This document shows positions 1-52,577 of a DNA stretch of 52,577 nt, piece after piece. This stretch comes from a virus. Below the pieces are notes generated by a model, which was given only the letters and a program-made list of their open reading frames with translations, did not search any database and was not told the DNA's origin. The position numbers and the translations under genes are program-made. The stretch spans positions 1 to 52,577 of IMG/VR virus record IMGVR_UViG_3300031251_000025; one strand, 5' to 3'. How positions within the stretch are numbered: the first letter of the stretch is position 1; each line of letters begins with the position of its first letter.

Positions 1-2
1 TT

Positions 3-476
3 GAGGGAAAGGAAATCGGTCAGGGACTCATCGCACTCGCTTCCCGCTGGAAGATCACCACGCTCTCAGCCCTCGTCACTAAACTCAACGACTACAAGGA
101 CAGGGAAGTCCAGAAGTGGTTGGCCAAGGAGATGCCTGAGAAGGCCGATGCCGTGGAGGACAAGGTGGGCACCCTCCTGATCCTGATTGAGAGGCTCACG
201 GCAGAAGGCAAGAAGCAGCTGTCTGACCTGGTTGACTTCATCACCAAGCTGTTCGGTGACGACCAGGACAACAGGGTCAAGACTCTCACCTTGAGCACGA
301 TTCACAAAAGCAAGGGCCGGGAGTGGAACCGGGTGTTCTGGTGGGGTGCCAATCAACTCTCCCCCTCCAAGTGGGCCAAGAAGGATTGGCAGCTTCACCA
401 GGAATACAACCTGATGTATGTCGCAGCCACCCGTGCGAAGTCTGAGCTCATCATCGTCAACGTGGCAGGGCTCTGA
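3..476 (+). CDS. UvrD/PcrA-type DNA helicase, C-terminal fragment
   Basis: Reading frame is open from the left edge, so only the last 157 codons are visible. The visible part carries two helicase signatures: TIHKSKGREW near visible residue 99 (motif V region of UvrD/RecD-like superfamily 1 helicases) and YVAATRAKSELI near residue 139 (motif VI, with the arginine that contacts ATP). Walker A and B lie outside the window. The family unwinds DNA 3' to 5' using ATP in replication or repair. It is followed by an 8-gene run of small + strand genes, a typical early-region layout. Family call is firm; the exact role is inference. Confidence 0.85.
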   Translation, partial: EGKEIGQGLIALASRWKITTLSALVTKLNDYKDREVQKWLAKEMPEKADAVEDKVGTLLILIERLTAEGKKQLSDLVDFITKLFGDDQDNRVKTLTLSTIHKSKGREWNRVFWWGANQLSPSKWAKKDWQLHQEYNLMYVAATRAKSELIIVNVAGL

Positions 477-490
477 TTCCCAGATTCGCT

Positions 491-554
491 CCAGAGAAAA
501 CCAAACCTAGCGTTTGGACTCTCTGGGGCGTATCATTAGTTATCGGAGGAAGAT
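491..554 (+). promoter_or_regulatory. Stem-loop plus 14-bp leader element (copy A) ahead of gene 555
   Basis: Two nested inverted repeats, 491-497 with 520-526 and CCAAAC 501-506 with GTTTGG 512-517, can form one strong hairpin just after the helicase stop. Its right arm runs into TCTGGGGCGTATCA (522-535), which matches 12 of 14 positions of an element found perfectly three times in the island at 3.9-5.0 kb. A ribosome-binding site (GGAGG, 545-549) follows. It may be a terminator followed by a promoter or an RNA leader; the role is inferred. Confidence 0.45.
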
Positions 555-713
555 ATGCAACCAGTGAAGGTTCCCTGCTATGTCTGTTCAGGAACTGGAT
601 GGGTTCCACTGGTTCTGCTTCCCACATGGGCCAGGCAATGCCCCTGCTGTAAGGGTAAAGAATACATCACGGCTCAAGAGTGGGCCAAATACAAGGAGAA
701 GCATCATGGCTGA
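555..713 (+). CDS. Small zinc-finger-like protein (DnaJ-type CxxC motifs)
   Basis: This 52-residue gene starts at an ATG behind a good GGAGGAAG site. It has CYVCSGTG (residues 8-15) and CPCCKGK (residues 29-35), the CxxCxGxG/CxxCxGx pattern of DnaJ-type zinc centres, so it probably binds one zinc ion. The stop overlaps the start of the next gene by 8 bases, so the two are likely translationally coupled. Small phage zinc-finger proteins of this kind are common and mostly uncharacterised; no function can be assigned. Confidence 0.7.
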   Translation: MQPVKVPCYVCSGTGWVPLVLLPTWARQCPCCKGKEYITAQEWAKYKEKHHG

Positions 714-1602
714 GAAGGTGAACGATTCCATTATCCGCAGGATCCAGAAACTCCTGGCGTTGGGCAAAGGTCGTGGAGCCACGGAGGGTGAGGCTTCCAA
801 CGCAATGGATATGGCCATGGATTTGTTGGCCAAATATAATCTCGACATGGCAGTGATCCAGGAGACTGCGGTGGCCGGTGGCACCGTGGTTGCCAAGGAG
901 AAGCGGGAGAAGTCCAAGATCAACAAGTCAGCGATGTACGGCTGGCAGAAGGATCTCTGCCGTGTGATCGCAGAATGCAATTACTGCTGGCACTGGGTGC
1001 AGGAAGTCAAGGAATCCTACAATACCAGGCAGGGTGAAGCCTTCAGGTATGTCAAGCGGCACGTCATCCTGGGCAGCGAAGTCAATGCGGTGGCCGTCAC
1101 GATCCTGTATGAATACCTGGTTGAGACACTGGAAGAGATCATTCCATATCCCAACACGGAGCGGTTATCCAAGGCAGCAGTAAGCTGGCGCCAGGGTTGC
1201 GTGGAGCGGCTGATTGAGCGCATCCAGCACAAGTCCTGGGAACAGCGCCACAACGCCAAGACGGAAGAGGGTCACCAGCAGACCTATGGCGTCAGGACCC
1301 AGAACATGGCGCAGAAGGAATACGAAGCCAACTATGACTCCCAATACGGTGAGGGTGCGTGGGCCAAGTCTCAGGAAGAATCCAGGAAATACAGGGAAGC
1401 TCATAAACACGATGTGGCAACCCCGGTGAAGGAGCCCACTGCGGCAGAGAAGGAACGTGACAGGAAGCAGAGCGAGAAGTGGCACAGGCAGTATCAGCGT
1501 GAACAGCAGAAGATCCTGGACAACCGGGACCACGCAGCATTCAACGCCGGCCGCAAGGTTGGTGAAACCATCAGTCTTGCAGACAGGATTGGTGAGAAAT
1601 GA
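706..1602 (+). CDS. DUF2786-domain protein
   Basis: A 298-residue protein. The N-terminus (IIRRIQKLLALGKGRGATEG, then a helical stretch ending LLAKYNLDM) is the DUF2786 pattern, a short helical domain found in many phage and bacterial proteins of unknown function. A middle region (about residues 60-190) has the Trp/Cys-rich CNYCWHWVQEV stretch and an invariant-looking HVILG. The C-terminal third is highly charged and rich in Gln, Lys and Glu, probably a coiled coil. I place the start at the ATG at 706 because AAGGAGAA lies just upstream; an upstream in-frame ATG at 580 lies inside gene 555. It ends in a 4-base overlap with the next gene. Confidence 0.8.
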   Translation: MAEKVNDSIIRRIQKLLALGKGRGATEGEASNAMDMAMDLLAKYNLDMAVIQETAVAGGTVVAKEKREKSKINKSAMYGWQKDLCRVIAECNYCWHWVQEVKESYNTRQGEAFRYVKRHVILGSEVNAVAVTILYEYLVETLEEIIPYPNTERLSKAAVSWRQGCVERLIERIQHKSWEQRHNAKTEEGHQQTYGVRTQNMAQKEYEANYDSQYGEGAWAKSQEESRKYREAHKHDVATPVKEPTAAEKERDRKQSEKWHRQYQREQQKILDNRDHAAFNAGRKVGETISLADRIGEK

Positions 1603-1901
1603 CCCTTTCATCAACAGGACCTGATTTTCAGCAAATCCCCAAGCGTTATAAGATTGACCTCTTTGTGTCAGGCAGTGGCCATAGAGTCTGTCTGGGATCA
1701 GGAACACTGGAACAGGGCAAGAAGCTCTGTGGTCTCCTGGAAGAACTCTGGGAACTCAGACAAGGGGACAATCCACTCGAACTCCCTGAGGGCAGTATTC
1801 AGTCCATCATGAGCATGTATGAGGGCTCTGACATCATCGCCACGAGCCTGAGCAAACCCAATGATATGTTGGTCTACACTGACAAATGGGAGAAACTGTG
1901 A
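1599..1901 (+). CDS. Hypothetical protein, 100 residues
   Basis: The start overlaps the preceding stop (ATGA), as in translationally coupled phage operons. The protein has a predicted beta-rich N-terminus (YKIDLFVSGSGHRVCLGSG) and an acidic helical middle. No motif I recognise. Coding nature is supported by tight packing between two other genes, by its own GAAATGA junction and by a Shine-Dalgarno-like GGTGAG upstream. Confidence 0.65.
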   Translation: MTLSSTGPDFQQIPKRYKIDLFVSGSGHRVCLGSGTLEQGKKLCGLLEELWELRQGDNPLELPEGSIQSIMSMYEGSDIIATSLSKPNDMLVYTDKWEKL

Positions 1902-2101
1902 GCAAAGCACCCACCCTCATCATTGACTTCGATAAGTTCAAGGGCACCTACATCAACCGTGTGACCATGGTGAGTGGCCAAGTGGTCACCATGGTCTCAA
2001 AGACCACGGGATTTGAGGAAGATGGGGTGCTGTATGCCTTTGACGATCCCGATTCTAACAAGAAGGGACAGGTCTTCATCGCCAACGACTGTCAGAGATA
2101 G
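1898..2101 (+). CDS. Hypothetical protein, 67 residues
   Basis: I choose the GTG at 1898, which overlaps the previous stop as GTGA and has GGGAG about 7 bases upstream; an ATG at 1886 is also in frame but has no ribosome-binding site. The product (SKAPTLIIDFDKFKG then two short beta-like stretches) looks like a small single-domain protein. Function unknown. A further short gene begins 8 bases after its stop. Confidence 0.6.
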   Translation: MSKAPTLIIDFDKFKGTYINRVTMVSGQVVTMVSKTTGFEEDGVLYAFDDPDSNKKGQVFIANDCQR

Positions 2102-2109
2102 GAGCTAAC

Positions 2110-2361
2110 ATGACTGACAACAAAACCATCGTGATCGACACTCCCGCAGGGATCGCAACCTTTCAGTTGCTGGTCTGGAGAGGAGCCCTGGCAATCGAGG
2201 TGAAGTGCCCTGGGATGAAGGCTAGCAGGGGCAACGTGTTCAAGCTTATCAAGGACCACTGCGGCTTCAAGGGCACGAAGGCCAGTGTGCTCAAGCAGTT
2301 TGAGGACTACCTTGAGAATGATTTGGGACTCAACCTGGTCAAACGCTACACGGAGAAGTGA
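2110..2361 (+). CDS. Hypothetical protein, 83 residues
   Basis: Starts 8 bases after the preceding stop behind AGGAG. The sequence has a beta-hairpin-like N-terminus (KTIVIDTPAGIATFQLLVW) followed by a Lys-rich helical part. It ends just ahead of gene 2365 with no gap. Small basic phage protein of unknown role, probably expressed with the early-type genes around it. Confidence 0.6.
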   Translation: MTDNKTIVIDTPAGIATFQLLVWRGALAIEVKCPGMKASRGNVFKLIKDHCGFKGTKASVLKQFEDYLENDLGLNLVKRYTEK

Positions 2362-2364
2362 GCC

Positions 2365-2502
2365 ATGGCCAAGACATCCCTCAAGACTTACAAGGAATGG
2401 CTGGCTGAAGGCCGGGAGGTCAAGCGTTGGGAGAAACCTCACGGATGGACCTGGAATGACCAGGCTGTGTATTATCAAGAACAAACCAAGGAGATCAAAT
2501 AA
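2365..2502 (+). CDS. Very small hypothetical protein, 45 residues
   Basis: Short reading frame MAKTSLKTYKEWLAEGREVK... ending EQTKEIK. It starts 3 bases after the previous stop with GGAGAAGTGAG upstream as ribosome-binding site and is rich in Lys, Glu and Trp, a composition normal for a soluble small phage protein and unlike a random frame. No homologue is recognised. Moderate confidence because of its length. Confidence 0.5.
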   Translation: MAKTSLKTYKEWLAEGREVKRWEKPHGWTWNDQAVYYQEQTKEIK

Positions 2503-2569
2503 AAACTTTTCTCGCTTCTGGTTCGTTCTATATAGCAAAGTGGATCTTTCCACTATCCAAGGAGGCTTT

Positions 2570-2734
2570 ATGCTGCTGGGGTTCATCATCGGAGTTGTCA
2601 TTGCCTTCCCGGCTGGAATGCTGGTGATGCGCAACAACTACAAGAGGTTTCAGAGTGAGACCGCACAAGCACAGAATGATTTGGCTATGGCAAAGACTGA
2701 GGTTGCTCAGCTCAAAAGCCGTTTCATTAAATAA
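2570..2734 (+). CDS. Small membrane protein with helical tail
   Basis: A 54-residue product. Residues 1-20 (MLLGFIIGVVIAFPAGMLVM) form one hydrophobic segment, followed by a charged helix with heptad-like spacing (QSETAQAQNDLAMAKTEVAQ) likely to form a coiled coil in the cytoplasm or periplasm. The ATG at 2570 has a perfect AGGAGG 7 bases upstream. The 67-base gap before it contains TTCTATATAG, a promoter-like sequence. It could be an accessory lysis, superinfection-exclusion or membrane-anchoring protein; nothing in the sequence decides. Confidence 0.65.
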   Translation: MLLGFIIGVVIAFPAGMLVMRNNYKRFQSETAQAQNDLAMAKTEVAQLKSRFIK

Positions 2735-2783
2735 CCAACTGCCACCCATCAATTGGCAGCCTTTCCCAACACAGGAGGCCCCT

Positions 2784-3059
2784 ATGGCCAATCTTTTCCC
2801 TCTTCTCAAAAAGATCCAGCAGGATCGTGTCCAGGAAGCTGCCCTGGTGGCCGATGCTCTCGCCCAGACCCAGGCGCTGGATGCTGACGGCACCTTCCAG
2901 CCCTGCGTGTTCCTGGACAACGACCTGACGGCCAGCATGGTGAGCCTCGATCCCAATGGCAATCCGGTCTTCACGCCCATGGCCATTCTCACCGATCCGA
3001 CCATGACCTGGTCCGTGGCGCCCACTCCTCCCCCTGAGCCGGTCGCCATCCCAGGCTGA
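2784..3059 (+). CDS. Hypothetical 91-residue protein with high-expression codon style
   Basis: Starts behind a strong AGGAGG. The N-terminal half is helical (LKKIQQDRVQEAALVADAL), the middle is beta-like and the C-terminus is proline-rich (APTPPPEPVAIPG). Its codons end mostly in C or G (ATC, GTC, ACC, CTC), like the capsid, sheath and tube genes of this phage and unlike the neighbouring small genes, which suggests an abundant protein. It is followed by a terminator at 3094-3116 and is the last gene before the unusual island. Function unknown; a virion component is a guess. Confidence 0.7.
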   Translation: MANLFPLLKKIQQDRVQEAALVADALAQTQALDADGTFQPCVFLDNDLTASMVSLDPNGNPVFTPMAILTDPTMTWSVAPTPPPEPVAIPG

Positions 3060-3093
3060 ACCAGACGCACAGGTCTTTGACAGTATAGAGAAA

Positions 3094-3116
3094 CAGGCCC
3101 CACGATTTGGGGCCTG
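3094..3116 (+). terminator. Hairpin terminator after gene 2784
   Basis: Perfect 8-bp inverted repeat CAGGCCCC / GGGGCCTG with a 7-base loop. The following bases (AATTATGC) are not a clear T-run, so termination may be weak or bidirectional. It closes the first gene run and marks the left end of the island. A related hairpin at 5601-5620 is followed by similar sequence. Confidence 0.6.
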
Positions 3117-3358
3117 AATTATGCCTGAATTTATTGAGGAATCTGTTTTCAAAAGTGAACCCCCTCCCATCCCCGATGTTTGTAACCAATACACCTAGAA
3201 TTTACCAGGAAACGTCCGTGCATCGTCGTATTCCGAAAGTTCCCAAACACGCTCTGAGAACCGATTGTGCATGCCCAAATAACCCTAGCTTTCCCTCGAT
3301 TCGGCTCCACCGAGAGGATTTAGCCGGGTGTATTCAGGAAATTCAAGAAGCATTTAGC
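3094..3358 (+). repeat. Diverged long repeat, copy 1
   Basis: Starts with the hairpin terminator and continues with segments that match 5601-5790: GGGGCCTGAATTATGCCTG against GGGGCCTGATTTTGCCTG, TGAGGAATCTGTTTTCAAAA against TGAGGAACTGCTTTTTGAAA, and TTAGCCGGGTG against CTAGCCGGGTG. This copy lies outside the CA-depleted sector and keeps CA dinucleotides at positions where copy 2 does not have them. Aligned by eye, with gaps. Confidence 0.55.
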
Positions 3359-3630
3359 ATCCCGATAATTTGACCGAAACGTCGGTGAAATCATAGGGAT
3401 TTTGCTTGAAGACTTCCACGCTAATCCGGGTCAATCGATCCTCCGAGCCTAACGAGTCAGGCGAGGATGTTTGAGGGAATCTAGCTGAATGTTACTTGCA
3501 TGATCAAATTCATGTGCATGTGTTAACGGCTTATGCCGCATATGCGGTGGTCTCAGTCCCCCAGGGTCAACCTTAGAACACGCAGAACCCAATTATCCAT
3601 AAACACAGCCATCGGCAACATGGGTGTTTG
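3117..3630. other. Non-coding stretch at left edge of the island
   Basis: I see no convincing gene here on either strand. Its first 240 bases are a diverged copy of 5621-5790. Near its right end, CATGTGCATGTGTTAAC (about 3511-3527) is followed by a perfect 12-bp palindrome CCGCATATGCGG (3536-3547). The normal mix of CA and TG continues until about 3630, where TG stops on the + strand. A similar CATGTGC-type sequence occurs near 6001, at another composition border. Confidence 0.5.
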
Positions 3631-3691
3631 GTTCCAACACGCAGGCACACCACGAAAACATTCATTCAGGGCTCATCCAAAAGTTCAGGGA

Positions 3692-3952
3692 TCAGTTAGG
3701 GCAAACGTCACCATAACCAAGATCCAGCCCGTTATTCTCATCCTCGCAACCGGGATAGTAATCAGGGCCACAGCCGTAGTTATTCGCAAGCGAACAGTTA
3801 CGGTCGAAGCTAGCTTTCCAACGCGCAATCCTCGCAGGAGAAACAGTCACCCGGTAGGCTTTATAGTAGAAGGACAGCCGGTATCCTTCCGCATTTACGT
3901 CAGACGTTCCAAAGATTCCATATTTTTTAGACCAAAACGCCAAGAATTTCAT
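3692..3952 (-). CDS. Island protein 1, hypothetical, 86 residues, no His or Gln
   Basis: Minus-strand gene. The start is set by GGGAGGATTGT upstream of the ATG, the same ribosome-binding context as genes 4180 and 4996. The N-terminus is aromatic and basic (MKFLAFWSKKYGIF), the C-terminus acidic with four Cys (NCSLANNYGCGPDYYPGC...VCP), which may form disulfides or bind metal. There is not one CA in the coding strand and so no His or Gln codon. A longer + strand frame covers the same DNA but lacks these start signals. Function unknown. Confidence 0.7.
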   Translation of the reverse strand: MKFLAFWSKKYGIFGTSDVNAEGYRLSFYYKAYRVTVSPARIARWKASFDRNCSLANNYGCGPDYYPGCEDENNGLDLGYGDVCPN

Positions 3953-4009
3953 CTTACAATCCTCCCAAGTATAGGGCTAATTCCCTATACGATAAGGATA
4001 CTCCCCAGA
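3953..4009 (-). promoter_or_regulatory. Island leader/promoter element, copy D (minus strand)
   Basis: On the minus strand, in order: TCTGGGGAGTATCC (4009-3996), a hairpin with an 8-bp stem GTATAGGG/CCCTATAC (3990-3969), then GGGAGGATTGTAAG directly before the ATG of gene 3692. Order and spacing match copies B and C on the other strand, and the hairpin arms differ from theirs in a compensating way, which indicates a conserved RNA structure. It probably controls transcription or translation of the island gene. Confidence 0.65.
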
Positions 4010-4122
4010 GATCCCAATAGAAAGCCCAAAAGAAAACCAACGGCGACTAGGCTTAGACGATACTTAATAGAGGATCGGAATCAATTCCACAAGGTAGGCT
4101 CGAAGCCCTTCCGTTTGAGTTT

Positions 4123-4179
4123 TCTGGGGAGTATCCTTTATTAAGGGGAAAAGGCCCCTTCTTTTGAGGAGATTGTGAA
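4123..4179 (+). promoter_or_regulatory. Island leader/promoter element, copy B
   Basis: TCTGGGGAGTATCC (4123-4136), then a hairpin AAGGGG 4143-4148 / CCCCTT 4155-4160, then TTTTGAGGAGATTGTGAA just before the ATG of gene 4180. Divergent to copy D, about 115 bases away. The GAGGA at 4166-4170 is the ribosome-binding site. Confidence 0.65.
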
Positions 4180-4593
4180 ATGGCTGAGATGCGGGAATTG
4201 CTCGTTGCGAAGGCTAAAGAGATGGCGAACTATGAGGGGATGACGGGAATACTCCTTGATAGGTCTGAGCGCCGTGACTCCGTGGCCTCTCGGGTTCTTA
4301 ACTTTGTAAAGTTTGACCGGGGAATGAGGGCGCTGTATGATGACTACTCTGGGGGAACCTTTGGGCCTATGCTTAGGGTTAAGCCTGAGAGTGGTAAGCG
4401 TTGCGGGCTGTTTACTGCCTCGTTGAAAGATGAGATGGCTGAGGCGTATTGGGACGCTCGGGCCTTGTTTATCGTTGCGAATCCTGCGACTGAGAGCGTG
4501 CTTTATGGGATGAATGAAGCCTATGCGAAGTATGTGAACGATGAGGCCGCTGAGCGTGTGGCTAAACGGAATCTTGGGGAGGTGACGAAATGA
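4180..4593 (+). CDS. Island protein 2, hypothetical, 137 residues, no His or Gln
   Basis: A mostly helical, mixed-charge protein (MAEMRELLVAKAKEMANYEG...), with a KCGLF-like RCGLFTAS stretch near residue 75 and helices rich in Ala, Glu and Tyr at the end. No recognised domain. The coding strand contains no CA at all in 414 bases, so His and Gln are absent; Met, Trp and Cys, which need TG, are present. Start follows leader copy B. It overlaps gene 4590 by 4 bases (ATGA). Confidence 0.75.
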   Translation: MAEMRELLVAKAKEMANYEGMTGILLDRSERRDSVASRVLNFVKFDRGMRALYDDYSGGTFGPMLRVKPESGKRCGLFTASLKDEMAEAYWDARALFIVANPATESVLYGMNEAYAKYVNDEAAERVAKRNLGEVTK

Positions 4594-4892
4594 CCGATTT
4601 GGCCTTGGCTATTGCCTACTGCGAGAAAATGGATAGCCTGTTTATTGAAACCTCTGAGAAGGGAGAGGATACCGGAAAGTTTGAGTTGGATGTTCTCTTT
4701 GGCGATAACGTCCCGGCTGACTGTCCTGTTCTTGTTGCCGAAATGGCTGCGATGTTTACTGCGGAAGTTGGTGCTGGACTCCTTGCCTGCGCTAATAATG
4801 TGGAGGATTGGAAGTATTTGGCTTGGCGCTTGAAGAAGTATGAGAGCCCTGAGTATTTGGAATCTCTGCAAAACTGGGAACTTGGGTTTTAA
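4590..4892 (+). CDS. Island protein 3, hypothetical, 100 residues
   Basis: Starts in an ATGA overlap with gene 4180, preceded by GGGGAGG, so the two are one translational unit. Acidic, mainly helical (MTDLALAIAYCEKMDSLFIE...), ending with an aromatic WELGF. One Gln (codon CAA at 4869) and no His. No domain recognised. The gene is followed by an inverted repeat and leader copy C. Confidence 0.75.
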   Translation: MTDLALAIAYCEKMDSLFIETSEKGEDTGKFELDVLFGDNVPADCPVLVAEMAAMFTAEVGAGLLACANNVEDWKYLAWRLKKYESPEYLESLQNWELGF

Positions 4893-4919
4893 CTACTTGG
4901 TTTCGCTTTGGCGAAGATT

Positions 4920-4995
4920 GGATACTCCCTGGATTCTCTGGGGAGTATCCTTAGTTATAGGGGAATAGGCCCCTCTTTTGGGAGGATTGTGAGAA
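4920..4995 (+). promoter_or_regulatory. Island leader/promoter element, copy C, with extra inverted repeat
   Basis: GGATACTCCC (4920-4929) and GGGAGTATCC (4941-4950) form a perfect 10-bp inverted repeat whose right arm is part of TCTGGGGAGTATCC (4937-4950). A second hairpin AGGGG 4959-4963 / CCCCT 4970-4974 follows, then TTTTGGGAGGATTGTGAGAA before the ATG of gene 4996. The first repeat may end the upstream transcript or bind a regulator; the second is shared with copies B and D. Confidence 0.65.
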
Positions 4996-5577
4996 ATGAT
5001 CTCTGGAATCGTGCGAGATGGAAAGCCTGTCGAACTGAGAAAGTGTAAGATAACGATTGACCGGGTTGGTTATATCTGGTTCTATGTGCTGGATGGGACC
5101 CGATTGGCCGGTTGGAATACTGCTTTCTTCCTGGTTTCTGACGCTGAGTTCCTGATGAGGGAATACGCTGACGCGATTGGCCGACCGATGACCCCTGCGG
5201 AGTTGGAAGACCCCGACGAAGAGAGAATGGCTGCTGAGGAAATCTACGGATTTGCCCTTGGCTCTGGGATCTATGAGAACCTGCCAAATCCGAATTTTGA
5301 GGGTTATGTCGATGTGCTTTTCTGCTTCGAGGGTGGGAACTGCGAGTATGAGGACCCTGAGTTTGACCCCGATGAAGGCTATGACTTGGGGCCGGTGGAC
5401 TGGGTTCCTGAGCCTGAGCCCCCTAAAGGTTTGGATTATGATAAGACTGCGGATAAGCTGCTGCCGGCTGGGCTTAATGCGAGGGATCGGGGTTTGTGGA
5501 AGGTTAAGAACCTGTTAACCGCTGATGAGCGTGAAGCCCTGTTCGGTGACCCATATTGTAAATGGTGGAACGGCTGA
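4996..5577 (+). CDS. Island protein 4, hypothetical acidic protein, 193 residues, no His or Gln
   Basis: The N-terminal part looks beta-rich (ISGIVRDGKPVELRKCKITI...VGYIWFYVLDG), then an acidic helix (MTPAELEDPDEERMAAEEIY) and a very acidic, Pro-rich middle (EYEDPEFDPDEGYD, PEPEPPKG). The C-terminus has a short helical LTADEREALFG and ends KWWNG. It is strongly acidic overall, as are some DNA-mimic anti-defence proteins, but that is only a resemblance in charge. No His or Gln in 193 residues; two CA occur in the coding strand, both read across codon borders. Start set by GGGAGG. Confidence 0.75.
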   Translation: MISGIVRDGKPVELRKCKITIDRVGYIWFYVLDGTRLAGWNTAFFLVSDAEFLMREYADAIGRPMTPAELEDPDEERMAAEEIYGFALGSGIYENLPNPNFEGYVDVLFCFEGGNCEYEDPEFDPDEGYDLGPVDWVPEPEPPKGLDYDKTADKLLPAGLNARDRGLWKVKNLLTADEREALFGDPYCKWWNG

Positions 5578-5600
5578 TTCATGTAAGCCTGAGAAACTCT

Positions 5601-5627
5601 GGCCCTGGGAAACCGGGGCCTGATTTT
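5601..5627 (+). terminator. GNRA-loop hairpin terminator after gene 4996
   Basis: GGCCCTGG (5601-5608), loop GAAA, CCGGGGCC (5613-5620): an 8-bp stem with one wobble pair and a stable tetraloop, followed by TGATTTT. It closes the island's + strand transcript, although the CA-poor composition continues 370 bases further. Confidence 0.65.
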
Positions 5628-5790
5628 GCCTGTTTATGCTGAGGAACTGCTTTTTGAAAGTGAATGGCCTCCCCCTACGAAATGTTATGGAGGAATTGTC
5701 TGTGAACTTATGGGCAAATTTGGGTGAATGTTTGCTCTGAGGCTATCGGGAAGATTCTAGCCGGGTGAATTGGGAAATAGTGGAAGAAAC
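5601..5790 (+). repeat. Diverged long repeat, copy 2
   Basis: Partner of 3094-3358. Shared blocks are the GGGGCCTG hairpin arm, TGAGGAA...GAAAGTGAA and TAGCCGGGTG. Where copy 1 has CA (TTTTCAAAAG, ATTCAGG, TTCAAG) copy 2 has TTTTTGAAAG, ATTGGG and GTGGAAG, giving an internal before/after comparison of CA loss. Confidence 0.55.
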
Positions 5791-6106
5791 TGGCTTGGAA
5801 TCAATTGTTGCTGAAGTTTTGGTTTCTTTTGGGGAATTGTAATCTGTATCGATGTATTTTTGGATCTGATATCGATGGAAAATATTGGATTGATTGAATT
5901 GGTAAAATTGGAAGAGATTGGATTGGTAATTGAGAGAAATGTTCTTTTGGTTTCTTGAGGAATTTGTGGATTGTTTTCTTGGGAATTTTGGGGAATTGAT
6001 GCATGTGCACAAACAATCATGCACACATTTTAACCACTTTTAAAACAGTTCTCCCAAATTCCCCTAAAACCAACCTTTCCCCTAAAACCGGGCCTCCTAT
6101 AAATCC
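5790..6106. other. AT-rich low-complexity non-coding stretch and composition border
   Basis: From 5790 to 6000 the + strand is built from TTGG, ATTGG and GGAATT words with almost no C. At 6001-6050 it flips to C- and A-rich words (CACAAACAATCATGCACACATTTTAACC). TG then stops on the + strand at about 6022. No gene is supported; the minus-strand frames here are low-complexity Ser/Gln/Asn stretches. The A+T richness and strand-composition flip would suit an origin or a transcription end zone; neither is shown. Confidence 0.5.
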
Positions 6107-6692
6107 ATCGTAAAATACTTCCCCGTCCGAATAGTAAGAAAGGCCCTAAAACCCTAAAACCCTAGACTTTCTTAGGCGAAAGGTAAAGAATAGGACGGGC
6201 CTAGTAGGGTAAAATTTACTACGTAGCGAAATACGACGTAGCGTAGTAAAACGCCTCTTTCGTCTAAACGCTAGTCTAGCTAAGCTTTCCGCCTAAACGT
6301 CCGATTCGAGCGTAGTAAAACGCTACGTTCCCCGTCCGATTAGGCCCCGATTCCCGGTATTCCGTCCGATTCCCGGATAGGCCCCTAATACCGGAGAACC
6401 CTAGACTCTAATAGGTAATCGGGCCTGCCCGAAAGTAATACGTCTAGGCCCGTCCGATTCGGTACGATCCTCGCTTCCTTCTAGCTAGGCCCGATAGGAC
6501 TAGGCCGGATCTTTCCCCTAAAAATAAACGCCCCTAGGCCCGTCCGATTCGGATAGACTCTAGGAACGGAACCGGGTTAAGGCCCGTCCGATACTTCTTT
6601 CTCAGTCCCGATAACGCTATAAGCTAGGCCCCGTCCGAATCTCTCGAACGGGAAACGCTAGACTAGGCCCCTAGGGGCTAAAGGATACTCTA
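6107..6692. repeat. Non-coding stretch with repeated GTCCGATT words and hairpins
   Basis: No gene seen. The word CGTCCGAT/CGTCCGAA recurs near 6123, 6299, 6331, 6362, 6451, 6541, 6585 and 6632, often after TAGGCCC or C-runs. CCCTAAAACCCTAAAACCCTAG lies at about 6143-6164. TTTACTACG (6215-6223) and CGTAGTAAA (6242-6250) form a perfect 9-bp inverted repeat. These could be binding sites or parts of a structured RNA; I recognise no known ncRNA family. Confidence 0.55.
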
Positions 6693-7316
6693 ATGCGTAA
6701 ATCTAATAAGACCGCTCCCGTCGCTATCCTCGAAGTCCTCGCTTCCGAAAATCCGAATACTTCGATCCTCGAAATTCTCGAATCGAACCCGGAAGCGAAC
6801 GAAACGACGGGAACCCTCGAAACGTCCGATTCTCTCGAAACGGGGAACCCGGAACCGGAGAGCGATCCCCTGCCCGAAACCGATAAGACGGAAGAGGCCC
6901 CGAAGGAAGAGGCCGAAACGTACCGGGTTATCGGTCGGACTATCGGTTCGAAGGATACGCTCGGATTCGGGGAAGGGACCGTAACGGGCGCGATTATTCG
7001 CGCTATCGCTTCCGGGGTCTTTACTCGAAAGGAAATCGTCGAATCGATCCTCGACGATTTCGCGGGCTCGAACGAGGCGAAAAGGAAGGCTACGAAAACG
7101 ACGATTTCCGTAACTTTTTCGGACGTCCGGAGTCCGTTCGGAAAGTACCACGCTTCCCGGTCCCTTATCCTCCGGGAAGACTCGAAGGGGCGCGTTTCCT
7201 TCGAGCCCGAACGGTACGCGCTAGTCGTTAAGGCTATCGCTTCCGGAATCCTTTCGGAGATTCGAGGGGCTTCTACTTCGAAGAAATCCGCGATCCTCGC
7301 TAAGTACGGGTTCTAA
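6693..7316 (+). CDS. Island protein 5, shares a C-terminal domain with sigma-like protein 14364
   Basis: A 207-residue protein. Residues 1-75 are an acidic, Thr/Glu/Pro-rich low-complexity region. Residues from about 85 on (DTLGFGEGTVTGAIIRAIAS...FSDVRSPFGKYHASRSL) align with the end of the protein at 14364-15719 (DSMGFTLGSRNSLLYTLIVA...LSDIKHPFGKFNTSRNL). The domain looks like a winged-helix-type regulatory module; that fold is a guess. There is one His and no Gln, Cys or Trp, and the only Met is the start, as the CA/TG depletion dictates. A weak AAAGGA precedes the ATG. It ends at a strong terminator. It may regulate transcription with or against the sigma factor. Confidence 0.8.
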   Translation: MRKSNKTAPVAILEVLASENPNTSILEILESNPEANETTGTLETSDSLETGNPEPESDPLPETDKTEEAPKEEAETYRVIGRTIGSKDTLGFGEGTVTGAIIRAIASGVFTRKEIVESILDDFAGSNEAKRKATKTTISVTFSDVRSPFGKYHASRSLILREDSKGRVSFEPERYALVVKAIASGILSEIRGASTSKKSAILAKYGF

Positions 7317-7320
7317 AATC

Positions 7321-7343
7321 GGGGCCTCGAAAGAGGCCCCTTT
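7321..7343 (+). terminator. Terminator after gene 6693
   Basis: GGGGCCTC, loop GAAA, GAGGCCCC: a perfect 8-bp stem followed by TTT, 5 bases after the stop codon. Its good form supports 6693-7316 as a real gene in spite of the odd composition. Confidence 0.75.
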
Positions 7344-7350
7344 CCCTACC

Positions 7351-7396
7351 TGCTCGAATCTAATAGGACGGACTAAATGCTCGAATCTAATAGGAC
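7351..7396 (+). repeat. 19-bp direct repeat around the start of gene 7377
   Basis: TGCTCGAATCTAATAGGAC occurs at 7351-7369 and again at 7378-7396, with an 8-base spacer. The second copy supplies the TG of the start codon and the first residues (LESNRT). A variant, TGCTTCGAATCGATAGGAC, starts at 7740. The repeat could be an operator or the result of a short duplication. Confidence 0.75.
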
Positions 7397-7565
7397 TCTT
7401 CCCGGCCTTTCCCGTAGGGATTCCGCCTCTTCCCTTTCCTACTCTTCCGCGAATCGGATCGAGCCTATCTACCGGGTTCGGCCTCTTCCCCGGAAACGAT
7501 CCCTCTTCCTTCCCCTTTTCGGGATCGCGTTTATCGCGTTCCTCGCGTTCCTCTTCCTGCTCTAA
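7377..7565 (+). CDS. Island protein 6, small basic protein with one membrane segment
   Basis: A 62-residue product. The first 42 residues are Ser/Arg-rich and basic; the last 20 (LFLPLFGIAFIAFLAFLFLL) form one membrane helix at the extreme C-terminus, like tail-anchored proteins. It has no His, Gln, Cys or Trp. There is no clear ribosome-binding site, which lowers confidence, but two good terminators follow the stop. It may be a small membrane effector or toxin-like peptide; that is inference from shape only. Confidence 0.55.
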   Translation: MLESNRTLPGLSRRDSASSLSYSSANRIEPIYRVRPLPRKRSLFLPLFGIAFIAFLAFLFLL

Positions 7566-7582
7566 ACGAATCGGACGGAACT

Positions 7583-7609
7583 AGGCCCCGGAAACGACCG
7601 GGGCCTTTC
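7583..7609 (+). terminator. Terminator after gene 7377
   Basis: AGGCCCCGG, loop AAACGA, CCGGGGCCT: a perfect 9-bp stem followed by TTT, 17 bases after the stop of gene 7377. Confidence 0.75.
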
Positions 7610-7621
7610 TACGTACGCCCT

Positions 7622-7644
7622 AGGCCCCGGAAGGGGCCTTTTTC
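7622..7644 (+). terminator. Second tandem terminator after gene 7377
   Basis: AGGCCCC, loop GGAA, GGGGCCT followed by TTTTC. With the hairpin at 7583 it makes a double terminator, an arrangement used to insulate strongly transcribed units. Confidence 0.7.
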
Positions 7645-8468
7645 GTTCTATCGTCGAAGGCCCGGAAGGCTAGGGCCTTCCCGTACGTTATTCCGGGTTC
7701 GGATTTAACGTACGGTACGTTTCGACGGGTTCCCCTTCCTGCTTCGAATCGATAGGACGGGAAGAGTCCTAAAAAGCGAAAGGTCGAAGAAATAGCGGAA
7801 TCGATTTTAAGGGGCCTAGAAGGCCCTAAGAGACGCGCCCCGTCCGTTAGGCTATATCGACCCGTAGAAAGACGAACGGAAGGAATCGAGGAAAGACGCG
7901 CCTCTCCGGGGAATCGCCTAGAGCCTTCCGAACCCTACCGGGGAACCCTCGAAAGGGGCCTTTCGCCTTCCCCTACGGCTGGACTAGACGAATCCGGCTC
8001 CGTCCGTCCGTTAGATCCCGCTCCCCTAAAACCTAAGATCCGGGGAACCCTAGAACCCTACCGGGGAGACTGGAGCGGAAGGAACGGACGGGAAGGGGCC
8101 TTTCGATCTAGTCCAGTCTCCCCGTCCGTTCCGGGGCCTATCCTTCCGGGTTCTATAGGGGAAGCCCTAGCTTCTTCCGGGAAGATCGAAGGGGTCCTCC
8201 CTCTTCCCGTCCTATTCGCCGGAAACGCCCCTAGAATCCCTCATTTCCTATTCCGGGGCCTCTAGAGGGGCCTAGAGGATCGGAGGGTCTAGGGGGAAGC
8301 TAGGGGCCTTAACGGACGGGAAGGAGATCCGGGTTTATATCCTAGGTTCTTTAGTAAGAAGAGGGGAAATAGTAGGAAGATTCTACCGAGTAGAAGAAGA
8401 GGAGAGGGACCGGGAGGACCGGAGACCGAGCCCGTCCGATAGGCTAAACCCTAGTCTAGCTAAGGACC
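7645..8468. other. Non-coding remainder of island sector 3
   Basis: No gene is supported on either strand. The stretch is full of GGGGCC/GGCCCC palindromes, GTCCGTTAG words and short inverted repeats; the clearest is CGGGGAGACTGGA (8062-8074) with TCCAGTCTCCCCG (8112-8124), a perfect 13-bp pair 37 bases apart. The sequence may encode a structured RNA on one or both strands or be a target for DNA-binding proteins. Confidence 0.5.
8062..8124. repeat. 13-bp perfect inverted repeat
   Basis: Arms at 8062-8074 and 8112-8124. Notably the only TG (8071) and one of the few CA (8114) of this part are the two halves of the same base-paired step, so they may have been kept or gained together by pairing. 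Confidence 0.65.
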
Positions 8469-8539
8469 TGGGGTAGGCTTCCCTATCGGAGACCCGTAGC
8501 GAGCGGTGGTGGTCCCCCTGGGAATTATACAACAATTTC

Positions 8540-8607
8540 CACATAAGACGCCACAACACATGCCAAGCACATAAATATGTATACACAAAATCACACATAA
8601 GACGCCA
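8540..8607. repeat. 14-bp direct repeat at the right border of the island
   Basis: CACATAAGACGCCA at 8540-8553 and 8594-8607. It lies just where normal CA/TG content returns, in an A+C-rich non-coding stretch upstream of gene 8672. It could be a regulator-binding iteron or a border mark of the island. The rest of 8469-8671 holds no gene; GTGCTACTATACAC near 8647 is promoter-like. Confidence 0.6.
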
Positions 8608-8671
8608 TGGATCCCTGAAAGAAGGTCCAAGCAGGTGCAGAACGTGCTACTATACACAAAGGAGCCACACT

Positions 8672-9007
8672 ATGCTGCCACTTTCTGAACTACATCCACA
8701 ATTCCTGAGGATTCTCCATGAAAAGGTGAATGGGCATGTCTGGGAACACGTAGACACGATCCAGGAAGCAGATGGACTCATGTTCTCATGTCCTGCCTGC
8801 CATAACAAACGGAATGCTGCTGGCATACGCATGGACCACAAGGTTGCTGTATGGATTCCAGGAACAGACCCAGGAACTGCAGGCAAAGCTAGATGGCACA
8901 TGACAGGATCTTCCTACCTGGACGTGACGCTGACTCCATCTGTCAGAATCCTGGGACACTGTCAATGGCATGGCTACATCACGAATGGAGAAGCCATAAC
9001 CCTGTAA
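8672..9007 (+). CDS. Small phage protein with a probable zinc site, 111 residues
   Basis: Starts at an ATG behind AAAGGAGCC. It has FSCPACHNKR near residue 38, then a run RWHMTGSSYLDVTLTPSVRI and a final HCQWHGYITNGE. This order (CPxC, W..TGssyxdlTltPSv, CxWHGfixnG) is one I recognise from a widespread family of uncharacterised short phage proteins. The two Cys plus the late Cys/His pair probably bind zinc. Codon use is normal, with many CA and TG, in sharp contrast with the island just upstream. Confidence 0.7.
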   Translation: MLPLSELHPQFLRILHEKVNGHVWEHVDTIQEADGLMFSCPACHNKRNAAGIRMDHKVAVWIPGTDPGTAGKARWHMTGSSYLDVTLTPSVRILGHCQWHGYITNGEAITL

Positions 9008-9067
9008 AATTTTATAAAAATGATAATGGGCTATAATCGGACGGTGAGAAGAGGCTAAAAAGAGGGA

Positions 9068-9181
9068 ATGCCCCGGGGGTTAAAAGAGAACAAATCGTGG
9101 ATTAACTGGCCTCTTCGTTTTCCTGTAATACAAGAAGACCCTGCTTGGAACGGCTATTGGAAACATAAGATAAAAGAATAG
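9068..9181 (+). CDS. Very small Trp-rich hypothetical protein, 37 residues
   Basis: MPRGLKENKSWINWPLRFPV... ending HKIKE. Four Trp in 37 residues and a basic charge. AGAGGGA sits close to the ATG; a TATAAT box lies at 9032-9037 without a good -35 partner. The stop is within a bidirectional terminator, as expected for the last gene of a unit. Moderate confidence because of its length. Confidence 0.45.
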   Translation: MPRGLKENKSWINWPLRFPVIQEDPAWNGYWKHKIKE

Positions 9182-9209
9182 GCCCAGGTTGAGAAAACCC
9201 TGGGCCTTT
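9180..9209. terminator. Bidirectional terminator between convergent units
   Basis: AGGCCCAGG (9180-9188) and CCTGGGCCT (9199-9207) form a perfect 9-bp stem, with TTT on the right. It lies between the + strand genes ending at 9181 and the minus-strand operon ending at 9230. Confidence 0.75.
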
Positions 9210-9229
9210 GTATTGCTTGGAAGACTGTG

Positions 9230-9619
9230 TTACATCCCCTGCCTTGTGTAACGGGTCATGTCTGTGCCACCACCAATCTGTGTGCTGTGCCCATCCCTCT
9301 GGCCTGGGTCAGTTTGGCCGTGTGCGTTGTTAGAATCCTTGTCTCCGAATGCAAACTGTGTGTCCAAGTCCACGATAGCTGCAGGGCCTGGCAGTTCTGC
9401 ACTAGAACAAGACACATACTCTGCACCTCTTGCCACGTGTGTCATGGATTGGATCTGCTCGTCTGTAATCTGAGACATGTTGGTCATCCTGAACACCCCC
9501 CAGCCTGCAACGGACAGGAACAGTGGAGGTGGCCATGGGATATTATTCTTGTCACAGAACAGGCGCTGATCCCCAAAGGGTGTGCCATGGAGCAGGATGA
9601 AGTCAGACTTGTGTCTCAT
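9230..9619 (-). CDS. Hypothetical protein, 129 residues, last gene of minus operon
   Basis: I place the start at the ATG (9619) that overlaps the stop of gene 9616 as ATGA; an upstream start would lie deep inside that gene. Begins MRHKSDFILLHGTPFGDQRL, with a Pro/Trp-rich NIPWPPPLFL, and its second half is Gly/Asp/Gln/Thr-rich and probably disordered. No domain recognised. It is the distal gene of the operon and is followed by the terminator at 9180-9209. Confidence 0.55.
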   Translation of the reverse strand: MRHKSDFILLHGTPFGDQRLFCDKNNIPWPPPLFLSVAGWGVFRMTNMSQITDEQIQSMTHVARGAEYVSCSSAELPGPAAIVDLDTQFAFGDKDSNNAHGQTDPGQRDGHSTQIGGGTDMTRYTRQGM

Positions 9620-9849
9620 GACTTCCGTCCAGTGGTCCTGAAAAGGTGTTCTGCAAGGGGGATAACTCCAATACAAGAACCTGGAGTTAACATAACCTTG
9701 CTCACAATGGAAGCCACGCAGTTATCACACAGGCACTTCTTGGGTTTCCACCAATCCTCTCCCTGGAGCCAGTTTTTCTGCTTTGCAGGGTCCACTTCTG
9801 AGATCCCACAGAGTTCACACGTGTAAGTTGTGACAGTTGCGATTGACAT
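9616..9849 (-). CDS. Zinc-ribbon-like protein, 77 residues
   Basis: Two Cys pairs, YTCELCGI (residues 9-16) and CLCDNCV (near residue 40), fit a single four-Cys zinc ribbon. The middle is Trp/Lys-rich. I start at the ATG at 9849, with AAAGAAGAA upstream, because the longer frame contains improbable N-terminal sequence. Overlaps gene 9230 by 4 bases. Zinc ribbons in small phage proteins often bind nucleic acid or host RNA polymerase; the target here is unknown. Confidence 0.6.
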   Translation of the reverse strand: MSIATVTTYTCELCGISEVDPAKQKNWLQGEDWWKPKKCLCDNCVASIVSKVMLTPGSCIGVIPLAEHLFRTTGRKS

Positions 9850-9889
9850 ATTCTTCTTTCTGCGGGAGGTTCCCGCGAGTGGACAGGTG

Positions 9890-10072
9890 CTACAGGTGTG
9901 CTTTGCTGGTGAAGAAATCAGAAAGCATGATCGCCATGTCCTTCTGTGCACCGACCAGGGCGTCTGTTTTCTCGGCGCAGAGGATCATCTGCCAGAAGGT
10001 CTCAGCGTCCCTCGCGGTTCCCAGGATGATGGTGATGGGGCTGAAGGCTGGGGCATCCTGCTTGATGAGCAT
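9890..10072 (-). CDS. Small hypothetical protein, 60 residues
   Basis: Sequence contains FSPITIILGTARDAETFWQM and an amphipathic C-terminal helix (AQKDMAIMLSDFFTS). GGAG sits about 9 bases before the ATG. The compact alpha/beta composition and operon position support a real gene; I do not recognise the family. Confidence 0.6.
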   Translation of the reverse strand: MLIKQDAPAFSPITIILGTARDAETFWQMILCAEKTDALVGAQKDMAIMLSDFFTSKAHL

Positions 10073-10096
10073 TGGTTCTCCGTTCTGGACAGGTGC

Positions 10097-10312
10097 TTAC
10101 AGACGGGCGGCAATGGCGCGGCGGGCAACCTGGCACCCGTCGAGAGTGGACCACTGGGAATCGTTGTCGGGGCAGACGGTGGTAATGGTGTCCTGGATTC
10201 GCGCCTCCAACTGGTCCAGCATCTTGAACACGTCCTTGCGGAACGGTTCGGGGGTCATCAGGGACGCGCCACGGATGGCGCTGCAAAGTTCAATGGCTCC
10301 GGTTTCGCTCAC
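10097..10312 (-). CDS. Small helical hypothetical protein, 71 residues
   Basis: Starts at a GTG at 10312 behind AAGGAGA; upstream in-frame codons overlap gene 10329 and are Lys/Pro/Thr-rich. The product (SETGAIELCSAIRGASLMTP...) is predicted helical, with LDQLEARIQDTI as a possible coiled coil. GC-rich codons like the next two genes. Function unknown. Confidence 0.6.
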   Translation of the reverse strand: MSETGAIELCSAIRGASLMTPEPFRKDVFKMLDQLEARIQDTITTVCPDNDSQWSTLDGCQVARRAIAARL

Positions 10313-10328
10313 GGCTTTCTCCTTGGGT

Positions 10329-10451
10329 TTAGAAGTCGGTGTCGGCTTCGAGGTAGCGTTCAATCAATTCAAGGTTCATCTCGCCGCACTCCTCGCAATC
10401 GGCGGTCAGGTCGGAGTTTTCGGCCTCGCAGTTCTCGCAGATCCAGGTCAT
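10329..10451 (-). CDS. Rubredoxin-like small zinc protein, 40 residues
   Basis: WICENCEAENS (Cys 5 and 8) and TADCEECGEMN (Cys 19 and 22) form a compact four-Cys zinc-ribbon/rubredoxin-like knuckle, followed by an acidic helix. The ATG at 10451 has GGGAGG upstream. The stop lies 16 bases before the GTG of gene 10097, so the two are in the same unit. Too short for most automatic gene calling. Confidence 0.65.
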   Translation of the reverse strand: MTWICENCEAENSDLTADCEECGEMNLELIERYLEADTDF

Positions 10452-10474
10452 GGATGCCTCCCGCATCTGGACAA

Positions 10475-10663
10475 CTACAGACGGGTGGCGGTGGCAATCT
10501 CTTCCGCCTGCTGGATGTCGGATGAGGTGATCGGGTCGAGGGCTTTGAGTGCCATTCCGACCGCGACGAGGCGTTGGAAAGGGTTGGCGAGGTCGGGAGT
10601 GTCCAGGGCCTCGCGGACCCGGTTGAGGACGTTCTGTGCCTCTGCATCGGTGATGGTTTTCAT
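10475..10663 (-). CDS. Small helical hypothetical protein, 62 residues
   Basis: Starts at ATG 10663, GGAG at a good distance; a GTG four codons earlier overlaps the ribosome-binding site. Sequence MKTITDAEAQNVLNRVREAL... is all-helical and acidic, with no Cys, and resembles the helical small protein at 10097 in size and style. No family recognised. Confidence 0.6.
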   Translation of the reverse strand: MKTITDAEAQNVLNRVREALDTPDLANPFQRLVAVGMALKALDPITSSDIQQAEEIATATRL

Positions 10664-10701
10664 GGGGTTCTCCACGGAAGGCGCGGGGTGCGCCTGGACA
10701 G

Positions 10702-11019
10702 TTATGGTTTCAGAAAATTCTGAACTTCCCTCTTAGCCTGTTCTTGAGCCAGACTCAACTCCCTGCGCTTGGCTACTGACCAGGCTCTGGCAGCACTATC
10801 GTTATGGGCCCATGTGTAGTAAGCAACCACATAACTACACGCGTCATAGGCTTCCTGGTGGTTATTGGCTTTGCTTGCCTCTGCATATGCATCCTGGTAT
10901 TGCAGGATATCCAACGGTGGCGCTCGATGGATTGTAAAATGATGGGTAACCAACCCAGTTGCCACAGAACACATGATTGCAAAGATGAATGCCTCCAGGT
11001 GACTCCATACCTTGACCAT
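10702..11019 (-). CDS. Membrane-anchored hypothetical protein, 105 residues
   Basis: Start ATG 11019, one base after the stop of gene 11021, with AGGAG upstream within that gene's end. Residues 11-30 (AFIFAIMCSVATGLVTHHF) form one membrane segment near the N-terminus; the rest is a long soluble helical region (DAYAEASKANNHQEAYDACS) ending in a Lys/Glu-rich coiled coil. It could be an inner-membrane protein with a cytoplasmic or periplasmic domain. Confidence 0.65.
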   Translation of the reverse strand: MVKVWSHLEAFIFAIMCSVATGLVTHHFTIHRAPPLDILQYQDAYAEASKANNHQEAYDACSYVVAYYTWAHNDSAARAWSVAKRRELSLAQEQAKREVQNFLKP

Positions 11020-11020
11020 G

Positions 11021-11440
11021 TCAGCACTCTCCTGGGACATCCCGGTTGGGGTCCATCCCATGCTTGGCGTGACGCAACTGCATGGCCTCCATGACCTCGC
11101 CCTCACAGTGGAACTCAGGGTAACTGAAGGATGTGGAGTTGTGCTGCTGTGCCTCCAGTTCTCTGATTTCTGTCTTGGCGTCAGTCAATTGGCCATACAG
11201 CATGGCGGATTTGGCTTCCCAGTCCTTGGCGGCCTGCTTCCAGGCTTCCACCTGATCCTTGAGTTCCTGCACCTGGTTCAGCAGGTCCTTTTCAGACTTG
11301 CAGACCAGGCCATAGAACCCCTGGAGTTCCAGGACATGCACGTGGGACAACTGGTATGCCTCCGTGAGTTCCTGGATCTGCTTTGTTGCGTCTTTGACTT
11401 TGGCTGTGAGTTCCTGGATTTCGTCTTCCATACCATACAT
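11021..11440 (-). CDS. Coiled-coil hypothetical protein, 139 residues
   Basis: Residues 5-100 are one long amphipathic helix with heptad-like hydrophobic spacing (DEIQELTAKVKDATKQIQEL and LLNQVQELKDQVEAWKQAA). The C-terminal part is His/Glu-rich and irregular. The ATG at 11440 has AGGAGA. Probably oligomeric. The next gene downstream, 10702, follows after one base, so the two may act together, for instance as a membrane-linked coiled-coil pair; that is inference. Confidence 0.65.
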   Translation of the reverse strand: MYGMEDEIQELTAKVKDATKQIQELTEAYQLSHVHVLELQGFYGLVCKSEKDLLNQVQELKDQVEAWKQAAKDWEAKSAMLYGQLTDAKTEIRELEAQQHNSTSFSYPEFHCEGEVMEAMQLRHAKHGMDPNRDVPGEC

Positions 11441-11441
11441 G

Positions 11442-11819
11442 TTATTCTCCTGAGTATGCCTGGGCCAATGCCAGGGCGAGTTGCTTGGGTGTAATGCCAG
11501 AAAGCGAAGTGTGCCCCCAGTTTTTCAGTAGGAAGTCTTCAACACGGTCGTTGGGCCAAAAACCCAACCTGAACTGGCCCTTTCCTTGGACTTCTGACCA
11601 GTCCAGCATACGACTGAAGGCCCACCGGAGATATCCATGAGGGCAGTAAGCCCAATGTTCAGTCTTGACCTCAGTTTTGCTCAGAAAGAACTGGGAGATA
11701 GGTGTGTTGGGATTCTGTCTAACCCAACGTCTTACCCAAGCAGTTCCTTCTTTACAGGCATCCTCCTCGCTGATCATGAGAAGGAACATTTCACCGTTGA
11801 TGAGTTTTGCTTTTGCCAT
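11442..11819 (-). CDS. Hypothetical protein, 125 residues
   Basis: Mixed alpha/beta, Trp-rich (WVRRWVRQNPNTPISQFFLS, HWAYCPHGYLRWAFSRMLDW). The C-terminal LALALAQAYSGE is helical. The ribosome-binding site is weak (GGGGTCACC). It is one base apart from gene 11021 in an unbroken operon. No family recognised. Confidence 0.6.
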   Translation of the reverse strand: MAKAKLINGEMFLLMISEEDACKEGTAWVRRWVRQNPNTPISQFFLSKTEVKTEHWAYCPHGYLRWAFSRMLDWSEVQGKGQFRLGFWPNDRVEDFLLKNWGHTSLSGITPKQLALALAQAYSGE

Positions 11820-11827
11820 GGTGACCC

Positions 11828-12109
11828 CTATTGGACTTTGGCCAAGTAGGCCAAGTAAACCTCTCTGACGATTCCACGCACGGTGCGCCAGCCGTTGAGA
11901 GTGATGTCGAGTTCTGTATGGCAGCAGGTGCAGTCAACTGCTGGTCTCACGTGTCCTGTCTTAGACACCTTTTGCCCTTGAGGGCGCCCAACTGCCAGGA
12001 TCTGCTGGCATTTGGGGCATGCAACAAGGGCAGTCTTACCATGTGACTCAGGAAGCAATCGCCATGCTCCTGAGACTAAAGGCCGAGAGAATTCAGCTTG
12101 TAGAATCAT
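11828..12109 (-). CDS. Zinc-ribbon hypothetical protein, 93 residues
   Basis: VACPKCQQIL near residue 30 and VDCTCCHTELD near residue 59 are two CxxC pairs about 28 residues apart, a zinc ribbon. The C-terminal third is a helix ending KVQ. AGGAGG lies before the ATG, which overlaps the stop of gene 12106. Nucleic-acid binding is plausible for the fold but not shown. Confidence 0.65.
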   Translation of the reverse strand: MILQAEFSRPLVSGAWRLLPESHGKTALVACPKCQQILAVGRPQGQKVSKTGHVRPAVDCTCCHTELDITLNGWRTVRGIVREVYLAYLAKVQ

Positions 12110-12276
12110 TGTGCCTCCTGAAGTTTGGGTTTGTAGCAGTGGAGCACCTGGGTGTAGTGAAAAACCTCTTGACCGTTGCGGTTAATGGCAGAGGGCATCT
12201 CGATGTTGGGAATGACAAACCCCAAGCCTTCCCATACTTTCTTGGGAGCATAGTCAGGCATGACTTCCTGGTTCAT
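12106..12276 (-). CDS. Small hypothetical protein, 56 residues
   Basis: Starts at ATG 12276 behind AAGGAGG; upstream in-frame codons overlap gene 12273 and look non-coding (Cys/Pro-rich). Product MNQEVMPDYAPKKVWEGLGF... is mixed. Overlaps both neighbours by 4 bases, typical for this operon. Confidence 0.6.
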   Translation of the reverse strand: MNQEVMPDYAPKKVWEGLGFVIPNIEMPSAINRNGQEVFHYTQVLHCYKPKLQEAQ

Positions 12277-12497
12277 ACAACCTCCTTCAAGGGGCCAACG
12301 ATTAGGGTGAGCACAAGGGAAGAGAGAATCAGCACAACCCACTTTACTGGAAGATTCAGGGAATCTGCAGTAAACACACAGAATCTTGCTAGGAACAAGA
12401 TGCAGGTGCTAACCAGGAAGGACCCACCGACAATGACGATGACCTTTGCCACGCATCGTGGGATTGGCTTACCCAGGATATCTTTTAGTTTGAGCAT
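12273..12497 (-). CDS. Small two-span membrane protein, first gene of minus operon
   Basis: 74 residues with two hydrophobic segments: VAKVIVIVGGSFLVSTCILFL (about 16-36) and VKWVVLILSSLVLTLIV (about 51-67). AGAGGT is the only ribosome-binding-like sequence. It leads the operon; the 139-base region to the divergent gene 12637 is A+T-rich and must hold the promoters of both units. Confidence 0.6.
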   Translation of the reverse strand: MLKLKDILGKPIPRCVAKVIVIVGGSFLVSTCILFLARFCVFTADSLNLPVKWVVLILSSLVLTLIVGPLKEVV

Positions 12498-12636
12498 ATT
12501 TATAGGACCTCTAAAGCTATTTTAGACCTATTTTTCACCAAAGCTAGAACAATCTTCGAGTTTATTAAATATATCCTCAGATCCCCGTTCACCGTTATAC
12601 TAAACGAAGAAACGATCTTTCAATCAGGAGGGAAGT
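12498..12636. promoter_or_regulatory. Divergent promoter region
   Basis: A+T-rich gap between the minus operon and gene 12637. On + I see CGTTATACTAA (about 12591-12601) without a good -35 box; on minus, TCTAAAATAGC near the start of gene 12273. Exact boxes cannot be fixed by eye. Confidence 0.4.
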
Positions 12637-13164
12637 GTGGCCAAGGATTTTAAAAGTCAGGAACGCGCAACTGCAAAGATTCTGGGAGATTGGTGGGGTG
12701 TGCCCTTCCGTCGCACCCCCAGTTCCGGGGCCTGGAACACACAGAGTAGGAATATGGGGCATGGCACCACTGATTTCTATGGTGATATCGTGGCTCCCCC
12801 AGAAGCCAACTTTCCATTCTCCATCGAGTGTAAGGCGTATAAAGAGGTAGAACTTTACAAGGCCCTGTATGCAAAGTCCAATATCTTTGCCTGGTGGGAG
12901 CAGGCTCGTGGAGATGCCAAGGCAGTGGGCAAGCAGCCTTTCCTGGTAATGAAGGAGAACCGTAAGCAGCCGCTTATGGCTATCTCCCAGTATGCCTACG
13001 TGAGACTGTCAAAGGCAGGAGCAATCCATCTGCCTGTGGTTTACATGCACTTGTGCTGGATGCTGGAGAGTGGCGTGCACCGTAATGTGTATGTCATGGA
13101 CTTGAAGGCATTCGTGGAATCAGTTCCTGTTAAACTTGTGAAGAAGGTATTCAATGGTAAGTAG
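12637..13164 (+). CDS. Holliday-junction-resolvase-like nuclease (PD-(D/E)XK type)
   Basis: A 175-residue protein starting at GTG behind AGGAGGG. Residues 25-70 hold the signature of archaeal-type resolvases and related PD-(D/E)XK nucleases: FRRTPSSGAW, then DFYGDIVAP and FSIECKAYKE, giving the D...E-x-K metal site. In phages such enzymes resolve branched DNA before or during packaging or in recombination. The gene leads a + strand block with two sigma-like genes and overlaps the next one by 11 bases. Confidence 0.75.
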   Translation: MAKDFKSQERATAKILGDWWGVPFRRTPSSGAWNTQSRNMGHGTTDFYGDIVAPPEANFPFSIECKAYKEVELYKALYAKSNIFAWWEQARGDAKAVGKQPFLVMKENRKQPLMAISQYAYVRLSKAGAIHLPVVYMHLCWMLESGVHRNVYVMDLKAFVESVPVKLVKKVFNGK

Positions 13165-13801
13165 ACAGATTGTTGAAGAACGTGTCAGTTCAGTTCATGG
13201 TCTTGCAGTCACCCTTGCTCTTAGTGCCCACAAGGTGCCTAACAGCACGTATGACCTGGAGGATTTGATCCAAGCAGCTCTCCTGGGGGCCACTGTGGCT
13301 GCCCATAACTATGAGGAAGAGCACGACTCTGCAGCCTCATTCTCCACCTATGCCATCTTCAGGATGCGTCAGGAGATCAGGAAACTGTATTACAAGTCCA
13401 GCGTGGTCCACATCCCCAAGCGTAACTACATGGCCATGAAGAAGGAAGACCGGCCAAAAATAATGTTCAACTTTGTCTATCTGTCTGCTCCCGTGGGGGA
13501 CACCAGTTACCGACCGCAGCCATTCGAGTCGCAGCTAGCGGCACCCCCTGAGCCAGACGAACTCTTCAAGACTGCTGCGCAGAATCTGCTTAAACACTTC
13601 CTGATGCGTCTTTCCCCCCGGAAAAGGTTTCTCATCAGGGCAGTGTATGGATTCCTGGGAGAACCAATGACCATTGCGGATGCATCGGCTCTCTGCCATG
13701 TGTCCAAACAGCGTGGATGGCAACTCATCCAGGAAGCCCTAACCAAGATCGAACGCATGTGTAAAGCTCAGGGAGTGACGTCAGACTGGGCTAGTAATTA
13801 G
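13154..13801 (+). CDS. Sigma-70-family-like transcription factor 1
   Basis: 215 residues. The N-terminal half has the region 2 pattern: YDLEDLIQAALLGATVAAHNY, then FSTYAIFRMRQEIRKLYY and VHIPKRNY (core RNA-polymerase binding and -10 recognition in the family). The C-terminal part (LSPRKRFLIRAVYGFLGEP, then MTIADASALCHVSKQRGWQL) fits region 4, with the helix-turn-helix that reads -35 boxes. Region 3 is mostly missing, as in small alternative sigmas. It likely redirects host RNA polymerase to phage promoters, probably middle or late ones. Confidence 0.75.
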   Translation: MVSRQIVEERVSSVHGLAVTLALSAHKVPNSTYDLEDLIQAALLGATVAAHNYEEEHDSAASFSTYAIFRMRQEIRKLYYKSSVVHIPKRNYMAMKKEDRPKIMFNFVYLSAPVGDTSYRPQPFESQLAAPPEPDELFKTAAQNLLKHFLMRLSPRKRFLIRAVYGFLGEPMTIADASALCHVSKQRGWQLIQEALTKIERMCKAQGVTSDWASN

Positions 13802-13899
13802 AAAAAACCGATCTAGTCGTCCGATTTTGACCAGCAGAGGTTCCATACAGTCTATAACTTCCAATAAACCCAAAACTTTTTTCTTTTACTCTCCCAACA

Positions 13900-13920
13900 A
13901 CCCGTAGTAAGCTACTGGGT
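13900..13920. promoter_or_regulatory. Hairpin/operator-like inverted repeat before gene 13940
   Basis: ACCCGTAG and CTACTGGGT are inverted copies with one bulged T around TAAG. It lies 20 bases before the ATG of gene 13940, where it could hide the ribosome-binding site or bind a regulator. The 138-base gap otherwise has a T-rich stretch (ACTTTTTTCTTTTACT) and no gene. Confidence 0.4.
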
Positions 13921-13939
13921 ATACATGGGAGAGATTTTT

Positions 13940-14356
13940 ATGGCAACTAATTTTGCCCTACACGGTTTTGTCAAAAAGACACCTTCTACATGCCGATTGC
14001 CAGAAGCGCAAGTGGCGTTAACGCAACGGCAGTTCTGTAAATGGTTGGCTAAGGAAAAGCACGTGTCTTCTGATGCCCTCTTCACTGCCATGAGCATTAT
14101 CAGTGATGGCATGGTATTGGCCATCGCAAGAGGCTATCGATTAGTGTGGCGGGGGTTGCTCTCCATCGAGTTGAGGGAACTGCCAGCACGCAAACGATAC
14201 CATCGCCTTGAAAAGATCATCTATGAGCAGCCACCGAGTTGCAGGGTGCACATTGGTAATGCCAGTGACCTGAACAAGCGAGTGCGGGAAATCGCAAAGG
14301 CAGAGGTGGAAAACGCTGTCAGGCAGATATCCCTGTCATACCCTAACCAGAAGTGA
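13940..14356 (+). CDS. HU/IHF-like DNA-binding protein (tentative)
   Basis: 138 residues. After a basic N-terminus, helices (QFCKWLAKEKHVSSDALFTA, then MSIISDGMVLAIARGYRLVW) lead into RGLLSIELRELPARKRYHR and a tail with RVREIAKAEVENAV. The order helix-helix-GxxLVWRGLLSIELRE matches the HU/IHF pattern of two helices followed by a beta-saddle with GFGTFEVRE, though much diverged. I take the ATG at 13940, with GGGAGAG upstream, over an ATG at 13925. Likely a nucleoid-type protein; identity is uncertain. Confidence 0.5.
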   Translation: MATNFALHGFVKKTPSTCRLPEAQVALTQRQFCKWLAKEKHVSSDALFTAMSIISDGMVLAIARGYRLVWRGLLSIELRELPARKRYHRLEKIIYEQPPSCRVHIGNASDLNKRVREIAKAEVENAVRQISLSYPNQK

Positions 14357-14363
14357 GGATGAC

Positions 14364-15719
14364 ATGGCTGATTTTTGCTTTGAAGCAGAGCGTGTGTCTC
14401 GTTACATTGCCCTGGGCAAACCTAAGAATGAGATTGTGCCCCTCTTTGCGCCACTCATCCGTGGCATCATTCGCTCAGTTTCCTTTGATCCTCGCAACTT
14501 TGATGAGAATGACCTGACCCAGTTTGGACTCATCAAAGCCGCTGAGGTGATTGCCAAGTTTGACCCAGCCAGAGGCAACCTGTTCTTTTATGCCACAAAG
14601 GTGATCAAACAGGCAATCTGGTCAGAGGTTCGGCTACGTCCTGGAGATTACCAGCGGTCATCAGATGACATCGATCCTGACACACATGCAGCAGTTCCTG
14701 AGTATGGCCCACTTGCAAACGCTACTCCTCAGGATGAGTTGGTCATGGACAGCAATCTGCTGAAGAACCTGCGATTGGAGGATGACAGCTATCAACCTGC
14801 TGCTCGTTACATCTTCGGTGTGCTTTTAGCCAACGACTATGAGAGTAATCGTGCAAGAGTGCTGAAAACCCTCACACATGGTTATGACGTCAATCCCAAG
14901 TATGCTCGCTACCTGGCTGACCATGTTTTGGTCAGCCTTCGTGTTTATTACAGCAAGGGGGCTTTGGAGGTCAGAGAAGACCAACTATTTGCCAATAAGT
15001 TCAAATATACCCTCGTTCCTGAGATCCGGGAACTGATTGGAGAGCGTGCCTTTGAACGACTGATCCACTTCTTTGGGGGACTCACTATTTCTGTGCCTTC
15101 CATGGACTTCATCCGTTCCATTGACCGGGACCTGGCCATCCTCAAAGCCTTGACGCATGATTGGAACTGTGGTCCCAACCTAGCCAAGAAGTATCGTATC
15201 AGCCCTGAAGGCATCAAAGCAGTCTACAAAGCATCCTTACACAAACTGCACACTGACCCTGAATACCGGGACTTGGTGGCAGCACAGTTGGATCTGGACA
15301 AGATTCCTGGGTATGAGAACCCTGAGAAGGCCAAGAAGATGAAGAAGCCTCTGCCTTCCTTTGGTGAGAAGCGGATTCCGCCCAGGCGCAAGGTATCCAA
15401 CACAGATTCCATGGGATTTACACTGGGTAGCAGAAATAGCTTGCTCTACACGTTAATCGTGGCTGGACACTGCAGTCGCAAGGATCTTGTGAGTCTTGTG
15501 ATGGAAAAGTTCGGTGGCTTGGAATCAGCTGCTAAAGCCACAGTGAGTGCTTTCCTGTCTGACATCAAGCATCCCTTTGGGAAATTCAACACCAGTCGGA
15601 ATCTGCGGATTGTCGTGGACCCTAAGAACCATATGACTTTCACAAAGGAAAGCCTGGCAGTCGCTCAGGCAATTATCGCTGAGAAACGCCAGGCTCAGAT
15701 GATCGCTGAAGTGGACTAG
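14364..15719 (+). CDS. Sigma-70-like transcription factor 2 with extra C-terminal domain
   Basis: 451 residues. Residues 45-95 carry region 2: NDLTQFGLIKAAEVIAKFDP, RGNLFFYATKVIKQAIWSEV. A helix-turn-helix near 285-310 (NLAKKYRISPEGIKAVYKAS) fits region 4. The last 100 residues (from DSMGFTLGSRNS) are an additional domain also found in island protein 6693-7316. The middle part is long and unlike standard sigmas. It follows an HU-like gene and precedes the morphogenesis genes, a good place for a late-gene activator. The stop overlaps the convergent gene 15716 by four bases. Confidence 0.7.
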   Translation: MADFCFEAERVSRYIALGKPKNEIVPLFAPLIRGIIRSVSFDPRNFDENDLTQFGLIKAAEVIAKFDPARGNLFFYATKVIKQAIWSEVRLRPGDYQRSSDDIDPDTHAAVPEYGPLANATPQDELVMDSNLLKNLRLEDDSYQPAARYIFGVLLANDYESNRARVLKTLTHGYDVNPKYARYLADHVLVSLRVYYSKGALEVREDQLFANKFKYTLVPEIRELIGERAFERLIHFFGGLTISVPSMDFIRSIDRDLAILKALTHDWNCGPNLAKKYRISPEGIKAVYKASLHKLHTDPEYRDLVAAQLDLDKIPGYENPEKAKKMKKPLPSFGEKRIPPRRKVSNTDSMGFTLGSRNSLLYTLIVAGHCSRKDLVSLVMEKFGGLESAAKATVSAFLSDIKHPFGKFNTSRNLRIVVDPKNHMTFTKESLAVAQAIIAEKRQAQMIAEVD

Positions 15720-16330
15720 ATGTTCTCGGGCAGTTCTGTCCTGATCAGCCTACACAAGGTCTTCTTCTGGTCCATCATCTCCACTTGGAGAGCTGCCATA
15801 CCGAATGCAGGTTGAAAATCCTGAGTGGCTATGACAGCACGAATCCAGTGTAATGGGTGGACACATGCGGTTATCTGGTTTTCACTTGCGATGGATAGGC
15901 ACAGACGAGCACAACCCTGTAAATACACGTCTGGAGTGCGCAAAGTCAAAATGTGTTTGGCAAACTTCTGAATACGCTGTTGTTCTTTGAAAGTTCCACC
16001 GTGTAGCTGGTAGTCCATCACAGGTTCTTGCATCTCAGCAAACGTGTCATGGAATATGAGGGCTCTCTTTCGCTTCAGGCGAGAGGCAATGGTCAGGCGG
16101 GCATAGGGTTTCCAATCGTCAGCACTGATCCAGGCTCCCTCCATAAGAGCTATCAGCATGAGCTCCACAGGATGCTGCGGGGATTTCAGGAAGGACTCAG
16201 GCAACAACATCTCTGGCATCGTGCCTATACGCAACAGACGTTTGTTGCCCTTGGTGACGCTAAACCACCTTCTTAGTTCTGCTGAGGCACTAAGAAGTCG
16301 TCTGTCAAAGGGGACAATTTCAATCGACAT
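15716..16330 (-). CDS. Hypothetical protein, 204 residues
   Basis: Mixed helical protein (MSIEIVPFDRRLLSASAELR...), with an Arg/Lys-rich RLTIASRLKRKRALIFHD and a C-terminal region VHPLHWIRAVIATQDFQP. No domain recognised. It overlaps the HTH gene 16320 by 11 bases, so the two are co-expressed; it may be a partner of the repressor-like protein. Convergent with the sigma-like gene, with overlapping stops. Confidence 0.65.
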   Translation of the reverse strand: MSIEIVPFDRRLLSASAELRRWFSVTKGNKRLLRIGTMPEMLLPESFLKSPQHPVELMLIALMEGAWISADDWKPYARLTIASRLKRKRALIFHDTFAEMQEPVMDYQLHGGTFKEQQRIQKFAKHILTLRTPDVYLQGCARLCLSIASENQITACVHPLHWIRAVIATQDFQPAFGMAALQVEMMDQKKTLCRLIRTELPENI

Positions 16331-16568
16331 GCTTGGGCCTGGAACGGAGATACTTGGGGCAAGTGGGTAGGTTCAACAGGTCTTCCCCAGCCACCTTTCT
16401 CAGCCTAATGCGATGGCCTCTGGCTGGCATTGCAATTTCGCCACTAGCCCAACGTCCTAAAGTCCTGGGTTCCACTTCACAGAGTTTAGCCAGAAACGCC
16501 ACGTCACCCTTGGCCCTCTTCCTGAGAAGCGTGAGCCACCACCCACTGAGAGTTGTCATTCTGGTCAT
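16320..16568 (-). CDS. HTH repressor-like protein, 82 residues
   Basis: A central AFLAKLCEVEPRTLGRWASG is a good helix-turn-helix of the Cro/CI type, followed by a basic tail (PARGHRIRLRKVAGE). Size fits a Cro-like DNA-binding protein. GGAGGAAG precedes the ATG. The upstream 44 bases carry a perfect 9-bp inverted repeat that may be its own operator, between it and the late genes beginning at 16680. Confidence 0.7.
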   Translation of the reverse strand: MTRMTTLSGWWLTLLRKRAKGDVAFLAKLCEVEPRTLGRWASGEIAMPARGHRIRLRKVAGEDLLNLPTCPKYLRSRPKHVD

Positions 16569-16612
16569 ATCGGTCTTCCTCCGTCCCTAAGTATAGGACC
16601 GAAAAGACCGAT
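16569..16612. promoter_or_regulatory. Operator-like inverted repeat between HTH gene and terminase operon
   Basis: ATCGGTCTT (16569-16577) and AAGACCGAT (16604-16612) are perfect inverted copies 26 bases apart; between them GTATAGGACC lies on + (GGTCCTATAC on minus), a promoter-like sequence for the minus gene. The left arm touches the HTH gene's start codon and overlaps its ribosome-binding region. Probably the binding site of the HTH protein; inferred. Confidence 0.6.
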
Positions 16613-16679
16613 TAGCTACCTCAATTTTTCGTTCAACATTTTGCTGGGTTCGTCCTATGGAATCAGACAGGAGGCTGGT

Positions 16680-17609
16680 ATGACATTGGCTGCATTAGCG
16701 GGTTTAGACAGGCTGGGTAAAAAGGCCAAGAAGACTGAAGCAATTAAGAAACCATCACGGGAAGCACAGGAATTGCCCAAACTGAAGGTCAAGATGCCTG
16801 AGCAGCCTATCTTCAATGACAACAAGATGGATGATGGAACACAGATCATTCGCACTCCCAGAACCACGCCTGCAAGAATGAACCACGCTGTGAATACCAT
16901 GCAGACTGGCCTAGCGATGACTGACCCCTTGGGTGCCAAGAGGGAGACTCAGGAACGCAGGGAAGAGGTGGTTCAGTGGATGCTCAACGGGCATACTCAT
17001 GACTGTAAGTTAATGTCAGTCACGGAACTGGCTGCAACCTTGAATGTGCCTATGGAGACCATCGAGAAAGACCTGGTATCCATCAAAGGCACATTTGAGA
17101 AGTTCTACACAGAGAATAACGTCAGGGACGTGACTGCCCTGGCCTACATGCTTATGGAGATGAAACTACAGGATCGTGGGCGTGCTCTGTCCCTATACAA
17201 CATCATTCGTGGAGATATTGACACGGCTGACGAAAACACAGTGGAGTTTAAAGGCAAAAAACTTGGGGCACTCACAGGTCGGGATCGAGCAGCCATGTAT
17301 AGCGCCATGCTGTCCTCCTTGGACTTGGCCAACCGAGCTACCAATGGAATTGACAATCTCATCAAGATGAGTGGTGGATTCCAGAAACTACAGCAGGTCA
17401 TCCATGCCAAGTCCGTGCAGATCAATAATGGCAATGGAGTTATGGCTAGCACAGACCAGTTGCAGGAATTTGCAGCCAGCACTCTGTCCTGTGTGCTCCC
17501 CTCAGCCCGCAAGGTAAAGAACATCAGAGACATCCCAGCAGTGATTGAACTCACTGATGAAGACCGGGAGATCATGTCTATTGGGGAAAAGGAGCGGGGT
17601 GACGAGTGA
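16680..17609 (+). CDS. Terminase small subunit (putative)
   Basis: 309 residues, starting at ATG 16680 behind AGGAGG. The N-terminal 90 residues are basic and low-complexity. Residues about 100-150 hold a helix-turn-helix-like region (LMSVTELAATLNVPMETIEK) followed by a long helical part typical of small terminase oligomerisation domains. It lies directly before the large subunit with overlapping stop and start (GTGA). The small subunit recognises phage DNA and starts packaging. Assigned by position and HTH, not by family match. Confidence 0.65.
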   Translation: MTLAALAGLDRLGKKAKKTEAIKKPSREAQELPKLKVKMPEQPIFNDNKMDDGTQIIRTPRTTPARMNHAVNTMQTGLAMTDPLGAKRETQERREEVVQWMLNGHTHDCKLMSVTELAATLNVPMETIEKDLVSIKGTFEKFYTENNVRDVTALAYMLMEMKLQDRGRALSLYNIIRGDIDTADENTVEFKGKKLGALTGRDRAAMYSAMLSSLDLANRATNGIDNLIKMSGGFQKLQQVIHAKSVQINNGNGVMASTDQLQEFAASTLSCVLPSARKVKNIRDIPAVIELTDEDREIMSIGEKERGDE

Positions 17610-19246
17610 GTGTCAAGGAAGCAACCAAATCCAAGAAAAAGACTGCTTCAAGGCAGGAAGTGGTCCTGAAGTATGAGGATACCAGGATTCCTTGGAAATT
17701 CACAGATGGCTGGCGGCCCCCTGAGAGCAAGGAAGAGTTGGAAGAGTACCTCAGGAGCGCAGCCAATCCTGCCCATTTCCTGAACAACTACTGCTTTATC
17801 CAAGACCCAGTGAAGGGTAGGATTCCCTTTTTGTTGTTCCCGTTCCAGAAGGCTACCCTAAAGCACTTCTTGCTGTCTATTTTTAACATTGTGCTGAAGC
17901 CACGTCAGATGGGGTTGTCTTGGTTGACAGCCCTGTTTGCGTTATGGTTCGCTATGTTCCGACCTGACCAGACTGTGGAAATCATCTCTATCAAGGAGAA
18001 GACAGCCCAGCGGTTCATGGACAAGATCAAATACACCTACAAGCACTTGCCCCCATGGTTGAAGGGTGAGATTGAACACGAGAACACGCTAGAGCTGATC
18101 TTCAAGAACAACTCCCGTATTATGTCAGTGCCTACTTCGGAGGATGCAGGCCGGTCAGAGGGTCTGTCCCTCCTGATTGTGGATGAGGCTGCATTCGTTC
18201 GGTGGATCGAGAAGATTTGGTCAGCTGCATTCCCTACCCTGTCCACGGGTGGAATGGCTATCCTTATCTCTACTGCGAACGGTTTAGGCAATTTCTTTGC
18301 CAACAAGTGGAAGGATGCCTGTTCCAAGGAATCTGACTTCAACCCAATCAAACTCCATTGGAAGATGCATCCCAACAGAGACGAGCAGTGGTATCGCATT
18401 CAGCGCAGAGAGTTGGGACCGGCGCTGTGCGCCCAGGAAGTTGACTGTGACTTTCTGAACTCTGGCCGTCCAGTATTCGACTCAGCCATCATCATGGACT
18501 GGGCAGACACTCTCCGGCACAAGAAACCTCTTAAAGTGCTCTATGACAACAATCAGTTTGAGGATATGGAGGGGCTCTATGGCAAACGGGCTGAGGGCCT
18601 GTATATCTTCAAGGAACCTGTAGTTGGCCGGTTCTACATCATCGGTGCGGACGTAGCCACTGGGGATGGGGCTGACTACAATGGGGCCCAGGTAGTGGAC
18701 TGGCAGACCGGAGAACAGGTGGCTGAGTTCCGTGTCATGTGCAAACCTGATACATATACCAACTATCTTGTGGCATTAGGGAAGAAATACAACTGGGCCC
18801 AGCTTGTTCCTGAACGCAATGGTGTGGGTCTGACGGTTGTGCAGAAACTCATTGACAAGAACTACCCCAACATCTATGCCTACATGAAGGAAGACGCCAC
18901 CATCGACGTTGAAGTGAGCACAAAGAAACTGACGACTGAGAACACCTTGATGCTAGGTTTCACCACTACCAAGGCCAATCGTCCTGTGCTCATCTCCACG
19001 TTGGAGGAGCTCATCCGAGAGCATGACAGATTGAGAGTGGAGGGCGTGTTCCCCCAGAGCAACTTCCTGGTCAATGGGATGCGCACGCTGAATGAGATGA
19101 TCGTGTTCAACTGGCAGGATGTCGGCATGCCAAACCCCAGAGCTAATGAAGGCTACAACGATGACCTCGTGATCGCACTCGCACTGGCTCAACTTGCGCG
19201 GCTTCGCTACAAACCACAACGAGACTTGCCCGTTTTATTCTCATAG
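17606..19246 (+). CDS. Terminase large subunit (packaging ATPase/nuclease)
   Basis: 546 residues, GTG start overlapping the previous stop. Walker A-like PRQMGLSWLTA (near residue 100; the usual GKS is GLS), Walker B LLIVDEAAF (189-197), motif III STANGLG. The C-terminal nuclease of the RNase H fold shows GADVATGDGADYN (near 348), VPERNGVG and a late NDDLVIALALAQ with the metal-binding Asp. This motor cuts concatemers and pumps DNA into the prohead through the portal, the next gene. Confidence 0.95.
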   Translation: MSVKEATKSKKKTASRQEVVLKYEDTRIPWKFTDGWRPPESKEELEEYLRSAANPAHFLNNYCFIQDPVKGRIPFLLFPFQKATLKHFLLSIFNIVLKPRQMGLSWLTALFALWFAMFRPDQTVEIISIKEKTAQRFMDKIKYTYKHLPPWLKGEIEHENTLELIFKNNSRIMSVPTSEDAGRSEGLSLLIVDEAAFVRWIEKIWSAAFPTLSTGGMAILISTANGLGNFFANKWKDACSKESDFNPIKLHWKMHPNRDEQWYRIQRRELGPALCAQEVDCDFLNSGRPVFDSAIIMDWADTLRHKKPLKVLYDNNQFEDMEGLYGKRAEGLYIFKEPVVGRFYIIGADVATGDGADYNGAQVVDWQTGEQVAEFRVMCKPDTYTNYLVALGKKYNWAQLVPERNGVGLTVVQKLIDKNYPNIYAYMKEDATIDVEVSTKKLTTENTLMLGFTTTKANRPVLISTLEELIREHDRLRVEGVFPQSNFLVNGMRTLNEMIVFNWQDVGMPNPRANEGYNDDLVIALALAQLARLRYKPQRDLPVLFS

Positions 19247-19255
19247 GAGCATTCC

Positions 19256-20941
19256 ATGGCATGGCCAAACATTCTGAGCTTTCTGAGCAAGTCTGGAAAT
19301 CGAAACACGAATCCCATCGGTGATGGGACTCCACCCTTCAGTAAGGCTGGTCTCCCCACTAAACGTGTTTCCATCCCTGAGGACCTGCCATTCCTGCAGT
19401 CACTTGCCAGCGACATGGGCCTGTTCTCCTTCGTGCTCCCCAAGAAGTGGCCGATGGAGATTTACGACCTGCTGGTGAACCTCTCCCTGCAGAATCCTGA
19501 TCTGCGACAGGCCGTGGGGCACATCATCCAGTTGGGAAACACAGGCCATCTCATTTCGGTGAACGCTGAGGAAGACGCCAAGATCGAAGCTGCTGTGGCT
19601 CGCATTGAGAAGATGAGCAACCAGATCTTCCCCTATTCTGTGGGTCCTGATGGTCTTGTCAATGCCCTGTTCGGCCAGATCGCCAGGAGTGGTGCCACTT
19701 CTATGGAATGGGTGCCCAATAGGCAATTGGATGGGGTGGAGAAGGTTTTCCTGGTCCCTGTCTCAGAAATCCGTTGGGTTCCCAAGATGGATCGCATGGG
19801 CTACTATCCTGTGCAGATTCCCAAGTTCCAGATGGCTATCATGTCTCATCTGGCTCCCATCGTGCTGAATGAGCGTACCTTCCACTACTCCAACCTGGAG
19901 ATGATGGAAGGCAGCCCCTACGCTTTGCCCCCATTCCTGGCTGCCCTGGAGCCCATCCAGTTGCAGCGCCTGATGCTCAAGAGCATTAACAAGGTGATGA
20001 AGAAGGCTGGTCTCATGGGTCTCATGACCTACTCCACGGAACCCCCAGCTCAGAAGCCTGGAGAACTTGGAGAAGCCTACTATGACCGGTGCTCCCGCTA
20101 CCTGGACAAGATCACGGACCAGATCAAGAACAACTTCGCTGATGGCATCGCTGTGGGTTTCAAGGGTGCCTTTGAGTTTGAGGTTAACAGCGTGACCGCT
20201 GATGCCAGAGGTATCGCTGAGATTTTCAAGCTCAACGAGGAGCAGTTATTCTCAGCCATCGGGGCAGATCCTGCGATGCACGGGCGCACCTATTCCACCA
20301 CGGAAACCTATGCCAGCGTGGTCTATTCCAAGATGATCTCCCAGCTCAAGAGCATTCAGGGTATGGTAGGCCATGCTCTGGAGTTTGGTTGGGGGCTGGA
20401 TCTGGCCCTGGCAGGTCTCACTGCAGACATCATCGTGTCCTTCAAGTCGTCACAGGCCCTGAGCAACCTGCAAGAAGCCCAGTCTGACATGATCAACATC
20501 AGCAATGCTTCCACTCTCTACAAAGAGGGGATCATCGACCAGAATGAGAAAGCCAGACTCTGTGGTTATACCACACCTGCCGAGTCAGAACCGCTGCCTG
20601 ATCCAGCAATGACAGGAGCTGGTGATCAGAACATCGAGCAACATCCTGGTGGGTCTAGCACTGGCAATAACAATAACAAAAAGAACTCCACTGTCAAGAA
20701 AAAGCAGGGCGCCACTAAGTCCCATGCCATCTTCGAGTTCAACAAGGACTCAGGCCGATACAAGCACGTGATTGACATGAACTACCTGGAACTGGACGGG
20801 AAACCTGCTACTCTCAAGCAAGTCACGGATGACCATAGTCACTGTGATCATTCTTTCGCAGAAAAGAAGAAGGAACCCAAGGTTGAGGACCGATACCGGA
20901 GGTATCTTTGTCCAAGTCCTGTCCGTGATGGACAAAGCTGA
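19256..20941 (+). CDS. Portal protein
   Basis: 561 residues. The core (LRQAVGHIIQLGNTGHLISV..., GSPYALPPFLAALEPIQLQR and GADPAMHGRTYSTTETYASV near residue 337) is the phage portal pattern. A Asn/Lys-rich linker (GNNNNKKN, near 475) separates a C-terminal tail with His/Cys/Asp residues (DHSHCDHSF), perhaps a metal site. The dodecameric portal forms the DNA channel. Its 3' end overlaps the MuF-like gene by 14 bases. Confidence 0.9.
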   Translation: MAWPNILSFLSKSGNRNTNPIGDGTPPFSKAGLPTKRVSIPEDLPFLQSLASDMGLFSFVLPKKWPMEIYDLLVNLSLQNPDLRQAVGHIIQLGNTGHLISVNAEEDAKIEAAVARIEKMSNQIFPYSVGPDGLVNALFGQIARSGATSMEWVPNRQLDGVEKVFLVPVSEIRWVPKMDRMGYYPVQIPKFQMAIMSHLAPIVLNERTFHYSNLEMMEGSPYALPPFLAALEPIQLQRLMLKSINKVMKKAGLMGLMTYSTEPPAQKPGELGEAYYDRCSRYLDKITDQIKNNFADGIAVGFKGAFEFEVNSVTADARGIAEIFKLNEEQLFSAIGADPAMHGRTYSTTETYASVVYSKMISQLKSIQGMVGHALEFGWGLDLALAGLTADIIVSFKSSQALSNLQEAQSDMINISNASTLYKEGIIDQNEKARLCGYTTPAESEPLPDPAMTGAGDQNIEQHPGGSSTGNNNNKKNSTVKKKQGATKSHAIFEFNKDSGRYKHVIDMNYLELDGKPATLKQVTDDHSHCDHSFAEKKKEPKVEDRYRRYLCPSPVRDGQS

Positions 20942-21770
20942 ATCAACAGCGTTCAACAAGATCATTGAATACATGTCAGCCTTGACCTATGACTCTGCTC
21001 TTGTGGATCAGGTCGTGGACAGCCTCTACAGCATCCTGCAGCATGAATACACCCTGGACATGACTTCCTCCCAGTTCAAGGAGATGGTTCACAAGCAGGT
21101 GGATTCTACCTATCGTGGGTTTGTGACCGATGACCCACTCAGGAACAGTCCCAACCTGACCCTGGCAGATCGGCGCGCAGCCCAATACCTGGAGAACGCT
21201 GACAAACTCTACCTTGGACAGTTTATCCAGGACCCTGGTGTAAAACAGGCTGTGGTGGATTACATCCGCAAAGCCTATATTGAGAATGGCGCTGCTATTG
21301 GCAATAGTCCCAGGGAACTCCAGGCTTTTGTGAATGCCTTGGGAGAACAGCTTGATCTGGAGAAGTGGCGGATCAGGATGATCATCGACACGACTGTCTC
21401 CAAAGCCAGGACTTACAGTCAACTCCAGGGTATGCGACAGGCTGGAGCACGGTCCTTTGAGGTTGTGGGTCCTGATGATAACCTGACTTGCGTCTACTGC
21501 CAGGATATGCTGGGTCGCACCTTTGAACTGGCCCCTGAACTCACCCGATTAGACCAGGTTATCAACGCAGGTCCTGAGGGCATGGCAATTGTGAAGCCCT
21601 TCCTCAAGGGTGGATTGGGTCTCAAGGAGTTGGAGAAGACCTCTGATGCCGACGTTCAATCCATGGGATTTGCTTGCCCACCATTCCACCCATCCTGCCG
21701 GCATAGCCTCGCCGTGGTTGACTTTTATGAGAACGCTTCTGAAATCCCCTATTCAATGGAGGCAGTATGA
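20928..21770 (+). CDS. MuF-like minor head protein
   Basis: 280 residues from the ATG at 20928, which overlaps the portal stop; the frame is open further upstream inside the portal gene, but without a ribosome-binding site. The C-terminal MuF domain is recognised by TTVSKARTYSQLQGM, LTCVYCQDMLGRTF (near 187) and CPPFHPSCRHSL (near 248), the usual Cys and His ligands of this family. MuF/SPP1 gp7-type proteins act in head assembly next to the portal. It ends as ATGA over gene 21767. Confidence 0.85.
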   Translation: MDKAESTAFNKIIEYMSALTYDSALVDQVVDSLYSILQHEYTLDMTSSQFKEMVHKQVDSTYRGFVTDDPLRNSPNLTLADRRAAQYLENADKLYLGQFIQDPGVKQAVVDYIRKAYIENGAAIGNSPRELQAFVNALGEQLDLEKWRIRMIIDTTVSKARTYSQLQGMRQAGARSFEVVGPDDNLTCVYCQDMLGRTFELAPELTRLDQVINAGPEGMAIVKPFLKGGLGLKELEKTSDADVQSMGFACPPFHPSCRHSLAVVDFYENASEIPYSMEAV

Positions 21771-21925
21771 CCAAAAATGAAACCCCCCTGAAGATACCTG
21801 AGAAACGCCCAAAGCGCAAACCAGACAGCATGATCCTCTCCATCAACACCTCCAATGCCATCACTACGGGTCAGGCAGCCTTTCGGGCCCAGTTGAAGGC
21901 ACAGAGAGAGGGGAACAAGAAATGA
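21767..21925 (+). CDS. Small basic hypothetical protein, 52 residues
   Basis: Starts in ATGA overlap with the MuF-like gene. Lys/Arg-rich (KIPEKRPKRKPD) with a helical C-terminus (AAFRAQLKAQREGNKK). It overlaps the next small gene the same way. Coding is supported by the chain of overlaps; role unknown. Confidence 0.6.
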   Translation: MTKNETPLKIPEKRPKRKPDSMILSINTSNAITTGQAAFRAQLKAQREGNKK

Positions 21926-22020
21926 GTGGCTGGAAGGTATTTGGAACTGTTCTCATCCTGTGCATCCTGGTCCTCTTCACTATTGTCTATGGAATCGGTA
22001 TGAGAAAGGAAGGTGAGTAA
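21922..22020 (+). CDS. Very small membrane protein, 32 residues
   Basis: WKVFGTVLILCILVLFTIVY is one membrane helix, then a basic tail. Start and stop overlap both neighbours (ATGA and TAATG), and AGAGAGGGG lies upstream. A membrane peptide within the head gene cluster is unusual. Confidence 0.55.
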   Translation: MSGWKVFGTVLILCILVLFTIVYGIGMRKEGE

Positions 22021-23288
22021 TGGCCTTGTCAATGACTGTCACCCTGAAAGTGGGGTTGGACGAAACTGCCGCTGGAAAGGTTCTCAAGCGAGAATCCCTC
22101 AAGCAGTTTGGCATCAACTCCCTGGGGATCGACTTTTCTACCATGTCCGATGAGGAAATCTCATCCTACACCAATCCCAAGGATGAGGATTATGTGCTGG
22201 TGCCCACCCGCATGCTGTCTGCCGGAGAAGTCCAGAACAGCACCATCAACTTCGGTCATGAGGGCGGGAAGGCCCTCAAGGAAGCTGTCATGGCTGGGAT
22301 GTTCAATGACCTGGTCATTCTCAAGAATCACGACTTCGATGTGGATGGTTGGCTCGGCAAAACCCAGGAAAGTTTCTGGGATGAGCTTACTCCTAACGTG
22401 CCCCATGGGGTGACTGGAATGATGCGTCTGGATACCAAAGCTGACCCCAAGGTAGCTCGGGGCGTCATCAGCGGTGTCCTGGACAGCGTTTCCGTCACCA
22501 TCGGTTTTGAGCACATCAAGTCCCATCCCAAGATGTCCGACATGGACTTCTACATGAAGATGGGCGAAGTTGTGGATGGAAAGACTGTCCAGGCTTTGGT
22601 GACCAAAGTTAATCGTGTCTATGAACTCAGCGTTGTCTGGATGGGTGCAGACCCTGGAGCTAAGACGCACAACTCACAATCTTTTTCACAGGAGGTATCC
22701 GTGGACCCCAAGAAACTCGCACTTGCCCTCGGGCTCTCGTTGGGGGATGATCCCACTGAAGAGGCCATCACTGCTGCACTGAAGGAACAGGCTGCCAAGG
22801 CCCTGGAACTTCAGACCCAGCTGACCGCTGCCGAAACGGTCAAGACTGATCTGACCACCCAGGTTACTGCCCTGACGGCAGACGTGACCACCAAGGTCGT
22901 GGAACTGGGCACGGCCACCACGGAACTGACCACCCTCAAGGCTGCAGTGGAGGCCCTCAAGGCCAATGCGACTCTGGGTGAGAAGCTGGTGGTTGACACC
23001 CGGAATGAGGCTCTGCGCCTCTACAACCTGGTGGAAGCCACCAAGGCCAACGACACCATGCGCAACCTGATCTCCAATTCGGATCTGGCCGTGGCCCAGT
23101 CCTTCATTTCCACCTACAAGGAACGGGCTGAGCAGATCGCTCCCCTGCACTGTGTCAAGTGCGGAAGTGCAGAACTGTCCCGTCAGCTTTCCCAGCAGAC
23201 TGATCCTGGCAACATCCCTGACACGCACAACCACACCAACATGGAAACTGAGCGCCTGAAGGCCAGCGTCACTTCGATCCACGGGTAA
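22020..23288 (+). CDS. Prohead protease-scaffold fusion
   Basis: 422 residues. The N-terminal 215 residues have the prohead protease pattern: VILKNHDFDVDGWLGKT with the catalytic-type His near residue 104, and VLDSVSVTIGF with the Ser near 158. From about residue 230 the chain becomes an Ala/Thr/Leu-rich coiled coil (LTTQVTALTADVTTKVVELG), the scaffold part, ending in a Cys/His region (HCVKCGSAEL). Protease and scaffold in one frame is a known lambda-like arrangement. The scaffold may also be made alone from an internal start at 22701. Confidence 0.85.
   Translation: MALSMTVTLKVGLDETAAGKVLKRESLKQFGINSLGIDFSTMSDEEISSYTNPKDEDYVLVPTRMLSAGEVQNSTINFGHEGGKALKEAVMAGMFNDLVILKNHDFDVDGWLGKTQESFWDELTPNVPHGVTGMMRLDTKADPKVARGVISGVLDSVSVTIGFEHIKSHPKMSDMDFYMKMGEVVDGKTVQALVTKVNRVYELSVVWMGADPGAKTHNSQSFSQEVSVDPKKLALALGLSLGDDPTEEAITAALKEQAAKALELQTQLTAAETVKTDLTTQVTALTADVTTKVVELGTATTELTTLKAAVEALKANATLGEKLVVDTRNEALRLYNLVEATKANDTMRNLISNSDLAVAQSFISTYKERAEQIAPLHCVKCGSAELSRQLSQQTDPGNIPDTHNHTNMETERLKASVTSIHG
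22701..23288 (+). CDS. Nested scaffold protein from an internal in-frame start
   Basis: An in-frame GTG at 22701 follows CAGGAGGTATCC, as good a ribosome-binding site as any true start here. It sits at the junction of protease and coiled-coil region. The product would be a 195-residue scaffold (VDPKKLALALGLSLGDDPTE...). This matches lambda, where the scaffold Nu3 is made from the end of the protease gene C. Shown by sequence; use is inferred. Confidence 0.6.
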   Translation: MDPKKLALALGLSLGDDPTEEAITAALKEQAAKALELQTQLTAAETVKTDLTTQVTALTADVTTKVVELGTATTELTTLKAAVEALKANATLGEKLVVDTRNEALRLYNLVEATKANDTMRNLISNSDLAVAQSFISTYKERAEQIAPLHCVKCGSAELSRQLSQQTDPGNIPDTHNHTNMETERLKASVTSIHG

Positions 23289-23347
23289 TACCACACCAAC
23301 AGCGGGCAATTCGTCCACAACCTCATCTTTTTCTCCAAGGAGAGCAT

Positions 23348-23785
23348 ATGTATAAGAAAGCCCCCGAAGGAATGGTGGCCCAGCAGTTCACCATCTCCGA
23401 TGCCAACATCCCTGTCGGCACCCTGGCCTGCATCACGGGTGACATGACCATCGCCCAGAGTGGTGGCCCCGTCATCGGTGAGATCGTCGCCAAGGACACC
23501 CACACCATGAAGGCCACGGTCGAGCTGTTCTGCAGCAAGATCATGGATGTCGTGGCTGGCACCGGTGGTCTGGTCGCCGGTCACAAGGCTGACCTGTCGG
23601 GTGAGACCGAAGTGGCCAGCGGTGAGGGCACCCAGATGTCCACCGATCCCAACACCTACACCTCCGTCATCACCATGACCCAGAACGATGGTTCGGCCAC
23701 CGCTGGCGTCCTCGTGTCGCCTGGCAAGTTCATGGTTCTGCAGGGTGGCGCTGCCGGTGCCGCTTGCGTGGTTGCCTGCCCGTAA
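23348..23785 (+). CDS. Capsid decoration protein (putative, lambda gpD-like)
   Basis: 145 residues between protease/scaffold and major capsid protein, the usual position of the decoration protein. It is Gly/Ala/Thr-rich and beta-type (VGTLACITGDMTIAQSGGPV, GVLVSPGKFMVLQGG). AAGGAGAGC precedes the ATG. Codons are of the C-ending high-expression style like the capsid gene. Such proteins sit at capsid three-fold or local symmetry axes and stabilise the expanded shell. Confidence 0.65.
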   Translation: MYKKAPEGMVAQQFTISDANIPVGTLACITGDMTIAQSGGPVIGEIVAKDTHTMKATVELFCSKIMDVVAGTGGLVAGHKADLSGETEVASGEGTQMSTDPNTYTSVITMTQNDGSATAGVLVSPGKFMVLQGGAAGAACVVACP

Positions 23786-23848
23786 CCTGTCGTCCATCTC
23801 TGTCCACCCTTCGTCCCATTCCCACGCAGTCCTCAAGGAGAAACACCC

Positions 23849-24934
23849 ATGACGTTCCCCGAACAGCTGAGCCCCAAGAAACTTGTGGCAGAGATGGAGA
23901 AGAAGCGCAGCAAAGGCTTCGATGTCACCCTGTCCCAGCACCTCAAGGACAACTACGAGGGCATGACCATCGACAAGCTGTATGCTGAGCTCGATGTCGA
24001 TCCCATGACCGCCACCGTGGGCCTGATCCTGGACCGCGACGAATCCCAGCGTTGGCTGGTTCCTGAAATCTTCAGGGACGCCATTCGCAAAGGGTTCATC
24101 AACGCCCCGATCTACAAGGATCTCATCGTCCGTGAAGAGCCCATCCCGCAGCTCACGCAGGTGATGCCCTTCTGGGACCTGACCGGCCTTCCCAACGCCC
24201 CACAGCAGTTGGGTGTGGCTGAATCCATGACCCTCGGCTCCCTGAAGTATGGCCAGAAGTCCGTCCGTGTCGGCAAGACCGGCATCGGCCTGGAAGTCGC
24301 GGATGAGTGCATCCAGTACTCGTCCATCGCCATGCTCAGCCTCTGGCTCATGGATGTCGGCGTCAAGCTAGGTTCCAGCCTCGGTTCCCAGCTCATCACC
24401 ACCCTGATCAACGGTGACCAGGCGGATGGTTCCGAAGCTGCCCCCAGCGTCGGCATCACCCAGAAGACCTCCGATCTGTCCGGTGCTGGCGTCGGCCTGC
24501 AGTATGCCGACTTCATCCGCATGTCGGTGCGCGCTGCCCTGCGCAACCGCAAGTGGACCAAGATCGTCGGCGGTGAAGACATGATCAACACCGTGCTGGA
24601 CCTGACCGAGTTCCGGCGCAGCAACAAGATCGCTGACCCTGAGCTCACGCTCAACCTGAAGACCCCGGTGCCCCGCAACTGGGACGCCTACGTTCACAAC
24701 GCTGTGCCCTCCGGCCAGCTGCTCATGGTCGATTCCGATATGGCCGCCGTGCAGCTCACTGCCCAGCCCCTCAAGGTTGAGTCGGAACGCATCATCCAGC
24801 GCCAGATCAACGGCACCTACGTGTCCTTGACCACCGGGTTCGCCATCATCTTCCGCGATGCCCGCATCATCATGGATTCCACGCAGGACATCGGTGCTGC
24901 TCCCTTCCCGTCCTGGCTGGCGCCTCTCTACTAA
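23849..24934 (+). CDS. Major capsid protein (HK97 fold, lambda gpE-like)
   Basis: 361 residues, strong CAAGGAGAAA. The layout matches gpE-type capsid proteins: an N-terminal arm, then PMTATVGLILDRDESQRWLV, a beta-rich core (MTLGSLKYGQKSVRVGKTGI) and a long spine helix region. Highly expressed codon style. It forms hexamers and pentamers of the head. A strong terminator follows 32 bases after the stop, limiting read-through into the neck genes. Confidence 0.9.
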   Translation: MTFPEQLSPKKLVAEMEKKRSKGFDVTLSQHLKDNYEGMTIDKLYAELDVDPMTATVGLILDRDESQRWLVPEIFRDAIRKGFINAPIYKDLIVREEPIPQLTQVMPFWDLTGLPNAPQQLGVAESMTLGSLKYGQKSVRVGKTGIGLEVADECIQYSSIAMLSLWLMDVGVKLGSSLGSQLITTLINGDQADGSEAAPSVGITQKTSDLSGAGVGLQYADFIRMSVRAALRNRKWTKIVGGEDMINTVLDLTEFRRSNKIADPELTLNLKTPVPRNWDAYVHNAVPSGQLLMVDSDMAAVQLTAQPLKVESERIIQRQINGTYVSLTTGFAIIFRDARIIMDSTQDIGAAPFPSWLAPLY

Positions 24935-24966
24935 AGCCAGTCGATGGGCCTTTGCAGGCTAAATCC

Positions 24967-25001
24967 TGGGCCCACACTCATACTGTGGGCCCATTTTCTT
25001 T
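24967..25001 (+). terminator. Terminator after major capsid gene
   Basis: TGGGCCCACA (24967-24976) and TGTGGGCCCA (24984-24993), a perfect 10-bp stem with a 7-base loop, then TTTTCTTTC. A textbook intrinsic terminator. Confidence 0.85.
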
Positions 25002-25020
25002 CACTTCAAAAGGAGTTTTC

Positions 25021-25428
25021 ATGTCCAACCTCTTCACCCCTCCCTTCTTTGTCAGGCTGGCTGATCCTGGCATGTCGTTCTATGACCCGCTCAGCAAACT
25101 GCTGCTCAATGGGAAACTGGTCAAAGAAGTCACCGTGATCACCCCGCACACTGGCGAGTGGCTGCGTGCTGGTGGCTTGGTGAAGGTTTCCGCCCCCGCC
25201 GCTGAAACGACCGGAAAGGCCCCGGAGGGAAGCCCCGCGCCGGTGAGCAATGCCACGCAGAATGCGTCAACGGAACCCTCGGCAGCTATCGGGACGGGCG
25301 AGCCTGGAACGGCAGCTCAGAGCCTGGAAGATCTGCTGACCAAGGCTTCCGGTGATCTTGAGGAGGATCTGGCAGCTATCAAGACTGCGAAGGCTGCTCA
25401 GACCTCTTCCTCCAAGACCGCCAAGTAA
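25021..25428 (+). CDS. Head-region hypothetical protein with Ala-rich tail, 135 residues
   Basis: Starts at ATG 25021 behind AAAAGGAG, after the capsid terminator. Residues 1-55 look folded (FFVRLADPGMSFYDPLSKLL); from 60 on the chain is Ala/Thr/Pro/Ser-rich and probably disordered, ending in a helical SLEDLLTKASGDLEEDLAAI. Position suggests a head-completion or head-surface protein; no family recognised. Confidence 0.6.
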   Translation: MSNLFTPPFFVRLADPGMSFYDPLSKLLLNGKLVKEVTVITPHTGEWLRAGGLVKVSAPAAETTGKAPEGSPAPVSNATQNASTEPSAAIGTGEPGTAAQSLEDLLTKASGDLEEDLAAIKTAKAAQTSSSKTAK

Positions 25429-25438
25429 GGAGCATCAC

Positions 25439-25939
25439 ATGGCCTCGTTCACTGTTCAAGAATACTTCCTGGCACGAATCCCTGACATCACCACGATTAT
25501 CCCAGGATTCAACGTGGACCTGGCAGTGAATGGGGCCATGGCTCTTTACTGGGATCGTTTCTTCCCACATCAACTGTCGCTGCTTCCTGACATCAGCGAT
25601 GATGTCCTGACGGAACGCAGGAAAGCCCTGTGTGCTCTGCGGGCTGTCATCAACATTCTTCCCATGGTCATGCAGATCCTGAAGCCCAAGGTGGTTGAGG
25701 CAAAAGCTGGACCTGCTGAATCCAAGTTTGAGGAGCGTGGAAGACTCTTCAAACTCATGTCAGACGTGTGGGCTCTGGAACTCAAGCAACTGGAGGAGAT
25801 GGAAGGAATCGTCTTTGGCCTTCTGCCTCCCGTCCCTGGCATCCGCAAGACCATCGATGCGGAGCCCATCATTCCTCTTGGGATGGAGTACGTCATGAGC
25901 CGTGGAGTAGTCTTCGTGGATGAGGCCGCCCGTGGCTAG
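25439..25939 (+). CDS. Neck/connector protein (putative), 166 residues
   Basis: ATG at 25439 behind AAGGAGC. Mainly helical, with the segment DISDDVLTERRKALCALRAV and an LPPVPGIRKTID turn. It lies between the head gene block and the tail genes, where head-completion adaptors usually are. No sequence family recognised. Confidence 0.6.
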   Translation: MASFTVQEYFLARIPDITTIIPGFNVDLAVNGAMALYWDRFFPHQLSLLPDISDDVLTERRKALCALRAVINILPMVMQILKPKVVEAKAGPAESKFEERGRLFKLMSDVWALELKQLEEMEGIVFGLLPPVPGIRKTIDAEPIIPLGMEYVMSRGVVFVDEAARG

Positions 25940-26369
25940 CCTACTGTCTCCTGACGACCTCGCTGCCATCAAAAGTGCCCTCATGGACTTGCGGGACACT
26001 TTCTTCAAGCGCCCATTCACCCTGGTGCATCGATCCACAGCCTTGGGACCCTACGGGGAAAGTGCTGTGCACGACAGCACAAGTAATTTTGACTTTGTGG
26101 GGCTGACTGAGTTCACCAGAGCCAAGGGAGAAAAATACCACACCGTGGATGAAGACCCCACAGGTGAACAGCAGCGGGATGGCTGGAGATTCTACATCTG
26201 GAAAGACGATGTGGATGCTGTGGTCGTGGTAGACCCGGAGACTGACAAGGTTCTTTTGGATGGCGTGGAATACATCATCAAGTTCTGGGCTGAATCCGCT
26301 CTGTTCTCAGACCTTGGATACGTCTTCTATGAGATGGAAATTTCCAAGGATACTGCTATCCTAGGTTAG
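25932..26369 (+). CDS. Head-tail connector protein (putative), 145 residues
   Basis: I choose the GTG at 25932 with GAGG upstream; an ATG at 25920 is also possible. The helical N-terminus is followed by a beta-rich part (DGWRFYIWKDDVDAVVVVDP, then DGVEYIIKFWAESAL), like small beta-barrel stopper/adaptor proteins of the neck (SPP1 gp16-type). Overlaps the preceding gene by 8 bases. Assignment by position and fold style. Confidence 0.55.
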   Translation: MASLLSPDDLAAIKSALMDLRDTFFKRPFTLVHRSTALGPYGESAVHDSTSNFDFVGLTEFTRAKGEKYHTVDEDPTGEQQRDGWRFYIWKDDVDAVVVVDPETDKVLLDGVEYIIKFWAESALFSDLGYVFYEMEISKDTAILG

Positions 26370-26380
26370 AGGGAGCCACA

Positions 26381-28075
26381 ATGTCATTTGACCTATTTGA
26401 TTTCTTGCCGAATATTTCCAGGGAAGTGGATGAGGCAGATGGAAGTTTTCAAAGTTTTGTGTGGGGTTTCAACCAGATCTGGGCAGACCTCCTAACCACT
26501 GTGGAGGCTATGCCCAGTAACCTTTTGGACCCCAAGACCACGCCACTCATTCAGGATCTGGCCACCCACCGTGGGAACCCCTTCCAGTGCTTCAACGATA
26601 CACAACTCAGGAAAATTGCGGATAACCTGGCCTACATCTACAAGAGGCGCGGTGACACCACAGGTCTGGTCAATGTCATCCGCTTTATTCTGGGTTTGGA
26701 AGCCACCATTGAGATGGACTACTCGTTCTGTTGGCAGTTGGGACAGACTGGTCGATCGGAACTTCAGTCACAATCTATCCTGTCTTCCCGTAACAGCCCC
26801 TTCTTTAAAATCAGTGTTCCTGGGGACACGCTGCCGGATGAGGTGAAGACCCAGATTGTGACGCTTATCCAATTCATGAAACCCAACTTCATGTGCTTTG
26901 TGGGTTCCGCAAACATTGGCAAGGGACCTGGAAGTGAGGTTGAGGCTGTGGTTACCCCCACAACCATTCTGTATCCATGCCCCACCTCTTTCAACCAGAG
27001 CACCCCCATATCTCCAGTAGTTCCAACTGGAGTGGGTAATTCCATTTCCTTCTCGGCCACGGGACTTCCCCCAGGGTTGTCCATAGACCCCACAACTGGT
27101 GTTCTGAGTGGCACTCCCACAGCAGTGGGAAGTTACACCGCAGTGGTTGTAGTGAAAGAAGACGTGGGTGATCAGACTGTCTATGTTCGTATGACCGTTG
27201 CTGATGCTTTTGTAGTGGGCGGCGGATACGACTTTGTGGTGTGGGGTGATGCAGATCGGGATGGGGATGGCAATCCTTATAGTCTTGACAACCTCCCTGC
27301 AGTTGGTGCTCTTACCATGCCAACCTGTGCTCCATCTTTTACTGCAGGTGCTCAGGACGCCCCCAGTGAATTCCATGTGCACATTATTCGATATGACGGT
27401 TGCACGCTACCCATGGCTTTGGATTTATTGCAGTGCCTTGGTAATCAATTGACAAGTGCTCCTCAGGCAGTCACAGTCCTAGTAGATGGTGTGTCTCAAG
27501 ACATAAACAACATAAGCAACTTACCAGTGCCAGACGATTTCATTATCTCACTTACCAGTTCCTATGCTTTGTGGTTGGGGCAGTTCCAATTTGAGTTCCT
27601 TTTGGCTGGCATGAATGGGTTCATAGGAGCAAATGCTAACACTGCCTATGGCACCATACCTGGTACTGTAGGTGTCAGCCCGGTCCTTTGTATTGCCCCC
27701 TCCAATGAACCCTACTACACCATCACAACTTCAGATGCTCCTATGCTTTCTGAAAATCCTGATGGCACTCTGGTCACTCCTGTTGACTGGAATCTCACCG
27801 TTAACCATTTCAACGGACACACTGCAGAGGTATCCATTCAGACCAGTCTACAGGGTGGTTATGTAGGAACTCTTAATGGTAGCTCCAACCTTGCTGCTGG
27901 AAACACTGTAGCGGTGCCAGATAGTTTCGTTCTTGAGCTAACTCAGGCTGATCCTGCCTACATGCCGTCTGAGGCAGAGCATACTAGTGGGGTGTTCTCC
28001 ATCTCTTCTATAGACGCAAATGGTTATTCCTTTTCCATTGTTTACTGCCCAGGCACTGTTGGTCCTGCCATATAG
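26381..28075 (+). CDS. Baseplate wedge protein, P2 gpI-like, with Ig-like domain
   Basis: 564 residues. The first 185 match the P2 tail protein I pattern: PLIQDLATHRGNPFQCF, IYKRRGDTTGLVNVIRFILG and a late QFMKPNFMCFVG. Residues about 200-270 are an Ig-like domain of the putative-Ig (He_PIG) kind (ATGLPPGLSIDPTTGVLSGT). The rest is beta-rich and may be a receptor-facing or fibre-docking part. Its site ahead of the sheath gene is unusual, since gpI normally follows gpJ. Confidence 0.75.
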   Translation: MSFDLFDFLPNISREVDEADGSFQSFVWGFNQIWADLLTTVEAMPSNLLDPKTTPLIQDLATHRGNPFQCFNDTQLRKIADNLAYIYKRRGDTTGLVNVIRFILGLEATIEMDYSFCWQLGQTGRSELQSQSILSSRNSPFFKISVPGDTLPDEVKTQIVTLIQFMKPNFMCFVGSANIGKGPGSEVEAVVTPTTILYPCPTSFNQSTPISPVVPTGVGNSISFSATGLPPGLSIDPTTGVLSGTPTAVGSYTAVVVVKEDVGDQTVYVRMTVADAFVVGGGYDFVVWGDADRDGDGNPYSLDNLPAVGALTMPTCAPSFTAGAQDAPSEFHVHIIRYDGCTLPMALDLLQCLGNQLTSAPQAVTVLVDGVSQDINNISNLPVPDDFIISLTSSYALWLGQFQFEFLLAGMNGFIGANANTAYGTIPGTVGVSPVLCIAPSNEPYYTITTSDAPMLSENPDGTLVTPVDWNLTVNHFNGHTAEVSIQTSLQGGYVGTLNGSSNLAAGNTVAVPDSFVLELTQADPAYMPSEAEHTSGVFSISSIDANGYSFSIVYCPGTVGPAI

Positions 28076-28084
28076 GGAGAGGCT

Positions 28085-28609
28085 ATGACAGATGATCTGG
28101 AGATGGTGATTACCAACAACAACTTGCCACTGTTGTCCCAACTTGAAGAACTCATTCGACTCAACCTGCATAAGACCATGAGACAGATCGGTCTGCAGGT
28201 TGAGCGATGTGCTCGGATGCATATTCAGAACCAGGACTTGAACTGGGTGGCTCTCAGCGACTCTTGGCTGGCAGAGAAAAAGAAGCACGGGTATTCTGAG
28301 CAGATCTACATTATGACCAGTTCCTACCTACAGAACATCACCTGGCAGTATACTGAGGCAGAGTTCAAACTGGAAGTGGGCTTGATGCGGTCTGCTATGT
28401 GGATTGACCCTAACACAGGGCACATCACGCCTGCATACCAGATTGCATTTGCACTGGAATACGGGTATGATCCCAAGCACATTCCTGCCCGTCCCTTGTG
28501 GCACCCAGTGCTCGAAGAGAGCCGGCGCAGTGCTCAGACCAAGATTGGTATCTCCATCAAGAAGGCGTTTCTGGAAATTGAGGCACGAGCTACTAAGGGG
28601 ACACCATGA
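28085..28609 (+). CDS. Tail completion / virion morphogenesis protein (putative)
   Basis: 174 residues. A helical N-terminus (LEELIRLNLHKTMRQIGLQV) and the end HIPARPLWHPVLEESRR resemble HK97 gp10 / phage virion morphogenesis proteins that join head and tail, in which a PARPF-type motif followed by a helix is common. Overlaps the next gene by 4 bases. Confidence 0.65.
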   Translation: MTDDLEMVITNNNLPLLSQLEELIRLNLHKTMRQIGLQVERCARMHIQNQDLNWVALSDSWLAEKKKHGYSEQIYIMTSSYLQNITWQYTEAEFKLEVGLMRSAMWIDPNTGHITPAYQIAFALEYGYDPKHIPARPLWHPVLEESRRSAQTKIGISIKKAFLEIEARATKGTP

Positions 28610-29289
28610 CCAACATGTATGAAGACGTAGAACGCAGCATCTGGATGAATGTGGCCCGAGAGCAAGAAAAGATGGGCACTAACTTCCTGGTATACAACAA
28701 CCTCGTGACCAAGAAGGACTTCCCAGTAAATTCTGGCGCACTCTCCATCATGAAGAATTCAGACACCCCCAATTTTCAAAATGGTGGGGGTTGCCAAGCA
28801 AATATCCACACCTCTCTGAGAGGGGACAACGGGCAAGACATGGTTCACTCGCTTGAACCCTGGCCACAGTTTTACAACTTGCTGTATCAATTTGTTACCT
28901 TGGCAGATAACCTGCCAGCTGCCCGCCAGATTGACCTGCTGATTCGTAGGTCCCTGCGCCCCCGACAAGGATTGCTACTGTATGACAGCAACCTTGGAGT
29001 ATGGACCACTCAGCGCCTGGACACTGAATTTGCTGGATACATCAATAGGGATGTGGTCCAAGACTTTAAGTTCTGGCGGGTCACTCTCATTCGGGTTGAA
29101 GTTCCTGACTACATCCATGAAGACGCTGTGAGTTACCCAGCCATCACCCAGATTCAGGCTGACGTGGATCTCATTAGCACGGATGCACCTGATGAACTGG
29201 AATCTCTCTTCATTATGGGCCAGGCAACTGCCGTGTTGAGTGCGGTTGTTGAGGCTGAGAGTTCTGTCACGGCTTCACTACCCTCTTGA
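28606..29289 (+). CDS. Tail terminator or neck protein (putative), 227 residues
   Basis: The ATG overlaps the previous stop. The protein has a mixed fold with beta segments (GLLLYDSNLGVWTTQRL, FKFWRVTLIRVEVPDY) and an N-terminal helix. It stands just before the sheath gene, where tail terminator genes are usual in P2/Mu-like phages. No family match by eye. Confidence 0.55.
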   Translation: MTNMYEDVERSIWMNVAREQEKMGTNFLVYNNLVTKKDFPVNSGALSIMKNSDTPNFQNGGGCQANIHTSLRGDNGQDMVHSLEPWPQFYNLLYQFVTLADNLPAARQIDLLIRRSLRPRQGLLLYDSNLGVWTTQRLDTEFAGYINRDVVQDFKFWRVTLIRVEVPDYIHEDAVSYPAITQIQADVDLISTDAPDELESLFIMGQATAVLSAVVEAESSVTASLPS

Positions 29290-29378
29290 TGACCTGAGCT
29301 TTGATGCTTCAGAGTGCCCTTGTAACATTCCCTAATAACAGGTGAGCAACACGCCACCACACACCATCGGAGGTATTC

Positions 29379-30968
29379 ATGGCAACATCTGCGAAACTGC
29401 CCTTTGTCGGGTATCAGGAAATCGACAACTCCGGGGTGCTCCCTGTCCTCCTGAATGGAGCGCATGGCGTCATCACCCCCACCCTGTTCGGGCCCACCGA
29501 CAAGCCCTACAAGATCACCACGCTCCAGGACTTCCAGAACACCTTCGGTGGCGCTGACGCCATCCGCTCCCCGTTCTATCCCCAGATCAAGAGGGCCTTC
29601 CAGCGGGGTGCCTCCTTGTTCGTCCAGCGTCTGGTCGCTTCGGATGCCGCAGCTGCGGCTATCACTGTGGGGGATACCAACTGGCTGAAGGCCAGCAGCA
29701 ACTTCACCATCGCTGCTAAGACCGTGGGTTCCTGGGCCAACGGCGTCCTGGGACTGGACTTCGTGAGCGGCGCAGCCAATGGCGGTCTCTGGGCGCTGAA
29801 GACCCGGTATGCCCCCAACACGGATCTGGAAGAGGTGTTCGTCACCCCCGCTGGTGGGACCATCGAAGACCTCTTCAACTTGATCAACCTGTGGTCCAAG
29901 CTGATCACCGTCACCGTCACCGGCACTGTGATTGCCCCCGCCACCACCACTGCCACGGAATTGATGGGCACCACCGGCTCGGATGGCACCTGGGGCACCT
30001 CCACCCCGGACCCCAAGACTGTCGCCGTGAACGCCCTCTTCACCAACTTCCATGACGTCCTCAACATGGACACGCTCTGCGCCCTGGGTGTCTACACCGT
30101 CGCTCACGCCCAGAACCTGATCACCTACGCTGAGAGTCGTGAGGATTTCATCGGCCTGTATGAAATCGATCCCAACTCCACTCCTGATGAGGCCCAGACC
30201 CTCCTGGATGGGGACCTGGCCACCGTCAATTCCACCTACTTCGCCGTCTACTTCGGCACCGCTCTCACTGCCTACAACAGTGACCTGGGTGTTGACGTAG
30301 CGGGTGGTGTTCTGATGGACGTCATCGGTGCCTACAGCTACAACGATACTGTGGGTGCCCGTTTCATGGCTCCTGCTGGTTCCCAGCGTGGTCTGCTCCC
30401 CAACGTGAAGACCTTTGCCCTCAACCTGCTCAGCCCTGCTCGCAAGACTGTGGCTGATGCTCTCGTGGGTAGCGGCTGCAACGTGATCGGCAGCCACCCC
30501 TCCTTCGGCCCTGTGATCTGGGGGGCTTCCACTTTCAACAAGGGCATGTCGGCCAAGGGACCTGCCGGCACCGTTTCCGCCCTGGACGCCATCCACGTGC
30601 GCCGCATGTTGATCGACCTGCATGAGAACCTCCAGCCGATTTACACCAGCAAGCTGTTCGATCCCATGCTGCCCAAGACCTGGCGTGCTGCCTACAACAA
30701 GGTCAAGCCGATCCTGTCCATGCTGGAGAAGGCCAGCGCCATCTATCCTGGTTGGGTCTACTACGGTGACCAAGATGCTTCTGTCGTCACCGATGCTCGC
30801 TACAACGATCCCACTGATCTGGCTGTCGGCAAATACAAGGTCAAGATCAGCATGGTCCCTGTCGGCTTCATCAACGAAATCGACCTCACCAGCGAAGTGA
30901 ACAGCCTCCTGTCCATGTTCAACACGGCTGTCTCTGCCCAGGGCGGCTCGATGCCGAGTGCCACCTAA
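29379..30968 (+). CDS. Contractile tail sheath protein
   Basis: 529 residues, ATG behind GGAGG. Near the N-terminus, TLFGPTDKPYKITTLQDFQN and AFQRGASLFVQRLVASD are the phage sheath pattern; the C-terminal domain (IHVRRMLIDLHENLQPIYTS, KPILSMLEKASAIYPG) is the conserved inner domain that wraps the tube. High-expression codon style. The next gene is the tube. A long antisense frame over this gene is not a gene. Confidence 0.9.
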   Translation: MATSAKLPFVGYQEIDNSGVLPVLLNGAHGVITPTLFGPTDKPYKITTLQDFQNTFGGADAIRSPFYPQIKRAFQRGASLFVQRLVASDAAAAAITVGDTNWLKASSNFTIAAKTVGSWANGVLGLDFVSGAANGGLWALKTRYAPNTDLEEVFVTPAGGTIEDLFNLINLWSKLITVTVTGTVIAPATTTATELMGTTGSDGTWGTSTPDPKTVAVNALFTNFHDVLNMDTLCALGVYTVAHAQNLITYAESREDFIGLYEIDPNSTPDEAQTLLDGDLATVNSTYFAVYFGTALTAYNSDLGVDVAGGVLMDVIGAYSYNDTVGARFMAPAGSQRGLLPNVKTFALNLLSPARKTVADALVGSGCNVIGSHPSFGPVIWGASTFNKGMSAKGPAGTVSALDAIHVRRMLIDLHENLQPIYTSKLFDPMLPKTWRAAYNKVKPILSMLEKASAIYPGWVYYGDQDASVVTDARYNDPTDLAVGKYKVKISMVPVGFINEIDLTSEVNSLLSMFNTAVSAQGGSMPSAT

Positions 30969-31016
30969 GACCGTCATCAACCTTCCCTCAACCGCTTGAA
31001 CTGAAAGGAGAACCAC

Positions 31017-31526
31017 ATGGGAGCAATTGGAATCCCCATCAACCCCCGCAAACTGTTTCGCTTCGCCATTGAGTGCGATGGACTGGAAACAGCCTACGTG
31101 CAGAAGTGCAAGATCCCCAAGACGGAAGTCAAGGTGGCCAAGCACGGTGAAGGCCCCTTCATCATCTCCACTGCCTCCAAGGTCGAGTTCGGACATGTCG
31201 AACTGGATTGCCTGAAACCTGCGGAATCGTCTGCCGTATGGTGGAAGGACTGGTTGGCCCTGGTCATCAACCTGAACGATGGGTCGATGGGCACCCCGGA
31301 CATCTACAAGAAGAACATCACCATCAATGAGTATTCCAGTGACGGTGTCACCATCGTGGACAGTTGGGAAATCGATGGCTGCTTCCCTGTGGAAATCGAT
31401 CCCTCTGAGCTGGACAAGATCGGTGAAGGCAATGCCATCGACAAGATCAAGCTGTCCTGCGATGTGATCATCCCTGGCAAGGGCAAGGGCCTGAGCATCA
31501 GCATCGGAGGTGCCCTCAACCTCTAA
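31017..31526 (+). CDS. Tail tube protein
   Basis: 169 residues, AAAGGAG before the ATG. It has the tube fold style of P2 FII / phage tail tube proteins: RFAIECDGLETAYVQKCKIP, KVEFGHVELDCLKPAESSAV, ITINEYSSDGVTIVDSW. It directly follows the sheath and is followed by a terminator, so the two form one highly expressed unit. Confidence 0.85.
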   Translation: MGAIGIPINPRKLFRFAIECDGLETAYVQKCKIPKTEVKVAKHGEGPFIISTASKVEFGHVELDCLKPAESSAVWWKDWLALVINLNDGSMGTPDIYKKNITINEYSSDGVTIVDSWEIDGCFPVEIDPSELDKIGEGNAIDKIKLSCDVIIPGKGKGLSISIGGALNL

Positions 31527-31561
31527 GTCTGATTCATTGCGCGCAGTGGTTTCTGTAAAAC

Positions 31562-31590
31562 AAGGGCAGGCAGAAATGTCTGCCCTTTTC
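31562..31590 (+). terminator. Terminator after tail tube gene
   Basis: AAGGGCAGGC (31562-31571) pairs with GTCTGCCCTT (31578-31587) with one wobble, loop AGAAAT, then TTCC within a T-rich end. It ends the sheath-tube unit. Confidence 0.75.
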
Positions 31591-31603
31591 CTTTGGAGGT
31601 TGT

Positions 31604-32368
31604 ATGACCGAGAATGCGCCAGTGGACATGATGGCACTCCTGTATGGCCTGAGTGACGTCAAAACCATCACCCTTCCCAGTGGCCGAGTTGCTACTGTCA
31701 AGGAAATGACTGGCAAAGAACAGCGGAACTTTACGGACAAAGTCAAGGTCATGAATGGCACCGCCATCAACGAACTTCTGGCTGCATGCGTGGATTCCTT
31801 GGATGAAGCAGATCTGCCTTCTGACTACAAGGCCAAGATGGATCTGGTCACCAGTCTCCTGTCCGGGGATCGTCAGGCCCTGCTCTTCAATATTCGGAGG
31901 GAATCCATGGGCGATGACTTCAATTTCAAGACCAAGTGTCCCCAATGTGCCGTGGAAAGCGAGTGGGAGGTCAACCTGTCAGATGTGGACTCATTCCCCA
32001 TCACTCCCTATCCCATGGGGAATGAGCGCATGGTGGAGTACGATTCCACTGTGCGACCTGGGCTCCATATCCGTTTTAGCCTCATGGATGGGGTTGCAGA
32101 GATGAAGGCCCTGAAGAAGCGCAACTCCATGGACCTGCTCACGGATCTGGAACTGCGCAATCCACAGTTCCTGAACAACGGTGTCTACACCCCCATACTT
32201 CTGAACAAGGTTGGGGACAAACTCCTGGCAGAACTGCGCAAGACCGTGCGGGAGCACGAGGGTTTCCAGGACACGTCGGTGAAGATCAACTGCGCCAACT
32301 GCGCCACCGAGGTTTCCTTTGACCTCCTGGAGCAGCCGGATTTTATGATCCCCAGCGTGATCTCCTAG
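31604..32368 (+). CDS. Tail assembly chaperone / baseplate-hub-associated protein with zinc ribbon
   Basis: 254 residues, TTTGGAGG before the ATG. The N-terminal half is helical; four Cys in two pairs, TKCPQCAVES (near 113) and INCANCATEV (near 231), can bind zinc, like T4 gp26-type hub-associated proteins. It lies between tube and tape measure, the place of tail assembly chaperones. The last 46 bases overlap an open -1 frame that runs to 32508, so a longer product probably arises by frameshift. Confidence 0.65.
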   Translation: MTENAPVDMMALLYGLSDVKTITLPSGRVATVKEMTGKEQRNFTDKVKVMNGTAINELLAACVDSLDEADLPSDYKAKMDLVTSLLSGDRQALLFNIRRESMGDDFNFKTKCPQCAVESEWEVNLSDVDSFPITPYPMGNERMVEYDSTVRPGLHIRFSLMDGVAEMKALKKRNSMDLLTDLELRNPQFLNNGVYTPILLNKVGDKLLAELRKTVREHEGFQDTSVKINCANCATEVSFDLLEQPDFMIPSVIS

Positions 32369-32508
32369 CCAACTGGTATTACCTCGCCAAAGGGGGAGCA
32401 CAGCTGGGGTTCGCTGATTATCTGAGTTTAAGTATCTCGGAAAGGAAGGCCCTGTTACATATTCACGATAAACAACTTGCACATGAAGCCAAAATAGCTG
32501 AGGGGTGA
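32323..32508 (+). CDS. Frameshift (-1) extension of tail assembly chaperone
   Basis: In the -1 frame, after a TGA at 32320, an open frame reads QRDLLANWYYLAKGGAQLGF, then ADYLSLSISERKALLHIHDK, and ends at TGA 32508, right before the tape measure gene. It is clearly protein-like (LLxNWYYLAK, LSLSISERKALL) but contains no ATG, GTG or TTG before this conserved-looking part, so it can only be made by frameshift. Candidate slip sites in the overlap are GATTTTATG (32350 region) and ATCCCCAGC. Paired chaperones by -1 shift before the tape measure are common in phages. Confidence 0.65.
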   Translation, partial: PPGAAGFYDPQRDLLANWYYLAKGGAQLGFADYLSLSISERKALLHIHDKQLAHEAKIAEG

Positions 32509-32512
32509 ACTG

Positions 32513-34858
32513 ATGGACATGTTGGGAATGGGAGTTTCAATTGTCCTTCGTGACTTGTTCTCTCGTCAAGCTGGCAACATCGGGGCATCCTCTGCCCGGT
32601 TAACCAAACAGATGCAAGGGGATGCTCTGAAGACCACTGCAGCCTGGAAGACCTTTGGAGTCAGTGTTGCAGCCATGGTGGCGGGTGGAGCCTTAATTGG
32701 CTCCCTCGTCATGTTGGGCAAGGTATCTCTCCAGAAGGCCGCTGACCTGGAAGTGTTCCGGCTCCAGTTCCAGACCCTCACCAAATCCATCCAAGTAGGA
32801 AATGCTGTATTTGAACAGATGAAGACCGCAGCAGTCAACATGCCCTTTACCCTTCCCCAAGTCATGGGGGCTTCCAAAATGCTCCTGGCATATGGAATCT
32901 CAGCCCAGAACGTGGGGAAGGAATTAAAGGTGGCTGGTGACTGGGCCTCCATGTTCAATGAGCGCATTGAAGTCATGGCTCAGACTCTGGGCAAGGTTCA
33001 TACCGGAGCCTTCGGTCAGGCTATGAGGTTTGCTCAGGCTCGTGGTATCGGTTGGCGGGAACTCATGGCTGCAGGTGCTCCTGTGATCCAGGACAAGCGT
33101 GGCACCTTCAAGTCTGCCCCTGGTGCTGATCCTGAGAAGTTCATCGAAGCCTTCAACAAGGTCGTGGCGGGTAAGTTTCCCAACGCCATGCAGACCCTGA
33201 TGACTACCATTCCTGGTATGCTCACCAACATGACAGACCGGATGATCATGTTGGGTGCTGCAATCGGGGATGAGTTCAAACCCGCCATGAAGGAACTATT
33301 CCAGGACTTCATCAAAATCTTTGATCCTCAGAACCTGAAAGGATTTGCCACTGCCGTGGGTCAGGGCCTGGGATTGGTCCTGAAGGGCATCCTCTGGATT
33401 CTCACTCCTCTGCGAACCCTTATGACCTGGCTCATTGACATTAGCAAACAGCATCCCAACATTGTCAAAATCGGGGTTGTGCTCATGGCTGTTGCAGGTT
33501 CTTTGCTCTTCCTATTGGGTGCGTCTCTCCTGGTGTTTGTAGCCTGGACCAAGTTGGAACCTATCTTCTCTTCTGTGGCTTTGTCCCTCTCAGGAGTTCT
33601 CCCAGTCATTGCCCTAGTTGCAGCTGCTGCAGCAGCCCTCTACATGACCTGGACCACTAATTTCCTGGGTGTGGCGGATACCATCACCCGCTGGTGGAAC
33701 ACCGCTAAGGCTGTGTTCCTTGGTGTCTATACCCTGATTGCCAGTCTTCAAGATGGGGTAGGCAGGATGTCCATGGGCATGGCTAACAGTCTGCAAAAGG
33801 CTGGACTCCTGGATGTGACCATCTCCATCTTCATGGCCTTCTACCGAGTGTATCAGGTCTGTGCTGGACTGTGGTCAGGTCTCATGCTTGTGGCCAAAGG
33901 TGTGGGTTACTTGGGTGGAATCATCTTCTGGCTCCTGACTCCCGTATGGAACCTGATCTATGGGTTGGGCAAACTTGTGGGATTATTTACGGATGCTGGA
34001 AATGCTGCATCACCTAATACCTGGAAGGATCTGGGCAAGGTCATGGGTGCTGTTGTAGGGATCTTCTATGCCGCCCGACTCGCAGTGTGGCTCTACAACA
34101 TCAGTTTGGCAGGTGGCAAGGCGTTGATGGGAGCCTACATGCTTCTCACCAATGCCACTGCTATCCGCATTGCTGCCTTCACGCTAGTTACCAAGGGAGC
34201 CACTCTTGCCACCCGCTTGTGGAATGCAGCGTTGATGGTTAACCCAATTATCCTGGTAGCTATGGGTGCTATGCTAGCTGCTTATGGGGTTGCCAAGTTG
34301 ATTGAGCATATGCGAAAATACCACACCCTCTCTTCTATGGGCAATTGGTTCTCTGAGCATCTTGGACGCGCAACTATCAATGCTGGGTGGTTGGCTCAGG
34401 CAGGAACCCTGGTCATGAAATACTGGGAGCCCTTGATGAACTTCTTTGCTGCTCTTGGCAGAGCCATAGGGACTGTCTTGGGTGGCCTCTTTACTTGGAT
34501 CAAGGACAATCTAAATTGGGCATTCAATTGGATTGGCAAACTCATAGACAAGATCCAGAATATCCCAATGTTCAAGAACATGACCGCTGCGGATCTCCCC
34601 CTGGATCCAGACAAGCGTCCTGTGCCCACTTCCACCCTAACTGTGCGTCAGGCTGAGAGTCTTTCAATTGCATCTCCTGCAGCGAAGACTAACATCATTA
34701 AAGACAGTTTGGAATCAGTCACAGCTAGCTTGAATAAATTCGCAGGGCACGGACCTGAGATGATTATGGTGACCTCACATACTCATCTGGATGGCCGAGA
34801 GATTGCCACTACCGTGACCAAGCACCAACGCAACTCCCAAGCTAATGGTTCCAACTAG
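32513..34858 (+). CDS. Tape measure protein
   Basis: 781 residues. It is mainly helical, with an N-terminal region MQTLGK-like (EVMAQTLGKVHTGAFGQAMR), a string of hydrophobic segments in the middle (for example VLMAVAGSLLFLLGASLLVF and VIALVAAAAAALYM) and a soluble C-terminus. This is the usual build of contractile-phage tape measures. At about 1.5 Angstrom per residue it would set a tail of roughly 115 nm; that number is inference. Confidence 0.85.
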   Translation: MDMLGMGVSIVLRDLFSRQAGNIGASSARLTKQMQGDALKTTAAWKTFGVSVAAMVAGGALIGSLVMLGKVSLQKAADLEVFRLQFQTLTKSIQVGNAVFEQMKTAAVNMPFTLPQVMGASKMLLAYGISAQNVGKELKVAGDWASMFNERIEVMAQTLGKVHTGAFGQAMRFAQARGIGWRELMAAGAPVIQDKRGTFKSAPGADPEKFIEAFNKVVAGKFPNAMQTLMTTIPGMLTNMTDRMIMLGAAIGDEFKPAMKELFQDFIKIFDPQNLKGFATAVGQGLGLVLKGILWILTPLRTLMTWLIDISKQHPNIVKIGVVLMAVAGSLLFLLGASLLVFVAWTKLEPIFSSVALSLSGVLPVIALVAAAAAALYMTWTTNFLGVADTITRWWNTAKAVFLGVYTLIASLQDGVGRMSMGMANSLQKAGLLDVTISIFMAFYRVYQVCAGLWSGLMLVAKGVGYLGGIIFWLLTPVWNLIYGLGKLVGLFTDAGNAASPNTWKDLGKVMGAVVGIFYAARLAVWLYNISLAGGKALMGAYMLLTNATAIRIAAFTLVTKGATLATRLWNAALMVNPIILVAMGAMLAAYGVAKLIEHMRKYHTLSSMGNWFSEHLGRATINAGWLAQAGTLVMKYWEPLMNFFAALGRAIGTVLGGLFTWIKDNLNWAFNWIGKLIDKIQNIPMFKNMTAADLPLDPDKRPVPTSTLTVRQAESLSIASPAAKTNIIKDSLESVTASLNKFAGHGPEMIMVTSHTHLDGREIATTVTKHQRNSQANGSN

Positions 34859-34867
34859 GAGTAAGCC

Positions 34868-35608
34868 ATGCCCAGTGATGTCGATAACAATGGCTTTTCG
34901 TCCTCCCCCTCCGTGCCCTCCAACCCGGCAACTGCAGCCGGCCCCAGGAAGCATGGCAGTCTTATTGACGTGATCACTCTGGCACAGTTCCCCTTCCAGT
35001 TTGAGCCTTTCACCCACAAGGATAAGTGCACCACCCACTTTGGTGAGAAGCTCATCGTGGGCCAGCGCACTGCAGGATTCCATTGGGTAGGTGGTGGCAA
35101 GGATGATGTGGAACTGGATATCTACCTGGTTGGGGCTGCCTATACGAATCCAGGAACCCCCACGCCTGGAGACATCGGGGCTGTCAGAGCCGGGGCCTTG
35201 AGTGGCTACTCGTATTGGCTCCAGGTTCCTACAGGTGGGGTCAATCCTGATGGTTCTCCTCAGATGACCATGGTCAAGAACCTGCAGCCTCCCCCAGCAT
35301 TGAGTGACTCTGACGCTGCCAAGAACAGAATTACAGCTGACCGGGTATCTGCCAATAACGCAGTTCTGAACCAAATTGCTGCCTTCAAGGGTCTTATTCG
35401 TCCACAGGATGACATTGGGGCACCCCACCCCCTATTCATCAACATCGGTGGCCTCTACACTGGAATTCAGTTTCTTTTGGAGGACCTAGAAGTGACCTAC
35501 ATCTCCAGAAACCTGGATTCTCTGGTTCCTTATGAAGCATCCATTAAACTGAAACTTGCTGCACTTGGGGATGCCACCAAGTATTCCGGGTCAGGAGCTA
35601 AGAAATGA
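34868..35608 (+). CDS. Baseplate/tail protein, P2 gpU-like C-terminus
   Basis: 246 residues, AGGAG before the ATG. The N-terminal 30 residues are Ser/Pro/Asn-rich. The C-terminal region HPLFINIGGLYTGIQFLLED and RNLDSLVPYEASIKLKLAAL resembles the gpU/tube-initiator fold that caps the baseplate end of the tube. It lies right after the tape measure and overlaps the gpX-like gene by 4 bases. Confidence 0.65.
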   Translation: MPSDVDNNGFSSSPSVPSNPATAAGPRKHGSLIDVITLAQFPFQFEPFTHKDKCTTHFGEKLIVGQRTAGFHWVGGGKDDVELDIYLVGAAYTNPGTPTPGDIGAVRAGALSGYSYWLQVPTGGVNPDGSPQMTMVKNLQPPPALSDSDAAKNRITADRVSANNAVLNQIAAFKGLIRPQDDIGAPHPLFINIGGLYTGIQFLLEDLEVTYISRNLDSLVPYEASIKLKLAALGDATKYSGSGAKK

Positions 35609-35925
35609 TCAACGTCCCTATTCATGCCCTCACCACGCGTTGTCCCCTCATCCTTATCAACGGGGTTCCTGAGTGGAGCATCCGTGTCCCTTTCGCGTGT
35701 AAGGACCGGCCTGATGACTCTGCTTATGAAACTCAACCCAGGGACACTCTTCCCAAGTTGGCTTTTAGGTTCCTGAATGATGTCAAACTGTGGTGGGTGA
35801 TCTGGGACGACAATTCGGATGTGCTGTCAGGCTCCCCCATGTATCTGGAACCCGGTGTTCTTCTGCGCATCCCCTCAAAGCAAACTGTAGAATCGGAGAT
35901 TCTCCATGACGGTCAACAGCTATAG
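35605..35925 (+). CDS. P2 gpX / LysM-like baseplate protein
   Basis: 106 residues. The C-terminal half DTLPKLAFRFLNDVKLWWVI, then YLEPGVLLRIPS is a clear LysM/gpX-type module (start helix, WWxIxDxN, then PGxxLxIP). Such small proteins join hub and tube at the baseplate. ATGA-style overlap with the upstream gene; the downstream gene starts inside it. Confidence 0.8.
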   Translation: MINVPIHALTTRCPLILINGVPEWSIRVPFACKDRPDDSAYETQPRDTLPKLAFRFLNDVKLWWVIWDDNSDVLSGSPMYLEPGVLLRIPSKQTVESEILHDGQQL

Positions 35926-37168
35926 TGGAGTTGAGGTCTTTGTCACAATTGGTGGCAAACTGTTCAAGTCTGAAGACCTGAATATGTTTCAGGTGGATAT
36001 CATCGACAAGGACGAAGGCGACAACGAGGTTGACATCCACTGCTATGACAGTGACTTTGCAATCTCAGACAGCACCCTCTTTCGAGTCGGTGCTGTCCTG
36101 AGTATTAAGTGGGGCTATTCCACGACTGGCATCTTTAGTGGAGAGCGCACTGGCTATGTGCTGATGAAGTCCTCCACGGAATACGACAAGCACGGGATTA
36201 TTTCCGTCATCCATGCCACTACCAAGAGTGCCACCTTGGCTGCTAGACGCCCTCAAAAGAACTATGGCCAGACTACCCTTGCCACCATCGTCAAGGAAGT
36301 GGCCAAAAGAAATAACCTGATGCTGAGCTTGAAGGGCGGCACCGAATCCCTAGATGGTTTCTCTCAGGGAAATTGGTCAGACCGTCAGATGCTGCGGGTC
36401 TTAGCAGACCGATTCGGATACCAGGTTTCCTACTCATCAGAGACAATCACTTTTGCACCAAGAGATTTCAGTGCGACCCCTGCTCTCACACTGGTATTCG
36501 GTCAGGGGGAGGATAGCACCATCATCAGTGCTAAGATGGAAGTGGACGTGCATTCCAACTTAGGTGCAGCCACCAGCACTATCATCAAGACTGTCGATCC
36601 TGGTTCTAAACTCGTGAGCTGTCACGCTTCAGGAAACCCTGCTCAAGAGTTGAATGTGTATGCCGGGGATGGTCATGACTGGGTGGCAAACGCAGTTCAG
36701 CCTCTCATAGACAAGGCAACTGTAGTCGTTACACAAAGCATGCCACAGTCACCCACGGGAGGTCTACCTGATAACCTGCCACCTGACATCCAAGCAATCC
36801 TATCTTCACCTGATTTTGCAGGCATAAACGCGGATCTTCAGGCATCCTCCATCAATCAACGGGAACAAAAGAAGCATGCAGATCTCACTGTGGACTCTGT
36901 GGGTATCCCATCTGCCCTGGCTCGTATGGTCGTGGAGGTCAAGGGTGTGTCCAAGCGTGATTCAGGGCTTTACTACATTTCTGAGGTGCACCACGCCATC
37001 AAGGTCAAGGGAACCTATGAATGTAAGTTCAAGCTAAATCGGCATGGCACCAACGCTGGCGGAGGGGCCAAGGTGAAGGCTCCTGTCAACATGCAATCCT
37101 CGCATGACTCTTCTCTCAAACCTATTTCCGCGTCTGTGAGTGCAACCACCGGGCAACTCTGGCATTAG
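35906..37168 (+). CDS. Baseplate hub protein, P2 gpD-like (late control D / gp27-like)
   Basis: 420 residues. Segments YSGVEVFVTIGGKLFKSEDL, GYVLMKSSTEYDKHGII, NWSDRQMLRVLADRFGYQV and the later KGVSKRDSGLYYISEVHHAI are the gpD pattern (two barrel domains of the hub that hold the spike). Precedes the spike gene as in P2 and Mu-type baseplates. Confidence 0.85.
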   Translation: MTVNSYSGVEVFVTIGGKLFKSEDLNMFQVDIIDKDEGDNEVDIHCYDSDFAISDSTLFRVGAVLSIKWGYSTTGIFSGERTGYVLMKSSTEYDKHGIISVIHATTKSATLAARRPQKNYGQTTLATIVKEVAKRNNLMLSLKGGTESLDGFSQGNWSDRQMLRVLADRFGYQVSYSSETITFAPRDFSATPALTLVFGQGEDSTIISAKMEVDVHSNLGAATSTIIKTVDPGSKLVSCHASGNPAQELNVYAGDGHDWVANAVQPLIDKATVVVTQSMPQSPTGGLPDNLPPDIQAILSSPDFAGINADLQASSINQREQKKHADLTVDSVGIPSALARMVVEVKGVSKRDSGLYYISEVHHAIKVKGTYECKFKLNRHGTNAGGGAKVKAPVNMQSSHDSSLKPISASVSATTGQLWH

Positions 37169-37176
37169 AGGTAATC

Positions 37177-38046
37177 ATGATAAATTCTTTTGGTGAGTTT
37201 ATTCAGCGCATTATGGAGTCTGGCCTGGAGGCTATTGGCCTATATTATGGTGTGTATCGAGCCAGCATCATCGACAATGCAGATCCCAAGAACCAGGGAA
37301 GGTTGATGCTACACTGTGAGCAGGTACACGGTTCTAGCTGGCCTGAAGTCTGGAGTTGGCCTGAGACCCCATACGCTGGTAATGGATTCGGTTTCTGGGC
37401 TATTCCTGATATTGGGGAATACGTCTATGTGCGGTTTGATCATGGCCGCCCAGACAAACCCATCTGGCACGGTGGTTGGTGGGGAGACCAGGATATGACT
37501 GATGACATGGTCCCTGGAAAGGTTGTATTAGCCACAGCGGAAGGCTTAAAGATTGTCATAGACCGAACGGCGGGCAGCATCCTACTGGAACAGTCTCCCG
37601 GCAACAGTGTGTTGATTGACCCCACTCAAATCTACCTGACGAGTGATGGGGACATCAAGTGTGAGGGCAAGAACGTCACGGTTCAGTCCATGGGAGCCGT
37701 GGAAGTCAGCGCACAAGGCACATGCTATGTGGAAGCCTTTGATGAAATACGCGTTACATCCCTGGGTTTGATCAAGATCGATGCTGCTGACAACATCGAC
37801 ATCACCTGCTCAGCTTTCGTCTCCATCTACTCTGCCAACACGCTTACGTTGCAAAGCGATACTCTTGTGGACATTGTCAGTCTGACTGCCATTAACGTGT
37901 CAGCCCCCACTCTCAATTTCACGGGTGAGTTTAATCTACTGGGGAACGGGACTGTTGATGGCACTTTCCTCTCCACCCAGAACTCTGCACATCATGTTCA
38001 CCCCTTGGATATTCCCAACAACACTGCTCTTGAGGGGCCAGTATGA
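37177..38046 (+). CDS. Baseplate spike, P2 gpV / gp5-like
   Basis: 289 residues. Residues 20-115 form the OB-fold (YYGVYRASIIDNADPKNQGR, FWAIPDIGEYVYVRFDHGRP, PIWHGGWWG). The rest is a regular beta-helix (short repeats such as GAVEVSAQGTCYVEAFDEIR), ending in NSAHHVHPLDIP, a His-rich apex of the type that binds iron in P2 and related spikes. Membrane-piercing tip of the tail. Confidence 0.85.
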   Translation: MINSFGEFIQRIMESGLEAIGLYYGVYRASIIDNADPKNQGRLMLHCEQVHGSSWPEVWSWPETPYAGNGFGFWAIPDIGEYVYVRFDHGRPDKPIWHGGWWGDQDMTDDMVPGKVVLATAEGLKIVIDRTAGSILLEQSPGNSVLIDPTQIYLTSDGDIKCEGKNVTVQSMGAVEVSAQGTCYVEAFDEIRVTSLGLIKIDAADNIDITCSAFVSIYSANTLTLQSDTLVDIVSLTAINVSAPTLNFTGEFNLLGNGTVDGTFLSTQNSAHHVHPLDIPNNTALEGPV

Positions 38047-38510
38047 ATACCAGTGTATCCAGCGTCCTAGCCACTGAACGATTGGCCTTACAAAAGGCCC
38101 AACTCGTAGTATCCATGGCTGCAATGGTAGTTTCCAAAGCCCGTATGGTAGCCAGGGGAACATCCGCGTTAGCTTTGGGGCCTATCGGTGCCCTTAAAGG
38201 GGCAGGAATTGTCGCAGCTACAAATGCAATTGGTGCCAACAACCTGCAGATGGTCAAACAGTTGGCAAATATCACCACTCAGCAGACTGCATGGGCAACA
38301 ATCAATCAACTACAAGCTGCCTTGCGGTATGCACACGGGGGCAAAACCACCCTGATACTGCAACAAATCCATGATCAGATTGCTCTCATTAAACAAGCTG
38401 AGAAGGACGCGCTGATGATACGGGATTTAGTGAGAAACGCCATTCCTGACATCATGAAGTTAGTTCGTGAAGTCCAAGACCTTTCTGACTCCATCAAAAA
38501 GATTGTGTAG
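38043..38510 (+). CDS. Small baseplate-region protein, 155 residues
   Basis: ATGA-type overlap with the spike gene. All-helical, Ala/Leu/Gln-rich (AQLVVSMAAMVVSKARMVAR; LQQIHDQIALIKQAEKDALM) with a Gly-rich ALALGPIGALKGAGIVAATN stretch. It may bind the spike or act as its chaperone; that is position-based. Family unknown. Confidence 0.55.
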   Translation: MNTSVSSVLATERLALQKAQLVVSMAAMVVSKARMVARGTSALALGPIGALKGAGIVAATNAIGANNLQMVKQLANITTQQTAWATINQLQAALRYAHGGKTTLILQQIHDQIALIKQAEKDALMIRDLVRNAIPDIMKLVREVQDLSDSIKKIV

Positions 38511-38518
38511 GAGCTACC

Positions 38519-38926
38519 GTGGCAACCTCCAACCAACAGCTTTCTGGGTTTGGCTTTCCCATAACACAGCGGGGATTACCCCAGGGTGTGCTACGCTTTA
38601 TCAAAAACAACACTGCCCAGATTGTCAAGGAGTCTATCCAACAGATCCTCATGACAGTGCCTGGAGAACGGTTCTTCAATCCTGAGTGGGGATGCCGAGC
38701 CCGGTTGCTTCTGTTTGAACCCTCAGCAGCCACTACCAAGGAAACTATGCAGAGCCTCGTGTATGAGGCTCTCATACGTTGGGAACCCAGAATCGTTCTA
38801 ACCCCCGATGGTGTGACTATCACCGAAACCTACTCCCCCAAGAACAAGTATGCAATTGACGTTGTATACACGCTGAAGAGTCCTGGGCAAACTTCTGGTT
38901 CACAACACACGACCGTCATCTATTAG
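38519..38926 (+). CDS. Baseplate wedge, gp25/gpW-like
   Basis: 135 residues, GTG start behind AGGAGC. Contains IVKESIQQILMTVPGERFFN, then PEWGCRARLLLFEP and LVYEALIRWEPRI: the gp25/gpW (lysozyme-like wedge) pattern, with the EPR-type motif RWEPRI. The wedge triggers sheath contraction. Followed by the gpJ-like gene. Confidence 0.85.
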   Translation: MATSNQQLSGFGFPITQRGLPQGVLRFIKNNTAQIVKESIQQILMTVPGERFFNPEWGCRARLLLFEPSAATTKETMQSLVYEALIRWEPRIVLTPDGVTITETYSPKNKYAIDVVYTLKSPGQTSGSQHTTVIY

Positions 38927-38934
38927 GAGCCACC

Positions 38935-40389
38935 ATGTCTGTTGCATCGTCCTTGCCCCTCACCAGCGTGACCGCTGCTGATATTCAGCAGGACCTGATT
39001 AGCATCATTAGCAACTTCTACCCAGACTGGTCTGACAAGTCCAGTTCCAATAGCATGTTTGCGCTCTTGGAATCCACTGGGGCTCTGGGAGAATTGATGT
39101 ATGCTTATATCAATAAGATGGCGAGAGAATGCTTCATTCAGTGGGCCTTGGATCCTCGTAGCATCACGGCCCATGCCAAGGGATGTGGGTATACTCCACA
39201 GTGTGCCACCCCCTCAGCTGTGAGCGCCAATCTCTCTATTCCAGTGGCTGTTACGAATGACACTGTAGTCCCGGCAGGGTCCACGTTTGCCACCTCGCTT
39301 CCTGGGATCACGTATGAACTCGTGGCTGATGCTACCTTCCTGCAGAACACCACTGCCGCTGGACCTGTGAATCTTCTTCAGCAGAAGTCTCAGACTCAGG
39401 AATTCACTGGAACGGGAGCACCTGGTCAGACTATAACCTTGAACCAGGTTGGGGTGATGCCGCCCACTATCTCTGTCCTGATCGATGGAACCCCCTGGGA
39501 CTATGTGGAATCGTTTGTAGACTCCACGTCATCCTCCTTGGTCTACTCAACCATCGTGTCCTTAGTGGACTATTCAGTTTCCATCGTCTTTGGAGATGGC
39601 GTGACTGGGAGCATCCCCAGGTTGAGTGGAGCTGGGCAAATCAACTTCAAGACGGGTGGAGGTTCCCTGGGAGCCATCGCACCGCACTCTCTCCTACAGT
39701 GCCTCACGGAAGTGCGAGATGCTGGCAACAATGCAGTCCTCTTCATCTCGGCTGACAATCCTACTTCAGCTGATCCTGGTGGCAACCCTGAGAGCATGGA
39801 CCAGATCCGACAGCACGCCATTGCGTATCTGCGGGCTCCCCGTGTGCTTCTGGACCTGCCTGATATCCAGGAGGCTGTCTCTGCTATCCCTGGGGTGCTC
39901 TCCAGCAGTGTGGTCAATTGGGAAGTAGACCCCTCTCTGCCCCACTACCTTCTCAAGATTTATATCCTCCCAGAGACTTCCACCACTGGAACCATCACGC
40001 CTTCGGATACGTTAAAGGAGGCAGTGATCAACTACCTGACAACTACTCGGCCAGTAGTTATGGGCACCGTTCCCCAGATCGGGGATGTAGCCTACCATGA
40101 ACTGAACTTCAGCTTCCAGTTATTCATCAAACCAGGTTTCACTGCTGCAACCGTGAAGGCTGCAATCGTGTCTCTTCTGAATTCCCTGTTTGACCCCACG
40201 CAGACCAACATCTGGGGATTCGTGCCTACCTTTGGGATGACGTTGTATACCTCACCCCTCATTGCCATCCTGCAGAGCGTTCCTGGAGTCCGCAACATCG
40301 TGATGTCCTACAACGAAGACATCAATCTGAATGCCAATGAGTTCCCTCATGTCGCTTCCATTGATTTCAACTATATCCCCTTGGCATAG
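38935..40389 (+). CDS. Baseplate wedge protein, P2 gpJ-like
   Basis: 484 residues, AGGAGC before the ATG. Middle and C-terminal segments (GGNPESMDQIRQHAIAYLRA, DIQEAVSAIPGV, and a late INYLTTTRPVVMGTV) are the gpJ/gp6-type baseplate core, with the N-terminal ALLESTGALGELMYAYINKM helix. It forms the inner baseplate ring with gp25 and gpI. Confidence 0.8.
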   Translation: MSVASSLPLTSVTAADIQQDLISIISNFYPDWSDKSSSNSMFALLESTGALGELMYAYINKMARECFIQWALDPRSITAHAKGCGYTPQCATPSAVSANLSIPVAVTNDTVVPAGSTFATSLPGITYELVADATFLQNTTAAGPVNLLQQKSQTQEFTGTGAPGQTITLNQVGVMPPTISVLIDGTPWDYVESFVDSTSSSLVYSTIVSLVDYSVSIVFGDGVTGSIPRLSGAGQINFKTGGGSLGAIAPHSLLQCLTEVRDAGNNAVLFISADNPTSADPGGNPESMDQIRQHAIAYLRAPRVLLDLPDIQEAVSAIPGVLSSSVVNWEVDPSLPHYLLKIYILPETSTTGTITPSDTLKEAVINYLTTTRPVVMGTVPQIGDVAYHELNFSFQLFIKPGFTAATVKAAIVSLLNSLFDPTQTNIWGFVPTFGMTLYTSPLIAILQSVPGVRNIVMSYNEDINLNANEFPHVASIDFNYIPLA

Positions 40390-40398
40390 GAGCCAGTC

Positions 40399-42003
40399 AT
40401 GAAATTGCTCAACTTCTTCCTGGATCAACTTGTGACTATGGAGGACCTGAATGACCTTCAGGCCAATGTGGATGTGATGTTTGCATCCTTGATCAAAGAC
40501 CTGGGAATTCAGTATGCCTACAGTGGTATGCTACCCAGGCCCTTGGACACTCCTGGTATGGGTATCACCGTGGGTGCTGGCCGGTGTTACTTTGGACTGC
40601 TTGGGGGACAAGGGCAACATGGGGTTCTTCCTTCAGACCAGGGAGTTGATCTTTCTCATGACTCTCAGAGCGCCTCCACAGTTGTCGTAGGGGTAGGCAA
40701 CCAGAAATGGTTGAGTATCTTTGCCTTGCCTAGCGTTGTCAATGACACCCCAATTGTCACCCCTGCAGGACCTACCGTCAACTACAACACATGGGGTGGA
40801 GTCACTTTTGCTATTCATCAGGGTGTGGAAGGCATCACGCCTGTTCGGCCTGACCCCACCGGCACGGAACCTTCTGGAGTGCTGATCTGTGATGTGCTGC
40901 TGACGTATGGACAAACCATCGTCAACACGGACAGTATTGATCTCACCAGGGTGATTTCCTATGACGCTGACGGTCATCGCAACGCCACCCTGCCTTACCT
41001 GGTCAACACGCTGAATACGATTACCAACATCAATATTCCTGCGCTCTACAGTGCTCTCTCAGGGATGTCCGCTACTTTGACGACAGCATTCACGTCTGCT
41101 GTGGGAGCAGAGGCCACTCGTGCAGAAGGGGTTGAGGCTCTGAAGGCTGCTCTGGTTCATATTCATGATGCCAGTGCGATTGCTACTGGCACCATCGATC
41201 CTGCCCGGCTTCCCATCCTGCCTTCCTCGGTCCAGATCGTGTCTTCAGGGCTTCTGGTTGATCTGACCACTGGACAGGAAGCTGAGATCGGTAACGGCAC
41301 TATTGTCATCACCACGGATGGCAATCGCTACTGCTACACTGGAACTGGAGACAAGCACTTGTCAGCCAGCTACATCCAGTTGGCTGACCTCCTTCCTGAT
41401 TGGAGCGCCATCCAGAATAAGCCCACAGCCTTCCCGCCTTCTGCACACAACCACATTCCTGCTGATATCACAGGCTTGACCAGCTTCATTGCTGGCCTTC
41501 TTATTGTCCCTACTGGTGCTGTGATCCCCTTCGCTGGGAGCGCCACACCTACTGGGTGGCTTGTGTGTGATGGCAGCTCCATCTCGCGCACCACATATGC
41601 TGCCCTGTTTGATACTCTTGGCACTGTGTGGGGAGCTGGAGACGGCGTTACCACGTTCAACCTGCCTGACGCCAGAAGCAACATGGTCATGGGTAGGAGT
41701 GACTCCCATCTGCTGGGAAGTACCGGTGGCGAGGCAACCCATACCCTGACTGCCAACGAGACTCCTGTGCACTCCCATGGGATTGATGGCGCCTGGCCAT
41801 TTGGCAATGGCCTGCAAGAGGCAGTTACCGCGTCCCTTGCTGGTGGGCCTTTCCCGATCACTGGCAACAGAGCCTGGAATGGCGGAAGCCCCTTGGCTGA
41901 CTCTACCCTGAACACCACTCGCCCATCCCCAACCACAGGTGGAGGCGCAGCTCACAACAACCTGCCTCCGTTCATTGCGATGAACTTCATCATCAAAACC
42001 TGA
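40399..42003 (+). CDS. Tail fibre with collar domain
   Basis: 534 residues. The N-terminal part is likely baseplate-binding; a phage tail collar domain begins near residue 371: PTGAVIPFAGSATPTGWLVC, then TTFNLPDARSNMVMGRSD. The end is Gly/Ser/Thr/Asn-rich with TGGGAAHNNLPPFIAMNFII, the usual end of collar fibres. It binds host surface receptors or forms a short fibre. A long frame on the other strand over its 3' half is a shadow. Confidence 0.85.
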   Translation: MKLLNFFLDQLVTMEDLNDLQANVDVMFASLIKDLGIQYAYSGMLPRPLDTPGMGITVGAGRCYFGLLGGQGQHGVLPSDQGVDLSHDSQSASTVVVGVGNQKWLSIFALPSVVNDTPIVTPAGPTVNYNTWGGVTFAIHQGVEGITPVRPDPTGTEPSGVLICDVLLTYGQTIVNTDSIDLTRVISYDADGHRNATLPYLVNTLNTITNINIPALYSALSGMSATLTTAFTSAVGAEATRAEGVEALKAALVHIHDASAIATGTIDPARLPILPSSVQIVSSGLLVDLTTGQEAEIGNGTIVITTDGNRYCYTGTGDKHLSASYIQLADLLPDWSAIQNKPTAFPPSAHNHIPADITGLTSFIAGLLIVPTGAVIPFAGSATPTGWLVCDGSSISRTTYAALFDTLGTVWGAGDGVTTFNLPDARSNMVMGRSDSHLLGSTGGEATHTLTANETPVHSHGIDGAWPFGNGLQEAVTASLAGGPFPITGNRAWNGGSPLADSTLNTTRPSPTTGGGAAHNNLPPFIAMNFIIKT

Positions 42004-42051
42004 TCTAGCAAGTGCACCTACCTTCAACTGAATTGATACATAGGAGACAAA

Positions 42052-42492
42052 ATGAGTGGGATGAGTGATTACCTGGAAAACAAACTCTTGGACTTCCTGT
42101 TCCGAGGGCAGGCATTTGTGCCTCCTGGTTCCCTGTATGTGGCCCTGTTCACCGCTGACCCCACGGATGCAGGGGGTGGCACGGAAGTGACCGGCGGTTC
42201 CTATGCGCGTGTCGCTGTGACCAGTTCCCTCGCCAACTGGGCTGGTTCCCAGGCGACTGCTTCCACCACGGCTTCCTCTGGCACCAGTGGCACTACCTCC
42301 AACAATGGCTCCATCACCTTCCCGTCCCCCACCGCCAACTGGGGCGTGATTCAAGGCATCGCCATCATGGACAATTCGGTGGGTGGCAATGTCCTGTTCT
42401 ATGGAGCCTTGGGCACTCCCAAGACCGTGAACAATGGGGACGCGGCTCCCACTTTCCCTGCCACTGCCCTTGCGGTTCAGATCGACAACTAA
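42052..42492 (+). CDS. Small tail-fibre/structural protein, 146 residues
   Basis: TAGGAGAC before the ATG. Begins MSDYLENKLLDFLFRGQAF, PPGSLYVALFTADPTDAGGG, a recognised start of a widespread phage structural family (LYVALFTxxPxDxGxGxEV). The middle is Thr/Ser-rich, the end beta-like. High-expression codon style suggests many copies in the virion. Followed by a strong terminator. Confidence 0.7.
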   Translation: MSGMSDYLENKLLDFLFRGQAFVPPGSLYVALFTADPTDAGGGTEVTGGSYARVAVTSSLANWAGSQATASTTASSGTSGTTSNNGSITFPSPTANWGVIQGIAIMDNSVGGNVLFYGALGTPKTVNNGDAAPTFPATALAVQIDN

Positions 42493-42520
42493 CTCAGTCA
42501 GGTTTCTGACGGTGAGAATT

Positions 42521-42554
42521 TGGGATGCCGTCTGCAACGACGGCATCCCATTTT
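42521..42554 (+). terminator. Terminator after gene 42052
   Basis: TGGGATGCCGTC (42521-42532), loop TGCAAC, GACGGCATCCCA (42539-42550), a perfect 12-bp stem followed by TTTT. Textbook intrinsic terminator. Confidence 0.9.
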
Positions 42555-42569
42555 AATTGAGAGGACTGT

Positions 42570-43634
42570 ATGCCACTGCAACTATTTGCCAATAACGTTC
42601 AGACTACGATCAGCGCAGTATCCACTGGCAAGACCTCTCTCACCGTGGCGAGTGCAACTGGCATTCCAGCTATCTCAGGGGGTAACTGGTTCTATGCCAC
42701 CATCTGTGATACTGCCAATCCTCCCACTACCTTTGAAATTGTTAAAGTCACGGCAGTGGCAGGAACGACCTTAACCATCGTAGCAGGTCAGGACGGGACT
42801 TCCGATGCCAACTGGGCTTCTGGTTCAGTGCTATTCATTGGTCCTACCCGACAGTCCATGATCGAAGTGCAAAATGACATGCTCACCACCCTCGTCAATG
42901 CTGAGTCTGCCATTACTGGAACTAACTCCCCCACAGCGTTTGATACGATGTATCTTTGCTCCGGCACCACAGCTGACTACACGGTCTCACTGCCCACGTC
43001 CCTCACCGGACTCAAGAATAAGATTATGGGCTTTAGGATGGACCCTGGATTGACAAAACTTGTCACAGTAGACGCAGGTTCTGGACATCTGATTGATGGT
43101 CAGCGCACCCGCATCATGTGGGCTAATGAGGTTGCGCTGTTGAAGGTTAATACTGATGAGACCAACTGGGCTAAGGTGGGAGGCAAGTCGATCCCAATGT
43201 CATCTGCCATTGGTTTCTCTACAGACCAGAACTTTTCTGGGGTTACGTTTACCCTGCTAACTTGGTCAACCAACCTTTACAATAACGCCCCTCCAGCCAT
43301 GCAGGTTACTGCTTCATACAAGATCGTAATCCTTCGCCCTGGGCGATATCAACTGACGCTTGATTTCCTTGGGGCCACCACCAATGGCACGGCAAATAAT
43401 TTCTTGGCCGCTTGTTATAAAAACGGTGCCTCGTTCTTTTCTGCCAAGCAGTTACTTCCTGGCGGAACGGATGTTCCACAACAAGCAACCTTTACGGGTC
43501 AGATGGCGGTTGGGGATTATCTACAGCCTTATGGGTATTTCAATGGGGGCAGCTACTCGCCAACCGTGTTCTACAATGATTCAGCTAATCCTGTTTACAA
43601 CGCACTTATAGCCCAGGAGGTACCATCATGGTAG
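42570..43634 (+). CDS. Tail fibre/tip protein with C1q-like C-terminus (putative)
   Basis: 354 residues. N-terminal beta-rich region (VASATGIPAISGGNWFYATI, TTFEIVKVTAVAGTTLTIVA), of a type often found at fibre bases; a middle Gly/Ser-rich part; and a C-terminal jelly-roll-like domain (FVTLLTWSTN..., SYKIVILRPGRYQLTLDFLG) similar in layout to C1q/TNF-like receptor-binding heads. Probably binds the host. Overlaps gene 43628. Confidence 0.6.
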   Translation: MPLQLFANNVQTTISAVSTGKTSLTVASATGIPAISGGNWFYATICDTANPPTTFEIVKVTAVAGTTLTIVAGQDGTSDANWASGSVLFIGPTRQSMIEVQNDMLTTLVNAESAITGTNSPTAFDTMYLCSGTTADYTVSLPTSLTGLKNKIMGFRMDPGLTKLVTVDAGSGHLIDGQRTRIMWANEVALLKVNTDETNWAKVGGKSIPMSSAIGFSTDQNFSGVTFTLLTWSTNLYNNAPPAMQVTASYKIVILRPGRYQLTLDFLGATTNGTANNFLAACYKNGASFFSAKQLLPGGTDVPQQATFTGQMAVGDYLQPYGYFNGGSYSPTVFYNDSANPVYNALIAQEVPSW

Positions 43635-43999
43635 AAGTCCTTGTTCTCTGGGTAGACCACGGGGAAGGCCCCGTGCAGAATCCTGATCTCACGCAGGACG
43701 AATTCAACGCTGGCCTAGCCACCCTCGCGGCACAGAACGTCCAGGCGCTCTGGCAAGCCGCCACGGACTATGAGGTGTCACAGATCAGTGGCAGTGCCAT
43801 TGGCATGCTGGCCATCGGTGTGCTGAAGGGGCTTCCCAAGAGCCTTGCTGTGGAAGCCTGGATCCAGTCTATCTGGTCCCTCTACTACACCCGCAAGTCA
43901 CAGGTCACCTACCAGTGGGATGCCACTCTGCTGGACTTCTCATCCTGCGGCCAGATGCCCAACACCGTGCCAGAACTGATGGCAGAATTGGGGATGTGA
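43628..43999 (+). CDS. Hypothetical protein near fibres, 123 residues
   Basis: AGGAGG before the ATG. Starts VEVLVLWVDHGEGPVQNPDL, then an all-helical segment (FNAGLATLAAQNVQALWQAA). It may be a small fibre-assembly helper or structural protein; no family recognised. The stop overlaps the next ATG (TGATG). Confidence 0.55.
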   Translation: MVEVLVLWVDHGEGPVQNPDLTQDEFNAGLATLAAQNVQALWQAATDYEVSQISGSAIGMLAIGVLKGLPKSLAVEAWIQSIWSLYYTRKSQVTYQWDATLLDFSSCGQMPNTVPELMAELGM

Positions 44000-44466
44000 T
44001 GCAGTATGCACAGGCTCGCCCATACATCAAGAGTGGAGACGTGCTGCTGTTCCGGGGCACTGGTCTCATGGCTTGGATTGTGAGACTGAAACGCAAGTCT
44101 CAGTATTCTCATGCTGGAATAGCTTGGTGTGTGGGTGAGCGGGTGCTGGTTCTAGAAAGTCGTCCCAAGCACTGTGGGGTAACTATTGACCGTCAGTTAT
44201 CTGCAGCCCTAGACGATATGCCTACTTGGATTCCATCCTGGGCTTGGGACAGCAACTGTGAGGCTCGGGCTCTTTCCCAACTAGGCGTTGCCTATGGCTG
44301 GCTAAATGCAATCAGAGCAGGACTGGGGATGCGGCCCAAAGGCAAAACCCTGGATTGTTCTGAATACGTGGCCTATGTTCTTGGCATGCCAACCATCTAC
44401 TGTGAAACTCCCCAGACCCTTGCAAACAGACTTAGCACCCATCCGATGTATACACTGGAGCCATAA
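43999..44466 (+). CDS. NlpC/P60-like (YiiX-type) cysteine peptidase
   Basis: 155 residues, start in TGATG overlap with gene 43628. The pattern SGDVLLFRGTGLMAWIVRL, then QYSHAGIAW with His 38, ESRPKHCGVTI, and LDCSEYV with Cys 120 near the end is the permuted papain-like NlpC/P60/YiiX layout. Such enzymes cut peptidoglycan peptides or amide bonds; in a tail cluster they usually help entry through the cell wall. The gene lies between fibre genes. Confidence 0.7.
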   Translation: MQYAQARPYIKSGDVLLFRGTGLMAWIVRLKRKSQYSHAGIAWCVGERVLVLESRPKHCGVTIDRQLSAALDDMPTWIPSWAWDSNCEARALSQLGVAYGWLNAIRAGLGMRPKGKTLDCSEYVAYVLGMPTIYCETPQTLANRLSTHPMYTLEP

Positions 44467-46625
44467 TGTCTGCAATCTTGGCTACCTACAACCGAGTAGC
44501 CTATAACACGGTTACATATGATGGTGCTCGTGCTTCGGGGGCTGTGGCCTCGTTTTCAGTCAATATTGCTTGTGCAGTAACTGCCACTCCAACCTTGACC
44601 ACCTCTATTCAGATGGTGGACTCAATTGCAACCCTTAGCTCAGTTGCTGTAAATCTCACAACGCACATCACCCTATCTGACGCAATTGCTGCTGTAGCCA
44701 CGGTTCAGGGCAACCTGACTACCGCAATCAATGCGACTGCTAGTGTTGCTGCAATCTCCACGGTATCTTCAACTTTAACCACATCCATCACTGTCACTTG
44801 CAATATCGCTGCACAGGCTGCAGTCACTGCAAACCTCACCACATCAATTCAGAATACTGTAAATGTCTCTTGCCAGTCCAATATAACTGTTGGTCTTTCT
44901 ACCAGCATCCAATTAATTGACACAATCGTATCGCAGACTGCAATCACGTCTGCGTTAACCACAGGCATCTCCATGGTCTGTGCCATTGCAACACAAAGCA
45001 CTGTCACGCCTGTCCTCACAACTTCAGAAACGCTTTCTGCCTCCATAACTGCTGCATCGAGTGTTAGCGTGGACCTTTCCACTAGCATTCAATTGGCGGC
45101 AAACATTACGTGTCAGACCTCCACAAACGTTGGATTGAGCACCCAGATTTACCTGGACAGTTCCATACTGTCTGTGTCTACAGTCTCATCTGATCTTTCT
45201 GCGTCCATTCAGCTTTCTAGCAGTATAACTGCTGTTGCTGGGTTGGTTGGGAATCTTCTCACTGAGATTGATCTTGCTACCAATCTTCTTGTAATTGCCA
45301 CAGCATCCGCTGAACTTCAAACCAAGATCCTGTTAGATACAGCAATTCAGTCTTCAAGTAGTTGCAATGCGGAATTAACGACTGGATCTCAGTTTGCTGT
45401 TGCGATTACCCAGGTTGCCTCTGTCACTGCTGAACTCCAGATTGGCGTCCTCCTGGATGCAACTTGTAGTTCAGAATCTCAGGTTCAATCAGAACTCGCT
45501 ACTGGCATAAACCTCCAGAGTCAAATTACAGACACTGCTAGTGTCATCGTAGACCTTGGGGCAACTGCAGTTGTAAATGCTCTGCAGAGTAGCATACTTG
45601 CGTCCACCCTGCTGCAAGCTGCGCTATTCACAGGCATTGTATTTGGGGCTTCCGCCTTATGCTCCACACAGGTTCATGCTGATGGGCTTCTCACGTGGGT
45701 GCTGACGTCATCATCGATCCCATGTCAGACCTCTTTGCAAGCGGACCTAACCACAAGCATCACCTGCAAAAAACAGATCTATAGTGTATCCAATCTATCA
45801 GGAGACCTACAGACTCAGATTCCACTGAGTGCAAGTATCAATGCACAGGCACAAGTTCAACCAATCTTGAAAACTGGCATCACGTGCAAGGCTGGAGTCT
45901 TTAGCAACAGTGCTTGTGTATGCAACCTGGTTACCCAAACTCTGTTGAGTAGTGCTATCAACTCACAAAGCAGTGTAAATGGAAACCTGTATGCGGCTCC
46001 GGTTCTGCTCTCCGGGTCTTCGTCTGGTGCCGTAGCTGTCACCGCGAACCTGGAGACTTCCATTCAATTTACTGCCAGCGTCTCGTCTACGGGTCGAACG
46101 GCAGCCGAGTTAACCACCCAGATCCTACTCCAAGGAAATTGCACAAGTCCCTCCTCCATCAATGCTGCATTGGTTACTACCACATGGCTGAATTGCTCTG
46201 TTGTCTGTGATGGGGAAGTCTCCACCAGCTTGTATACCAACATCAAACTGGTTTCCAGGATTCGTGCAATTACCTCGCTACAAGCTGCTCTGGACACTGG
46301 GATTCAACTTCACAGTGCTATCGGGAATGTCTGGCGAGTCTATGCACCATACTTGGTCAGTGGAAGCATTGATATCAAGGGGCGCAAGATTGACTTTGAG
46401 GGTGACCATTCGGTTCTGACCTCTCTGTCTGCACCGCAGTTGGTAGCAGCGTTTGAGGTGGATCATACAATCACGCCACCGATTAACAAACCTGTAGTGA
46501 TCCCACTGGAAAACCCCTATGACCGTGTCATCCCCACATTTGTGGTGCCCCTTGGTTCTATCCGTTTGGTGAGCAGTCAAGTCTCGACCTTCCTGCCCGC
46601 CTACAATAAGACAATCAACCTGTGA
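44466..46625 (+). CDS. Long fibre protein of 29 tandem 20-residue repeats
   Basis: 719 residues. Residues about 44-628 are 29 successive units, nearly all exactly 20 residues, each starting LTTSI or a variant (LSTSIQ, LQTQIP, LETSIQ) with hydrophobic residues at positions 1, 5, 7, 11 and 17. Three units are 21 or 23 long. The rule suggests a beta-solenoid or trimeric beta-spiral shaft of fixed rise. The last 90 residues form a separate head-like domain. Cys is frequent, unusual for a phage fibre. Function as a fibre shaft is inferred from the repeat design and position. Confidence 0.7.
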   Translation: MSAILATYNRVAYNTVTYDGARASGAVASFSVNIACAVTATPTLTTSIQMVDSIATLSSVAVNLTTHITLSDAIAAVATVQGNLTTAINATASVAAISTVSSTLTTSITVTCNIAAQAAVTANLTTSIQNTVNVSCQSNITVGLSTSIQLIDTIVSQTAITSALTTGISMVCAIATQSTVTPVLTTSETLSASITAASSVSVDLSTSIQLAANITCQTSTNVGLSTQIYLDSSILSVSTVSSDLSASIQLSSSITAVAGLVGNLLTEIDLATNLLVIATASAELQTKILLDTAIQSSSSCNAELTTGSQFAVAITQVASVTAELQIGVLLDATCSSESQVQSELATGINLQSQITDTASVIVDLGATAVVNALQSSILASTLLQAALFTGIVFGASALCSTQVHADGLLTWVLTSSSIPCQTSLQADLTTSITCKKQIYSVSNLSGDLQTQIPLSASINAQAQVQPILKTGITCKAGVFSNSACVCNLVTQTLLSSAINSQSSVNGNLYAAPVLLSGSSSGAVAVTANLETSIQFTASVSSTGRTAAELTTQILLQGNCTSPSSINAALVTTTWLNCSVVCDGEVSTSLYTNIKLVSRIRAITSLQAALDTGIQLHSAIGNVWRVYAPYLVSGSIDIKGRKIDFEGDHSVLTSLSAPQLVAAFEVDHTITPPINKPVVIPLENPYDRVIPTFVVPLGSIRLVSSQVSTFLPAYNKTINL

Positions 46626-46632
46626 GGTCTTT

Positions 46633-46935
46633 ATGCAAGTTGGATCCTATGGCTTTAACCTTATTCTGACCACCCAACTCGACCTGACCACCACAGAAGA
46701 GATGCAGGTGCTTGTCCTGCGTCCTGATAGGACCACCGTGCTGAAGTCTCTGGATTCCACTGCTTTCTCCGCGCCTCCCACAGACACGGATCAACCCTGG
46801 AAGGTGGCTGTTCCCATAGCATCCGGGGATCTGTCTATCCCAGGGACTTACCAGATTCAACTTTCTGATGTTACTTCAGGGCGCGTGCTTCCCAGCGCTG
46901 TGGGTTCTTTCAATGTCTTGAAGAACCTCGTTTAA
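46633..46935 (+). CDS. Small Ig-like structural protein, 100 residues (putative)
   Basis: Ig-like beta sandwich style (NLILTTQLDLTTTEEMQVLV, then DQPWKVAVPIASGDLSIPGT, YQIQLSDVTSGRVLPSAV), similar in form to BppU-type or Ig-like baseplate/fibre subunits. It begins 7 bases after the repeat fibre gene, so it may attach or cap that fibre. Confidence 0.55.
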   Translation: MQVGSYGFNLILTTQLDLTTTEEMQVLVLRPDRTTVLKSLDSTAFSAPPTDTDQPWKVAVPIASGDLSIPGTYQIQLSDVTSGRVLPSAVGSFNVLKNLV

Positions 46936-46958
46936 CACATACCCACTAGGGAGCCACC

Positions 46959-47369
46959 ATGTCAGATCAAGACAACCAGGATAGACAACTGATTTTTGTA
47001 ATTAATGGTCTCATGATAAAGATAATCGCAGGAACCCTAGTGGTTGGGGTGGGTTTTATTGGGTGGCTTGGACAAAGCACCGTGGCTTTGAGGGAAGACA
47101 TGGCAAAGTCTATGTCCCAACACGTGGCTGAGACAGAATACAACAACTTTCGATTCAGGGCTATCGAATTGAGTGCTGCTCAACACAAACGGGATGACGA
47201 CGACAGGGACGAGCAGATCAGGGCCATTCAACTTAGTCTTGCTGCTATGGGCCAAACCATCAGAGTCAATTCCAAAGGCAGAGAGACGTTGCAAGGTGAA
47301 CTCAATGGGCTAGAAAACAAAAGAGTGAGTAGCCCCATTCCTGAGTCTAAAGGAACCAACAGCCACTAG
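46959..47369 (+). CDS. Single-span membrane protein of the lysis cassette (putative)
   Basis: 136 residues. One membrane segment (IIAGTLVVGVGFIGWLGQST, near 20-40) after a short charged N-terminus, then a long hydrophilic helical tail (DMAKSMSQHVAETEYNNFRF, and an Asp/Arg-rich KRDDDDRDEQIR). It stands just before the endolysin gene. It may be an accessory holin or spanin-like protein; the family is not recognised. Confidence 0.5.
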   Translation: MSDQDNQDRQLIFVINGLMIKIIAGTLVVGVGFIGWLGQSTVALREDMAKSMSQHVAETEYNNFRFRAIELSAAQHKRDDDDRDEQIRAIQLSLAAMGQTIRVNSKGRETLQGELNGLENKRVSSPIPESKGTNSH

Positions 47370-47377
47370 GAGGCGAC

Positions 47378-47965
47378 ATGACATACTCTGACCGAGAACA
47401 ACGAGCCATCGAATTCACGATTGGCAAACGAGGTGGAAGCGGGAATGAGGGTGGTTTCTCAGACAGGGCAGATGACAAAGGTGGAGCCACGTTCAGTGGC
47501 TTTACTCTTGCCACTGTGCGTCAGTTGTCAGCACAGATCCACGGGTTCACCTGGGATGCCGATGGGGATGGAGAAATCACTGCTGAAGATCTCAAGCATC
47601 TCACCTACGATGAGCTGGAGGCTATGGCTGATACTTACTACCCCAAACGCCTGGATATGTTTGAAGATCCCCATGACGTGACTGCCATCAAGACCTATGA
47701 CCTGGGATTCAACTGTGGCCAGGCATCGGGGATTCGGTTGCTCCAAACCGCTGTGAATAGGTGCTTACACAAGTGTGCCCTGATCATGGACGGGCAGCTA
47801 GGCCCACAGACCGTGGCTGTCATTAACTCCTGTGATGGGGATGTGCTCCTTCAGAATCTCATCCAGGTTGCCAAGGAACATTACATTGCCATCACGAAGG
47901 CCGATGCTTCACAGCAGAGTAACCTGAATGGGTGGCTTAACAGAGCAGCGAGGCTTCCACAATGA
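47378..47965 (+). CDS. Endolysin, GH108-type muramidase with EF-hand/dockerin-like loop
   Basis: 195 residues, AGGAGG before the ATG. GNEGGFSDRADDKGGATFSG (with the catalytic-type Glu 24) and a later DLGFNCGQASGIRLLQTAVN fit glycoside hydrolase family 108 phage lysozymes. Between them, residues 60-71, DADGDGEITAED, form a Ca-binding EF-hand/dockerin loop (Asp at 1, 3, 5; Gly 6; Ile 8; Asp 12). It degrades the peptidoglycan at lysis. No signal peptide, so release needs a holin, probably the next gene. Confidence 0.8.
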   Translation: MTYSDREQRAIEFTIGKRGGSGNEGGFSDRADDKGGATFSGFTLATVRQLSAQIHGFTWDADGDGEITAEDLKHLTYDELEAMADTYYPKRLDMFEDPHDVTAIKTYDLGFNCGQASGIRLLQTAVNRCLHKCALIMDGQLGPQTVAVINSCDGDVLLQNLIQVAKEHYIAITKADASQQSNLNGWLNRAARLPQ

Positions 47966-48243
47966 GTGATCCTAACTGGTTCATGAAATTCTGCACTTGG
48001 CTCCGCAGGACTGTTGGTGGGATGGTAACGGAGCATGACAACAAGACTCATGACCTTATCAAGCATGGCGGCTGGATAGGTCTTGTGGCGCTCTTTGCCC
48101 AGGTCCACTATCAGGAAGTTAGCGGCATCCACACGGCTCCCAAAGACTTTGCCATGGCTATCGGCATCATTCTTGGAGCATGCGGAGCAGGTGTGGCCCT
48201 GAAGCGGGGCTCTGAACACAACGATGGAGGCGACAATGCCTAG
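47962..48243 (+). CDS. Holin (putative), 93 residues
   Basis: ATGA overlap with the endolysin. Two hydrophobic segments (GWIGLVALFAQVHY and FAMAIGIILGACGAGVAL) with charged ends and a short basic C-terminus are normal for holins. It would make the inner-membrane pores that release the endolysin. Assigned by size, membrane segments and position. Confidence 0.6.
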   Translation: MSDPNWFMKFCTWLRRTVGGMVTEHDNKTHDLIKHGGWIGLVALFAQVHYQEVSGIHTAPKDFAMAIGIILGACGAGVALKRGSEHNDGGDNA

Positions 48244-48910
48244 TCCTGCACAACTCAAAGTATGGGGAATCGGGCTGCTTGCAATCCTCCTTTTCTCTTT
48301 AGGCTACGAAACCTGCCACTGGTTCATGAAGCCTGAGACTCACACCATCACGAAATTCATCACTGTGACTATGGGGAAACCAGACCAGACTCCGACCGCT
48401 CCTGTTGTGGATCACGGTGTGGTAAATCCTGGAACTCACTATGTGGAGACCAAGGACCAACCTAAACCGCCGGCCTCAAGCATCCCAGCGTTGGATAAAC
48501 CTGATCAGACCACTGTCATCACCGTGCAGGTTCCCACCGCCATGAAGTTGCAAGTCTTCCACCAGTCAGAACTCAAGTGGTCCCGCAACGGAGACAACTA
48601 CAGTATCTGGGACGAAGGCCGTATATGGACCCTGGACGAAAAAGGCCAACCTCTTGAGGGCATCACAGCAGACACTGCCTACAGTAAGGACGCCAGCCTT
48701 TCCTTGCCTGTGAGTTTCGCATACTCCTGCCCGAAAGAACGGCCATGGGCTGCAGGGGGAATCCTCAACCTAACTCCCAAGGGTTACGGTGTCTTTCTCG
48801 ACAGGGACTTCTCCATACTTCGCTTTGGCGTTGAGGCTGTAAAAATTACAGCGCCAGTCGCTGGAAACCCATCCTGGAATACTTCCATAAAAGTTGGAGC
48901 AAGGTTCTGA
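48236..48910 (+). CDS. Membrane-anchored protein at end of lysis cassette (spanin-like?)
   Basis: 224 residues from the ATG at 48236 behind GGAGGCGAC, overlapping the holin stop. Residues 8-24 (KVWGIGLLAILLFSLGY) form a single N-terminal membrane segment; the rest is a soluble, Pro/Thr-rich then beta-rich domain (PKGYGVFLDRDFSILRFGVE) likely exported to the periplasm. That topology fits an inner-membrane spanin, but there is no clear outer spanin nearby. Family uncertain. A strong terminator follows. Confidence 0.5.
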   Translation: MPSPAQLKVWGIGLLAILLFSLGYETCHWFMKPETHTITKFITVTMGKPDQTPTAPVVDHGVVNPGTHYVETKDQPKPPASSIPALDKPDQTTVITVQVPTAMKLQVFHQSELKWSRNGDNYSIWDEGRIWTLDEKGQPLEGITADTAYSKDASLSLPVSFAYSCPKERPWAAGGILNLTPKGYGVFLDRDFSILRFGVEAVKITAPVAGNPSWNTSIKVGARF

Positions 48911-48932
48911 TGTGGTAAATACACGTGACCGA

Positions 48933-48960
48933 CAGAGGCCCCTTGCGGGCCTCTTTTCTT
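48933..48960 (+). terminator. Terminator after lysis genes
   Basis: AGAGGCCC (48933-48940), loop CTTGC, GGGCCTCT (48946-48953), then TTTCTTTT. It closes the late transcript before the replication genes. Confidence 0.85.
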
Positions 48961-49045
48961 TTCAGTCAACTGTGATGTTTACATACATTACTTGAAAAAG
49001 TCCTTTCACCCCGATAGTCCGTTATATAGATTGAAGGAGTTTACC

Positions 49046-49294
49046 GTGAAGAAGTCTGAGCTGAAATACCTGAAGCTAAAAGTCAAGGCGATTAACCTGC
49101 GAAAATACGATGAGTATTTCTATTGTATGAAGCACCAGCAGTATGTGACCCTGGCTATGTGCCACTATCGTGCAACAGTTTTGGTGGCACAGCACGTGTG
49201 CTATGACGTGTGCAAAAACTGTCCAGTCAGAAAGCAGTCCTTCCATGTGATCCACCGTCCACGAATGATCGTGAGAAAACCGAGGAAAAAATAA
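49046..49294 (+). CDS. Cys/His-rich zinc protein, 82 residues
   Basis: GTG start at 49046 behind AAGGAG; upstream codons to 48992 lack a ribosome-binding site. Basic Lys-rich start; Cys/His-rich core YFYCMKHQQYVTLAMCHYR and HVCYDVCKNCPVRK, likely one or two zinc sites. Nucleic-acid binding is plausible. The stop overlaps the helicase start; CGTTATATAG in its leader looks promoter-like. Confidence 0.65.
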   Translation: MKKSELKYLKLKVKAINLRKYDEYFYCMKHQQYVTLAMCHYRATVLVAQHVCYDVCKNCPVRKQSFHVIHRPRMIVRKPRKK

Positions 49295-50802
49295 TGTTGT
49301 GGATTGAGTATGGCCCTGTCACATCGCACCTGCGTGGAGATAACCGCAAGGAGTTGAAAGAGGCTTATCTGGTTCTCGACAAGGCTTTATCGGTATGGGT
49401 TGAGGGTGCAATCTTCAGTGCCAAATACCAACTAGGCGTGTGGGATGGATGCCAACACTTCTTTAAACCGGAGTCTGGCAAGTTTCAGTCTGGGTTACTC
49501 TCAGCGGTTGTGCGACAGCTTATTGCTGAAGACCTATATGTAGAAATTCAGGGTTATCCTGAAGCATGTCCTGACTATGAAAGCCTCACACGAATTGAAT
49601 TAATGGATTCCAAGACAGACATGATTGTCATGGATCATGCTGATCCTGTTCGTGGCTACCAGTTAGAAGCTGTGATACAAGTTCTCAAGTGGCATCGTGG
49701 AATCCTAAAGCTGGCTACCAACGGTGGAAAAACCGAGGTGGCTGCAGCCATCATGCAGTATCTTAAAACGCCTTCCACCATTTTCATGGTTCCCAGTCGA
49801 GAGCTATTGCACCAGACTGCAGAACGCCTGGAGGAACGCCTAGGTGTGAATGTGGGTAAGGTGGGAGACAACGTCTACAAACCCAATCCCGATGGAATCA
49901 CAGTCTGCATGTATCAGACCCTTCACAAGCATTTCGACGCTGCCACGAAACGATGGTTTGCAAAAGTCAAACTTCTGTTTGGTGATGAGTGCCACCTGGC
50001 TATGGCGGATACCTATCAAAAGTGTCTCAGGCGTATCCCGGCAGAATACCGAGTGGGATTAAGTGGCACGCCTTTTGATAAGAATTATGGCAATCGGCTT
50101 ACCATCACGGGTTACTTCGGCCCTCTGCTAAAGGTGGTTTCTAACCTGGAACTCATGGACAAAGGGATCTCTGTTGCGCCTTCGGTCTTGCTCCTGGAAC
50201 CACAAATCAGTAAGTCTGAAGCCATAACTCTGGACCTGGCAGACTATGATGTGGCCACCATGAACTGCAATTCCAGGAATAGGTTGATTGCAGAGTTAGC
50301 CCAGGGATTTGTGAAGTCTGGACGGCAGACCATGGTCATGGTAAATCGGGTTGCTCATGCCAAAATGTTACATGCACTAATCCCAAACTCTGTGGTAGTT
50401 ACAGGCCGAACCTCCCACAAATACCGGGATAGAGCCAAGGAAGGTTTAGCACAAGGGGTGGGATTCTGTTGTATCACAACTGTGTTTAGCACAGGGTTGT
50501 CTGTGGATTATATCGAGGCCATGATTATGGCTTCAGGTGGAAAGTCTGCAACTCTGCTCTTACAGCGTGTGGGCAGAAGTGTCCGCACAGCTGCAAACAT
50601 GCAGAAGGATTTATGGATTGTGGATTTCTTTGACCACTACAATAAATACACTCGGGCACACTCCCGCATACGCCGAAAAATCTATACCCAGGAAAAGTTC
50701 AAGATTACTGAGAAGTTTGCAGATGCCCCACAAGAACTTTTAGACTTTGTAAATCCGGGTCTTGTGCACCACAAGCACTTACAGCGGCCTTTGGCATTAT
50801 AA
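49294..50802 (+). CDS. Superfamily 2 DNA/RNA helicase (UvsW/DEAD-like)
   Basis: 502 residues, ATG overlapping the previous stop. Motifs in order: Q-like RGYQLEAVIQVLK; Walker A LATNGGKTEVA (near 144); FMVPSRELLHQTAERL (Ia); LFGDECHLAMA (DECH box, near 230); GLSGTPF (III); MVMVNRVAHAKML (IV); TTVFSTGLSVD (V) and LLLQRVGRSVRT (VI, near 423). Most like the UvsW/RadD group that handles branched DNA. The right end of the gene is followed by a 335-base gap. Confidence 0.9.
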   Translation: MLWIEYGPVTSHLRGDNRKELKEAYLVLDKALSVWVEGAIFSAKYQLGVWDGCQHFFKPESGKFQSGLLSAVVRQLIAEDLYVEIQGYPEACPDYESLTRIELMDSKTDMIVMDHADPVRGYQLEAVIQVLKWHRGILKLATNGGKTEVAAAIMQYLKTPSTIFMVPSRELLHQTAERLEERLGVNVGKVGDNVYKPNPDGITVCMYQTLHKHFDAATKRWFAKVKLLFGDECHLAMADTYQKCLRRIPAEYRVGLSGTPFDKNYGNRLTITGYFGPLLKVVSNLELMDKGISVAPSVLLLEPQISKSEAITLDLADYDVATMNCNSRNRLIAELAQGFVKSGRQTMVMVNRVAHAKMLHALIPNSVVVTGRTSHKYRDRAKEGLAQGVGFCCITTVFSTGLSVDYIEAMIMASGGKSATLLLQRVGRSVRTAANMQKDLWIVDFFDHYNKYTRAHSRIRRKIYTQEKFKITEKFADAPQELLDFVNPGLVHHKHLQRPLAL

Positions 50803-51137
50803 AACCTAAGATAGCCTATATGCGCGAGCATTGACATCAAGGAACATACGCGCGCAACGACCGCTATACTATAGGGCGCCGCAGGTACGTTAGATACTTA
50901 TGTCAGTTAAGTACCTTAAAAGATTAAAAGATTGGGGATTTATGTAAAATGACGCCGCTTTTTTACTATTTCTTGTGAGTTATCGGACGTTCTTTTACAG
51001 GAAAATGCGTAAGTAGTGTTAGCTTGATCCACTTATCTATCGAACAGTCGCTTTGCTCCTGTTCGTGTGCTACGCACAAGAGTATAAATTTAAATCCTTT
51101 CTCGTTATTTGTTCGTTATCTAGGTCAGGAGTCGATA
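50803..51137. other. Intergenic region with inverted repeats, possible origin or promoter area
   Basis: No gene seen. TGCGCG (50821-50826) and CGCGCA (50851-50856), AGGTAC (50883-50888) and GTACCT (50911-50916) are inverted pairs. TTGACA (50831) is a good -35 box, but no -10 box lies 17 bases on. AAAAGATTAAAAGATT is a short direct repeat near 50918. The stretch is A+T-rich further right and the downstream genes are replication genes, so an origin or promoter is plausible but not shown. Confidence 0.45.
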
Positions 51138-51914
51138 GTGAACACCCCATTAAATTGGAAAATGGTGTTAGCAGAGCAGAAGTTAACCTGTAAAAACCTG
51201 GAACTGGAACTAAAGGAAGCCAAGAGATGCGAAGACTCCAGGAAAACCCGAACCACGAGAATTGCCATACTGAGGTTGGTGCACATCACTCGATCAACCT
51301 ACAAAGAGTTCTGGAAATCCAAACCACCCATGAACTCTCGAATTGCCCTGCCGTCACCTACCATGGAGATTCTGAGGCACAAGAACACCCCACTGCTTCT
51401 TACAATCTTCTGGTTTTGCCAAGCTGAAAAGATTCCACTCAGACACTGGTTCACAGCCCAGTTTGATACCCTGAAACGAATCCCATTCATCTGGATCACA
51501 TGTTTCTACGGTCCCAACGCCATGAAGAGATACCTGGACTGGGATTACAAGCTAGCACGAAAGTTCATTCGCACAGAAGACCGTGAACAATCCTTCAACA
51601 AAACCCTGAAATTGACAATTCGTAATGCCGTTTTTGCAGGTCACAGAGATGCTTTGAAGTGGCAACCAGTTTTCAAAGAGATTCAACCGCCTACAACAAG
51701 TGCAGCCCTGGCCTACATAAACACCTACGTTCCTGCCTGGTATCTAGTCGCTCATCAAGCTTTCAGAGATGAGATCCTAGAGCCAGGTATTCTCGACTCT
51801 GGGAACCTAGTGAAACTTTGGACGCAATACAAGAAGTCCCCCTGGGCCCGAAAGTTTTGTCATGATGCCCTGGAAGAAGCTGAAACCCGATATGGAAAAC
51901 TGGAGACATCGTGA
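51138..51914 (+). CDS. Hypothetical protein in replication region, 258 residues
   Basis: GTG at 51138 behind AGGAG, preferred over an upstream ATG with no ribosome-binding site and a Cys/Ser-rich translation. Helical, with a basic EAKRCEDSRKTRTTRIAILR segment and several Trp/Phe-rich helices (FIWITCFYGPNAMKRYLDWD). It overlaps the replicative helicase (GTGA), so it may be a helicase loader or primosome partner; that is position-based inference. Confidence 0.6.
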   Translation: MNTPLNWKMVLAEQKLTCKNLELELKEAKRCEDSRKTRTTRIAILRLVHITRSTYKEFWKSKPPMNSRIALPSPTMEILRHKNTPLLLTIFWFCQAEKIPLRHWFTAQFDTLKRIPFIWITCFYGPNAMKRYLDWDYKLARKFIRTEDREQSFNKTLKLTIRNAVFAGHRDALKWQPVFKEIQPPTTSAALAYINTYVPAWYLVAHQAFRDEILEPGILDSGNLVKLWTQYKKSPWARKFCHDALEEAETRYGKLETS

Positions 51915-52577
51915 GATTAGACCTGTTCCGCCAGAATGTTCTTGCACTCATGACAGTCGATGCACGGTTCTTGGTAGTAGCAAATGCAATCTTACATCCG
52001 CGATACTTTGAGCAGCCGGTAGAACAGCACCTTGCCAGGTTCATTTTGGAGCACTACAGAGAATACAATAAACCACCCAGCAAAGTGGTCCTGCTGAATC
52101 GGGCTGAAAAGTATTTCAAGGGTTCCAAGAATTCAGATGTCACGATGGAAGACTTCACAGAATTTTTGAGTGACACCATAGCACAACGGAAGGACGCTGC
52201 TGAGGAAGCGGAATACATAGCAGGTGAGGTGGTAGCCTTCTGCCGGGAACAAGCAGTAAAGGAAGCCACGCTCAAGACCGTGGATGACATTCAGAAAGGT
52301 GATCTAAGCACAATCGTTCCACGAATGCAGAAGGCCCTTGCCATCGGATCTGAACTCCAGGGCAGGGGTGTTTTCCTATTTGGGGATGCACAGAACCAAG
52401 AGATTAATGAGAAGGTCCGGGATTGTGTGCCCACAGGACTTCCGTTTATCGACAAACCCACCAGAGGCGGATTGGCTCGGGGTGAATATGGCATGCTTAT
52501 GGCTCCACCCAACGTGGGGAAGACCACAGGGTTAGTCAACATTGGTGTGGGAACCTGTAAACAGAGATTCAAAGTTG
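51911..52577 (+). CDS. Replicative helicase (DnaB/RecA-fold), N-terminal part
   Basis: GTG at 51911 overlapping the previous stop; runs off the right edge with 222 residues visible. The N-terminal part is helical (RLDLFRQNVLALMTVDARFL), like the DnaB N-domain. Near residue 197, MLMAPPNVGKTTGLVN is a Walker A loop. The layout (N-domain, linker, GLPFIDKPTRGGLARGEYGM, then Walker A) is that of DnaB-type helicases that unwind DNA at the replication fork. Catalytic part lies beyond the window. Confidence 0.8.
   Translation, partial: MRLDLFRQNVLALMTVDARFLVVANAILHPRYFEQPVEQHLARFILEHYREYNKPPSKVVLLNRAEKYFKGSKNSDVTMEDFTEFLSDTIAQRKDAAEEAEYIAGEVVAFCREQAVKEATLKTVDDIQKGDLSTIVPRMQKALAIGSELQGRGVFLFGDAQNQEINEKVRDCVPTGLPFIDKPTRGGLARGEYGMLMAPPNVGKTTGLVNIGVGTCKQRFKV

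Follow-up and report, generated by a model that had tools for sequence, protein, structure and literature searches.

Almost no CA is left on the RNA-like strand over ~4.9 kb of an uncultured tailed-phage fragment, a pattern that is real, extreme, native and unexplained. The fragment is the IMG/VR record IMGVR_UViG_3300031251_000025, a metagenome-derived viral contig, and the window analysed here spans this whole viral record of 52,577 bases. As the best explanation we propose that the transcripts of the region were selected to lack CpA, probably in protection against a ribonuclease that cuts at CpA, a reading to which we give a probability of roughly 0.45. The fragment belongs to a contractile-tailed phage and encodes a T4-like terminase, a portal, baseplate wedge proteins, two sigma-like proteins and helicases; the only relatives found in the collections searched were distant ones. 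A predicted PDDEXK nuclease, a sigma-70-like protein and a second sigma/Mor-like regulator are encoded together at 12637-15719.

Both CA and TG are over-represented in most of the window (obs/exp 1.3-1.4), where TG on the + strand is counted as CA on the minus strand. From 3630 to 4115 TG is absent and CA normal (sector 1), from 4115 to 6000 CA falls to an obs/exp of 0.09 with TG at 1.30 (sector 2), and from 6040 to 8500 both are down to 0.05-0.07 (sector 3). Two-state segmentation at single-base steps gave four strand-specific CA-free zones (Table 1), with borders at 3630-4112/4116 (minus), 4090/4099-6001 (plus), 6020/6047-8506 (minus) and, for the second plus zone, from a start within 6055-6109 to 8529. 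The chance probabilities of the four zones range from 1e-17 to 1e-105 by binomial P, and the overlap of the last two makes sector 3 the part in which both dinucleotides are lost. On the sense RNA, CpA obs/exp is 0.05-0.09 in sectors 2 and 3 and zero in sector 1, over whole messages. Elsewhere in the window, beyond 3.4-8.6 kb, CA-free runs reach at most 99 bases and TG-free runs 145; in ~95 kb from distant relatives, CA-free runs reach 189. The + strand of sector 1 keeps its CA (46/125 C at 3630-4090), and the beginning of sector 2 (4091-4868) has no CA among 138 C where 43 are expected (log10 P -22.6). A CA-dense block lies right after each plus zone; the density of the one at 8530-8569 is matched at two other places in a full scan.

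Table 1. Coordinates of the CA-free zones and of the features in and around them.
Feature	Position	Strand	Details
Leader A, outside the sectors	514-557	+	Element with GTATCATT (CA kept), without hairpin before ribosome site
Sector 1, minus CA-free zone	3630-4115	-	0 TG/98 G, 32 expected; log10 P -17.1
86-aa ORF of sector 1	3692-3952	-	ORF list
Leader D	3952-4017	-	TCTGGGGAGTATCCTT, then 5' hairpin TATAGGG/CCCTATA, ribosome site
Switch point, neither + CA nor minus CA	4091-4115		CA/TG counts and segmentation borders
Sector 2, plus CA-free zone	4091-6001	+	6 CA, 101 expected; log10 P -42.6
Leader B	4115-4182	+	TCTGGGGAGTATCCTT, then 5' hairpin AGGGG/CCCCT, ribosome site, ATG 4180
Sector 2 ORFs	4180-4593, 4590-4892, 4996-5577	+	ORF list
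Leader C	4930-4998	+	Element as in B and D, hairpin AGGGG/CCCCT, ATG 4996
3' module of CA-free operon	5591-5673	+	Homologous to CA-bearing 3' module 3088-3168 of upstream operon
Terminator-like hairpin, sector 2	5601-5620	+	Followed by ~380 nt noncoding
CA-dense block right after sector 2 plus zone	6002-6041	+	9 CA/40 nt; 0.06% of background windows as dense
Sector 3, minus CA-free zone	6021-8506	-	9 TG, 208 expected (6021-8468); log10 P -92.6
Promoter-like -10 box TATAAAT	6098-6104	+	At 5' border of sector 3 plus zone
Sector 3, plus CA-free zone	6107-8529	+	4 CA, 218 expected; log10 P -105
Iteron-like motif CCGTCC(G/T)	6123-8440		19 copies in sector 3, 15 in other 50 kb
Sector 3 ORFs	6693-7316 (207 aa), 7377-7565 (62 aa)	+	Terminator-like hairpin after each
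Terminator-like hairpins, sector 3	7321-7340, 7580-7607, 7622-7639	+	Hairpin scan
Promoter-like -10 box TATAAT	8524-8529	-	At 5' border of sector 3 minus zone
28-nt repeat (family D10), two copies	8526-8553, 8580-8607	-	Adjoins TATAAT box at 8524
CA-dense block right after sector 3 plus zone	8530-8569	+	10 CA/40 nt; no sampled background window as dense

Several weaker or neighbouring signals were also seen. The + strand is mildly depleted of CA at 9008-9230 (4/35 C, P 0.006 uncorrected), a short unit with TATAAT at 9032 on one side and, near 9182-9212, a terminator-like hairpin on the other; it may be a further plus RNA. The noncoding stretch 3190-3490 shows a mild loss of CA (P 0.04) and TG (P 0.007) with raised CG, resembling a weak sector 3. 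Similar AT-rich sites with many GCATG/GTGCA close each noncoding 3' module at 3496-3530 and 6001-6035, just where the minus CA-free zones have their left edges.

The sequence-only reading had described a sharp switch of the depleted strand, taking under 25 bases, between leader copies D (minus) and B (plus), with the last + strand CA at about 4090 and the first TG at about 4115. By our counts these lie at 4090 and 4116, a point estimate of under 26 bases, and the position between the two leaders, at 3994-4017 for D and 4115-4138 for B, is confirmed; the length of under 25 bases stands as the best estimate, with a safe bound of less than ~90 bases given the uncertainty of segmentation. CA occurs on the + strand at 4027, 4038, 4082, 4088 and 4090 and next only at 4869, and TG resumes after the 3630-4115 gap at 4116, 4125, 4165, 4174 and onward. 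By segmentation the + CA border falls at 4090/4099, with positions up to 4136 uncertain, and the minus CA border at 4112/4116, with 4077-4165 uncertain; the switch with its statistical uncertainty lies within 4077-4165. Strand-specific CA skew at single-base steps had been called for around both 4100 and 6010; the flip is present at 4100, whereas 6010 is no mirror of it: plus-CA loss stops at 6001, minus-CA loss starts at 6021, and plus-CA loss is back at ~6107.

What kind of process removes CA can be judged from the remaining composition. Codon choice cannot be the cause, because CA is gone from codon phases 1, 2 and 3 and from noncoding DNA; a depletion driven by His/Gln codons or their tRNAs does not fit, as the loss is not confined to codon phase 1. 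The encoded proteins follow the ban: His and Gln together make up 1 of 430 residues in sector 2 (0.2%, vs 5.6% elsewhere), and the sector 3 proteins contain no Gln, Cys or Trp, one His, and Met solely as start. To model a ban, we took the dinucleotide chain of the phage itself and conditioned it on "no CA" or on "no CA, no TG". In sector 3 this ban fits best, with a G of 45; background gives 334, CA to CG conversion 577 and CA to TA conversion 1026; the corresponding values in coding sector 2 are 56, 144, 232 and 187. The models are not discriminated in sector 1 (27 for the ban vs 30 for CA to TA), nor separated at the noncoding end of sector 2. In sectors 1 and 2 the effect is confined to CpA, with TA at the phage's own level (78 observed in sector 2, 78 predicted by the ban), and sector 3 keeps its G+C at ~55%, its high CG and TA arising from the ban alone. 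Since the composition fits a plain ban and not CA to TA or CA to CG conversion, long-standing selection is favoured over deamination or modification. The earlier proposal that the non-template strand is modified as single-stranded DNA is thus not supported: in sector 3 and coding sector 2 the conversion models are far off and the ban is best.

The CA-free genes share a leader element and a 3' module with a neighbouring operon of normal CA content. Leaders A and C are 86% identical over 37 nt; where leader A, whose copy of the element spans 514-551, has GTATCATT, the sector leaders have GTATCCTT, and B, C and D carry CC and a hairpin. Because leaders B and C fold no better than shuffles, support for the hairpin comes from its recurrence with changed stem bases and not from energy. 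The 3' modules of the two operons align with a local score of 62.5, the shuffle maximum being 38. A common leader and 3' module in a CA-normal neighbour indicate that the CA-free region is native and no assembly chimera, and also that promoter class alone does not set the CA rule.

At sector 3, promoter-like -10 boxes stand at both 5' borders. From 3 to 9 kb the + strand has no exact TATAAA/TATAAT other than the box at 6098, which is one of 8 across the + strand of the whole window, and exact TATAAT occurs 5 times in the window with both strands counted. Under random placement the joint chance of such boxes at both borders is ~5e-5, an optimistic value because the motif was picked after the borders had been seen; a consensus sigma-70 scan gave no signal above shuffles. 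CAT, the minus-strand ATG, is nearly absent in sector 3, so a minus RNA there would hardly be translatable. As to repeats, the CCGTCC(G/T) motif often reads CTAGGCCCGTCCGATTCGG, and an outside minus copy lies at 9037, where the + strand is TATAATCGGACGG. A 21-base direct repeat (20/21 identical) is found near both ends of the sector, at 6264-6284 and 8444-8464. The repeat CCTGCTCGAATCTAATAGGACGG at 7341-7371, 7548-7578 and 7730-7760 retains TG in an otherwise TG-purged sector, which suggests a constrained site.

A double-stranded DNA target cannot cause loss on one strand, and the target is therefore a single strand; avoidance of a double-stranded restriction site was rejected on the same pattern, as sectors 1 and 2 lose CA on one strand alone and sector 2 keeps TG at 1.30. 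In both of these sectors the depleted strand is the RNA-like one, and across the divergent part, with its one minus and three plus genes, it is without exception the coding strand that lacks CA. A tie to transcription, proposed from the letters of the sequence, is supported in so far as depletion follows gene direction and flips between divergent leaders, and is likely. No -10 box was found to match the 4100 borders, and these borders miss the predicted transcription start, since the start implied by leader D lies ~125 bases downstream of the point where the minus CA-free zone opens. For the doubly depleted sector, two-way transcription had been suggested, and the oriented -10-like boxes at both 5' borders lend it circumstantial support; together with the CA-dense blocks they favour RNA as the target, with sector 3 probably transcribed from both ends. 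Because CA loss runs past the terminator-like hairpins at 5601-5620, 7321-7340, 7580-7607 and 7622-7639, read-through would be needed.

Four RNAs would account for the zones: a minus RNA from ~4115 to 3630, plus RNAs from ~4091 to 6001 and from ~6107 to 8529, and a minus RNA from ~8515 to 6021. Each would long have been held under a rule that bars CpA in the RNA itself, and the likely enforcer would be a host or phage ribonuclease that cuts at CpA, or needs it, and is at work while these RNAs have to persist. Cleavage-proof messages would then encode the region's small proteins, and to these messages the three sector leaders may add a hairpin near the expected 5' end. No ribonuclease family match was found among the window proteins scanned, the contig being a fragment. 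A more elaborate version, which we hold as tentative and rather doubtful, is that the gene block and its overlapping antisense RNA, both nearly CpA-free, alone stay intact while a CpA-specific ribonuclease of host defence or phage shutoff destroys other RNA, and that the CA-dense flanks of the plus RNAs may be sites at which read-through is trimmed.

The main rival to the ribonuclease reading places selection on single-stranded DNA, one strand in sectors 1 and 2 or both in sector 3 being uncovered while the DNA replicates or in R-loops close to an origin, with CpA (or template TpG) harmful there, for instance by serving as the target of a nuclease or the start site of a primase. An origin at 4100, with leading-strand polarity running away from it, would produce the pattern of sectors 1 and 2 as well, the iteron-like motifs of sector 3 are such as a possible origin might carry, and terminator-like hairpins do not stop the CA loss. 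Yet the sector 3 borders coincide with -10-like boxes, a 25-base switch between divergent leaders is natural for transcription, and we know of no primase or single-strand DNA nuclease with a two-base site; we regard this cause as unlikely. A different constraint on RNA or its synthesis, such as binding by a protein, a polymerase halting at CA, or use as structured or packaged RNA barring CA, would leave the same traces in the sequence as a ribonuclease. Folding at the local scale is indeed slightly stronger in sectors 2 and 3 (mean z -0.8 to -1.2 vs -0.3 in control), but this added structure is weak and the opposite strand shows it too, for which reason strong RNA structure was discarded as the cause, and genes with normal codon structure mark the RNAs as messages; this is a quite improbable alternative.

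Mutational erasure, whether through a modified C in CA or by a deaminase of cytosine or adenine that works in CpA context on the non-template strand, would explain a transcription-linked strand bias, which is typical of non-template deamination, and in sector 1 and the noncoding end of sector 2 its fit comes near that of the ban or is not told apart from it. We nevertheless judge it very unlikely, and transcription-linked cytosine deamination a poor fit, given that TA is not raised in sector 2, that G+C is kept and conversion fits far worse in sector 3 (and in coding sector 2), and that TG is retained in start codons and repeated motifs. A chimeric, synthetic or miscalled sequence might be suspected in a metagenome-derived contig with no relative in the collections searched: the sector proteins have none in viral contigs, bacterial genomes, phages or plasmids, and the sector 3 repeat motif gave no match in the search for relatives. 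The leader 16-mer and 17-base pattern gave 7 matches in viral contigs, those examined being unrelated sequence without CA deserts, and searches with the terminase, portal and DUF2786 neighbours gave distant relatives only, none with a CA desert. Against an artefact stand the leader and 3' modules common to sector and outside, the intact ORFs with ribosome sites and a composition that is the phage's own minus CA, which together leave it a slim chance. Searches for Rfam families and tRNAs found none, and the predicted structures of the 193-aa and 207-aa proteins had confidences of 38 and 44, too low for use.

The open-access literature searched gave no precedent for such CA deserts, and its matches on CA cleavage concerned the ring nucleotide cA6, not CpA. 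Known systems offer partial parallels. The first-step-transfer DNA of T5-type phages lacks restriction sites and so also misses a nuclease target regionally in one part of a phage genome, but that site is palindromic, double-stranded and not strand-specific, whereas in the present phage fragment the depleted strand depends on gene direction. In T7, type III restriction sites of 5-6 bases are strand-biased genome-wide; there too an oriented motif is confined to one strand, while here the bias is regional, concerns two bases and changes strand between divergent genes. A further parallel is offered by the ACA-less messages of the single protein production system, which survive global mRNA cleavage by MazF (reviewed in PMC5408214). 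These likewise lack a ribonuclease site, as CpA is missing here along the whole sense RNA; they differ in being engineered against a three-base site, whereas the present case is natural, concerns two bases, includes noncoding RNA and involves a putative enzyme. By this analogy, natural protection of messages against a CpA-requiring ribonuclease would be the most economical reading.

A two-letter word has been nearly removed from almost 5 kb, strand by strand and against the needs of the encoded proteins. Such a CA desert points to a strong and lasting selective agent on single strands, so far undescribed, which may be a viral or antiviral ribonuclease specific for a dinucleotide. Deserts of this kind, resolved by strand and dinucleotide, would be a simple signature for which viruses can be scanned, and they could show which phage genes need expression under attack.
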